DNA of 39,619 nt from an uncultured Bacteroidales bacterium (GTDB taxonomy: Bacteria; Bacteroidota; Bacteroidia; Bacteroidales; Bacteroidaceae), in assembly GCA_902798685.1 (NCBI GenBank), contig CADBXO010000016.1:1-39619 (forward strand). Direction: 5' to 3'. Of the stretch, positions 1-39,619 are shown piece after piece (within the stretch, counting starts at the first letter, position 1; every line of letters begins with the position of its first letter). The position numbers were made by a program, and so were the translations under genes. The notes below the pieces were generated by a model. It was given only the letters and a program-made list of their open reading frames with translations, was not told the DNA's origin and did not search any database.

Positions 1-163
1 ACGATATGAATTCCTTCTTCTCAAGTATACGCAGGAACGTAAGTATTGTATTATAGGCCGGTTTGGGCTCAGGCAGGAAACCCACAACGTCATCGACGCT
101 GCAATGACGGTGCTCCCAGAGCACGCTCATTACCATCTGTTCTTTCTCGGTCAAGGCTTTCAT
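1..163 (-). CDS. BlaI/MecI/CopY-family transcriptional repressor, partial
   Basis: Only the first 54 codons are in the window; the gene runs off the left edge. The protein starts MKALTEKEQMVMSVLWEH and continues with SVDDVV, PEPKPAYNTI and FLRILEKKEF, which is the winged-helix DNA-binding domain of the BlaI/MecI family. Members bind DNA as dimers and repress their own operon; in Bacteroidales the next gene is usually an M56 (BlaR1-like) membrane peptidase that senses a signal and triggers cleavage of the repressor. That partner would lie outside the window. The start at 163 is chosen because the family begins at this LTEKE segment. A perfect dyad lies 8 bases upstream of the ATG, fitting autoregulation. 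Family call is strong; the inducing signal is unknown. Confidence 0.88.
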   Translation of the reverse strand, partial: MKALTEKEQMVMSVLWEHRHCSVDDVVGFLPEPKPAYNTILTFLRILEKKEFIS

Positions 164-170
164 CGGTTCT

Positions 171-186
171 AACTAATCTTTTAGTT
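171..186. promoter_or_regulatory. Dyad operator upstream of the BlaI-type repressor gene
   Basis: AACTAA-TCTT-TTAGTT is a perfect inverted repeat with 6-bp arms and a 4-bp spacer, ending 8 bases upstream of the repressor start codon. BlaI/MecI-family dimers bind short dyads in their own promoters, so this is the likely operator. That role is inferred from position and symmetry. Confidence 0.6.
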
Positions 187-221
187 GACACAGCAAAGAA
201 AAGCCCTCAAAACCCCGAAAG

Positions 222-258
222 CAAAAAAATCCCGCACAATTTCTGCAATTGTGCGGGA
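222..258 (-). terminator. Rho-independent terminator of the GH3 operon
   Basis: A perfect 12-bp stem (230-241 with 247-258) closes a 5-base loop. Read on the minus strand it is followed by a run of T (complement of the A-run at 223-229). It lies 33 bases past the GH3 stop codon and also insulates the repressor gene downstream. Confidence 0.88.
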
Positions 259-291
259 CTTTAACCTAAATATTTAGTTGTTAACAGTGGC

Positions 292-2961
292 TTACAGCAC
301 CTCGAAGTCAAGTGACTGCAGGTCCTTATCGGCCGATGATGAGCCGTACAGCAGCTTGTACTTGCCGCTGAATGTTGAAACCTCATCAATCCTCTCGTCG
401 TAGTACTGGAATGACTTGCCGGTCAGTGTGATTACGGCGTTGCCGGTCTCACCTGCCTTAAGTGTTACGCGCTGGAATCCCTGCAGACCCTTGATAGGAG
501 CGGCGGGGTTGTCCAGACTCTTTACGTACACCTGAACGATCTCGGTACCCTCGCGCTTGCCGGTGTTGGTAACGGGGATGGTGATGGTAACGCTGCCGTT
601 CTTCTTCATGTTGGCCTTTGACAGAGAAGCCTGGCCATACTCATAAGTGGTGTAGCTCAGACCGTATCCGAACGGATAGAGAGGCTCATCACGGAAGTAA
701 CGGTATGTACGACCCTCCATTGAGTAGTCTGTGAACTCGGGAAGCTGATCGGTTGACTTGTAGAATGTAACAGGCAGCTTACCTGAGGGGTTGCAGGTAC
801 CGTTCAGAATCTCAGCAAGAGCCTGTGAACCGCCCTGACCGGGATACCAAGCCTGGATAAGTGCATCGAACTGATCCTCGATGCTGCCGAATCCCATGCA
901 TGAGCCTGCGCAGTCAACAAAGATGACGGGCTTGCCGGTTTCGTGCATAGCGCGAACCAGACGCTGCTGAACAGCAGGAATCTCGATATCGGGCTTATCG
1001 CCGCCCTCACCCTCCATTGAAGGTGAAATACCGCCGATGACAACGATTGCGTCAACATTCTGGGCAACCAGGTTCTTGGCCAGATCCTCGAACTCGGCAA
1101 CCTTCTGCTTGCAGATCTGAGCGTTCAGACGTGCAAAGTTACCTGTTGTGTGGGTATACTCAATCTTGATGTCATAGGTCTGACCCTTGACAACCTTGAA
1201 TGACTTCATCTGCTGGGGAGCACCGCCGCGACCGCCAAAGCCGCCGAATCCGCCAAAGCCGCCGAATCCGCCGAATCCGCCGCGGCCACCCTGGCCACCC
1301 TTCTGCTCCTCGACAACCTTACCGTTGACAGTCAGCTTGAAGCCGTTGTCACCGCTTACGCTGTAGTTCATCTCACCGCTGAAAGGAGCGACAAGCTTAC
1401 CGGTCAGACGTACAGCAAAGTTCTCCTGCTCAACGCCCTCGGCAAAGTTGTAAGCGCCGAAGGTTGAGAAGTTAACCTCCTTGTAGTAACCGGTCTGTAC
1501 GGGAGCACCGCTGAAGTTTACGTTGTTCCAGAAATCAGCCTTGAAGCCCTTACCCTCATTGAGAGTCTCGGTATAATAAGTGGTGTAGTACTCGTTTCTG
1601 AGCTCGCAAGCCTTGTCAAAAATGATCTCGGTGTTGGGGAAGTTGTCCTTGATACCGTCAAGCAGAGAACGGACGTGATTGTCCGAGGGGCTGCCGGCAT
1701 ACTCACCGTTGATCATGTTTACATCATTTGCGTTAGGACCTACAACAGCCAGCTTCTTGATGTTCTTGTCCAGAGGAAGAACGCCGTCGTTCTTGAGCAG
1801 TACCATTGACTGGCGTGCTGCCTCAATTGCAAGCTCATGGTTCTTCTCGCTGTTTATCATATCAGCACCGAAATTTGCCCAGGGTGACATCTCGGCGGGA
1901 TCGAACATACCCAGCTCGAAACGGCCCTTGAGAACGCGGCGTAAAGCCACGTCGATATCGGCCTCGTTGATCTTACCCTCCTCCAGGGCACCGGTCAGAG
2001 ACATGAATGCACGTCCGCATTCCAGGTCTGTACCATTCAACACAGCGTCAACTGATGCAGATGCTGCATCGGGATGAGTACCATGTTGGTTCTTGTTGAA
2101 GAAGTTGTTGATGGCATCGCAGTCAGTGAGCAGGATAGCCTTGTAACCCCACTTCTCACGCAGGATGTTGATGAGCAGACGGTCGCTTGCGCAGCAGGGA
2201 ACACCCTCGTAACGGTTGTATGCGCACATAACCTCCTGTACGTTACCCTCCTGAACCAGAGCCTTGAAGGCAGGCAGGTAGGTCTCCCACAGGTCACGCA
2301 TTGAAACAACTGCATCATAGCGGTGACGCTGTGACTCAGGACCACTGTGAACAGCATAGTGTTTGGCGCAGGCATGAGTCTTGTAGTATTTCTTGTCATC
2401 ACCCTGCATACCCTTTACGTTGGCAACACCCAGAACGCTCATATGGTAAGGATCCTCACCGTAAGCCTCCTGACCGCGGCCCCAACGGGGATCACGGAAG
2501 ATGTTGACATTGGGGCACCAGAATGTAAGTTCAGGGTTGCCGGGGTTACCCTGGGCACCCATCTTTACATTGAAGATGTCATGATCTGAAATGTTCCAAT
2601 TGGCGCGAGCCTCATCAGATACGGCGCTGAATACGTCATAAACCAACTGCTCGTTGAATGATGCACCCATACCTATGGGCTGCGGGAAAACTGTGAAGTG
2701 CTGCTGGGCGGTACCACGAACACCGTGACAAGCCTCATTCCACCAGTTGTATGAGGGAATGCCCAGACGGTCTACTGAGATAGACTTGTTCATGATAAGT
2801 CCCACCTTCTCCTCGGGAGTAAGCAGTGACATCAGATTGTCCACTCTCTTGTCAACTTTCAGTTTAGGATTCTGGAAAGCATACTCATACTTTCCACCGC
2901 CGCATGATGCCATCATAAAGGCAACTGCAGCCAGGGCAATAATGCCGGATAATTTCTTCAT
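292..2961 (-). CDS. Glycoside hydrolase family 3 lipoprotein with PA14 domain
   Basis: An 889-residue exo-acting beta-glycosidase (beta-glucosidase or beta-xylosidase type) that would remove terminal sugars from plant or host oligosaccharides at the cell surface or in the periplasm. The signal peptide ends in a lipobox (MMASC, Cys20). The N-terminal GH3 barrel shows NEACHGV, RDPRWGRGQEAYGEDP and KHYAVHSGPE; the expected nucleophile is Asp280 in LLTDCDAI. The alpha/beta domain (from about residue 385) is split by a PA14-type domain at roughly 470-620, and a fibronectin-III-like domain ends the protein. A glycine/phenylalanine run at about residues 553-581 interrupts the PA14 domain. It is the last gene of the operon, 31 bases after the C10 peptidase. 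Family is clear; the substrate cannot be read from sequence. Confidence 0.93.
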   Translation of the reverse strand: MKKLSGIIALAAVAFMMASCGGGKYEYAFQNPKLKVDKRVDNLMSLLTPEEKVGLIMNKSISVDRLGIPSYNWWNEACHGVRGTAQQHFTVFPQPIGMGASFNEQLVYDVFSAVSDEARANWNISDHDIFNVKMGAQGNPGNPELTFWCPNVNIFRDPRWGRGQEAYGEDPYHMSVLGVANVKGMQGDDKKYYKTHACAKHYAVHSGPESQRHRYDAVVSMRDLWETYLPAFKALVQEGNVQEVMCAYNRYEGVPCCASDRLLINILREKWGYKAILLTDCDAINNFFNKNQHGTHPDAASASVDAVLNGTDLECGRAFMSLTGALEEGKINEADIDVALRRVLKGRFELGMFDPAEMSPWANFGADMINSEKNHELAIEAARQSMVLLKNDGVLPLDKNIKKLAVVGPNANDVNMINGEYAGSPSDNHVRSLLDGIKDNFPNTEIIFDKACELRNEYYTTYYTETLNEGKGFKADFWNNVNFSGAPVQTGYYKEVNFSTFGAYNFAEGVEQENFAVRLTGKLVAPFSGEMNYSVSGDNGFKLTVNGKVVEEQKGGQGGRGGFGGFGGFGGFGGFGGRGGAPQQMKSFKVVKGQTYDIKIEYTHTTGNFARLNAQICKQKVAEFEDLAKNLVAQNVDAIVVIGGISPSMEGEGGDKPDIEIPAVQQRLVRAMHETGKPVIFVDCAGSCMGFGSIEDQFDALIQAWYPGQGGSQALAEILNGTCNPSGKLPVTFYKSTDQLPEFTDYSMEGRTYRYFRDEPLYPFGYGLSYTTYEYGQASLSKANMKKNGSVTITIPVTNTGKREGTEIVQVYVKSLDNPAAPIKGLQGFQRVTLKAGETGNAVITLTGKSFQYYDERIDEVSTFSGKYKLLYGSSSADKDLQSLDFEVL
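1232..1280 (-). repeat. 9-bp tandem repeat encoding Gly-Gly-Phe
   Basis: About five tandem copies of a 9-bp unit (CCGCCGAAT or CCGCCAAAG on the plus strand) encode repeated GGF inside the PA14 domain of the GH3 protein. The two alternating variants suggest expansion by slippage or unequal exchange. The reading frame is kept. Confidence 0.8.
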
Positions 2962-2992
2962 ATTACATAAATTATTTAGTTAATAATCTTTT

Positions 2993-4768
2993 TCATTTTG
3001 CTGTAACGGACCTGACAATGGAGCCCTTTGATCCGTCAATATATACCACATCGGCCCTTATTACATTGGTTCCTTCTGTAAGAGTGAGTTCAGGTCCGGC
3101 AATCTGCTTCCCGTTGTGCTTCCAGGAGACGCTCTTAACAGCCAGATAGCCAAACGTCAAAGTCGGCTTGACTGTCTGTCCTACCGAACAGTCATCCGGA
3201 ACTATGATTACCGGATACGGGAGAACTCCGCAGTATATGCCATCAACATCCGGCAACAGATCACGGTTTCCTTTAACAGGTCTCCATGATCCGCCCTCTG
3301 TCTTTCTGAATAACTGGAAGTAATCAGTCAGTTCTGGAGTAACTTCCAATGCAGTCTTTTCAGTTATAAAGGCACGATAGTTTTCGCTTCTCTTTTCGAT
3401 TCTCTCAGTTGTAGTCCATCCTTCCTGCTTGATTGTTCCTTCTTTGTCCATAAGACAAACCTTGAAATCCACATCACCTTCATAAGTGTAGTTGCTGTAA
3501 ACCCAACCAAAAGCGAAATACAGTTCACTACCTTGTTTCATGTCTGCCCATTCATATGGCTGCATACCAAAAAATCCACTCCTTGATATCAAAACAAACG
3601 GTTCATTCTCCTCAGAATCACGTTTCAGCGTATCAGGAACAATTCCTATCACAGCACCCTGCTCATCAGGGAAACCATCATTTCTTGTTATAGTCAGGTC
3701 CAGGGTATAGAATCCGTTACCTGCGCCTCCCCATCCCCAGTTTATGTGAAGTTTGCTGCCATCAGTATCATATCCGTCACAGACAAAAGCATGTCCGCCA
3801 GCATCACCATAGCCGCCATATAAAATCACACGATCTTCATCAATCTCTTTCTTCATCAATGCATACCACTCATCAAGCGTATACAATGAACGGACCATAT
3901 AGGTGACCGATTCGGCGTATGACATATGTTCTGATAATGCAGAAACTGCCCTCATCTCATGCGAAGCGGACCCCCGTTCGAATGTATAATCCATATTAAC
4001 CATCACACCACAATCATACATAAGCTGTGCTACCTCATGCAGTTGGGTATCGGTCCAGGCAGACGCCTTCTTGGCGGCATCGGTCAACGGCATATTCGCC
4101 CAATCATAAACATGATTATCTAAAGAATAAGCCGGTATATACGTAGGATATACCGTTGTGGTATAACCTCCTATCTGACCATGTCCTCTCTCCGGCCATT
4201 GGTAATAGCGCATGATTATGGACATTGCAGTAGCAACGCATCCCACAAGCGCATGCTTGTTCTCGCCACTGACGTATGGGGTGTATAAAGTATAAGGTTC
4301 CTCCTGATCCCAGTTGGCTGTCTGCAGCACCTTTTTGGTAGATTCGGGAGCCCTGTTTGCTGACAAATCCTGCCAGGCTCTCCTTACTGAGGCAGGAGCC
4401 TCCAGATCCAGCTCACGTACTTTATTTATGCTCTCTGACACTCCATCCATCCACCATTTCAGATTTGAAGGTAAACCTGAGGTTTCAAAAGAGCCTGTAT
4501 CAGAATAACCGATTATGGGAGTTACCCTGTCCTCGGCAGAAATAATAACCCAACCGCCTGAAGGATTGTTGAAAACGTAATAATCAGGATCAGCCGTTAC
4601 GCCACCACGGCTCGGAGCCCTTGATATATTGTTATCAGAAACAGAAATAGAACTTACCCCCAACAGATTTGCAGCGTAACGTGCAGCTACATCAGGCTTT
4701 ACCACCTCTGCCACAACAGTTTGTGACAGGCATCCCATTAATAGGATAATAAGAACATATCTTTTCAT
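2993..4768 (-). CDS. C10 family (streptopain-like) secreted cysteine peptidase
   Basis: A 591-residue exported peptidase. A signal peptide (MKRYVLIILLMGCLSQTVVA) is followed by a streptopain-type propeptide that contains YYVFNNPSGGWVIISAEDR. The catalytic domain shows the nucleophile Cys177 in ALVGCVATAMS and the catalytic His326 in GGHAFVCDGYD, followed by LHINWGWGG; both catalytic residues are present, so the enzyme should be active. The C-terminal part (about 390-591) looks like beta-sandwich accessory domains. Its ATG overlaps the stop of the upstream fimbrillin-like lipoprotein gene by 4 bases (ATGA), which implies translational coupling. C10 peptidases of Bacteroidales are known with neighbouring inhibitor (spi) genes; no inhibitor is recognised here, although the upstream lipoprotein could act as a partner. 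The native substrate is unknown. Confidence 0.92.
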   Translation of the reverse strand: MKRYVLIILLMGCLSQTVVAEVVKPDVAARYAANLLGVSSISVSDNNISRAPSRGGVTADPDYYVFNNPSGGWVIISAEDRVTPIIGYSDTGSFETSGLPSNLKWWMDGVSESINKVRELDLEAPASVRRAWQDLSANRAPESTKKVLQTANWDQEEPYTLYTPYVSGENKHALVGCVATAMSIIMRYYQWPERGHGQIGGYTTTVYPTYIPAYSLDNHVYDWANMPLTDAAKKASAWTDTQLHEVAQLMYDCGVMVNMDYTFERGSASHEMRAVSALSEHMSYAESVTYMVRSLYTLDEWYALMKKEIDEDRVILYGGYGDAGGHAFVCDGYDTDGSKLHINWGWGGAGNGFYTLDLTITRNDGFPDEQGAVIGIVPDTLKRDSEENEPFVLISRSGFFGMQPYEWADMKQGSELYFAFGWVYSNYTYEGDVDFKVCLMDKEGTIKQEGWTTTERIEKRSENYRAFITEKTALEVTPELTDYFQLFRKTEGGSWRPVKGNRDLLPDVDGIYCGVLPYPVIIVPDDCSVGQTVKPTLTFGYLAVKSVSWKHNGKQIAGPELTLTEGTNVIRADVVYIDGSKGSIVRSVTAK

Positions 4769-6576
4769 AATGCCAATCTCAAACCTTTTTTACCTACCCT
4801 GTCGACAAGCCATGCTGTATTGTCATCTTTTTTTATGCACTCCATCATTATGGTTTTGCCTTCCACTTCCAGGTTACCCCAGACAGCGTATTGCACAGGA
4901 TACTCATGACCCGGCACGGGTGAATCGGGACAACTGTAAACATATAAGTACAGAGAACTGCCGTTTCGGGTATCTGTAAACTGATTGACACACCCCATTT
5001 CATCGAATCCGAACGAATACTGGAACTCAGCATCAGGAGCGTTCATGTAATTGGCAACGGTTTCCGGATTGGTCAGGTCATAAAAACCGTATGTACTGTC
5101 ACTTGTGAAGGCTGCATACTCACCATCTGTATACTCCCTTTCAAATGATTCAAACTGTCCCGGATCATCCACCATAATCTGGATATCAGTGCCTGTATGC
5201 ACGGGGAATCCTATCAGATTTCCTTTAGTTCCATTGGTCAGACGTTCTGCTATTCCCGGGCATATCACAAAGGCGCTGTCTTCTCCCTGGGTGAATACCG
5301 CCATGTCACCATTGAACGCCCGCTTTACGGTTACATCCTTAAACTCCATACGCCTGTATTCCCAATCTCCGATTTTTGATGCAAGAGCGCCGAACGTGCC
5401 CTCTGTGCGCGGCAGTGTATCGGACTTACCGAAAGTTGAATAGTAGGTATATAGATATGTTATCTTGAACTCATCCCCGGATGGTTTCTCCATGTAACCC
5501 AATACACGGCCTGTAATGGTAGCGCCCACTTTGAATTTGTCCAGATTCTCATTGGGATAGGTCCAGACATGTATAGCCTTGCTCTCATCCTCAAGGATTA
5601 CGCCATATACTTCAGGATCCGTACGATCCACTGAGGTTATGGTTACTTTCTTGAGATAAGCCTCAAAAAAGTTATAGTTACCCTCATCAGTATCCACCTT
5701 TCCGATTCCGGCCAGATCCACATAAGGATAAATCACGGCTGATTCCGGGAGACCGTTTGAAGTCCATTGTGTAAGGTTTAGCCCACTCAGGCTAAGGATA
5801 TTTGCATCTGTAGTTTTTTCCTCAATCCTTATACCTGTCATTTTTATTATTCTTCCGGGATATTCGTGGCAGGAGTTGTCAAACGTATAAGCAATGGATT
5901 TGCCTGATGACATTTTCAGGTTGAAAACCGGTGTAGCATCCTGAGGTACATACAGGAACATGAATGTGTTTTCATCATCGGCTATACGGTAAGGTTTTAT
6001 CACGCCCCTTTCTCCTGCTACCGTCAAAGTGCCTGTTACCGTATTCAGCTTTGCCTTTGTCTGGAAACCCGTAATATCAATTGATTCAATCTTATCACCG
6101 CTACGGTTGTCAAAGGAAACTATCATTGCGGTCATGGCATGCTGGAGTTTTATTGTCACAGCCCCCTGATTGGGTGCACCTGAAGCCAGTCCGAGAAGAT
6201 AGTTACAGTTCAACAGTTTTTCCTTTGTGGTCTGATCGGTAGGAATGGTGATTTCGACCGTTTCCTTTCCGGTGTACTCCTCTTTATATGGAGCATAGAC
6301 AAAGAAACGGGAAGACTGAGACTGGTCGAAGGCCCATTTCAAATCTGTTTCAGACTGAACCATGCTGTTATCGGCAACTGTAAACAGAACGTTCTCCGCT
6401 CCTACCGGTTCACCGGCATACAATCCGAGCTTAAGACCGGGAGTCAGATTGGACTTTCCGGTAACACCAAGTATCCTGATGTTCATTGAAGCTCCGAATT
6501 GAGGTTTTTCATCCTTACAGCCGCACATCATAAGCAGGCAGCCTGTAACAAGCATCAAAACCGATTTGAATTTCAT
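4765..6576 (-). CDS. Fimbrillin-family (Mfa-like) lipoprotein
   Basis: A 603-residue predicted surface lipoprotein. The start at 6576 gives MKFKSVLMLVTGCLLMMCGC, a signal peptide with a lipobox cysteine. An upstream in-frame ATG at 6609 is rejected because it lies inside the promoter. The N-terminal half resembles Mfa-like fimbrillin domains (NIRILGV, LQHAMTAMIVSFDNRSGDKI, ITGFQTKAKLN). The C-terminal half (from about residue 280) has a segment like a nucleic-acid-binding or OB-type beta domain (VDLAGIGKV, VYGVILEDES, GATITGRVLGY), as in DUF5689-type lipoproteins; this second assignment is tentative. It leads the operon with the C10 peptidase and GH3 genes. It may form a surface structure, anchor or partner the peptidase, or bind glycans. 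Confidence 0.75.
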   Translation of the reverse strand: MKFKSVLMLVTGCLLMMCGCKDEKPQFGASMNIRILGVTGKSNLTPGLKLGLYAGEPVGAENVLFTVADNSMVQSETDLKWAFDQSQSSRFFVYAPYKEEYTGKETVEITIPTDQTTKEKLLNCNYLLGLASGAPNQGAVTIKLQHAMTAMIVSFDNRSGDKIESIDITGFQTKAKLNTVTGTLTVAGERGVIKPYRIADDENTFMFLYVPQDATPVFNLKMSSGKSIAYTFDNSCHEYPGRIIKMTGIRIEEKTTDANILSLSGLNLTQWTSNGLPESAVIYPYVDLAGIGKVDTDEGNYNFFEAYLKKVTITSVDRTDPEVYGVILEDESKAIHVWTYPNENLDKFKVGATITGRVLGYMEKPSGDEFKITYLYTYYSTFGKSDTLPRTEGTFGALASKIGDWEYRRMEFKDVTVKRAFNGDMAVFTQGEDSAFVICPGIAERLTNGTKGNLIGFPVHTGTDIQIMVDDPGQFESFEREYTDGEYAAFTSDSTYGFYDLTNPETVANYMNAPDAEFQYSFGFDEMGCVNQFTDTRNGSSLYLYVYSCPDSPVPGHEYPVQYAVWGNLEVEGKTIMMECIKKDDNTAWLVDRVGKKGLRLAL

Positions 6577-6579
6577 AAA

Positions 6580-6610
6580 CAAAAGTAAATAGTGCCTATT
6601 AGATTGCAAA
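6580..6610 (-). promoter_or_regulatory. Promoter of the fimbrillin/C10/GH3 operon
   Basis: On the minus strand, TTTG (6610-6607), a 19-bp spacer and TACTTTTG (6587-6580) match the Bacteroidota primary-sigma consensus exactly. Only three bases separate the -7 element from the ATG at 6576, so transcription should begin at or next to the start codon (leaderless mRNA). Confidence 0.8.
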
Positions 6611-6732
6611 GGTAACTTAAAAAAACGGGAAAAGTTGAATTCATCACTAACAATCCCGTAGTAAATGCGTCAGTTGTGTGTCTTATACAGAGACAGAAAT
6701 GTAAAAATAATGTTAATCTCTCCTTTGGTCCA

Positions 6733-6762
6733 TTGCAGTTCCAAAACAACAACGTACTTTTG
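6733..6762 (+). promoter_or_regulatory. Promoter of the MacAB-type exporter operon
   Basis: TACTTTTG at 6755-6762 is a perfect -7 element; an ATTG 19 bp upstream (6732-6735) is the best -33 match. Transcription is expected to start near 6767-6770, about 50 bases before the ATPase start codon. Confidence 0.65.
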
Positions 6763-6768
6763 CAGTGT

Positions 6769-6789
6769 ACTAATAGACTAAGACACTAA
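6769..6789 (+). promoter_or_regulatory. Three ACTAA direct repeats with 8-bp phasing
   Basis: ACTAA occurs at 6769-6773, 6777-6781 and 6785-6789, exactly 8 bp apart, at and just after the predicted transcription start of the exporter operon. This is a plausible binding site for a regulator acting on efflux expression; no regulator gene is adjacent. Confidence 0.4.
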
Positions 6790-6817
6790 ACAGCGAACAA
6801 AAACAACAGTTCAAAAT

Positions 6818-7540
6818 ATGCTCATAGATCTCAAAGACATCAACAAGACTTACATGGGTGCACAGCCCCTGCACGTGCTCAAAGGCATCAACCTTGGAAT
6901 AGAGCGCGGCGAGTTCGTATCCATCATGGGAGCATCCGGCTCAGGTAAGTCAACTCTCCTTAATATATTAGGTATACTTGACAACTATGATACCGGTGAA
7001 TATCACCTGAACGGCAAACTGATCAAAAACCTTACCGAGCGTCAGGCTGCCGATTACCGCAACCGCATGATTGGATTCATATTCCAGTCATTCAATCTCA
7101 TCTCCTTCAAAACAGCCGTTGAGAATGTGGAGTTGCCTCTGTTCTATCAGGGCGTAGGACGCAAGCAGCGTCATCAGATGGCCATGGAATATCTGGACCG
7201 TCTGGGCCTGAAAGACTGGGCAACCCACTACCCCAACGAAATGTCCGGTGGTCAGAAGCAGCGCGTGGCCATTGCCCGCGCTCTCATCACCAAGCCTGAG
7301 ATCATCCTGGCCGATGAGCCCACCGGAGCCCTTGATTCCAAGACATCGGTCGAGGTTATGGAACTCCTGAGCCGCCTGAACCGTGAAGAGGGCATCACCA
7401 TCGTAGTGGTAACCCATGAGAGCGGTGTAGCCAACTGCACCAACCGCATCATCCACATCAAGGACGGTATCATCGGCCAGATAGAGGATAACCTGCAGCA
7501 CAACGCATCAGCATTCGGTACAACCACAATAATGAAGTAA
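6818..7540 (+). CDS. ABC transporter ATP-binding protein (MacB/LolD type)
   Basis: A 240-residue nucleotide-binding subunit that would power a mechanotransmission-type ABC exporter at the inner membrane. Visible motifs are Walker A GASGSGKST (38-46), the Q-loop FIFQSFNLI, the signature MSGGQKQR (about 142), Walker B ILADEP followed by TGALDSKT, and the switch histidine in VVVTHE. Length and motif order are normal. It is the first of five genes in one operon; the permease gene starts 3 bases after its stop. In this family the ATPase is often separate from the permease, unlike fused MacB of proteobacteria. Confidence 0.95.
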   Translation: MLIDLKDINKTYMGAQPLHVLKGINLGIERGEFVSIMGASGSGKSTLLNILGILDNYDTGEYHLNGKLIKNLTERQAADYRNRMIGFIFQSFNLISFKTAVENVELPLFYQGVGRKQRHQMAMEYLDRLGLKDWATHYPNEMSGGQKQRVAIARALITKPEIILADEPTGALDSKTSVEVMELLSRLNREEGITIVVVTHESGVANCTNRIIHIKDGIIGQIEDNLQHNASAFGTTTIMK

Positions 7541-7543
7541 ACC

Positions 7544-8812
7544 ATGCACGACCTGATAACAGAAATATGGGAGAGCGTACGCCGCAACAAGCTGCGCACC
7601 AGCCTGACCGGATTCTCGGTAGCATGGGGAATCTTCATGATCATAGTGCTGCTGGGAGCCGGAAACGGACTGATGAACTCCTTCAACCAGGACAGCGAGG
7701 GATTCGCCACCAACACCATGGAGATCTATCCCGACCTCACCACCAAGCCCTATAACGGATACAAGGCCGGCCGATACATGACTCTGACCGAGCAGGATAT
7801 GACCCTGCTGGCCCGCCAGTTCCCCGATATAATCGACCAGGTTACCACATCGGTCTCAAGAAACGGATTCGCCGTAACTTATAAGAAGAAGCATTTCAAC
7901 AACATGAGTCTGACCGGCACCTTCCCCGGACAGGCCGACATGAACCATATCGATGTGCTTGCCGGCCGATTCATAAACAATCTGGATATTGCCGAGAAAC
8001 GTAAGGTGATGGTAATCACGCACATGCTGGCCAAGAACCTGCTTGAGGGCGGCACCAACTACTCATCGCTGCTGGGCAAGAGACTCAAGGTAGGCGACCT
8101 GGTATTCACCATAATAGGTGTACGTCGAGCCTTTGAGAACCGTAACGACCGCGAACTCTATATCCCCTACACCACCGCAAGGACCATATTCGGTATGAGC
8201 AATGATCTGGACGTAATATCCTTCACGTTCAACGGACTTGAGACCGAGGCTGAGAACGAGGCATTCGAGGCACGCATCAAGCAGATACTCAACGCCCGCC
8301 ACAGCGCGGCACCCGATGACGACAGCGCCTACTTCATCTGGAACCAGTTCACCCAGAACATACAGATGAACAAGGGCCGCGGTTTCCTGAACACGGGACT
8401 CTGGATAGTAGGATTCTTCACCCTGCTGGGCGGTATAGTAGGTGTCAGCAACATCATGCTTATCACCGTCAAGGAGCGCACGCACGAGTTCGGCATCCGC
8501 AAGGCCATCGGCGCCAGCCCCTGGAACATAACCAAACTGATAATAGCCGAGAGCATAGGCATAACCGCATTCTTCGGATACATAGGAATGGTACTGGGCA
8601 TGATAGCATGCTACATAATGGACCAGACCATCGGCCAGGAATCCATGGATATGTTCGGACAGAGCATCCGACTGCTGATCAACCCCACAGTCGGATTGAA
8701 CGAGGCAATTAAATCAACCGTACTTCTGGTCATTTCAGGCACAGTGGCAGGACTCTTCCCTGCTGTGAAAGCTGCACGTGTTAGACCTATTGAAGCATTA
8801 AGAGCAGACTGA
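7544..8812 (+). CDS. ABC transporter permease, MacB/FtsX type (first of two)
   Basis: A 422-residue inner-membrane permease. One N-terminal membrane helix (about 22-42, FSVAWGIFMIIVLLGAG) is followed by a large MacB-like periplasmic domain and a C-terminal FtsX domain with three helices. The conserved segment GGIVGVSNIMLITVKERTHEFGIRKAIGA precedes the third and fourth helices (given here as a description: GVSNIM, VKERT, GIRKAIGA). It probably pairs with the next permease to form a heterodimer, since the two are homologous but clearly different and are adjacent. The transported substrate is not evident; relatives export antibiotics, peptides or lipoproteins. Confidence 0.92.
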   Translation: MHDLITEIWESVRRNKLRTSLTGFSVAWGIFMIIVLLGAGNGLMNSFNQDSEGFATNTMEIYPDLTTKPYNGYKAGRYMTLTEQDMTLLARQFPDIIDQVTTSVSRNGFAVTYKKKHFNNMSLTGTFPGQADMNHIDVLAGRFINNLDIAEKRKVMVITHMLAKNLLEGGTNYSSLLGKRLKVGDLVFTIIGVRRAFENRNDRELYIPYTTARTIFGMSNDLDVISFTFNGLETEAENEAFEARIKQILNARHSAAPDDDSAYFIWNQFTQNIQMNKGRGFLNTGLWIVGFFTLLGGIVGVSNIMLITVKERTHEFGIRKAIGASPWNITKLIIAESIGITAFFGYIGMVLGMIACYIMDQTIGQESMDMFGQSIRLLINPTVGLNEAIKSTVLLVISGTVAGLFPAVKAARVRPIEALRAD

Positions 8813-8814
8813 TT

Positions 8815-10044
8815 ATGAGATTCGATATTGATTCATTTAAAGAGACGCTGGATTCCCTGACAAGGAACCGCCGCCGTACCATACTTACCGGATTCGGAGT
8901 ATTCTGGGGCCTCTTCATGATGCTCTTCATGATGGGCGGTGGCCAGGGCCTGAAAGCACTTCTCCAGGAGAATTTCGGAGGATTTGCCAGCAACACCATA
9001 ATCCTGATATCCTCCAACACCTCAAGGCCCTACAAAGGACTGCCCGAGGGCCGTTACTGGGAGTTCACCCGCACCGATATAGACCGACTCAAGCAGATGA
9101 TCCCCGAGCTGGACGTAGTATCACCCATGATCAGCGGATGGGGCAACACCGTAGAATACGGCGAGTACTCCACATCGGCCGCACTGCGTGGCGTAAACGC
9201 CGACTACTGCAGGATTGAGTCCCCAAAACTCCGTTACGGCCGATACCTGAACGAGACCGATATCCTGATGGAGCGCAAGGTCTGCGTCATAGGCAAGCGT
9301 ATCTACCAGAACCTCTTCCCCGAGGGCGGCGATCCCTGTGGCAAGTTCATAAAGATGGGCGATCTGAACTTCATGGTAATTGGCGTTGATTTCAACACCA
9401 GCATCATAAGCATCAACTCCGATGCCAGCCGTTCGCTCATGATTCCCGCGTCGCTTGCATCGACCATCTATAACAAAGGAAACACGGTTGACATCATATG
9501 CATAACCGCCAAGGGAGGCATACATACCAGCACTCTGGAGCCCCGCATACGCTCCATCATGGCACGTCAGCACTCATTTGATTCCGAAGACCTGGAGGCC
9601 ATGCAGATACTCAACACCGAGGAGCTGTTCATGTTAGTGGACAACCTGTTCCGCGGACTCAACTTCCTGATCTGGCTTGTAGGTCTGGGTACACTGCTGG
9701 CAGGCTGCATAGGAGTGAGCAACATCATGATGGTAACCGTCAAGGAGCGCACCATAGAGATTGGCATACGCCGCGCCATAGGTGCAATGCCCGGTGAGAT
9801 ACTTACTCAGATCATAACCGAGAGCGTAGCCCTGACGCTGGCCGCCGGAAGTGCCGGAATAATGTTTGCGGTATTACTTCTGAATATCTTTGATAAGGTA
9901 ACATCCGGCGCCGCATTCCAGATATCATTCAACACCGCCATACTATCAGCAGCCCTGCTGGCCCTGCTTGGAGCATTGGCAGGTCTTGCACCCGCCCTCA
10001 GAGCGATGGCAGTGAAACCTGTAGATGCAATGCGTGACGAATAA
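8815..10044 (+). CDS. ABC transporter permease, MacB/FtsX type (second of two)
   Basis: A 409-residue paralogue of the preceding permease with the same architecture: an N-terminal helix (TGFGVFWGLFMMLFMMGGG), a MacB periplasmic domain and an FtsX domain with GVSNIMMVTVKERT and GIRRAIGAMPGEI. It starts 2 bases after the first permease ends, so the pair is co-translated and probably assembles as a heterodimer with the upstream ATPase. Two-permease versions of the MacB system are common in Bacteroidota. Confidence 0.92.
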   Translation: MRFDIDSFKETLDSLTRNRRRTILTGFGVFWGLFMMLFMMGGGQGLKALLQENFGGFASNTIILISSNTSRPYKGLPEGRYWEFTRTDIDRLKQMIPELDVVSPMISGWGNTVEYGEYSTSAALRGVNADYCRIESPKLRYGRYLNETDILMERKVCVIGKRIYQNLFPEGGDPCGKFIKMGDLNFMVIGVDFNTSIISINSDASRSLMIPASLASTIYNKGNTVDIICITAKGGIHTSTLEPRIRSIMARQHSFDSEDLEAMQILNTEELFMLVDNLFRGLNFLIWLVGLGTLLAGCIGVSNIMMVTVKERTIEIGIRRAIGAMPGEILTQIITESVALTLAAGSAGIMFAVLLLNIFDKVTSGAAFQISFNTAILSAALLALLGALAGLAPALRAMAVKPVDAMRDE

Positions 10045-10075
10045 CAATAATTGAAAACGAAAAAATAAAACAGAT

Positions 10076-11245
10076 ATGAAAAAAGTAATCAAGTACATCG
10101 TAGTAGCACTCATCGTAGTAGCTTTTTTAGGAACATTCGTATTCCTGTACAAGAACTCACAGCCCAAGGAGATCCGCTATCAGGAGCTCACCGCTCAGAA
10201 GCAGGATATTTCACGCAGCACCGTCCTTACCGGTAAGATAGTACCCCGCAACGAGGTCAACATCAAGCCCCAGATCAACGGTATCATCGCCGAAATCTAC
10301 AAGGAGGCCGGCCAGATGGTACAGCAGGGTGAAGTCATCGCTCGCCTGACCGTAATCCCCGATATGAACTCGCTCTCTGCAGCCCAGAGCCGCGTACGTC
10401 TGTCCGAGATCAACCTGAAGCAGGCACAGACCAACTTTGACCGCGAGAAAGCCCTGTTTGAGAAGAACCTCATCAGCGCCGAGGAGTACGAGAAGACCGA
10501 GCAGCAGCTCAACCAGGCCAAGGAGGAGTACGCAGCATCACAGGAGTCACTCGAGGTTATCCGCGACGGTGTATCATCCAAGAACGCAACCTCAAGCTCA
10601 ACCCTTATCCGCTCAACCATCACCGGTCTGATTCTGGACATCCCCGTAAAGGTGGGTAACTCAGTCATCCAGGCCAACACCCTTAACGACGGTACCACCG
10701 TTGCCACCATCGCCAACATGAACGACCTTATCTTTGAGGGTCAGGTCGATGAGACCGAGGTTGGTTCACTCCACGAGGGAATGCCGCTTACCATCACCAT
10801 CGGCGCCCTCCGCGACTACACCTTCGATGCCAAGCTGGAGTACATATCACCTAAGGCAGTCGAGAGCAACGGAGCCAACCAGTTCAAGGTAAAGGCAGCC
10901 GTAAAGGTTGACTCGGAGCACACCATCCGCTCAGGTTACAGCGCCAACGCCCAGATTGACCTGGAGAGAGCATCGGATGTACTGAGCGTACCCGAGAGCG
11001 CACTTGAGTTCGTAAAGAACGAGCCCTACGTATATAAGAAGGCCGAAGACGGCACCTACGCAATGACCAAGGTAACCACAGGTCTGAGCGACGGCGTGAA
11101 CATCGAGATCAAGGAGGGTCTGAGCGAAGGCGATACCGTTCGCGGACCGCGCATCATCGAGGATGAGACCGCACAGACCGAGACCGCACAGGCTGAGACA
11201 ACCGAGACTACAGAGCAGGAAGAAACAACTGAAACCGAAGAATAA
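10076..11245 (+). CDS. Periplasmic adaptor subunit of an ABC efflux system (HlyD/MacA family)
   Basis: A 389-residue membrane-anchored adaptor linking the permeases to the TolC-like channel. An N-terminal helix (about 5-27) is followed by the biotinyl-lipoyl half-motif NEVNIKPQINGIIAEIY, a coiled-coil hairpin (about 100-175, rich in E, K and Q), the second lipoyl half and beta-barrel and membrane-proximal domains ending near VTTGLSDGVNIEIKEG. The last 25 residues are a Thr/Glu-only tail (TAQAETTETTEQEETTETEE), an unusual acidic low-complexity end that could be a flexible linker. It lies 31 bases after the second permease and 2 bases before the channel gene. Confidence 0.93.
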   Translation: MKKVIKYIVVALIVVAFLGTFVFLYKNSQPKEIRYQELTAQKQDISRSTVLTGKIVPRNEVNIKPQINGIIAEIYKEAGQMVQQGEVIARLTVIPDMNSLSAAQSRVRLSEINLKQAQTNFDREKALFEKNLISAEEYEKTEQQLNQAKEEYAASQESLEVIRDGVSSKNATSSSTLIRSTITGLILDIPVKVGNSVIQANTLNDGTTVATIANMNDLIFEGQVDETEVGSLHEGMPLTITIGALRDYTFDAKLEYISPKAVESNGANQFKVKAAVKVDSEHTIRSGYSANAQIDLERASDVLSVPESALEFVKNEPYVYKKAEDGTYAMTKVTTGLSDGVNIEIKEGLSEGDTVRGPRIIEDETAQTETAQAETTETTEQEETTETEE

Positions 11246-11247
11246 TT

Positions 11248-12564
11248 ATGAAAGCAATAACATTAACTCTGGCAGCACTTGCACTTGCAGGATCAGTCCG
11301 CGCCGAGCAGGGCTGGACACTTGACCAGTGCATCGACTACGCCATCCAGAACAATATACAGGTACGTCAGAGCGACATAGCCGCCCAGACCCGTGAGGTT
11401 GACCTGAACTCAGCCCGCAGCAACCGCCTGCCCGACCTGTCAGCCAGCGCATCCCAGAACTGGTCATTCGGCCGAAGCCTGACCATAGACAACACCTACG
11501 CCAACACCAATACCGCCAGCACATCATTCAGCATAGGTACAGGCGTAACCCTGTTTGCCGGCGGACGTATATCGGGCAACATCGAGAACGCCAAGTTGGG
11601 TCTTGAGGCAGCCAAAAGTGATCTGGAGCGTATGAAGGACGATGTCCGCGTACAGGTAGCAGAGTCATTCATCCAGATTGTCTACAACCAGAGCATCCTG
11701 GAGGTGGCACTCAATCAGGTTGCCATTGACTCCATGCAGGTAGAGCGCCTGACCGCTCTGGCAGCCATCGGCAAGGCCAGCAGCGCTGAGGTAGCATCAC
11801 AGAAAGCCACACTGGCCCAGAGCCGCCTTGCTGTGACTCAGGCCCAGAACAACCTGAGCATGAGCAAACTCACCCTGACTCAGCTGCTTGAACTCCCCAC
11901 CCCTGACGGTTTTGAGATCATACAGCCCGGGGCCGATGATATGGAGTTCAGCATGCCTGACAGCCCCGAGGATATCTACGCCCAGGCACTTGACATCAAG
12001 CCCGCCATCAAGTCTGAGGAGATCCGTCTGCAGCAGGCTAACAACAGCATAGACATTGCAAAAGGTTCATACTACCCCACTCTGTCACTTAACGCAGGCG
12101 CCGGAACAGGTTACTACACCAGTTCCAACCGTACAGCCGATGGCTTTGGCAGCCAGCTTAAGAACAACTTCGGCCCCCAGGTAGGTCTGAGCCTGAACAT
12201 CCCCATATTCTCACGTAACAGCAACCGCAACAGCGTACGCACTGCACAGCTCAACCAGATGAATCAGGAGATGCAGCTGGACAATGTCAAGAAACAGCTT
12301 TACAAAGAGATACAGCAAGCCTACTACAACGCCGTAGCCTCCAAGAGCCGCTACGAGAGCAGCCAGGAAGTTGAGACTAGCGCACAGGAGTCATTCGAGC
12401 TTGTGCAGGCCAAGTATGAAGGTGGAAAAGCCAGCATCACGGAATTCAACGAATCCAAGAACCGTCTGGTAACAGCTCAGGCCGATGTAATCAAGTACCG
12501 CTACGAGTACCTGTTCAACACAGCCCTGCTGGAATTCTACCGCAACAGTTCTTTTGAACTTTAA
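11248..12564 (+). CDS. TolC family outer membrane efflux protein
   Basis: A 438-residue outer-membrane channel. A signal peptide (cleavage near VRAEQG) is followed by the two structural repeats of the TolC/OEP family with long helices: the first starts WTLDQCIDYAIQNN, the second near VGLSLNIPIFSRNSNRN, with KYEGGKASITEFNESKNRL near the end. It is the last gene of the MacAB-type operon, 2 bases after the adaptor, so it is the dedicated exit duct of this exporter. A terminator follows at 12617. Confidence 0.94.
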   Translation: MKAITLTLAALALAGSVRAEQGWTLDQCIDYAIQNNIQVRQSDIAAQTREVDLNSARSNRLPDLSASASQNWSFGRSLTIDNTYANTNTASTSFSIGTGVTLFAGGRISGNIENAKLGLEAAKSDLERMKDDVRVQVAESFIQIVYNQSILEVALNQVAIDSMQVERLTALAAIGKASSAEVASQKATLAQSRLAVTQAQNNLSMSKLTLTQLLELPTPDGFEIIQPGADDMEFSMPDSPEDIYAQALDIKPAIKSEEIRLQQANNSIDIAKGSYYPTLSLNAGAGTGYYTSSNRTADGFGSQLKNNFGPQVGLSLNIPIFSRNSNRNSVRTAQLNQMNQEMQLDNVKKQLYKEIQQAYYNAVASKSRYESSQEVETSAQESFELVQAKYEGGKASITEFNESKNRLVTAQADVIKYRYEYLFNTALLEFYRNSSFEL

Positions 12565-12616
12565 AGCGATCCCAAATTAATTTGAGATAATAAGACAATA
12601 GTTTAGTAATTCATGG

Positions 12617-12655
12617 GACGGTACCGCCTGCTGAGAGGTCGTACCGTCTGTCTTT
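12617..12655 (+). terminator. Rho-independent terminator of the MacAB-TolC operon
   Basis: GACGGTAC (12617-12624) pairs with GTACCGTC (12641-12648) over a 16-base loop and is followed by TGTCTTTTTAA. It lies 52 bases after the TolC stop. Confidence 0.8.
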
Positions 12656-14002
12656 TTAATAGTACCTGTAGAACAGGGCGATGCTCTCCATGCCGCCGAA
12701 GAACTGCCTTAAGAGGTAGCTCTCGTTGGGGCTGTGGATGGTGTCGCGCTCCAGGCCGAATCCCATGAGCAGCGGATCCAGGCCTAGTACTTTCTGGAAC
12801 TCTGCAAGGATAGGTATGCTGCCTCCGCCGCGGCTGGGAACAGGCTCTATGCCGTAGACCTCAGCGATGGCGCGTGATGCAGCTTTGTAGGCATCGGACG
12901 AAATGGGGATAAGGAATCCGTCACCGCTCTCGTAGGGGGTTACCTCTACCTTTACGTATGGGGGTGCTATGCGCATGAAATGGTCCATGAACATCTTTGA
13001 TATCTCGGCGCTGGTCTGTTTGGGTACCAGGCGCATGGAGATTTTGGCGTGTGCCTCACTGGGCAGGACCGTCTTGGCGCCCTGACCGGTGTAGCCGCCC
13101 CAGATGCCGCACACATCAAGTGACGGACGTATGCCTATGCGCTCCATCGTGGTGTAACCCTTCTCTCCCTTGACCTCATTGATGTCCAGGAACTCCTTGA
13201 ACTCATCCATGCTGAACGGGGCACGGGCCAGCATCTTGCGCTCATCGGGCGTAAGTTCAACCACCTTGTCATAGAATCCGGGCACGGTTATGCGGCCGTC
13301 CTTGTCAATCAGTGACGATATCAGGTCACACAGTACGTTGATGGGGTTGGCCACCGCACCGCCGTAATGGCCTGAGTGAAGGTCCTTGTTTGGGCCCACC
13401 ACCTTTACCTCCAGATAGGCGAGACCGCGCATTCCGCAGTTGATTGACGGAACCTTGTCCGATATCATCGTGGTGTCCGATACAAGGCAGATGTCAGCTG
13501 CGAGCAGATCCTTGTTGGCCTTTATGAATTCTGGCAGTGAAGCGCTGCCGGTCTCCTCCTCGCCCTCAAAAATGAACTTTACATTATGCTTGAGCTGTCC
13601 GGTACGTACCAGGAACTCAAACGCCTTGATGTGCATGAACAACTGGCCCTTGTCATCATTGGCTCCGCGGCACCAGATGGCATCATCGTGAATGACCGGC
13701 TCAAAGGGGTCTGTCTTCCACTTTTCAAGGGGTTCGGGCGGCTGGACGTCATAGTGTCCGTAAACCAGTACGGTCTTGTATGAGGGATCTATGATCTTGC
13801 GTCCGAACACCACGGGATTTCCACTGGTGGGCATGACATCGGCCATATCGGCCCCGGCCTCAAGCAGGAGTTGCTTAAGACGCTCGGCGCAGCGCACCAT
13901 ATCGGGCTTGTTCTCAGGTTTGGCACTGATTGAATGGATTCTCAGGATTGAAAAGAGTTCCTCAAAGAAGCGCTCTTTGTTCTGCTCTATATATTGTTTC
14001 AT
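12656..14002 (-). CDS. M20 family dipeptidase (zinc metallopeptidase)
   Basis: A 448-residue cytosolic dipeptidase of the M20/M25/M40 (carnosinase-like) family. Metal ligands and catalytic residues are visible: YGHYDVQP (His83), CRGANDDKGQ (bridging Asp near 116), EGEEETGS (catalytic and metal Glu at about 148-149), SDTTMIS and a C-terminal ligand His in RDTIHSPNE. A lid/dimerisation domain interrupts the catalytic domain (about 195-350). The start ATG overlaps the stop of the upstream exported protein gene by 4 bases (ATGA), so translation is coupled. Length and motifs are complete. Confidence 0.94.
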   Translation of the reverse strand: MKQYIEQNKERFFEELFSILRIHSISAKPENKPDMVRCAERLKQLLLEAGADMADVMPTSGNPVVFGRKIIDPSYKTVLVYGHYDVQPPEPLEKWKTDPFEPVIHDDAIWCRGANDDKGQLFMHIKAFEFLVRTGQLKHNVKFIFEGEEETGSASLPEFIKANKDLLAADICLVSDTTMISDKVPSINCGMRGLAYLEVKVVGPNKDLHSGHYGGAVANPINVLCDLISSLIDKDGRITVPGFYDKVVELTPDERKMLARAPFSMDEFKEFLDINEVKGEKGYTTMERIGIRPSLDVCGIWGGYTGQGAKTVLPSEAHAKISMRLVPKQTSAEISKMFMDHFMRIAPPYVKVEVTPYESGDGFLIPISSDAYKAASRAIAEVYGIEPVPSRGGGSIPILAEFQKVLGLDPLLMGFGLERDTIHSPNESYLLRQFFGGMESIALFYRYY

Positions 14003-14673
14003 TTTATTTGGGTTAGTGTCTCGGATGTATCCAGTTTGCCGTTTATGTAGGTGTCGTGACGCACCATACCTATGCCTTTGCAGTACCAGGTGTGGTTCAG
14101 GACGTCTCGGTTGTGGCCGGGTCCTGTCTCCAACTTATGCTCTTCCAGTACTATGCAGTCAAACTTGCCGGCGGGCAGCGAGATGGTCTCACGGCGCAGC
14201 ACCTTGCGATCCCAGATGCGGTAGGAGAATGTAATCAGACTCACCTTGCCCTTGCCGGAAACCTGCGGCAGGGTATCGCCCGGCTCCATATCGGCCGGAA
14301 TTATTGACGGGGCGGCATCGGCCGTTGCGTTCAGCCCAAAGCGTCCTTTCACGTAATTTATCGTGACCGCTTCCATATCGACCCAGACATCGTTGTTGGG
14401 CTTTAGTACCACCTCCTCTATGATATCGCCTTTGTAATAGGGTTTGCCGTTGGCCTTGAGGAATGTTGAGGCCGATGTTACCTTGGTGCCATCGGACCCT
14501 TTGGTGACCTCTTTTACGTTTACCGTGTGGCGCCACTCGGTGCTTCCGTCCTTTATATTTTTCCTTACATATTCAAGCCTGGCACCCAGCCGGTCACAGC
14601 AATAGCCCTGCGCCCGGACACCCTGGGTGAGCGCAAATAACGCAAGCAATATCAAAATCGGCCTTCTGGTCAT
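13999..14673 (-). CDS. Exported protein resembling TapB/DUF3108-like family
   Basis: A 224-residue secreted protein. Starting at 14673 gives MTRRPILILLALFALTQGVRAQ, a clean signal peptide; the longer in-frame start at 14748 is rejected because it lies beyond a promoter element (TATTTTTG, minus strand 14699-14692). The mature part is beta-rich, with LEYVRKN, FDCIVLEEHK and a C-terminal TWYCKGIGMVRHDTY segment, as in the DUF3108-like/TapB group; that family name is from memory and tentative. Two cysteines near the mature N-terminus (GYCCDR) could form a disulfide or metal site. It is co-translated with the M20 dipeptidase. Confidence 0.72.
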   Translation of the reverse strand: MTRRPILILLALFALTQGVRAQGYCCDRLGARLEYVRKNIKDGSTEWRHTVNVKEVTKGSDGTKVTSASTFLKANGKPYYKGDIIEEVVLKPNNDVWVDMEAVTINYVKGRFGLNATADAAPSIIPADMEPGDTLPQVSGKGKVSLITFSYRIWDRKVLRRETISLPAGKFDCIVLEEHKLETGPGHNRDVLNHTWYCKGIGMVRHDTYINGKLDTSETLTQIK

Positions 14674-14768
14674 CTGTAAGTCATGTTTCTGCAAAAATAA
14701 ACCTTTTTGTGAATAAATGCTAAATAATATAACTACTTTTGCCATCACTAACTATTGTTTTAACCGAT
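14674..14768. promoter_or_regulatory. Divergent promoter region
   Basis: Two -7 elements face away from each other: TATTTTTG on the minus strand (14699-14692) for the TapB-like/M20 operon and TACTTTTG on the plus strand (14734-14741) for the exported helical protein. Neither has an obvious TTTG at 19 bp. Confidence 0.65.
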
Positions 14769-15458
14769 ATGAAGAAATCATTCCTTCTGTTAATTGTAGC
14801 AGCATTGTTTACAGTTCCTTCCAATGCACAGTTACTTAACCGTTTGACTGACAAGGCTATGAAAGCCGCAGAGAAAGGCGTTACAAAAGCTGTAGAGAAA
14901 TCAGTCGAGAAAACTACTGAAAGGGCTACTGAAAAAGTACTCAACTCAGCCGAGAAGGCAGTCGATGCTCAGGTTGACCGTCAGGTAAACGAACTTAACG
15001 CGACCACCAACGAACTTAACCGTTACAACGACTCACTGGCCGCAGCCAATGCCGAATTCGCCAGACAGAACGGCGGCACAACCGGCGCTGGCGTGCAGGG
15101 TCTGATGGGTTCATACATGTCACTTATGGGCGTTGCAGCCCCCACATATGAGGACAAGGGCGATGAGGTCCTGCTCTCATGGGACTACGTATCGTTCAAG
15201 CTGGAGTGGCTGGCCAAGTTCAAAGGCGACAACTGCAACGACTCCAAGATGATGTACACCTTCCAGACTCCGGAGCTGGCAACCCAGTACTACCGCGAGC
15301 AGATAGAGAATCTGGACAAGGATGAGGCCAAGCTGTGGTCAGTGGACGGCAAGGTGGTAACCCAGGACAACACCGCCGAGTACAAAGGCCAGGACAAGGT
15401 TGCCGTAAAGGCCTCCATGCAGCAGATTGTGCTTTCTATGGGTGGCAAACTGGAATAA
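14769..15458 (+). CDS. Exported protein with long amphipathic helical N-terminal region
   Basis: A 229-residue protein of unknown function. The start at 14769 gives a signal peptide (MKKSFLLLIVAALFTVPSNA) and lies 27 bases after a -7 element. Residues about 22-95 are a Lys/Glu/Ala-rich helix with 4- and 11-residue periodicity (AEKGVTKAVEKSVEKTTERA), like apolipoprotein or LEA-type amphipathic helices. The C-terminal part (about 120-229) is a small mixed domain with conserved-looking YEDKGDEVLLSWDYVSFKLE. It is followed after 30 bases by a lipoprotein gene with a good ribosome binding site, so the two are probably an operon. No family was recognised. Confidence 0.78.
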   Translation: MKKSFLLLIVAALFTVPSNAQLLNRLTDKAMKAAEKGVTKAVEKSVEKTTERATEKVLNSAEKAVDAQVDRQVNELNATTNELNRYNDSLAAANAEFARQNGGTTGAGVQGLMGSYMSLMGVAAPTYEDKGDEVLLSWDYVSFKLEWLAKFKGDNCNDSKMMYTFQTPELATQYYREQIENLDKDEAKLWSVDGKVVTQDNTAEYKGQDKVAVKASMQQIVLSMGGKLE

Positions 15459-15488
15459 TTACAACCAATTTATTATAAAAAGGAAACT

Positions 15489-15995
15489 ATGAAAAAGTTC
15501 TTGTTCTTAGGCTTTATCGCCGCTACAATGTTTTCACTGGCCTCATGCGACCTGATCGAAGAGGCAAAGGATGCAATCAATGAGATTCAGGACGACCAGG
15601 CTCCCGCATATACCGAGTCAGACGGAGGTCGCACCATCACCGTATCACAGAAAAAGAGCGGATTCGGCTCAATTCACGAGGCAAAGTTCATGGTTGACTC
15701 ATTGAAGGCCGACACTATCTGCGAATCGGCCAAGACCACTCTGACATTCTTCAGCGATATCCTGGCCGATGAGTTCATCAACAACATCAAGAAGGATTCC
15801 ACACTGGTAGCCAAGTGGAGCATCGAGAAAGACAAGAATAACGCCAAAGCCGTCAACATTGACCAGACCAGAGCAATGGCCGGATTCAGAAAGCCCATCG
15901 TAGTTCCCGTATACAAGGGAATCAAGAAGGCCTATGACGAAGGCGGTCAGATTCTGGACATCATGAAGCAGTTCAGTGAGTTAGATCAAAAATGA
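15489..15995 (+). CDS. Small lipoprotein of unknown function
   Basis: A 168-residue predicted lipoprotein with signal peptide and lipobox FSLASC (Cys20), followed by an acidic linker and an alpha/beta domain. An AAAAGGAAAC ribosome-binding-like site precedes the ATG, unusual for this genome, and suggests translation as the second gene after the helical exported protein. The protein ends DQK, and its TGA stop (15993-15995) is the start of the palindrome at 15991-16029. No family recognised. Confidence 0.8.
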   Translation: MKKFLFLGFIAATMFSLASCDLIEEAKDAINEIQDDQAPAYTESDGGRTITVSQKKSGFGSIHEAKFMVDSLKADTICESAKTTLTFFSDILADEFINNIKKDSTLVAKWSIEKDKNNAKAVNIDQTRAMAGFRKPIVVPVYKGIKKAYDEGGQILDIMKQFSELDQK

Positions 15996-16030
15996 TACAA
16001 TTGGGGTCAGGCCCCAATTGTACTATTTTA
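15989..16030. terminator. Palindrome P1 (TGATAC family): shared terminator of two convergent genes
   Basis: TACAATTGGGG (15996-16006) and CCCCAATTGTA (16012-16022) form an 11-bp perfect stem, flanked by A- and T-tracts so that it can end transcription both ways. The plus-strand stop TGA (15993-15995) and the minus-strand stop TAG (16025-16023) lie in the two extended arms. Confidence 0.85.
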
Positions 16031-17963
16031 TCAAAATACAGGCTCCGCCTCCGGGTGCGAGCCTTATTTTTATTGTCGATTTACGGGTTACGCTGATGCC
16101 GCTGACGGTTTGGTACGTTTCGCGGTTGGTGCGGTAATGGGTATCGTCGGCATCGGTATTGACGGTTGCCGTGAACTTTCCCTTGCCTAAGAAACTGAGA
16201 GGTATTTCTATCTCACGCTCATCCTCATTTGTAGCGGCACCTATGAGCCAGTCACCGTCCTTGTTCTGACGAGCCATCACGATGTACTCGCCTATCTCAC
16301 CGGCCAGAGTGATGCTCTCCTTCCAGGGCTGCTTCTCGGCGCTCAGGAACTCCAGCAGTGAGGGATACTTCTGGTAGTACTCAGGAATATCGGGAATTAC
16401 GGTTGCACCTGACCATGTAATCAGTGTACGTGCAATCTCACCAGTTACGGTGCTGGGCACCTCCTGATTGTTGTCCTTACGGGTTGTGCGTCCCTGATGC
16501 AGCTCCAGGAAGCCGTTGTTCTGGTCAATCGGGCCAGCCACCATATTGACAAAGGCCGATGTCACAAAAGTCTTGGGCTGGAATATCTGACGGCCGTCCA
16601 GCTGCGCCTTGCAGTACTCGCGGGTTACGGCGTTGGGCCAGGTGCGCATCTGTCCGAACGGATGCACGGGATAGTCATGATAATCAACCATCAGATGATG
16701 CTTGGCGCACAGGGCTGTAATCTCCTGGGTCTTGCGGTTCTTCTCCTGCGGATTGCCGTTCATAAAGCCGTACTTTACGCCGCTTGCACCCCACTCCTCA
16801 TACTGCGCCAGAGTCTCCTCAATGGGATAGTTGGTGCCGGCCACATCGTTCAGGTAGAGCCAAACGCCCACACCCTTGTCCTTTCCGTATTTAATTATGC
16901 GCTGAACATCGCGCGCCTTATCACCCTTGGTGGGGTCCGAATCCTTCTCAAACTCGGGACCGTACCAGTTGGCATCGAGCACCAGGCCCTGGAATCCCTG
17001 TTCTGCGGCAAAGTCAATCATGCGGGTCCAGGAGTCATAGTTCATGCCGTAGCGGTAACCCTCCCAGACTGCGCCGTCTATGCGCCAGTCCCAGAGATAT
17101 ACGCCGGGACGCACCCAGCTGAAATCACCCTCCGGCTCTGGGTTGAGCAGTTCCAGCAGGTGTGAGTCCACCAGGTCGCCGGGGGTACGGCCAACCATCA
17201 GCACTCGCCAGGCTGTCGGCTTTCCTTCTGCAAAATCCTCCGTTAATACCGACATTTTTGTAGAACCCTGCTCCGAGTGCAGTCTCATGGGACATCCGTC
17301 TGCTCCAAGATCGGCCTCATGTAACGCAAGGTACAGGTCATCGGCCGCCTTGATAACCATAATGGGCAGGCGCTCGCCGCCTGCATCGGACAACTTCTCG
17401 GGGCCGATGTTATGACGCTCGCCGTTGTAGTACCACGCGGTGTAGTCATCGGCAAAATTGAAATCTGTATGTTCTCTGTATTTTTCGGGATACATTCCTG
17501 ACGCTTTCTGCTCCGAATAAGTCTCAACAGATGAAGCTGTAATTATTTGTGGGGTGCATCTGAAAGCAACGCCCTCATTATAAACGCGTACCTCAAACAG
17601 CACATAGCCGGGATAACACATAACCATCCTATCGGAATAGCTACCCTTGACAACGGAACGTTTGCCCCAGACCGGAGTCCACTTATACTTGATTTTCGTG
17701 GACCCGAACAAATGGCCTAACGGTTTCAGAGTAGTAAACTTCATTTCCTTGTCATCAATGCTTAAACCCGTATGAGACCAGTCAACAACAACATTACCCC
17801 GAACAGAAATCCTATAAGCCAGTTTCTGCTCATCATCCACCTTAAGGCTGAAAACTATTTGCTTGTCAGGTGATTTTACCTGATAGAGTATTTTGGACTC
17901 GGCACTGATTTGGCAAAGGAATGTTGAAACGGCAAACGCTGCCAGCAGAAGGATTCTTTTCAT
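16023..17963 (-). CDS. Glycoside hydrolase family 97 enzyme (alpha-glucosidase/alpha-galactosidase type)
   Basis: A 646-residue exported glycosidase acting on alpha-linked glycans in the periplasm. The start at 17963 gives signal peptide MKRILLLAAFAVSTFLCQISA; the upstream in-frame ATG at 18011 is rejected because it lies upstream of the -7 element TATCTTTG (17995-17988). The N-terminal beta-super-sandwich begins YQVKSPDKQIVFSLKV, the central (beta/alpha)8 barrel contains GLVLDANWYGPEFEKD and GVKYGFMNGN, and the C-terminal all-beta domain follows YIVMARQNKDGDWLIGAATN. GH97 includes inverting (Glu base) and retaining (Asp nucleophile) members. The GVKYGF segment has no Asp where retaining members have one, which hints at the inverting type; this is inference. 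The protein ends in Lys, with its TAG stop inside palindrome P1. Confidence 0.9.
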   Translation of the reverse strand: MKRILLLAAFAVSTFLCQISAESKILYQVKSPDKQIVFSLKVDDEQKLAYRISVRGNVVVDWSHTGLSIDDKEMKFTTLKPLGHLFGSTKIKYKWTPVWGKRSVVKGSYSDRMVMCYPGYVLFEVRVYNEGVAFRCTPQIITASSVETYSEQKASGMYPEKYREHTDFNFADDYTAWYYNGERHNIGPEKLSDAGGERLPIMVIKAADDLYLALHEADLGADGCPMRLHSEQGSTKMSVLTEDFAEGKPTAWRVLMVGRTPGDLVDSHLLELLNPEPEGDFSWVRPGVYLWDWRIDGAVWEGYRYGMNYDSWTRMIDFAAEQGFQGLVLDANWYGPEFEKDSDPTKGDKARDVQRIIKYGKDKGVGVWLYLNDVAGTNYPIEETLAQYEEWGASGVKYGFMNGNPQEKNRKTQEITALCAKHHLMVDYHDYPVHPFGQMRTWPNAVTREYCKAQLDGRQIFQPKTFVTSAFVNMVAGPIDQNNGFLELHQGRTTRKDNNQEVPSTVTGEIARTLITWSGATVIPDIPEYYQKYPSLLEFLSAEKQPWKESITLAGEIGEYIVMARQNKDGDWLIGAATNEDEREIEIPLSFLGKGKFTATVNTDADDTHYRTNRETYQTVSGISVTRKSTIKIRLAPGGGACILIK

Positions 17964-17987
17964 TGTTGCAAATTGGTTTATCAGCCC

Positions 17988-18016
17988 CAAAGATAACAAA
18001 AAACGACGCAAAGGGG
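17988..18016 (-). promoter_or_regulatory. Arm-plus-promoter module upstream of GH97
   Basis: Minus strand reads CCCCTTTGCGTC, a T-tract and TATCTTTG (the -7 element). It matches the module upstream of the GH5 gene (18865-18893) at 25 of 29 positions. The predicted transcription start is about 18 bases before the ATG at 17963. Confidence 0.65.
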
Positions 18017-18079
18017 TATTTCTTTTAGACGCTTCGCTTGGTAAAAGCGTCCCTTCGGGCCGAGCGAACTTTGCGTCAC
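18005..18079. repeat. Palindrome P2 (TGACGC family) with nested hairpins
   Basis: GACGCAAAG (18005-18013) pairs with CTTTGCGTC (18069-18077). The enclosed 55 bases hold an inner stem, GACGCTT (18028-18034) with AAGCGTC (18045-18051), and a CCC-TTC-GGG mini-hairpin (18051-18059). The right arm contains the TGA stop of the small membrane protein gene. It separates that gene from the GH97 promoter on the same strand. Confidence 0.8.
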
Positions 18080-18465
18080 TTTTTCAGGAAGAGGATCGCG
18101 GCAGTGAGCAACGCCGGGCCCAGGCCGCTGTAGAAAGATGCAGTGAATGCTACAGGCACGCCAATGATCTTAAGCGCCATACCCAGGCACATCATGAAAA
18201 TCACAATAACCCAGCCGCGCACAGGAAATGTCTTTAAGACCGATGTGCGCTCGGGTTGCTCCTGTATAAACCTGCAATATTTGGCTACAATACGCCTGAA
18301 CATGAAAATGAATCCCGTCAGGACCAGAGCGGTTATGAGCATGAGCCACCACAGTTGTGACTTATCGGCCGCAAAATAGGCCGATACACCCTTGACCGTA
18401 ATTATAACTCCCGGAATGCCCCAGATAACGGCGGCAATGTAATAGAGGCTGGAACGATTTATCAT
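18076..18465 (-). CDS. Small integral membrane protein, function unknown
   Basis: A 129-residue protein with four predicted membrane helices (about 7-29, 38-56, 84-104 and 108-127), loops with basic residues (MFRRIVAKYCRF) and C-terminus LFLKK. No family recognised. TAACTTTG (minus 18477-18470), a -7 element, lies four bases before the ATG, so the mRNA is predicted to be leaderless. The stop TGA (18078-18076) is the first part of a TGACGCAAAG palindrome arm. Confidence 0.72.
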   Translation of the reverse strand: MINRSSLYYIAAVIWGIPGVIITVKGVSAYFAADKSQLWWLMLITALVLTGFIFMFRRIVAKYCRFIQEQPERTSVLKTFPVRGWVIVIFMMCLGMALKIIGVPVAFTASFYSGLGPALLTAAILFLKK

Positions 18466-18544
18466 GCTGCAAAGTTACACATTTGTCCTGTTCCGGGCAG
18501 TCGGCAATAATGAGTATATTTATGACGCATTGGATTTGGGCCGG

Positions 18545-18862
18545 CTACCCCTGCACCTTGGGGACGCAGCACGCAGGTACGGCCTATTCTCTCCCTAAGG
18601 TGAGTAGGAAATACGGTTTCTCGCGGGCTGCCCCCGCACCTTAGGGAGCCACAACGCTCGTAGAGCCATTTTCTTCCCTAAGGTGAGCAGGAAATACGCT
18701 TTCTCGCGGGCTTACCCCCGCACCTTAGAGAGCCACAACGCACGTAGAGCCATTTTTCATCCCTAAGGTGAGCTGAAAAATCGCCAGAACCTGCGCTACC
18801 CCCACACCTTAGGGAAACAGCACGCAGGTACGGCCTATTCTCTCCCTAAGGTGAGTAGAAAA
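18545..18862. repeat. Array of four 84-bp tandem units, each an inverted repeat
   Basis: CACCTT begins at 18554, 18637, 18721 and 18805 (steps 83, 84, 84), and CCCTAAGGTG begins at 18593, 18676, 18761 and 18844 (steps 83, 85, 83). Each unit carries a CACCTTAGGGA-type left arm and a TCCCTAAGGTG right arm about 28 bases apart, so it can fold into a hairpin. Units 1 and 4 share the spacer ACGCAGGTACGGCCTATTCT; units 2 and 3 share CACAACGC followed by GTAGAGCCATTTT, giving an A-B-B-A order. No plausible ORF. The array fills the gap between the small membrane protein gene and GH5. Confidence 0.85.
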
Positions 18863-18864
18863 TT

Positions 18865-18893
18865 CCCCTTTGCGTCACTTTTTGCTATATTTG
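18865..18893 (+). promoter_or_regulatory. Arm-plus-promoter module upstream of GH5
   Basis: CCCCTTTGCGTCAC, a T-tract and TATATTTG (18886-18893). The first part is a lone right arm of the TGACGC palindrome family without its left partner. Only six bases separate the -7 element from the ATG at 18900, predicting a leaderless transcript. Confidence 0.65.
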
Positions 18894-18899
18894 CAGAAT

Positions 18900-20000
18900 A
18901 TGAGACTGTTTAGAGTACTTGCTGTCATCATGCTGAGTGTGCTGATGTCAGCGCCCACGCAAGCCCAGAACGGCTTTGAGATCAAACGCGGAGTAAACGT
19001 GAGCCATTGGCTGAGCCAGTCGCAGGCCCGGGGTCAGGCGCGCGCCAACCACATCAAGGAGCAGGACATGATCCGAATCCGTGAGCTTGGTTTTGACCAC
19101 ATCCGCCTGCCCATAGACGAGGTCCAGTTCTGGGACGAGCAGGGCAACCGCCTGGATGAGGCCTGGCAGCTCCTGACCAATGCTCTGGATTGGGCCGTCA
19201 AGCACAATCTGCGCGTCATAGTGGATCTGCACACCCTCCGCTCCCACAGTTTCGTGCTGCAGGAAGGCCAGAAAAACGCCCTCTACGAGGACCCCGCCGA
19301 ACTGCAGAAACTCATCGGCATGTGGACGCAATTATCGGCCGTCTTAAAAAAATACCCCGTCAGCATGGTGGCCTACGAGTTCATGAACGAACCCGTTGCC
19401 GATGACCCAGAACAGTGGAACCAGGTAGTTGAAAAGGTGCACGCCGCCCTACGCAAACTGGAACCCGACCGCAAGCTGGTAATCGGCTCCAACCGATGGC
19501 AGAGCGTGGGCACGTTCAAGGACCTGCGCATCCCGCCCGGCGACAAGAATATCATCCTGAGTTTCCACTACTACAACCCCATGTTCGTGACCCACTACCG
19601 TGCTTCGTGGACCGATGTGGGCCGATACACGGGCACCGTCAACTACCCCGGCCAACTCATTTCACAGGCCGACTATGAGCAGGCAGCCCCGCAGTTGCAG
19701 AAAATAATACGCGACAACGAAGGCCTGACCGTCTGGAACCGCGAGCGAATCAAAAACGATATGGCCGATGCAATCAAACTGGCCCAGGACCTGGGTCTGC
19801 AGCTCTTCTGCGGCGAATGGGGAGCCTACCAGCGCACGCCCCGCGACCTGGCCTACGCCTGGATGACCGACATGATCTCCATTTTCAACGAGTGCAACAT
19901 AGCCTGGACCCTCTGGTGCTACGATGCCGACTTTGGCTTCTGGGACCAGCGCACCCAGGACTTCAAGGACAAAGGAATGTTTGACATCCTGATGAAGTGA
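18900..20000 (+). CDS. Glycoside hydrolase family 5 (cellulase-type) endoglycosidase
   Basis: A 366-residue exported enzyme expected to cleave beta-linked glucans, mannans or xylans; the subfamily cannot be told. The start at 18900 gives signal peptide MRLFRVLAVIMLSVLMSAPTQA; an in-frame ATG at 18870 is rejected because it precedes the -7 element. The (beta/alpha)8 barrel shows RGVNVSHWL, the GFDHIRLPI strand, VDLHT, the proton donor Glu in YEFMNEPVA, LSFHYYNP and the nucleophile Glu in LFCGEWGAY, then the aromatic WTLWCYDADFGF. All catalytic parts are present. The protein ends MK, with TGA (19998-20000) forming the first bases of a TGACGCAAAGGG arm. Confidence 0.93.
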   Translation: MRLFRVLAVIMLSVLMSAPTQAQNGFEIKRGVNVSHWLSQSQARGQARANHIKEQDMIRIRELGFDHIRLPIDEVQFWDEQGNRLDEAWQLLTNALDWAVKHNLRVIVDLHTLRSHSFVLQEGQKNALYEDPAELQKLIGMWTQLSAVLKKYPVSMVAYEFMNEPVADDPEQWNQVVEKVHAALRKLEPDRKLVIGSNRWQSVGTFKDLRIPPGDKNIILSFHYYNPMFVTHYRASWTDVGRYTGTVNYPGQLISQADYEQAAPQLQKIIRDNEGLTVWNRERIKNDMADAIKLAQDLGLQLFCGEWGAYQRTPRDLAYAWMTDMISIFNECNIAWTLWCYDADFGFWDQRTQDFKDKGMFDILMK

Positions 20001-20040
20001 CGCAAAGGGAAACGACCCCTTTGCGTCACTTTGCGTCATT
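19997..20040. terminator. Palindrome P3 (TGACGC family), three arms, between convergent genes
   Basis: GTGACGCAAAGGG (19997-20009) pairs perfectly with CCCTTTGCGTCAC (20017-20029), and a second right arm CTTTGCGTCA follows at 20029-20038. The left arm holds the GH5 stop TGA; the last arm holds the TGA (20038-20036) of the convergent lipoprotein gene. Alternative pairings of the three arms could serve each strand. Confidence 0.85.
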
Positions 20041-21346
20041 TGGGTATAATGACGGGAACAAACGGAGCAAAGAAGTCTCTTCCGTTGCTGTATTTCATGC
20101 GGTCCATGCGGACATCAATCGTATCGGTGGAGCCGAATCCGAATCCGTCAGTCATGGTGAGCGGAATGTAAACCTCTTCAACATTATCGCTGGTACCGTT
20201 AGCGGCTGCCTGCGAGTTTCTATGGTTCAGGATACTCTCAAGAACAACGTTCATGCCCCAGTCCTGATTTGTCGGGACAATCATACTGACCACCTTGTCG
20301 TTCAACCAGTCATCATTGTCAGTTGAAGCGAGTCCCTCATAAAAATCAATATACATCTCCTTTGCCTCTTCATAGTCATCCTCGTCAGAGTCCTCATCCA
20401 GGCCGAACAGATCATAATAGGTGGGAGTGTCATTGGTCCGGTACTCCACAATCTGACAGGTAACACCTATGTAGCTGTTGTTCAGCGGATGTCCCGCGGT
20501 GCCATCCGTATCCCATGGCGTGGGTTTGTGCGGCATCACATAGATATCGGAATCAATATAATCATGACCCAGGACCATGAACTCAGCCACATCCGAAGGC
20601 TTGAAATCAGCAGGCTTCTTAAGGTCAATCACAATATCCGCATAATCCGCATCCTGAGCATCCACGCTCCACGGATTGGAGTCAAAGCCGGCAAAATCAA
20701 AGGAGCCCTTGGTGGCAATATGATACAGTGTGATTCTTGTCACATGGATACGAAGGTCATTCTCACCGCCGCGCGCCGTGTTGTCAAATCCGATCTTGAA
20801 CTTGGCCGATGAAAGGGCGTGCCTAAATCCCAATGTTACCGGTGTGCCGCCGTCATGATCCTTAACCATAGACACAAGCAGATCCTTCTGAGAGCTGATA
20901 TCCGCCGGAACAGTATACACAAACCTGCCGTCAGCTGAAACAGCAATTGAATCACCAGTGTTATCGCACGTAGCATAGAATGTGTGCTTACCGGCACCAT
21001 CGGGCCAAATCAGCTCCTCATGCCCGACAGCCGCCCATTTATCGGCAGACTTTGTAAACAGAAAATTGTCAATCCAAGGGCTCTCACTACCCTGCACGCC
21101 AACCAGCCAGAAAGAATTCACGGCCGATGCCCCAACGCCGCCATCAGAATCATTATCTGCCACATTTACAACAAACGTGTTATCTGGAATGCTGTCCACA
21201 TCAACTTGAGACGGAATGCTGTCTCCTTCAACTTGAGAGTGGTTATTCTTGCGCGGCTCATCCTCATCCTTATCCTTACAGCAGCCAGACACAGCAAACG
21301 CAACCATACACAGGGCCATACACCCCAAGACAATGCTCTTTCTCAT
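20036..21346 (-). CDS. Fimbrillin-family (Mfa-like) lipoprotein
   Basis: A 436-residue predicted surface lipoprotein. The start at 21346 gives MRKSIVLGCMALCMVAFAVSGC with a lipobox cysteine; an ATG two codons upstream (21352) is also possible. An acidic linker (DKDEDEPRK, then two copies of a VEGDSIPSQ/VDVDSIPD-like motif) leads into a fimbrillin-like N-terminal domain marked by LGFRHALSSAKFKIGFDN and THVTR-like strand pattern IHVTRITLYHIATKGSFDF. The C-terminal half is a second beta domain with an acidic stretch (DEDSDEDDYEE). It may be a surface or fimbrial tip-like component. It ends VIIPK, with its TGA in a palindrome arm. Confidence 0.78.
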   Translation of the reverse strand: MRKSIVLGCMALCMVAFAVSGCCKDKDEDEPRKNNHSQVEGDSIPSQVDVDSIPDNTFVVNVADNDSDGGVGASAVNSFWLVGVQGSESPWIDNFLFTKSADKWAAVGHEELIWPDGAGKHTFYATCDNTGDSIAVSADGRFVYTVPADISSQKDLLVSMVKDHDGGTPVTLGFRHALSSAKFKIGFDNTARGGENDLRIHVTRITLYHIATKGSFDFAGFDSNPWSVDAQDADYADIVIDLKKPADFKPSDVAEFMVLGHDYIDSDIYVMPHKPTPWDTDGTAGHPLNNSYIGVTCQIVEYRTNDTPTYYDLFGLDEDSDEDDYEEAKEMYIDFYEGLASTDNDDWLNDKVVSMIVPTNQDWGMNVVLESILNHRNSQAAANGTSDNVEEVYIPLTMTDGFGFGSTDTIDVRMDRMKYSNGRDFFAPFVPVIIPK

Positions 21347-21384
21347 ATGCATCAATTATTGATTAAAAGACTATTACTGATACA

Positions 21385-21415
21385 CAAAGTTAAGCAATCT
21401 CTTCAAATAGTCAAA
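21385..21415 (-). promoter_or_regulatory. Promoter of the fimbrillin-like lipoprotein gene
   Basis: TTTG (minus 21415-21412), a 19-bp spacer and TAACTTTG (21392-21385) match the consensus. The -33 TTTG is the end of the T-tract of palindrome P4, so the repeat contributes part of the promoter. Confidence 0.75.
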
Positions 21416-21453
21416 AACGACGCATTGGGGTCGTTTCCCTTTGCGGCGTTTTT
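21413..21453. repeat. Palindrome P4, hybrid between the families
   Basis: The left arm AAAAACGACGCATTGGGG (21413-21430) pairs with CCCTTTGCGGCGTTTTT (21437-21453) at 14 of 17 positions. It mixes the GACGC word with the ATTGGGGTC core of the TGATAC family, linking the two. It lies just upstream of the truncated SDR gene. Confidence 0.75.
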
Positions 21454-21473
21454 AAGGCCGATAACAATAATCC

Positions 21474-21830
21474 ATGACCGCCCGAATCCCCGCGCCCGGC
21501 ATCACAATCTACTCAGCCACAAAAGCCTACCTCAGGAGTTTCGGCAAAGCGCTCCACTACGAATTCCGCCCCTACGGCGTAGGAGTAACCACCGTCTGCC
21601 CCGCCGCCATCGCCACTCCGCTCTACAGAATGAGCCCCCGCCTGATGAACTGGGGCCTGAAAACCGGCCTGGTCCACACCCCCAAGTGGCTGGTAAAACG
21701 CGCCCTGAGAGCAATGTTCCGCGGCCGCCGAGTAGTAAGCCCCTCCCTGATGAACCTCTGGCTGCCGGCCTTCATCTCCCTACTCCCCGGCTTCCTGGTT
21801 GCCGCAATCTGGAAGAAACTCAAAAAATGA
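21474..21830 (+). pseudogene. Truncated short-chain dehydrogenase/reductase, C-terminal half
   Basis: The 118-residue frame begins TARIPAPGITIYSATKAYLR, which is the active-site region of classical SDRs (Tyr13 and Lys17 of the YxxxK motif), then continues PYGVGVTTVCPAAIATPLY and a hydrophobic tail as in membrane-associated SDRs of about 260 residues. The N-terminal half with the TGxxxGIG cofactor-binding motif and the NNAG strand is missing; in-frame stop TAA lies at 21468-21470 and palindrome P4 sits right where the missing half should be. It is most likely a remnant after a deletion. A functional short protein is unlikely because no nucleotide site remains. Its stop TGA (21828-21830) is in palindrome P5. 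Confidence 0.8.
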
Positions 21831-21865
21831 TACAATTGGGGCCTGACCCCATTTGTATCATTTTT
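21822..21865. terminator. Palindrome P5 (TGATAC family)
   Basis: The left arm (21822-21841, A-tract, TGATACAATTGGGG) pairs with CCCCATTTGTATCATTTTT (21847-21865) with one mismatch. It contains the stop codon of the SDR remnant and ends with a T-tract on either strand. Its centre CCTGA is the reverse of the TCAGG centre in P1, P6 and P7, so it is inserted in the opposite orientation. Confidence 0.85.
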
Positions 21866-21913
21866 CAAGAAAAAACCGTATATTCGCTGGGTAACAACCT
21901 TTTCCCTATAATC

Positions 21914-22075
21914 ATGGAATATCAGAAGAATGAATATGGCGAGCCGGTTAAGAAGGACAAGACAGAGATAGCTGCCAAGATCCTGCTTGGATTGGGTGCT
22001 GTGGTTGGCCTTGCTATTCTTGGATTTATCATCTGGTGTGGCTGGCACGTATTTTCGGGATGGGAATCGTTCTAA
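21914..22075 (+). CDS. Small single-span membrane protein
   Basis: A 53-residue protein: a charged N-terminus (MEYQKNEYGEPVKKDKTE), one membrane helix at about 22-45 (ILLGLGAVVGLAILGFIIWC) and a short WHVFSGWESF tail. The start at 21914 is the only ATG after the palindrome. A near-consensus -7 element, TATATTCG (21879-21886), lies 27 bases upstream. The next gene starts 3 bases after its stop, so the pair is probably translated together. Function unknown. Confidence 0.65.
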   Translation: MEYQKNEYGEPVKKDKTEIAAKILLGLGAVVGLAILGFIIWCGWHVFSGWESF

Positions 22076-22078
22076 GAC

Positions 22079-22381
22079 ATGCTGCCCAAGTTCATAATAA
22101 CGAGAGACGGAGTGTTGCGCCTGGGAATGGTCAATCAGCACAAGGACCTTCTGGAGCCCGAGGACGATTGCATCGGCGGCGGGTATTATCAGTTTGACTT
22201 TACCTGCAACCGCATGATCCTGGACCGGGCGTCATATGACTTTGGGATTCCCCGCTGGCATTTGCTTGATTCGCTAAAGGTCCCGGAGGTTTATCGAGGA
22301 CTGCGCATCATCTACCGGTACGATGATGATTTTCATGAGGACTTCCAGGTTAGTGACCTGCTCAAGATTGAGTATTATTGA
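22079..22381 (+). CDS. Conserved small soluble protein, function unknown
   Basis: A 100-residue acidic protein without signal peptide or membrane helix. The pattern LRLGMVNQHKDL, CIGGGYYQFD and YDFGIPRWH looks like a conserved Bacteroidota hypothetical family, but no function is known to me. Its ATG is 3 bases after the stop of the 53-residue membrane protein, suggesting co-translation. It does not end in a palindrome. Confidence 0.7.
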   Translation: MLPKFIITRDGVLRLGMVNQHKDLLEPEDDCIGGGYYQFDFTCNRMILDRASYDFGIPRWHLLDSLKVPEVYRGLRIIYRYDDDFHEDFQVSDLLKIEYY

Positions 22382-22411
22382 ATTTGCAACCTGGTTGCGC
22401 GGGCATCGGCC

Positions 22412-22419
22412 TACCTTTG
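22412..22419 (+). promoter_or_regulatory. Promoter -7 element of the methyltransferase gene
   Basis: TACCTTTG, 27 bases before the ATG at 22447; no TTTG at the usual distance. An AAAGGA purine run lies 7 bases upstream of that ATG. Together they support 22447 over a TTG start at 22378. Confidence 0.55.
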
Positions 22420-22446
22420 CTGCCGGAATCAATAAAAGGAACGATT

Positions 22447-23109
22447 ATGGCAGACAAAATCAAGAAATCATACAAGTTCAGCAAGAAGTTTTATGACGAT
22501 GCGCTGACGCAGAGCAAATGGTGGAGCCGGTTGTATTTCAGGCTGCTTTGGGGCGGCACGAACGACAACGAGATTGCACGCCGTGTGCTCGACTGGATCC
22601 CCGACGGCTTTGACGGCAAGCTTCTCGACGTGCCCATCGGCACCGCTGTCTTTACGGCCGATAAATACAAGCGCATGACAAAGGCCCAGATAACAGGCCT
22701 CGATTACAGCACGGATATGCTGGAGCGGGCTCAGGAGCGTCTGAGCGAGGCCGGAATCGGGAATGTGAAGCTGATGCAGGGTGACGTTGGCGCCCTACCC
22801 TTTGCGGACGAAACGTTCGATACGGTGCTCTGCATGAACGGCCTGCACGTGTTCCCCGACAAGAGCCGCGCGTATGCCGAGATAAGGCGCACCCTGAAGA
22901 AGGGCGGCGAGCTGCTGGCCTGCTTCTACATCGCCGGACAACTCAAACGCGCCGACTGGCTGGCCCGCACCGTTATGGCGCGCATGGGATGGTTCACTCC
23001 GCCCTTTGACACGGCCGATGACGTGCGCCGCCGCCTTGCCCCCTACTACGACATCCGCGAATTCTACACCGACGGCGCTATGCTCTACTTCCGCGCCAGC
23101 AAAAAATGA
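22447..23109 (+). CDS. Class I SAM-dependent methyltransferase
   Basis: A 220-residue cytosolic methyltransferase of the UbiE/Methyltransf_11 kind. Motif I is the diverged KLLDVPIGTAVFT (in place of the usual DxGxGxG), followed by ITGLDYSTDMLERAQERL (acidic residue binding the ribose), MQGDVGALPFADETFDTVLC (motifs II/III) and LKKGGELLACFYI. The substrate is unknown; the sequence is not specific for quinone or sterol substrates. The protein ends SKK and its TGA (23107-23109) lies in palindrome P6. Confidence 0.88.
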   Translation: MADKIKKSYKFSKKFYDDALTQSKWWSRLYFRLLWGGTNDNEIARRVLDWIPDGFDGKLLDVPIGTAVFTADKYKRMTKAQITGLDYSTDMLERAQERLSEAGIGNVKLMQGDVGALPFADETFDTVLCMNGLHVFPDKSRAYAEIRRTLKKGGELLACFYIAGQLKRADWLARTVMARMGWFTPPFDTADDVRRRLAPYYDIREFYTDGAMLYFRASKK

Positions 23110-23143
23110 TACCATTGGGGTCAGGCCCCATTGGTACCATTTT
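23101..23143. terminator. Palindrome P6 (TGATAC family)
   Basis: The left arm (23101-23120, ending TGATACCATTGGGG) and right arm CCCCATTGGTACCATTTT (23126-23143) pair with two mismatches across TCAGG. The stop of the methyltransferase gene is in the left arm, and the T-tract runs into the -7 element of the next gene. Confidence 0.83.
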
Positions 23144-23145
23144 CT

Positions 23146-23153
23146 TATTTTTG
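23146..23153 (+). promoter_or_regulatory. -7 element TATTTTTG, leaderless position
   Basis: It lies three bases past the palindrome T-tract and four bases before the ATG at 23158, so the transcript is expected to start at the start codon. Confidence 0.55.
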
Positions 23154-23157
23154 CACT

Positions 23158-23949
23158 ATGACTTTCATTATTGAATCAATAGTGGCGTGCGCGCTCTTCA
23201 CGCTATTTGTGTTCCTGATGTCCAGGGACCCCATCAAGACTGTCTTCAACTACCCTCCCGCCATCATCGAGCGGTGCGACAAACTGGGGCTGGTGGATGC
23301 GAGCAACAGACCCGGCGGAGCGGCATTCTACGCCAAAAAGATTGTGGCTCTGGTCATATTTGGCATTCTGCTAGGACTATTGGTCCGATACGCAAACGGT
23401 TGCACCACCTTCTGGAGCGGAGCGCTCACCGCATACGCGCTCTGGTGCGTGGTAAACTGGTTCGATGCAATCGTGCTTGACTGCATCTGGTTCTGCCACG
23501 ACAAGCATTTCATAATCCCCGGCACCGAAGATATGACGACCGATTACCACGACTACTGGTTCCACATCCGTGGTGCCCTGATCGGCATGCTCCTGGCTAT
23601 CCCCGCCGTCGCCATCGCCGGGCTTTTAACACTAGGCGGAAGCCGCGTGAGCGGGAGCGAGAAGGAGGCCGATCGCATATCGGCCCAAATGGCGGTCGAC
23701 GGGGTTAGCAACTATTGCCACAGCGAGTTTGACTGGAGCCCGGCGCAGGATAATCCGTCCCTGATGTATGTGTCGTTGGCCGATAGCACTGAGACAGAGT
23801 ACAACGTGGTGTTCCGCAGCTATACGGGCACGCTCACCTATTTTCATGTTGACCGGGAGAGCGGCTCCGCCAGAATGGTCGAGTTCGTTCCGGCGCTGAA
23901 TCTGGAGAGCGAGGCCGGCTCCATCAACTTGCGTGATTACCTAAAATGA
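23158..23949 (+). CDS. Integral membrane protein with C-terminal extracytoplasmic or cytosolic domain
   Basis: A 263-residue protein of unknown function. Starting at 23158 (MTFIIESIVACALF) places the start right after a -7 element; the in-frame ATG at 23131 lies inside the palindrome and is rejected. Predicted helices are at about 3-21, 60-78, 85-110 and 145-168, with a conserved-looking RDPIKTVFNYPPAIIERC loop and WFCHDKHFIIPGTEDM. The last 90 residues form a soluble domain with several beta strands (YNVVFRSYTGTLTYFHVD). The N-terminal part resembles uncharacterised membrane proteins of Firmicutes and Bacteroidota; the C-terminal domain may be a fusion. It ends LK, its TGA being in palindrome P7. 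Confidence 0.7.
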   Translation: MTFIIESIVACALFTLFVFLMSRDPIKTVFNYPPAIIERCDKLGLVDASNRPGGAAFYAKKIVALVIFGILLGLLVRYANGCTTFWSGALTAYALWCVVNWFDAIVLDCIWFCHDKHFIIPGTEDMTTDYHDYWFHIRGALIGMLLAIPAVAIAGLLTLGGSRVSGSEKEADRISAQMAVDGVSNYCHSEFDWSPAQDNPSLMYVSLADSTETEYNVVFRSYTGTLTYFHVDRESGSARMVEFVPALNLESEAGSINLRDYLK

Positions 23950-23983
23950 TACCAATGGGGTCAGGCCCCTTTTGTTCCATTTT
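23942..23983. terminator. Palindrome P7 (TGATAC family), degenerate
   Basis: The left arm TAAAATGATACCAATGGGG (23942-23960) and right arm CCCCTTTTGTTCCATTTT (23966-23983) pair across TCAGG with several mismatches. The TGA stop of the membrane protein gene is inside the left arm. It looks like an older copy. Confidence 0.75.
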
Positions 23984-24026
23984 AACAATTCTGCTGGTCT
24001 TGCGTCTATCATGAAACGTTTGTCTT

Positions 24027-24419
24027 ATGAAGAGATTTACTAAGATCATTGTGGCAGTGGTTGTAGTTTTAGCCCTTTTGGTAATCACCTGCCCCAGCAA
24101 AGAGAAGCACCAGAGAGTTATCCGTGACCAACTTAAAGAAGCTATTCAGAAGGAGTTACCCACTGAGGATATCGATACTGAAAATCCCTTCGTGAAGGTA
24201 TTATCGGCCATTGGAACAACATTGCTGGATACTTTCATTGAGAAGAATCTGAAGGTCCAGAGCTACGGCCTCTTCAGCATCGGCAGAGCCGGCAATCCGG
24301 CCGAAACCATCTCAATCGGCATTCTTGGACACGTATTCCTTTCTCCCAAAGAGAAACACATTTCACTCGAAAATACCGATTTCACATACTCCCTTGAAGA
24401 CGGTCTCAGAGTCTACTAA
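24027..24419 (+). CDS. Small exported or membrane-anchored protein, DUF4359-like
   Basis: A 130-residue protein with an N-terminal hydrophobic helix (about 7-21, KIIVAVVVVLALLVIT) followed by CPSKEKHQRVIRDQ, which resembles the start of the DUF4359 family (a helix followed by an NPSKEDY-like motif); the match is from memory and moderate. The remainder is a small domain ending TDFTYSLEDGLRVY. The single Cys21 after the helix could be a lipid-attachment site, but the preceding VIT is a poor lipobox. It is a stand-alone gene between palindromes P7 and P8. Confidence 0.65.
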   Translation: MKRFTKIIVAVVVVLALLVITCPSKEKHQRVIRDQLKEAIQKELPTEDIDTENPFVKVLSAIGTTLLDTFIEKNLKVQSYGLFSIGRAGNPAETISIGILGHVFLSPKEKHISLENTDFTYSLEDGLRVY

Positions 24420-24427
24420 GCGAGCAA

Positions 24428-24505
24428 AAGTGGGACATTGGGGACGGTTCCGTTTGGCACCATTTTCGAAAAAAGTGCCAAACGGAACCGTCCCCAATGT
24501 CACTT
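24428..24505. terminator. Palindrome P8 (GGGGACGGTTCC family), 31-bp stem
   Basis: The arms 24428-24460 and 24475-24505 are complementary over 31 pairs apart from one extra G in the left arm; the 14-base loop holds ATTTTCGAAAAAA. The core ATTGGGGACGGTTCC and the GTTTGGCAC edge resemble REP-like elements linked to Y1 (RAYT) transposases. It starts 8 bases after the DUF4359-like stop and separates it from the efflux operon. Confidence 0.88.
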
Positions 24506-24525
24506 AAAAAACGTTAACGGAATTA

Positions 24526-24563
24526 CACGCGCGCGTGGGGAAGATGTCTAATTAGTAAATTTG
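24526..24563 (+). promoter_or_regulatory. Promoter and possible operators of the RND operon
   Basis: TAAATTTG (24556-24563) is a perfect -7 element, 28 bases before the adaptor ATG. Two palindromes lie just upstream: CTAATTAG (24548-24555), touching the -7 element, and CACGCGCGCGTG (24526-24537), a 12-bp perfect palindrome near -40. Both positions suit a repressor or activator of the efflux operon. Confidence 0.55.
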
Positions 24564-24591
24564 CGTCTTTAGAATTATTACTTAACCCTAT

Positions 24592-25671
24592 ATGAAGAAG
24601 ATTCTTACTGCCTTAATTGTGATAGGCCTTGTAGTGTGGGGCATTATCAGTTTTAAACCCAAGAAAAACAAAGACATTCCCGACGGACCTACGGCAGGAG
24701 CAATGAGCGGACCGGTTGCAGCACTGGGTCGTGGCGGCCAAACCTTACTGGTGCGTCACGTGATCATGGAGCCCACCGAGCTGGTAGACGGCATCAACAT
24801 CAGCGGCAGCCTTATCCCCAACGAGGAGGTTAACCTGTCGTTTGAGACATCGGGCAAGATTACCGACATTTTCTTTGAGGAGGGCAGCAAGGTAAAGAAG
24901 GGTCAGGTTCTGGCCAAGATCAACGACGCTCCCCTGCAGGCACAGCTCAAGAAGCTGGAGGCCCAGTATCAGTCAACCGAGGACCGATTGGCCCGCCAGA
25001 AAGCGCTCTATGAGAAGGAGGCCGTAAGTAAGGAGGCATACCAGGAGGCCGAGGCCAACTTCAACAAACTCCAGGCCGATATCGAAGAGTGCAAGGCCAA
25101 GCTGGACCAGACTGAGCTCAAGGCTCCGTTTGACGGAATCATCGGCCTGCGTCAGGTGAGCGTAGGTGCATATGCATCACCCAACACCAACGTGGCCACA
25201 CTTACAAATACAGAGAAGCTCAAGGTTGAGTTCGCAATCCCCGAGCGTTACGCCGGCGTGCTGCAGAACGGCGCCAAGCTGACATTCACCGTCGAGGGCA
25301 TTGACGAGGTATTCCCAGCACAGGTCTACGCCACCAACTCAAAGGTAGATCAGGGCACCCGCACCTATCTGGTCCGCGCCATCTACGACAACAAGGGCGG
25401 CAAACTTGTTCCCGGCCGATACGTAAGCGTTACCCTTAACACCCGCACATTCGACAACACGCTGGCAGTTCCCAGCGAGGCAATCATATCCGAGATGGGT
25501 ATTGACAAGGTATTTCTCTACAAGGGCGGAAAGGCAATCCCGCAGGAGATTACCAAGGGCCTGCGCACCGACGCCATGGTTCAGGTGCTGAGCGGCCTCA
25601 ACGTAGGCGATACCGTAATCACCAGCGGCACCATGCAACTGCGTACCGGAATGAGGGTTGAACTGAAATAA
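24592..25671 (+). CDS. RND efflux periplasmic adaptor subunit (MexE/AcrA-like)
   Basis: A 359-residue adaptor of a tripartite efflux pump. An N-terminal membrane helix (about 4-22) without lipobox is followed by the first lipoyl half (NEEVNLSFETSGKITDIFFEEG), a helical hairpin (about 110-165, KALYEKEAVSKEAYQEAEAN), the second lipoyl half (TELKAPFDGIIGLRQVSVGAY), the beta-barrel domain (KVEFAIPERYAGV) and the membrane-proximal domain (VPSEAII, GLRTDAMVQVLSGL). First gene of the operon; the pump gene begins 12 bases downstream. Confidence 0.95.
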   Translation: MKKILTALIVIGLVVWGIISFKPKKNKDIPDGPTAGAMSGPVAALGRGGQTLLVRHVIMEPTELVDGINISGSLIPNEEVNLSFETSGKITDIFFEEGSKVKKGQVLAKINDAPLQAQLKKLEAQYQSTEDRLARQKALYEKEAVSKEAYQEAEANFNKLQADIEECKAKLDQTELKAPFDGIIGLRQVSVGAYASPNTNVATLTNTEKLKVEFAIPERYAGVLQNGAKLTFTVEGIDEVFPAQVYATNSKVDQGTRTYLVRAIYDNKGGKLVPGRYVSVTLNTRTFDNTLAVPSEAIISEMGIDKVFLYKGGKAIPQEITKGLRTDAMVQVLSGLNVGDTVITSGTMQLRTGMRVELK

Positions 25672-25683
25672 TCCCGCCGCAAG

Positions 25684-28600
25684 ATGAACATCTCTGAACT
25701 TAGCATAAGACGCCCGGTACTTGCAACAGTGCTGGTGCTCATAATAATACTGTTCGGTATCGTGGGCTACACCAGCCTTGGTGTCCGCGAGTACCCATCG
25801 GTCGATAACCCCATCATATCGGTATCGGCCTCCTACCCCGGAGCCAACGCCGAGGTTATCGAAAACCAGATCACCGAGCCGCTGGAGCAGCAGATCAACG
25901 GTATCCCGGGTATCCGCTCGCTCTCATCGGTCAGCCAGTACGGAAGCAGCCGCATCACGGTAGAGTTCGAGCTCTCGGTCGACCTTGAGACCGCCGCCAA
26001 CGACGTGCGTGACAAGGTTTCGCGCGCCCAGCGAATGCTGCCCCGTGACTGCGATCCCCCCACAGTATCCAAGGCCGATGCCGACGCAATGCCTATCCTT
26101 ATGGTTGCCCTGCATTCCGATAAGCGCTCGCTGCTGGAACTGAGCGAACTTGCAGACCTTGTGGTAAAAGAACAACTTCAGACCATCCAGGACGTAAGCT
26201 CCGTAATGATCTGGGGTGAGAAACGTTACTGCATGCGCCTGTGGCTGGATCCGGTCAAGATGTCCGGTTACGGCATCACCCCGATGGACGTAAAGAACGC
26301 CCTGGACCGCGAGAACGTGGAACTTCCCTCAGGCACGATCGAGGGTAACACCACCGAGCTTGAGATCCGTACCCTGGGCCAGATGCACACCACCGAGGAG
26401 TTTAACAACCTGGTAATCAAGCATGACGGCACCAAGGTTATCCGTTTCAGCGACGTAGGTCAGGCTGAGCTCAGCCCGCGTGACATAAAGAGTTACATGA
26501 AGATGAACGGCATCCCGATGGTGGGTGTGGCAGTAACCCCGCAGCCGGGCGCCAACCACATCAACATTGCCAACGCCGTTTATGACCGCATGAAACTGAT
26601 GGAGAAGGACCTCCCCGAGGACGTCGGTTACGAGTACGGTTTTGACAATACCCGCTTTATCCGCGCATCAATCAATGAGGTTAAGACAACCCTGTACGAG
26701 GCATTCATACTGGTTATCCTTATCATCTTCCTGTTCCTGCGTGACTGGCGCGTAACCCTTATCCCCTGCCTTGTAATCCCGGTTTCAATCGTAGGTTCAT
26801 TCTTTGTGATGTACATGCTGGGATTCAGTATCAACGTGCTCTCAATGCTTGCTGTGGTACTGTCGGTAGGACTTGTGGTCGATGACGCCATCGTTATGAC
26901 CGAGAACATCTACAACCGAATAGAAAAGGGCATGACCCCGCTGCAGGCCGGTATCGACGGCTCGCGCGAGATCCTGTTCGCCATCATATCGACCTCTATC
27001 ACACTGCTCTGCGTATTCGTACCTATCGTATTCATGCAGGGCCAGACGGGCCGATTGTTCCGCGAATTTGCCTTCGTGATTGCAGGCGCCGTAGTGATAT
27101 CGACCTTTGCGGCTCTTACATTCACCCCCATGCTCTCCACCAAGATTCTGGTAAAGCGTGAAAAGAAAAACGCCTTCTACGCATGGTCCGAGCCCTTCTT
27201 TGAGGGTATGAACAAATACTACAGCAAGAGTCTGGAGTTCATCCTGCGCAACCGCTGGATCACAATCGTGACTATGGTGCTGGCTCTTGGCGCAGCCGCC
27301 TGGATGTGGACCAAGACCCCGTCCGAGATGGCTCCTATGGAGGACCGCTCACAGGTAACCGTACGTACTCAGGGCCCCGAGGGCGTAACCTACGAGTACA
27401 TGCGTGACTACACCGAGCGCATAAACGACGTGGTCGATTCAATCATGCCCGATGCCAAGTTCGTTACGGCACGAGTATCAAGCGGCGGCGGTAACATACA
27501 GATTACCCTTAAGGACATCAACGAGCGCAGTTACTCGCAGATGGAGGTGTTCGACAAACTGAGCGCAGCAGTACGCCGCGAGAACGATGCCCGCGCATTC
27601 GTTCAGCAGCAGTCGTCATTTGCAGGCGGCCGAGGCGGTATGCCGGTACGTTATGTTCTGCAGGCCACCAACATCGAGAAACTTCAGGATGTGCTGCCCA
27701 CATTCCTTGCCAAGGTAAATGAAAACCCCGCCTTCCAGATGGCCGATGCCGACCTCAAGTTCTCCAAGCCCGAGGTCCGAATATCGATCAACCGTGAGAA
27801 AGCCAACCTGCTGGGCGTAAGCACCCGTGATATCGCACAGACCCTGCAGTGGGGACTGAGCGGCCAGCGAATGGGTTATCTCTACATGAACGGAAAGCAA
27901 TATGACATTATAGGCGAGATAAACCGCCAGCAGCGTAACACCACCCAGGCGCTCAAGTCCATCTACATGCGTAGCGGAAGCGGCGACATGATTCAGATGG
28001 AGAACCTTGTGGACCTGAAAGAGGATATCGCTCCGCCCCGTCTGTACCGTTACAACAGGTTTGTATCGGCCACCGTATCGGCCGGACTGGGTAAAGGATA
28101 TACCCTGGGACAGGCGCTGGACGAGATGGACAAGATTGCCAAGGAGACTCTTGACGATACTTTCCGCACCGCCCTTACCGGTGAGTCAAAGGACTTCCGC
28201 GAGAGCTCCAACAGCCTTCTGTTCGCATTCGGTCTGGCTCTGCTGCTTATCTATCTGATTCTGGCAGCTCAGTTCGAGAGTTTCAAGGATCCGCTCATCG
28301 TTATGATTACCGTGCCTCTGGCTGTGTTCGGAGCGCTTGTGTTCCTGCGCGGCGGCGGTCAGACCATGAATATCTTCAGTGAGATAGGTATCATCATGCT
28401 TATCGGACTTGTGGCCAAGAACGGTATCCTGATTGTGGAGTTCGCAAACCAGAAGCAGGCTGCCGGCATTGACAAGTTCATTGCAATCCGTGATGCATCA
28501 ATACAGCGCTTAAGACCTATCCTCATGACATCGACATCGACCATGCTGGGTCTGCTGCCGCTGATGTTCGCACACGGTGAGGGCTGCGCCGGACGTATCG

Positions 28601-28719
28601 CTATGGGTACTGCGGTTGTAGGCGGTATGCTTATTTCCACATTCTTTACTATGTATATAGTTCCGGCTATCTACAGCTACATTTCAACTGACCGTAAAAC
28701 ACAAAAGAAAAAGGAATGA
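25684..28719 (+). CDS. RND family efflux transporter permease (HAE1/AcrB-like)
   Basis: A 1011-residue inner-membrane proton/drug antiporter, normal length for the family. It opens ISELSIRRPVLATVLVL (helix 1) and has the two large periplasmic porter loops and twelve helices. Proton-relay residues are visible: two Asp in helix 4 (VGLVVDDAIVMTENI) and Lys in helix 10 (GLVAKNGILIVEFAN). The first loop contains DPPTVSKADADAMPIL; the second contains the Gly-rich FAGGRGGMPVRYVLQA. Its last codons overlap the ATG of the following TolC gene (ATGA). The drug specificity cannot be read. Confidence 0.96.
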   Translation: MNISELSIRRPVLATVLVLIIILFGIVGYTSLGVREYPSVDNPIISVSASYPGANAEVIENQITEPLEQQINGIPGIRSLSSVSQYGSSRITVEFELSVDLETAANDVRDKVSRAQRMLPRDCDPPTVSKADADAMPILMVALHSDKRSLLELSELADLVVKEQLQTIQDVSSVMIWGEKRYCMRLWLDPVKMSGYGITPMDVKNALDRENVELPSGTIEGNTTELEIRTLGQMHTTEEFNNLVIKHDGTKVIRFSDVGQAELSPRDIKSYMKMNGIPMVGVAVTPQPGANHINIANAVYDRMKLMEKDLPEDVGYEYGFDNTRFIRASINEVKTTLYEAFILVILIIFLFLRDWRVTLIPCLVIPVSIVGSFFVMYMLGFSINVLSMLAVVLSVGLVVDDAIVMTENIYNRIEKGMTPLQAGIDGSREILFAIISTSITLLCVFVPIVFMQGQTGRLFREFAFVIAGAVVISTFAALTFTPMLSTKILVKREKKNAFYAWSEPFFEGMNKYYSKSLEFILRNRWITIVTMVLALGAAAWMWTKTPSEMAPMEDRSQVTVRTQGPEGVTYEYMRDYTERINDVVDSIMPDAKFVTARVSSGGGNIQITLKDINERSYSQMEVFDKLSAAVRRENDARAFVQQQSSFAGGRGGMPVRYVLQATNIEKLQDVLPTFLAKVNENPAFQMADADLKFSKPEVRISINREKANLLGVSTRDIAQTLQWGLSGQRMGYLYMNGKQYDIIGEINRQQRNTTQALKSIYMRSGSGDMIQMENLVDLKEDIAPPRLYRYNRFVSATVSAGLGKGYTLGQALDEMDKIAKETLDDTFRTALTGESKDFRESSNSLLFAFGLALLLIYLILAAQFESFKDPLIVMITVPLAVFGALVFLRGGGQTMNIFSEIGIIMLIGLVAKNGILIVEFANQKQAAGIDKFIAIRDASIQRLRPILMTSTSTMLGLLPLMFAHGEGCAGRIAMGTAVVGGMLISTFFTMYIVPAIYSYISTDRKTQKKKE

Positions 28720-30029
28720 AAAGATACTCCATAATAGCAGCGGCACTTGCTCTGGGCATGAGTGCTCAGGCACAGATAATGACGCTTAAGGAATGCCTGG
28801 AGACAGGTATCAGCGAGAGTTATCAGGTTAGGCTTGTAAGTATCTCCGAGGAGAAGGCTGCCAACAACGACTCCTGGCTCTATGCCGGAGGCGGCCCTAC
28901 CCTGAGCGCTACAGGCACCTACTCGGGTTCACTGTCCAGCAACGACGCCACCCTTGCGTCCGATGGTTCAACCGTATCGGCCCGTAACGTCCTGGACCAC
29001 ACTCTGAACGCCCAGCTGCGTGCCGAGTGGACCGTGTTTGACGGATTCAGCATCCAGGCTACACGTGACCGTCTGGAAGAGTTGCACAACCAGGGTGTCA
29101 TCCAGACCCGCGTGACAATAGAGGATTATATTGCAAGCCTCACCACCGAGTATTACAATCTGGTCAAGCAGACCCTTCACCTGAAGAACCTGGAGTATGC
29201 CACCGCTCTGAGCAAGGAGCGTCTGCGTATTACCAGCGAGCGTTACGATATGGGCGGCAACTCGCGTCTGGATATGCAGCAGGCACAGGTTTACTTCAAC
29301 TCTGACAGCGCCAAGAGCCTTAAGCAGCACGAGGCGTTGGGATCGGCCAACATCCGTATCAACCGCCTTATGTCCAACCAGGACCTGCGCTCGGTTCATG
29401 TGGCTGCCGATACCGCCATCAACCTGCTTACCGGACTTGACTACGAGTCGCTCTACGAGGATATGATGAAGACCAACGCATCTCTGCTGCGTGCCGAGAG
29501 CAACCGCACAGTGGCTCAGTTGGACCGCCGCGCAGTACAGTCACGCAACTACCCGTACCTGCGTCTTAACGCCTCATACGGTCTTACCCATAATATCTAC
29601 GGAAACAGCAACTACACCGACCGCACCAACTGGGGCCCGTCATTCGGCGCCACCATCGGCATAAACCTGATTACCGGAAAGCAGCGTGTACAGGAGCGTA
29701 ACGCCCGTCTGGATGAACTTACGGCCGATATCACCATCGACCAGCTTGAACTCCAGCTGCGTGCCAACCTGGATGATTTCTGGCAGGCTTACCAGAACAA
29801 CCTGTTGCTGCTGGAACTCCAGGAGGAGAACCTGAAAGCCGCACAGGAGACTATGGATATTGCGCAGGAGCGTTACCTGCTGGGTAACCTCTCCGGAATC
29901 GAGATGCGCGAGGCCCAGAAATCCCTCCTGGATGCCGAGGAGAGCCTCCTCCAAGTCCAGTACGACACCAAAGTCTGTGAGATTTCCCTACTCCAGATCA
30001 GTGGCCGAATAATGCAATATCTGGAATAA
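28716..30029 (+). CDS. TolC family outer membrane efflux protein (RND partner)
   Basis: A 437-residue channel with signal peptide (MKRYSIIAAALALGMSAQA) and the two OEP repeats; the first begins MTLKECLETGISESYQVRL and the last helix pair contains RYLLGNLSGIEMREAQKSLLDAEE. It overlaps the RND permease gene by 4 bases, so pump and channel are translationally coupled. It is only distantly similar to the TolC protein of the MacAB-type operon in this window. A bidirectional terminator follows. Confidence 0.94.
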   Translation: MKRYSIIAAALALGMSAQAQIMTLKECLETGISESYQVRLVSISEEKAANNDSWLYAGGGPTLSATGTYSGSLSSNDATLASDGSTVSARNVLDHTLNAQLRAEWTVFDGFSIQATRDRLEELHNQGVIQTRVTIEDYIASLTTEYYNLVKQTLHLKNLEYATALSKERLRITSERYDMGGNSRLDMQQAQVYFNSDSAKSLKQHEALGSANIRINRLMSNQDLRSVHVAADTAINLLTGLDYESLYEDMMKTNASLLRAESNRTVAQLDRRAVQSRNYPYLRLNASYGLTHNIYGNSNYTDRTNWGPSFGATIGINLITGKQRVQERNARLDELTADITIDQLELQLRANLDDFWQAYQNNLLLLELQEENLKAAQETMDIAQERYLLGNLSGIEMREAQKSLLDAEESLLQVQYDTKVCEISLLQISGRIMQYLE

Positions 30030-30053
30030 AGGTTTTGAGAAAACGGTATAAAC

Positions 30054-30083
30054 AAAGGGCGCAAGTGAAAACCTGCGCCCTTT
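30054..30083. terminator. Bidirectional terminator between RND operon and histone H1-like gene
   Basis: AAAGGGCGCA (30054-30063) pairs perfectly with TGCGCCCTTT (30074-30083) over a 10-base loop, with A/T-rich flanks on both sides. It lies 24 bases after the TolC stop and 21 bases beyond the end of the convergent histone-like gene. Confidence 0.85.
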
Positions 30084-30104
30084 ATTAAATTGAAAGTCTA
30101 CTTC

Positions 30105-30278
30105 TTACTTAGCAGCAGCAAGAGATGCTTTTCTGAACTCCTTCATCAGCTTCTCCAGCTCGAGAGATGCCTTACGTGCGCGAGTACCGGCAGCCTTGTT
30201 ACCTTTTTCAACCTGTGCGTTAGCGTCCTTTGCAAATGCTGCATAAAGCTCAGCAGCCTGTTTCAAAATTTTCTCCAT
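30105..30278 (-). CDS. Histone H1-like DNA-binding protein
   Basis: A 57-residue Lys/Ala-rich helical protein: MEKILKQAAELYAAFAKDAN, then VEKGNKAAGTRARKASLELE and KLMKEFRKASLAAAK (shown here in pieces). The GNKAAGTRARKASLELEKL segment is typical of the small Hc1/histone H1-like proteins found across Bacteroidales, which are thought to bind and compact DNA. It has its own consensus promoter and a 45-base leader, and appears monocistronic. The protein is complete and normal in length. Confidence 0.88.
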   Translation of the reverse strand: MEKILKQAAELYAAFAKDANAQVEKGNKAAGTRARKASLELEKLMKEFRKASLAAAK

Positions 30279-30323
30279 AGTTGTTTGTTATTGAAATGAT
30301 TAATTGGTTAATCCATACTGACG

Positions 30324-30354
30324 CAAAAATAATACTAATTCTAATTGTCGCAAA
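30324..30354 (-). promoter_or_regulatory. Promoter of the histone H1-like gene
   Basis: TTTG (minus 30354-30351), 19-bp spacer, TATTTTTG (30331-30324): an exact match to the Bacteroidota vegetative promoter. Confidence 0.85.
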
Positions 30355-30551
30355 GATTAGACCATCTTTTTTTAAAAAAAATGACTAATTTTTCTATACA
30401 ATGGGTAAAATCGCCCAAAAACGGCCCTGTAACGCTCCTAAGCGATACTTCTGTGTTAATTAAAGGGGCTTATTCCAATAATCGGGAAACCAGCACTCCT
30501 ATGTCGGCAAAAATGTCTACTTTTGTGTCGTATATTAAATAAGGTACTCTT
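30355..30551 (+). promoter_or_regulatory. Upstream region of the DUF4468 operon
   Basis: An AT-rich intergenic stretch with no convincing gene. TACTTTTG at 30518-30525 is a perfect -7 element 26 bases before the ATG at 30552; no TTTG lies 19 bp upstream. Nothing else is recognised here. Confidence 0.55.
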
Positions 30552-31151
30552 ATGAAAAAAGCATTACTGACTATAGTAGGTCTGCTCTTCACTCTGTTTG
30601 CAGCAGCAAGAGGAGGAAATGAGTTGGATCCCAAATATGGTAAAGGTGCAGTTCCTCAGGATGAGAACGGCGATGTCTATTTTACCCAGACTGTCAAGAT
30701 ACCGGGCAACATGAGTGAAGATATCTGTTATGAGACACTCATGAACTGGGCTAAAGGCCGATTCGCACAGCCCTACGCACAGGCAGGACGCATCCTTAAT
30801 GAAGATTCCAAGACACGTCGTTTCATCTTCCATGTAGATCAGATCATTGTATTCAAAAGCACCGGTTTCGTGGCTGATGAATCAAAAATCTCATACAACT
30901 TCTCAGTTGCGGTCAAGAACGGAGAGTTCACCATGACCATGACTGACATCAAGTACCGCTATGAGGAGGGACGTGAAGGCGGCGGCAAGGCATTCACTGC
31001 CGAGGACTGGATCACCGACAAGGAGGCTTACAACCGCAAAGGCACCAAGTTCCTCAGAAGCACCGGAAAGTTCCGTATCAAGACCATTGACCTCAAGGAC
31101 ATGCTGTTCCAGAGGGCTACTGATACAGTATCAGGCAACCTCTCAATGTGA
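30552..31151 (+). CDS. DUF4468 domain protein, exported
   Basis: A 199-residue secreted protein. The signal peptide (MKKALLTIVGLLFTLFAAA) is followed by a DUF4468 domain: VYFTQTVKIPGNMSEDICYE, a central beta-rich body with YNFSVAVKNGEFTMTMTDIKYRYEE split over several strands, and the C-terminal FRIKTIDLKDMLFQRA. The family is common in Bacteroidota and of unknown function, probably a lipid- or wall-binding fold similar to TBP-like domains. Its TGA overlaps the ATG of the next gene (TGATG), so the genes are coupled. Confidence 0.85.
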   Translation: MKKALLTIVGLLFTLFAAARGGNELDPKYGKGAVPQDENGDVYFTQTVKIPGNMSEDICYETLMNWAKGRFAQPYAQAGRILNEDSKTRRFIFHVDQIIVFKSTGFVADESKISYNFSVAVKNGEFTMTMTDIKYRYEEGREGGGKAFTAEDWITDKEAYNRKGTKFLRSTGKFRIKTIDLKDMLFQRATDTVSGNLSM

Positions 31152-31564
31152 TGGCATCCAACAAGGAACTATATACGGTCTTAGGAGTTGACGAGTCGGC
31201 ATCGGATGCTGAGATAAAAAGCGCATACGAGCGTCTGATAGCACAGAACCCCGAGGGAACTCCCCTTTACTCAAGTATAGTTGAGGCATACACGGTGTTG
31301 TCCGATATGGACCGCCGTGCTGCTTATGATATTACCGGAAAGATACACCGAAGCGGTGTCCGCAAGCACCGTGACGCCAATTCCGGCGGAACGGAGAAGG
31401 TACGTTACGCCCTTAACACCCTGTTTCTTGCAGGAGCGGCTGTAACTACAGTCCTGTTTATACTTCAGTTCAGCGGTGCCATCGGCGCACTTCCTTTTTA
31501 CATCACATGCGGCATATCTCTGCTTATAAAGATTGCCGAGTACATACTTAGACTCATCCCGTAA
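31151..31564 (+). CDS. Membrane protein with degenerate J-domain
   Basis: A 137-residue protein. Residues about 5-62 resemble a DnaJ J-domain (ELYTVLGVDESASDAEIKSA, then a helix and VEAYTVLSDMDRRAAYD), but the HPD tripeptide that activates DnaK is missing; AQNPEG stands in its place. The C-terminal half has two membrane helices (about 84-105 and 108-130). It cannot stimulate an Hsp70 in the usual way, so it may be a scaffold or membrane-tethered decoy. The ATG at 31151 overlaps the preceding stop; the GTG one codon earlier (31148) is less likely. The porin gene follows after one base. Confidence 0.78.
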   Translation: MASNKELYTVLGVDESASDAEIKSAYERLIAQNPEGTPLYSSIVEAYTVLSDMDRRAAYDITGKIHRSGVRKHRDANSGGTEKVRYALNTLFLAGAAVTTVLFILQFSGAIGALPFYITCGISLLIKIAEYILRLIP

Positions 31565-31565
31565 G

Positions 31566-33653
31566 ATGATCAGCAGGATACAGTTCAAAGCAGTTTTAGG
31601 AGTTGCAGCATTGTTGCTCCTGCCCTGTTTTGCCGGTGCCCAGAGCACCCTTTCGCAGAATCAGGACGGATTCAACGGCGAGACCATGGACGGCTTCATG
31701 AATATGGACCCCGACAAGGACTCCACTGTAATTGAGAGAACCGTATCACATGACTATTATCAGTTCCGGATCAACACCAACACAGGTCTTGCCGAAATAA
31801 TCGAGCCCGATACCATTCACCATTCGTTCCATAACGTACACCTTACCGAGGGTATGTTCGGAACCTACAGCCATCTGGGCAACATGGGATCACCCCGTCT
31901 GTCACGACTCTGGTTTGAGCGCAAGCAGCCCAAGGATTTCATCTTTGACGCCCCCTATGACTATTGGATAAAGGATGCGGCCGATTTCCGTTTCACCGAC
32001 GCCAAGACACCCCATGTAAGCATCGATTATTACAAGGGCGGCAACAAACGTACCGGTGAGGAGCATATCAAGGGCTATTTCGCAGCCAATTTCAGCAAGA
32101 AATCAGGCATAGGCTTTGATCTGGATTACCAGCTTGGACGCGGACGCTACACCAACCAGTCCACATCCATGTTCGACGCCAGACTCTACACATACTACCG
32201 CGGTGACATATATCAGATGTACGCCACCGTCAACAAGGACAACATAAAGGTGGCCGAGAACGGAGGTATTCAGGACACCCGTTATATCCGCCGCCCCGAG
32301 GAGATGGCCGAAGGACGTAAGCAGTATTCACCTGAGGATATTCCGTTCCGTATGTATGATAACTGGAACAACATCAAACGTACTCAGGGACTCTTCAACC
32401 AGGAACTTACAATAAGGAAGACCACCCACAGAACCGACAGCATTGGTGATACGGTCTACACGTTCACACGCGTAGTAGAGTTCGGAAAGGCCGCGCACAC
32501 CATGGAGATCGGCCAGCTTCAGCGCAAATACATTTACTATCAGATACCTGCCGGATTCTATTCCAAGAGATACCTCACGAATGACTCTCTGGATCTGATG
32601 AAGAACTTCTATGTATCCAACACCCTGTCACTGTCTCTGCTTGAGGGCTCTACCAAATGGGCGATTGCCGGATTGTCAGCATTTGCCCGATATGAATTCC
32701 GCAGTTTTGTAATGCCCGATACAATAGCAGGCTCCGGTGAATACATGCACCGTTACAATGAAGGAGACTTCATAGTGGGAGGTCAGCTGGAAAAGGCACA
32801 AGGAGATAACCTGACCTTCAGAGCCGGTATTGAGACCGTCCTGTTGGGCACCAGTCTTGGTGACTTTGAACTGTCGGGTGAGATGGAACTCAAATACCCC
32901 ATATTCGGCCGTGAAGCCAAGATAGGCGCATACGCTGATATGTCGGCCAAGGAATCACCTTTCTATCTGTCAAACCTGCACTCCACTTACGCCTGGTGGG
33001 ACGGGGATTTCAAGAAGGAGTTCCGCACTCACTTTGGAGGTTTTGTCGATCTGGACCTGACCGGCACCAGACTGCAGCTTGACGTAGAGAACATAGCCAA
33101 TTATGTCTATCTGAAGAATGACGGAGGTGCATATGTAAACCTTGACGGCATTACACAGCCCTCCTACTCAATAAAGGCAGCGCAGTTTGACGGATCCATT
33201 CAGGTACTGAGCGCCACACTCCAGCAGAACTTCAAGCTGGGTCCCCTGCACTGGGACAACCATGTGACATATCAGTTATCGGGCCACAAGAAAATCATTC
33301 CGCTGCCTGACCTGAACATCTTCTCGGATCTCTATTTCAAGTTCATATACTACAAGAGACTTCATATAGAGGTGGGTGCCAATGCACTCTACTTTACAAG
33401 ATACCAGGCTCCGGGTTATTGCCCTGCGGTAGGTTCATACCACCTGCAGAATGACGCTTGTGTCCAGGAGGTAGGCGGCTATCCCCTGCTCTCCGGTTAT
33501 GTCAACTGCATGCTTCGCGGTGTCCGTTTCTACATAATGTATTATCATTTCAATGACGGACTCATGCGCAACCGGGATTCATTCATAGTTCCCGGCTATC
33601 CCGCCAACCCTGGTATGGTCAAGTTCGGCCTTAGCTGGACTTTCTACGATTGA
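31566..33653 (+). CDS. Putative porin (Porin_10 family)
   Basis: A 695-residue outer-membrane beta-barrel protein of the Bacteroidota putative porin family. The start at 31566 gives signal peptide MISRIQFKAVLGVAALLLLPCFAGA; the upstream in-frame ATG at 31533 lies within the J-like gene and is rejected. Family hallmarks are FIFDAPYDYWIKDAADFRFTD (given as FIFDAPYDYW and DFRFTD), TPHVSIDYYKGG and GRYTNQSTSMFDARLYTYYRGD in the first third, then repeated amphipathic strands, ending in GMVKFGLSWTFYD with a penultimate aromatic. One base separates it from the J-like gene, so DUF4468, J-like and porin form one operon. Transport substrate unknown. Confidence 0.88.
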   Translation: MISRIQFKAVLGVAALLLLPCFAGAQSTLSQNQDGFNGETMDGFMNMDPDKDSTVIERTVSHDYYQFRINTNTGLAEIIEPDTIHHSFHNVHLTEGMFGTYSHLGNMGSPRLSRLWFERKQPKDFIFDAPYDYWIKDAADFRFTDAKTPHVSIDYYKGGNKRTGEEHIKGYFAANFSKKSGIGFDLDYQLGRGRYTNQSTSMFDARLYTYYRGDIYQMYATVNKDNIKVAENGGIQDTRYIRRPEEMAEGRKQYSPEDIPFRMYDNWNNIKRTQGLFNQELTIRKTTHRTDSIGDTVYTFTRVVEFGKAAHTMEIGQLQRKYIYYQIPAGFYSKRYLTNDSLDLMKNFYVSNTLSLSLLEGSTKWAIAGLSAFARYEFRSFVMPDTIAGSGEYMHRYNEGDFIVGGQLEKAQGDNLTFRAGIETVLLGTSLGDFELSGEMELKYPIFGREAKIGAYADMSAKESPFYLSNLHSTYAWWDGDFKKEFRTHFGGFVDLDLTGTRLQLDVENIANYVYLKNDGGAYVNLDGITQPSYSIKAAQFDGSIQVLSATLQQNFKLGPLHWDNHVTYQLSGHKKIIPLPDLNIFSDLYFKFIYYKRLHIEVGANALYFTRYQAPGYCPAVGSYHLQNDACVQEVGGYPLLSGYVNCMLRGVRFYIMYYHFNDGLMRNRDSFIVPGYPANPGMVKFGLSWTFYD

Positions 33654-33674
33654 TTCAGATAGCTTTTTCCAGAT

Positions 33675-34643
33675 ATGATTCGATGGGGTTTTATAGGATG
33701 CGGTGAGGTGACCGAACGCAAGAGCGGTCCCGCATTCGCCAAGGCCGAAGGTTCCGCAATTGAGGCCGTTATGAGCCGTGACAAGGCCAAAGCCAGTTCA
33801 TATGCCCAGAGGCACAACATAAAGAAGTGGTATACCGATGCAATGGATGTCATTGACGATCCAAACGTTGATGCCATATATATAGCCACCCCGCCCTCAT
33901 CACACGCCACATACGCAGTCATGGCCATGAAAGCCGGCAAACCGGTCTATATCGAGAAGCCTATGGCCCAGAGCTATGACGAATGCATGCGCATAAACCG
34001 CGTATCACGTGAAACCGGAGTACCCTGTTTCGTAGCATATTACCGCCGCTATCTGCCCTACTTCCTCAAAGTCAAGGAACTCATCCCTCAGATAGGCAAA
34101 CTCATAAACGTACAGATACGTTTTGCCCAGCCGCCCAAGGAGTTGGACTACAACAGCACCAACCTGCCCTGGCGCGTCATCCCCGACATCTCAGGAGGCG
34201 GTTATTTCTATGATCTGGCACCCCATCAGATAGATATGGTTCAGGAACTCTGCGGCTGCATAATCGACGCATACGGACTCTGCAGCAACCGCGCAGGTCT
34301 CTATCAGGCCGAGGATACAGTCAGCGCCTGCTTCAAGTTTGAGAACGGTCTGGTAGGTTCCGGCTCATGGTGTTTTGTGGCCGATGAGTCCGCCAAGGAG
34401 GACCGCATCGAACTGATCGGTGACAAGGGCATGATCTGTTTCTCCATATTCACCTTCCAGCCCATTGCCCTGCATGACAGCGAGGGACGTCATGAGTTTG
34501 ACATTCCCAATCCCGAGCACGTACAGTTCCCGCTGGTACAGGCTGTCGTGGATCATCTCAACGGCAAGGGCGTCTGCACCTGTGACGGCATCAGCGCCAC
34601 TCCCACCAACTGGGTAATGGACCGTATTCTTGGTAAGTTTTGA
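33675..34643 (+). CDS. Gfo/Idh/MocA family oxidoreductase
   Basis: A 322-residue NAD(P)-dependent dehydrogenase acting on a sugar, inositol or related alcohol. The Rossmann fold opens IRWGFIGCGEVTERKSGPAF (GxGxxT), with the adenine-binding end DAIYIATPPSSHA and the catalytic Lys in YIEKPMA. The C-terminal alpha/beta domain contains RYLPYFLKVKELI and the active-site SGGGYFYDLAPHQIDM. It begins 21 bases after the porin and is probably its last operon partner. Complete and normal in length. Confidence 0.93.
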   Translation: MIRWGFIGCGEVTERKSGPAFAKAEGSAIEAVMSRDKAKASSYAQRHNIKKWYTDAMDVIDDPNVDAIYIATPPSSHATYAVMAMKAGKPVYIEKPMAQSYDECMRINRVSRETGVPCFVAYYRRYLPYFLKVKELIPQIGKLINVQIRFAQPPKELDYNSTNLPWRVIPDISGGGYFYDLAPHQIDMVQELCGCIIDAYGLCSNRAGLYQAEDTVSACFKFENGLVGSGSWCFVADESAKEDRIELIGDKGMICFSIFTFQPIALHDSEGRHEFDIPNPEHVQFPLVQAVVDHLNGKGVCTCDGISATPTNWVMDRILGKF

Positions 34644-34708
34644 GATAAAAAAAATTCCGGCTAGTCTGCAAGACCCGCCGGAATCAATCCTAAATTAATT
34701 ATCTCAAA
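34639..34708. terminator. Nested terminator between convergent genes
   Basis: ATTCCGGC (34654-34661) pairs with GCCGGAAT (34677-34684); on the minus strand it is followed by eight T. An outer repeat, TTTGAGATAA (34639-34648) with TTATCTCAAA (34699-34708), encloses it; the outer left arm contains the oxidoreductase stop TGA. It ends the FadL-like gene and probably the plus-strand operon. Confidence 0.82.
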
Positions 34709-34728
34709 GTCAAACCAAATATGAAGTC

Positions 34729-36264
34729 TTAGAAGTTCCAACCCAATGTGAACAATACTTTGTTGGTATTGTAATTGAAGTTTACGTCAACAGGGATATC
34801 CTCGTCATACTCGTGAACATTGAACAAGCTGCCTCTTATCCCGTGAACGTATGCCAGATCAATGTAGAACTGGGTTCCGTCTCTATCCGGAGCTGAGCAA
34901 TATCCCAAGCCACAGGTAATATACCTTGTCTTACCCAGACGGTCCACCTGAAAGTCTGTACGACCCATTACCAGATCTCCGTTATCATCATATCCCCAAC
35001 CGTTGAAATCGGTATCGAACAGATAAGGACATTCATCCCAATTGTATGTAGGAGAAAAGATTGATTCTCTGTAGTTATAACCTCCTCTGATTGAGAGATT
35101 GCCGATATTCAACTCTGTACCGACCTTAAGAACCGAGAAGTCCTGATAGTCTATTGATCCCTGAGTGCCAAGCCTTGTATTGCCGATTGTAAGAGATGAA
35201 CGCTGTGTGAAATGTTTCTCATACTCAGCACCTATGGCACAGTTTATATTACCGGAACCGAATGTGAGACCTGCACTCAGATCAAGAGACCAGGGGGATG
35301 TGAACTTGTAATCTACATAATCTGTGTATTTATTGGGATCACCTTCAATGGCAACACCGTTTCTGACATCATCAATCGTGTATTTCACAACCTGGCCGTC
35401 AAGTACTCTTATCTGCGTACCCTGAACTGCATACAGATAGTCGGCATATTCCAATCTCTGGCGATAATATGTGGGAGTCTTAATGGCTGCTCCTAAGCGC
35501 AGTGCGGGTATCGGACGGATAATGGTACCGAATGACATGTTCCATCCTGATCCTTCTGACTGATTCATCCTATCTGCAACCGTAAAGTCCAGTCCGTTGG
35601 GGAATTGGGGATGGGCAGTCTTGTCATAATAGTCGTAGAAACAACCTTCTGACCATGTATCAGTTGCAAGGATACCAAATGTCCAACCCAGATAGAGTTT
35701 ATCTGACAAGTTGCAGGACATATTGAAATCAAATGAATGAATCTTGTTGCGCTGATTATCCTCATAGTTACGCCAAACCTCATAACCGTCAGCATCAGCA
35801 AATGAGTCATAATAATCCTGATGACGGTCCATATTCTGCAGCTTGCGGTAAGAAATGCCGAAGTTCATATAGGTATTACCTGCATCACTTCCGGAGAATA
35901 CTGCCGAGAAGTTGTCAAATCCCAGATTCACATCAGATTTTGTATTGTGGGAATAATATGTAATTCCGTTAATGGATAAGGGATTTGTCTTTGTTGCAAG
36001 CGGATCAGTAGTAACCTGTGTACCGAACACTGACATAGAGAAGTTAATATCACTCTTGCGGTATGTACCTATACCTGCCGGGTTATGGCTGATAACCGAG
36101 ATATCACTTCCAAGTGCTCCCATAGCTCCACCCATTGCCACGTAACGGGCTGTTCCGTTAAGTTCCTCTTCATACAGCTTGGCTGCATCAAATGATGTCT
36201 GAGCGCTTACTGCAAGAGTCATTGTCAATGCAATTGCCGATATTGTTAACTTATTGGTTTTCAT
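34729..36264 (-). CDS. OmpP1/FadL-like outer membrane protein
   Basis: A 511-residue beta-barrel protein with signal peptide (MKTNKLTISAIALTMTLAVSA). The segment after cleavage, RYVAMGGAMGALGSDISVIS followed by HNPAGIGTYRKSD, is the hallmark of the Bacteroidota FadL/OmpP1-type proteins; the chain ends NTNKVLFTLGWNF with a terminal Phe as expected for BAM substrates. It probably allows passage of hydrophobic molecules. It lies 73 bases downstream of the Tyr/Ser-rich protein gene, possibly in the same transcript. No clear -7 element was found in that 73-base gap. Confidence 0.85.
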   Translation of the reverse strand: MKTNKLTISAIALTMTLAVSAQTSFDAAKLYEEELNGTARYVAMGGAMGALGSDISVISHNPAGIGTYRKSDINFSMSVFGTQVTTDPLATKTNPLSINGITYYSHNTKSDVNLGFDNFSAVFSGSDAGNTYMNFGISYRKLQNMDRHQDYYDSFADADGYEVWRNYEDNQRNKIHSFDFNMSCNLSDKLYLGWTFGILATDTWSEGCFYDYYDKTAHPQFPNGLDFTVADRMNQSEGSGWNMSFGTIIRPIPALRLGAAIKTPTYYRQRLEYADYLYAVQGTQIRVLDGQVVKYTIDDVRNGVAIEGDPNKYTDYVDYKFTSPWSLDLSAGLTFGSGNINCAIGAEYEKHFTQRSSLTIGNTRLGTQGSIDYQDFSVLKVGTELNIGNLSIRGGYNYRESIFSPTYNWDECPYLFDTDFNGWGYDDNGDLVMGRTDFQVDRLGKTRYITCGLGYCSAPDRDGTQFYIDLAYVHGIRGSLFNVHEYDEDIPVDVNFNYNTNKVLFTLGWNF

Positions 36265-36336
36265 ATTGTTAAGTTTTAAAGGATTTACTGTTAGGGTATA
36301 ATAATCTCTTTTGAGTCAGATGATTCAATTACCTTC

Positions 36337-37875
36337 TTATCTTCTGGAAGATCCAGCTGATGCGCCTCGTGAAACGCCTCCTCCTGAGCTGCTGCCGACA
36401 CTGCGTGAACCGCCGGAGCTTGATCCGCCGCTGAAACCGCCGGAGCTTGAAGTTGAACCTGCGCTGCGTGATGCACTCGAGCTGCTTACGCTACGACTGC
36501 TGGAGCTGCTTGAAGAACTGCGGGTCACAGTACTGCGGCTTGTGTTGGCGCTGGATGAAGAACTGCGGCTGCTGTTTGAACTGCTGCTTACGCTGCGTGA
36601 TGAGTTTGAACTACCGCTTGATACGCTACGGCTTGAGCTGCCAGTACTGCGTGATACGCTTGAACTGCTGCCTGTGCTGCGTGAAGAGCTTACACTTGAA
36701 CTGCTGGTGCTGCTCGGACGGTCATATGTTGAACCGGACTGAGTTGAGCGGTTTGCCGAGTTGCTGCTTACGCTGCGGGTTGAACTGCTGGTCGAGCTTG
36801 AGCGGCTTGATGTTGCAGGAGCCACACTCTTTACAGATGAGCTGTTAGACTGCTGTGAAACGCTGCGGGTTGAGCTGCTGCTTGAAACACTGCGGGTTGA
36901 GCTGCTGCCTGAACTTGCTACACTGCGGCTTGAAGTTGAGCCTGCTGAAACACTGCGACTTGAAGTTGAGCCTGCTGATACACTGCGGCTGGCAGTTGAT
37001 CCGGTGGCGCTACGACCTTCATTTGAAGCGGTGCCTGCTGACCTTGAAGCTATATTATTAGACGTACGTGTTACGCTGCGGCTTGAATTTGAACCGAATG
37101 AAGCTGTACGGCTGGCAGTAGTACTGCGGCTAAGATTCCTGTCCCATCCACCGTCATTGATTCTGCGGTTAGGTCTGTAAGTATCAACTCTGCTGACGGT
37201 AACGGGTTCATAGTAATGATATGAATAGTAGTGACCGGGACGATAATAGTAGTATGAGCTGTAGTAATACGGACCGTAATACCAGGAATCATAATACCAG
37301 GGATCGTAGAACCAGGGATCATAGTAGTATGAGTGTGAGAAGTACCAGTAATCGGTATCCCAATAATAATCCCAGTAGAGAATATCCCAGAGGATATCAT
37401 CATACAGTGAGTAGTACGGGCGTCCTACGCGACGGAAACGGTACAGACGGCGTGTCAGATCGTAATCATCAATGGCGTCCTTGTAACCCTCGATATAAGA
37501 ACCATCACTCACCTCACGTGTACTTACATATATGGTGTCATGAATATATATGGTGGGTACATCGTCCAGATAAGTTCCGTCCTCATACTGGATCTGACTG
37601 GTTCCGTAGGTATAACGGCGGTTATACTCATCGGGATCACGGTCTACTATGATCTTGGGAGTGCTGGTAACTGTAGCAGCCGGAACAACCTCCTGCTGAA
37701 CAGGAGCTGCAGGCTCTACATATGAAGGAGTACGGGTCACGGTTGTAACTTGTGACGCTGACGTACCTGAAGACTTTCCGGTGTTTGATTTACCGGTTGA
37801 ATACAAGTCATTCCTCTGCGCACCGGCTGTCATTGTGACTGCCATCAATGCCATAAACAATACTGACTTTTTCAT
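36337..37875 (-). CDS. Exported Tyr/Trp-rich and Ser/Arg-rich low-complexity protein
   Basis: A 512-residue protein of unknown function with a signal peptide (MKKSVLFMALMAVTMTAGAQ). Residues about 70-125 look ordered (DEYNRRYTYGTSQIQYEDGT, TIYIHDTIYV, YKDAIDDYDLTRRLYRFRR). Residues about 130-220 are extremely rich in Tyr, Trp and Asp (YYDPWFYDPWYYDSWYY). From about residue 240 to the end the chain is almost only Ser, Arg, Thr, Gly and Val, with SRSVSAGSTS repeats, ending in a Gly/Ser tail. It could be a surface adhesin, an envelope structural protein or a disordered matrix protein. A -7 element lies 31 bases upstream. Confidence 0.82.
   Translation of the reverse strand: MKKSVLFMALMAVTMTAGAQRNDLYSTGKSNTGKSSGTSASQVTTVTRTPSYVEPAAPVQQEVVPAATVTSTPKIIVDRDPDEYNRRYTYGTSQIQYEDGTYLDDVPTIYIHDTIYVSTREVSDGSYIEGYKDAIDDYDLTRRLYRFRRVGRPYYSLYDDILWDILYWDYYWDTDYWYFSHSYYYDPWFYDPWYYDSWYYGPYYYSSYYYYRPGHYYSYHYYEPVTVSRVDTYRPNRRINDGGWDRNLSRSTTASRTASFGSNSSRSVTRTSNNIASRSAGTASNEGRSATGSTASRSVSAGSTSSRSVSAGSTSSRSVASSGSSSTRSVSSSSSTRSVSQQSNSSSVKSVAPATSSRSSSTSSSTRSVSSNSANRSTQSGSTYDRPSSTSSSSVSSSRSTGSSSSVSRSTGSSSRSVSSGSSNSSRSVSSSSNSSRSSSSSANTSRSTVTRSSSSSSSSRSVSSSSASRSAGSTSSSGGFSGGSSSGGSRSVGSSSGGGVSRGASAGSSRR
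36340..37090 (-). repeat. Ser/Arg codon repeat tract
   Basis: About 750 bp of imperfect short repeats, mostly combinations of AGC, AGT, TCA and CGC codons. A 30-bp unit coding for SVSAGSTSSR recurs around 36930-36990. It probably expands and contracts in length. Confidence 0.75.
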
Positions 37876-37906
37876 AACCGTATGTTTTATTGGTTTCTTT
37901 CCAATG

Positions 37907-37914
37907 CAAAAATA
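37907..37914 (-). promoter_or_regulatory. -7 element of the Tyr/Ser-rich protein gene
   Basis: TATTTTTG on the minus strand, 31 bases upstream of the ATG at 37875; no TTTG at 19 bp was found. Confidence 0.55.
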
Positions 37915-37976
37915 ATACGGTAATAATACCCGGTACGCGGAAATTCCCTAATTGTAAAGGGGAAAATCCCTATATT

Positions 37977-38810
37977 TTACTTTATGCGCAGGGAGTTGAA
38001 ATCGGCCTCTTTGCCGCGGAATACATTGAAATCAGTGTATTCACGGATGCCTTCTACTGTGGCGTGGTCAGTGAACTGCCATATCTGCCAGCGTTTGTCG
38101 GTGCCCGGACGGGCCACGTAGTAATGTGCCACCCAGAATGGATATGCATCGAACTCTGAGGTGTTCAGATGGCGGCGACGGAATTTGGCCGATGCATAGA
38201 TGATAGGCTTTACGCCGTAGTGTTTTTCAAGAGCCTTGAGATAGATGAGCAGGTCCTTACGCAGGTCCGATGAACGTCCCGAGCGCTCCACATCAACTAC
38301 AGGTACAAAATCACCCGCCTGAAGGCTCACCGTATTAATATAATGCTGTGCCTGTTTCTCGGGCGATGTGGACGGATCATAGAAATGGTACACGCCGCAG
38401 ACGAAGCCTGCCTTGCGAGCCCTTGCTATATTGTCAATGTAGTCGGGATCTGTGAAAGTATTGCTCTCGGTTGCCTTCATGATGGCGAACCTGATGGGAT
38501 AACCGTTCTCGGCCGATGAACGGGCCACCCTCTCCCAGTCTATCCGTCCCTGATGATGTGACACGTCTATTCCGTAGCACAGGTATCCTGAAGGCAGGCA
38601 GACGCCGTACTCCCTGGAGCCCTGGCAAGGTCGCAGACGGTAGAAATAGGGACGAAGGAACAGGAAGTATGCGCCTATGGAAATAACCACTATAAGCGCT
38701 CCTGTTACAAGCCAGTGCAGCCAGTCGGGCAACATATAAAAGGGCTTCCGTCCTTTCTTTTTAGGAACGGAAACCCTTTTCTTTTTTTTGGTGCCTTTGG
38801 TGGCGGCCAT
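37977..38810 (-). CDS. GH25 family lysozyme (membrane-anchored muramidase)
   Basis: A 277-residue protein. A Lys-rich cytosolic start (KGTKKKKRVSVPKKKGRK) is followed by one membrane helix (about 31-53), placing the GH25 domain (from about residue 78) in the periplasm. Active-site residues are visible: Asp82 in GIDVSHHQG, and Asp173 and Glu175 in VPVVDVERSG (DxE), plus the C-terminal WQIWQFTDHATVEGI strand. It hydrolyses the beta-1,4 bond between MurNAc and GlcNAc, so it probably remodels the cell's own peptidoglycan, though use against other bacteria is possible. It lies 9 bases after the phosphofructokinase gene, in one operon. Confidence 0.92.
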   Translation of the reverse strand: MAATKGTKKKKRVSVPKKKGRKPFYMLPDWLHWLVTGALIVVISIGAYFLFLRPYFYRLRPCQGSREYGVCLPSGYLCYGIDVSHHQGRIDWERVARSSAENGYPIRFAIMKATESNTFTDPDYIDNIARARKAGFVCGVYHFYDPSTSPEKQAQHYINTVSLQAGDFVPVVDVERSGRSSDLRKDLLIYLKALEKHYGVKPIIYASAKFRRRHLNTSEFDAYPFWVAHYYVARPGTDKRWQIWQFTDHATVEGIREYTDFNVFRGKEADFNSLRIK

Positions 38811-38819
38811 GCTAAATGC

Positions 38820-39619
38820 TTATTTATGCTCGAGCTGCAGAGTCTTGGTAGGCTGGTCGCAAACCTCGGTCGGACCAAAGTACTGGATAGGACCGGGATA
38901 TACAAAGCAGGTCTCGCGGGCCCACTCAGCGCGATGCTTAACGAACTCCTTGAAGGGAGCGCCGTTCAGTTCAACCAGAGCCTTGCGGATAACGGGCTTC
39001 ATCTCACCGTTACGCTTCTCCATGTTCATCATCATGGTGATAGGAATACCACCGGCAATCCACTGGTCAGCGGGAGCTACAGTGTTCTTGATTGATGACA
39101 TGTAACCGGTCTTGCCGGCAGCGATCAGCATTGATGCGTTGTAACCAAGGCTGTAGCAGTAGTCAGCGTCAAAGTTTGACGGAGCGGCGCAACGGCCCTC
39201 GTATCCGCAGAAGTGATGCTGGGTAGCATACTTGCCAAGATACTTGCCCTCCTTCTTCCACTCATCAAGCTTGGTTCCAACCATATCGGCCAGAAGCTGC
39301 TCGGTCTCGATCAGAGATACCTGTACGTTTCCGTGCGGGTCACGCTCCAGAGCCAACTGACGGCTTACGCTCTCAGGCAGGCTCTTGAAGATAGCAGCGT
39401 TGTCCTTGGACAGCTTGCTTACAATGTACTGAATCTTCTTGTCACGCTGTATCATGTCGAACTCAGCCTGGTTGGCAGCGAGTACATCGTTGAGCTCGGC
39501 GATAAGCTTCTTGATGGCGTGGATGAACTCGATCAGGCCCTCGGGAACCAGAACGGTACCGAAGTTCATGCCGCGTGCAGCACGGTCGGCAACAACCTGA
39601 GCGATATATGTTACGATAT
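38820..39619 (-). CDS. pfp: Pyrophosphate--fructose-6-phosphate 1-phosphotransferase, partial
   Basis: The C-terminal 265 residues of a PPi-dependent phosphofructokinase of the long (about 550-residue, plant PFP-beta-like) type; the start lies beyond the right edge. The enzyme interconverts fructose-6-phosphate and fructose-1,6-bisphosphate using PPi, in cytosolic glycolysis/gluconeogenesis. Diagnostic segments are AQVVADRAARGMNFGTVLVPEGLIEFI (in pieces: ADRAARGMNFG, LVPEGLIEFI), a helical insert (KKLIAELNDVLAANQAEFD), HHFCGYEGRCAAPSNFDADY and the C-terminal FVYPGPIQYFGP. The frame is open through to the window edge, so the apparent ATG at 39569 is internal. The catalytic GGDD and PKTIDND motifs lie outside the window. 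GH25 follows after 9 bases. Confidence 0.92.
   Translation of the reverse strand, partial: IVTYIAQVVADRAARGMNFGTVLVPEGLIEFIHAIKKLIAELNDVLAANQAEFDMIQRDKKIQYIVSKLSKDNAAIFKSLPESVSRQLALERDPHGNVQVSLIETEQLLADMVGTKLDEWKKEGKYLGKYATQHHFCGYEGRCAAPSNFDADYCYSLGYNASMLIAAGKTGYMSSIKNTVAPADQWIAGGIPITMMMNMEKRNGEMKPVIRKALVELNGAPFKEFVKHRAEWARETCFVYPGPIQYFGPTEVCDQPTKTLQLEHK

Follow-up and report, generated by a model that had tools for sequence, protein, structure and literature searches.

The window, by which we mean the whole 39,619-nucleotide stretch of Bacteroidaceae DNA that was analysed, contains eight open reading frames (ORFs) whose stop codons lie in palindromes. Five of these ORFs matched a Pfam family, and the Pfam search at E 0.01 gave no match for the other three. 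A 168-aa ORF without a Pfam match (15489-15995, plus strand) converges on a GH97 gene ending in TAG (16023-18011, minus strand, longest ORF), which is followed by a 129-aa ORF, again without a match (18076-18465, minus strand). Next are a GH5 (cellulase) gene on the plus strand (18900-20000 from an ATG picked by eye; longest ORF 18870-20000) and a fimbrillin-like gene on the minus strand (20036-21355). The remaining three lie on the plus strand: the C-terminal half of a short-chain dehydrogenase (SDR) gene (21474-21830), a methyltransferase gene (22447-23109; longest ORF 22378-23109) and a 272-aa ORF without a Pfam match (23158-23949; longest ORF 23131-23949). For the last two, the ATG was also picked by eye.

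A sequence-only reading of this DNA had placed the eight stops on six related palindromes. We re-read the sequence and found the places, strands and codons of all eight stops to be right, but the six palindromes mix two families, and palindromes without a gene stop had been omitted. Family A has the foot TGATAC or TAGTAC, and family B has the foot TGACGC. A family-A palindrome lies between convergent genes at 15988-16029, with TGA at 15993-15995 on the plus strand and TAG at 16025 (16023-16025) on the minus strand. Three more family-A copies carry plus-strand stops: 21822-21865 (TGA 21828, ending the SDR remnant), 23101-23143 (TACCA type; TGA 23107, ending the methyltransferase gene) and 23941-23983 (right arm degenerate; TGA 23947, ending the 272-aa ORF). 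Family B forms an inverted pair at 18001-18081, where TGA 18078 (18076-18078, minus strand) ends the 129-aa ORF, and a cluster between convergent genes at 19996-20039, where TGA 19998 (plus strand) ends the GH5 gene and TGA 20038 (minus strand) ends the fimbrillin-like gene. The clusters at 15988-16029 and 19996-20039 each give both stops to a convergent gene pair, as had been described. The omitted palindromes, which carry no gene's stop, are a family-B inverted repeat upstream of the SDR remnant (21414-21454), a family-B half element upstream of the GH5 gene (18860-18893) and an inverted pair of another type, GGGGACGG, at 24434-24501, 14 nt behind an ORF ending in TAA (24417-24419). All eight proteins end in Lys, as claimed. 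RNA folding of four of the six stop-bearing stretches was far better than that of shuffled sequences (z -4.7 to -6.7), and that of the copies at 18078 and 23947 was only weakly better (z -2.1 and -2.3).

In the window's own genome, the pattern TGATACNNNTGGGG matched 28 + 22 arms, compared to 1 + 1 for the reversed control. Because this pattern contains TGA and is biased, we replaced it with the tag-free core TACNNNNGGGGNCWGNCCCC, which matched 59 + 60 = 119 family-A arms; its reversed-pattern control matched 0. Arm counts this far above the controls exclude a chance origin. The richest genome held 261 arms, about 130 hairpin copies. The triplet before the hairpin foot, which we call the tag, was TGA on 63, TAG on 32 and another triplet on 16 of 111 arms (TGA or TAG on 95/111). 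An A directly preceded the tag on 100 of these arms, and four or more A did so on 79. We called gene ends with a home-made codon score and sought stops in an interval reaching from 150 nt upstream to 120 nt downstream of the tag, examining 113 arms versus the 119 core matches. TGA or TAG was also present on 47 of the 57 arms at which no gene end was found; the split into arms with and without a gene is approximate, as an O6-methylguanine-methyltransferase-like gene (C2:121454, recognised by Pfam) scored too low and its arm went into the class without a gene. In three convergent pairs (at C2:62777, at C3:15875 and at 15993 in the window), the two tags of a single palindrome hold both stops.

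We then compared the positions of stops and elements, setting aside beforehand 24 of 173 genes that had other element-like sequence. A family-A element lay within 60 nt of 47 genes, and in 29 of them the stop codon coincides with the first three bases of the element. This bears out the stop preference that had been proposed. The positions are also more precise than those of ordinary hairpins, which were present in 16 of 102 element-free genes with centres at scattered distances of 17-74 nt from their stops. In the other 18 genes, the element lies 4-46 nt behind the stop in random frame (5 multiples of three), six of them having it at +5, chiefly as TAAAATGA. TAA was used by 0/29 genes stopping at the tag, compared to 62/102 genes without element-like sequence. 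TAG was used by 7/29 genes at the tag and by 4/40 of native TGA/TAG stops, which was not significantly different (P = 0.18). Among the listed ORFs of at least 90 codons with a family-A stop, 21 of 26 end in Lys, and five end in Glu or Gln. The proposal that the final Lys is generally due to the A-tract did not hold, since MutS and some FolE and Lgt orthologues end in Lys without an element.

To compare orthologues, we took 100 regions among the matches listed, leaving out the contig-edge MutS and Lgt of genome G003. The assigned gene names agree with Pfam families (MutS, FolE, TatC, Nfo, Lgt and Bcp, as well as the methyltransferase, the Gly_transporter-domain gene and mannose-6-phosphate isomerase). 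Under the strict hairpin test, imperfect elements (e.g. Lgt in G009, G033 and G035) fall into the class without an element. We therefore recounted five genes (MutS, Nfo, FolE, Lgt and TatC) with a looser element test, omitting the window's own genome, whose protein end sets position 0 and which made up 5 of the 29 strict-test cases; these orthologues are not phylogenetically independent. By the loose test, 71 of 117 scored orthologues among the matches listed had no element-like sequence, and 32 of these 71 ended at the query residue (MutS 8/9, Nfo 8/15, FolE 6/17, Lgt 6/15, TatC 4/15). TAA was the stop in 0/24 orthologues with an element by the strict test and in 3/46 by the looser test, compared to 35/71 without one, among the matches listed.

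Replacement of the last codons by the element had been offered as a general rule. MutS contradicts it: the protein ends in ..KKILKGK with and without the element. The same Lys-stop without any palindrome, named beforehand as an outcome against replacement, was thus found for MutS, with the same end residue in 8/9 element-free and 16/17 element-bearing orthologues among the matches listed. For FolE, 6/17 element-free orthologues among the matches listed end at the same residue and 15/17 within one codon. Protein ends of Nfo, Lgt and TatC vary more than those of MutS and FolE, and the TatC elements outside the window's own genome all stand at other positions (0/5 at the query position, among the matches listed). 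Some alteration of the last bases at element-bearing gene ends is nevertheless likely, judging from the sequences. FolE has AAAA before the stop in 5/5 family-A cases and 0/20 others among the matches listed, the Bcp end changes from ..VLG to ..VLK with the element, and the Gly_transporter-domain gene has lost its ancestral stop and now ends two codons further on, at the TGA of the element.

We observed presence and absence of the repeat at orthologous sites, as for a mobile REP/MITE-like repeat. In a few filled and empty pairs, the hairpin stands immediately 3' of the stop at its native place. A gene ending in ..KTEK stops with TGA, TAG or TAA in the empty sites of L100, L057 and L063, one empty site thus having TAA, and in the filled site of L101 TAG is followed directly by TAC... 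For MutS, GGAAAATGA is followed by ACT.. in L182 (empty) and by TAC.. in L018 (filled). The empty L182 site may be a deletion. In L222, CTGTGA is followed by TAC.., with the hairpin behind the stop and no A-tract. One MutS stop is joined to hairpins with the feet TACAA, TACCA, TGCAA, CACAA and GCCAA in different genomes.

The window contains no Y1/RAYT transposase, in agreement with the sequence-only reading. Searching elsewhere in the genome, as it had suggested, gave two genes matching PF01797 (41.6 and 41.2 bits, cut-off 23), one of which has the same palindrome on both flanks. Both proteins contain NHVH and YIHQNP (the HUH and Y---NP motifs, by eye). The REP_Tyr_transpos match (55.6 bits) was below its cut-off of 80, the TnpArep structure 4er8 matched weakly (E 0.084), and the matches to several HTH families around residues 222-270 did not reach the Pfam cut-offs. 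PF01797 genes occurred in 23 of 37 same-genus genomes, at 0-4 RAYT copies per genome, and in several genomes (e.g. G012 and G034) elements were present and no RAYT was found. Among 37 RAYT genes examined, 30 had a common repeat of at least 12 nt on their flanks, and 36 had TGA or TAG as their own stop. Nine genomes had a RAYT with a TACAA or TACCA palindrome of its own; in 8 of them this palindrome and the genome's majority type agreed in their fourth foot base, the exception being G032. The motif GGGGWSAS fits family A (GGGGTCAG/GGGGACAG) and does not fit GGGGACGG. The GGGGACGG type flanks the RAYT at G000:C8. In the relative L085, a family-B RAYT occupies the site of the 18860-18893 half element, with the window's two neighbouring genes on either side, and the 129-aa ORF, 99% identical there, adjoins this locus. 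L055 has the complete SDR gene, immediately following a family-B RAYT, and in L055 and L074 the gene runs into family-B sequence, compared to family A in the window. An order-wide search of 295 genomes detected distant RAYTs in only four other genomes, none with such a stop or arrangement.

In a group of gut Bacteroidaceae, hairpin repeats that seem to be those of a small single-stranded DNA transposase often sit exactly on stop codons, their first three bases being the gene's own stop or standing in for it. Of the earlier interpretation, a REP-like family with a strong stop preference stands, and last-codon replacement as a general rule does not. We lean, with slightly better than even confidence, towards a hairpin unit joined 3' of TGA or TAG, often the native stop, while in some genes the stop would come from the element. 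On this reading, the palindromes are the REP-like partners of a Y1/HUH transposase of the TnpA-REP subclass 2.1 / TIRYT type, which would have a putative HTH-like tail at its C terminus. The unit that moves would comprise the hairpin (TAC..GGGG..CCCC..GTA) and a spacer with an A-rich end, often closing with TGA or TAG, and would be joined directly 3' of a host TGA or TAG, probably as a single strand. With short intergenic gaps, a gene's own stop would be a harmless place for insertion, so that many gene-end copies would start at a native TGA or TAG and leave the protein unchanged. As these triplets are also found at the ends of the unit, the element's stop could serve a gene that has lost its own or has it on the far side of an insertion. 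The A-tract, hairpin and T-tract may then act as a terminator in both directions. We infer movement by this RAYT from its association with the repeats and the match of types. More tentatively, the stop codon itself could be the target of the Y1/HUH transposase, with the same triplet at the unit's other end; we put this somewhat below an even chance. The favoured reading draws on the RAYT genes and their flanking repeats, the match of types, the tag and its precision at stops, the scarcity of TAA there, the constant MutS end with its differing hairpin feet, and the filled and empty pairs. Against it count the element-free orthologues that end elsewhere (only 32/71 at the query residue), the TatC positions, the FolE A-tract, the shifted stop of the Gly_transporter-domain gene, the empty ..KTEK site with TAA, and the genomes with elements in which no RAYT was found. 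TGA/TAG stands at both ends and on gene-less arms, and may be part of the element instead of a target. The offset elements, a third of them at +5, are not predicted by the target model.

A competing account, which we consider possible but somewhat doubtful, is that a unit AAAATGATAC..GTATCATTTT carrying stop triplets and an A-tract inserts with little site preference, and that selection leaves the copies that close the frame at or just past the old stop. Stop triplets at both ends would make such an element tolerable at gene ends. The tags on arms facing no gene, the A-tracts before most tags and in FolE, the stop takeover in the Gly_transporter-domain gene, the changed Bcp end and the three convergent pairs are consistent with this account, as is the natural variation of the Nfo, Lgt and TatC ends. 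MutS, however, matches its element-free end to the codon, differing hairpin feet follow that same stop, and the L222 and L101 sites are free of an A-tract. The differing feet also fit an old insertion at the stop that was later overwritten in place by the genome's current type, as do the change of family at the SDR stop and the agreement of RAYT and genome types. Such rewriting is compatible with either of the other readings, but we regard it as rather unlikely: most scored orthologues (71/117) lack element-like sequence, and the outcome would look alike if one preferred site had been hit again and again.

It is highly improbable that the palindromes are ordinary intrinsic terminators, alike by chance or convergence. 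They do combine a hairpin with an A- and a T-tract, part of the copies fold well, and a terminator scan matched the palindromes at 15996, 21837, 23957 and 21430. The scan, however, gave 14 terminator-like sites compared to 8.8 (sd 3.0) in shuffles, a weak excess, and the 16 ordinary hairpins of the same genome lie at scattered distances. The sequence common to unrelated genes, with 0 control matches, and the precision at stops rule out ordinary terminators as the whole explanation. A selected stop-plus-terminator cassette, the other earlier suggestion, may still apply.

The closest known system is the TnpA-REP (RAYT) subclass 2.1 / TIRYT with its TIRs, to which we liken these genes by motifs, flanking repeats and published descriptions. 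As excerpted from PMC6006769 and PMC3733652, subclass 2.1 / TIRYT shares the Y1 core with HUH and Y---NP, a candidate HTH-like C-terminal tail, inverted-repeat flanks, the motif GGGG[AT][CG]A[CG] (GGGGTCAG and GGGGACAG here) and few gene copies. According to the 2018 survey, genes of subclass 2.1 had no identified REP-like sequence in their vicinity (PMC6006769); unlike in that description, the repeats here are hairpins with TGA/TAG at most tips, and the RAYT's own stop is often at a hairpin. GTAG REPs (REPtrons) also lie near the 3' ends of genes, and it was already noted that their ends can supply a stop (PMC3733652). The excerpt of that paper neither counts stop use nor compares orthologues or filled and empty sites in this respect, and our hairpins have no GTAG/GTGG at the foot but TGA/TAG, mostly after an A-tract, at both ends. 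A stop codon is found at a distance of at most 15 nt from 446 of the 4,072 putative REPs in E. coli, and the excerpted text attributes ribosome stalling at REPs to earlier work (PMC12306157). The hairpin close behind the stop is shared, whereas here the stop is the repeat's first triplet in 29 of 47 neighbouring genes. IS200/IS605 elements similarly have a Y1 transposase, hairpin ends and a conserved target tetranucleotide flanking the left end (partly after PMC6006769); our units, by contrast, are short and non-coding, with a stop triplet as the supposed target. Our literature search, within one limited collection, found no paper on these Bacteroidota elements.

Transposases resembling subclass 2.1, for which the 2018 survey reported no REP-like sequences, thereby gain a well-defined set of candidate cognate hairpins, and a testable question arises, namely whether a stop codon can be the target of a single-strand transposase. 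If so, insertion at gene ends would be harmless, and the element could later replace a lost stop. The different repeat types at the same stop across species point to a mobile repeat becoming part of gene ends, and the gene whose lost original stop was replaced by that of the repeat would be an example of such incorporation.

We confirmed all eight gene stop codons that the sequence-only reading placed in palindromes of the window, at their positions between 15989 and 23983. These palindromes split into two families, A (foot TGATAC or TAGTAC) and B (foot TGACGC); a further palindrome type at 24434-24501 was absent from that reading. A search of the organism's own genome (2.26 Mb, 84% complete) found 59 + 60 family-A arms (halves of the hairpin palindrome) and none of the reversed pattern. 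In an arm census using a tag-free family-A core, the triplet before TAC (the tag) was TGA on 63 arms, TAG on 32 and other on 16 (n = 111). Among 113 arms with context, a gene stop lay at the tag in 32 and nearby in 24; 57 had no gene end, a class set by codon score, and 47 of these 57 still carried TGA or TAG.

Counted by gene, 47 of 173 genes had a family-A element within 60 nt. The predicted preference for stops at the element's first three bases was borne out, with offset 0 in 29 of the 47, +4 to +7 in 10 and +10 to +46 in 8. Stops of the 29 offset-0 genes (TGA 22, TAG 7) differed from those of 102 genes without element-like sequence (TAA 62, TGA 36, TAG 4; P = 2e-10). The tag was in frame in 5 of the other 18 genes, which is chance level. 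Among genes of this genome passing the codon score, we observed no read-through of the tag within 120 nt; open frames crossing it at C10:22456 and C2:113151 fell outside the codon score or range, and read-through tails were seen elsewhere, in the transposase (RAYT) gene of contig C8 and in locus L104.

We compared MutS, FolE, TatC, Nfo and Lgt across the genus, all counts being among the matches listed. Under a strict hairpin test, own genome included, the element was at the stop in 29 (TGA 25, TAG 4, TAA 0), further down in 7 and missing in 90 (TGA 44, TAA 38, TAG 8). Minus the own genome, 24 had it at the stop, with TAA in 0/24 (P = 2e-5; orthologues not phylogenetically independent). A looser test, also minus the own genome, gave element-like sequence within 18 nt in 46 (TGA 38, TAG 5, TAA 3), further away in 4 and none in 71 (TAA 35, TGA 29, TAG 7; P = 6e-7, same non-independence). 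With the own genome's last residue as reference, 37/46 listed orthologues with the element ended there (MutS 16/17, FolE 6/6, Lgt 12/14, Nfo 3/4, TatC 0/5), as did 32/71 without it (MutS 8/9, FolE 6/17, Lgt 6/15, Nfo 8/15, TatC 4/15); FolE without the element ended within one codon in 15/17.

Given these per-gene counts, a protein end unchanged by the element is well shown for MutS only. The earlier proposal that the element replaced the original C-terminus thus failed for MutS, where hairpin feet differ by genome (TACAA, TACCA, TGCAA, CACAA or GCCAA). Stop takeover is likely in a Gly_transporter-domain gene, which ends ATG TAA AAA TGA/TAC in L072 (slash, hairpin start), ATG TGA AAA TAG/TAC in L062 and ATG GAA AAA TGA/TAC in the own genome, where the old stop is likely gone and the element's stop in use.

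We set 123 element copies against all fetched loci; 65 filled/empty pairs passed the gap filter, and the 'empty' site often retained another hairpin. A gene ending ..KTEK was filled in L101 and empty in L100 (TGA), L057 (TAG) and L063 (TAA); MutS was filled in L018, L174, L180 and L187, and empty or deleted in L182. One gene ended GGC AAA CTC TGA in L062 versus GGC AAA TTA TGA/TAC.. in L101, and the L222 junction read CTG TGA/TAC... The informative pairs show the hairpin unit directly behind a native-place stop, with or without the A-tract. We favour insertion 3' of TGA or TAG, in many cases the gene's native stop, as the predominant mode; the element's own end would act as the stop in some convergent neighbours and once the old stop was lost. 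A less probable reading is that the element instead carries its own stop and selection filters the copies. AAAA before the FolE stop in 5/5 family-A cases versus 0/20 others, a class of elements at the +5 offset (TAAAATGA) and the varying protein ends of Nfo, Lgt and TatC favour this alternative.

The sequence-only reading saw no Y1/RAYT transposase in the window; Pfam Y1_Tnp matched two genes of the own genome, both beyond it. The C2 RAYT has a family-A palindrome on either side and adjoins a mannose-6-phosphate-isomerase gene, a neighbour shared by RAYTs in several related genomes; family-A elements cluster densely around it (C2:110000-127000, L033). Flanks of the C8 RAYT (L031 1462-2316) carry the GGGGACGG type, and two adjoining ORFs stop at the TGA of TGACAAAGGGG. 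Its C-terminal residues (KGTVPFDTPAESKNPV) are translated from its own flanking element; a RAYT in L084 has a similar tail, KGTVLFGPKLKNGAK. Among same-genus genomes, 23/37 have a RAYT gene, 23/37 the TACAA type of family A and 17/37 the TACCA type, with most arms in G028 (261, both types summed). Among 37 RAYT genes in the fetched loci, 30 have a repeat of 12 nt or longer common to both flanks. The 37 stop codons are TGA 24, TAG 12 and TAA 1; in 16/37, a G-run starts at a distance of 9 or 10 nt, counted from the first base of that RAYT stop codon. The RAYT palindrome type (TACAA or TACCA) was the genome's majority type in 8/9 genomes with a TAC-type RAYT palindrome. In G032, TACCA-type palindromes flank the RAYT, yet family-A arms are mostly TACAA (171 versus 62), perhaps through a recent specificity change or a second, unseen RAYT.

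Relative L085 has a family-B RAYT and one more gene between the 129-aa ORF and GH5 gene that are paired in the window. The L055 RAYT has a full-length short-chain dehydrogenase directly behind it; the window ORF at 21474-21830 matches only the C-terminal half of that dehydrogenase and is likely a remnant. By gene order, the window is a presumptive decayed RAYT locus, which would explain family-B palindromes without a RAYT. Four tandem 83-84 nt units (18540-18870; arms CACCTTAGGGA / TCCCTAAGGTG), perhaps another palindromic repeat family, occupy the gap where L085 has its RAYT.

In the excerpts of the literature considered here, Di Nocera and co-workers noted that a GTAG REP end can supply a stop codon (PMC3733652), REPs lie directly behind rayt stops (PMC2817692) and E. 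coli REPs within 15 nt of stops are treated (PMC12306157). The present elements differ from GTAG REPs in the GTAG test (tag TGA or TAG on 95/111 arms) and match the TIRYT description in part. Quentin and co-workers regard TIRYT as the probable equivalent of subclass 2.1 and, in the excerpted text, found no REP-like sequence close to the genes of that subclass (PMC6006769). In the own genome, three palindromes each hold both stops of a convergent pair. With their A- and T-tracts, these hairpins may be candidate bidirectional terminators.
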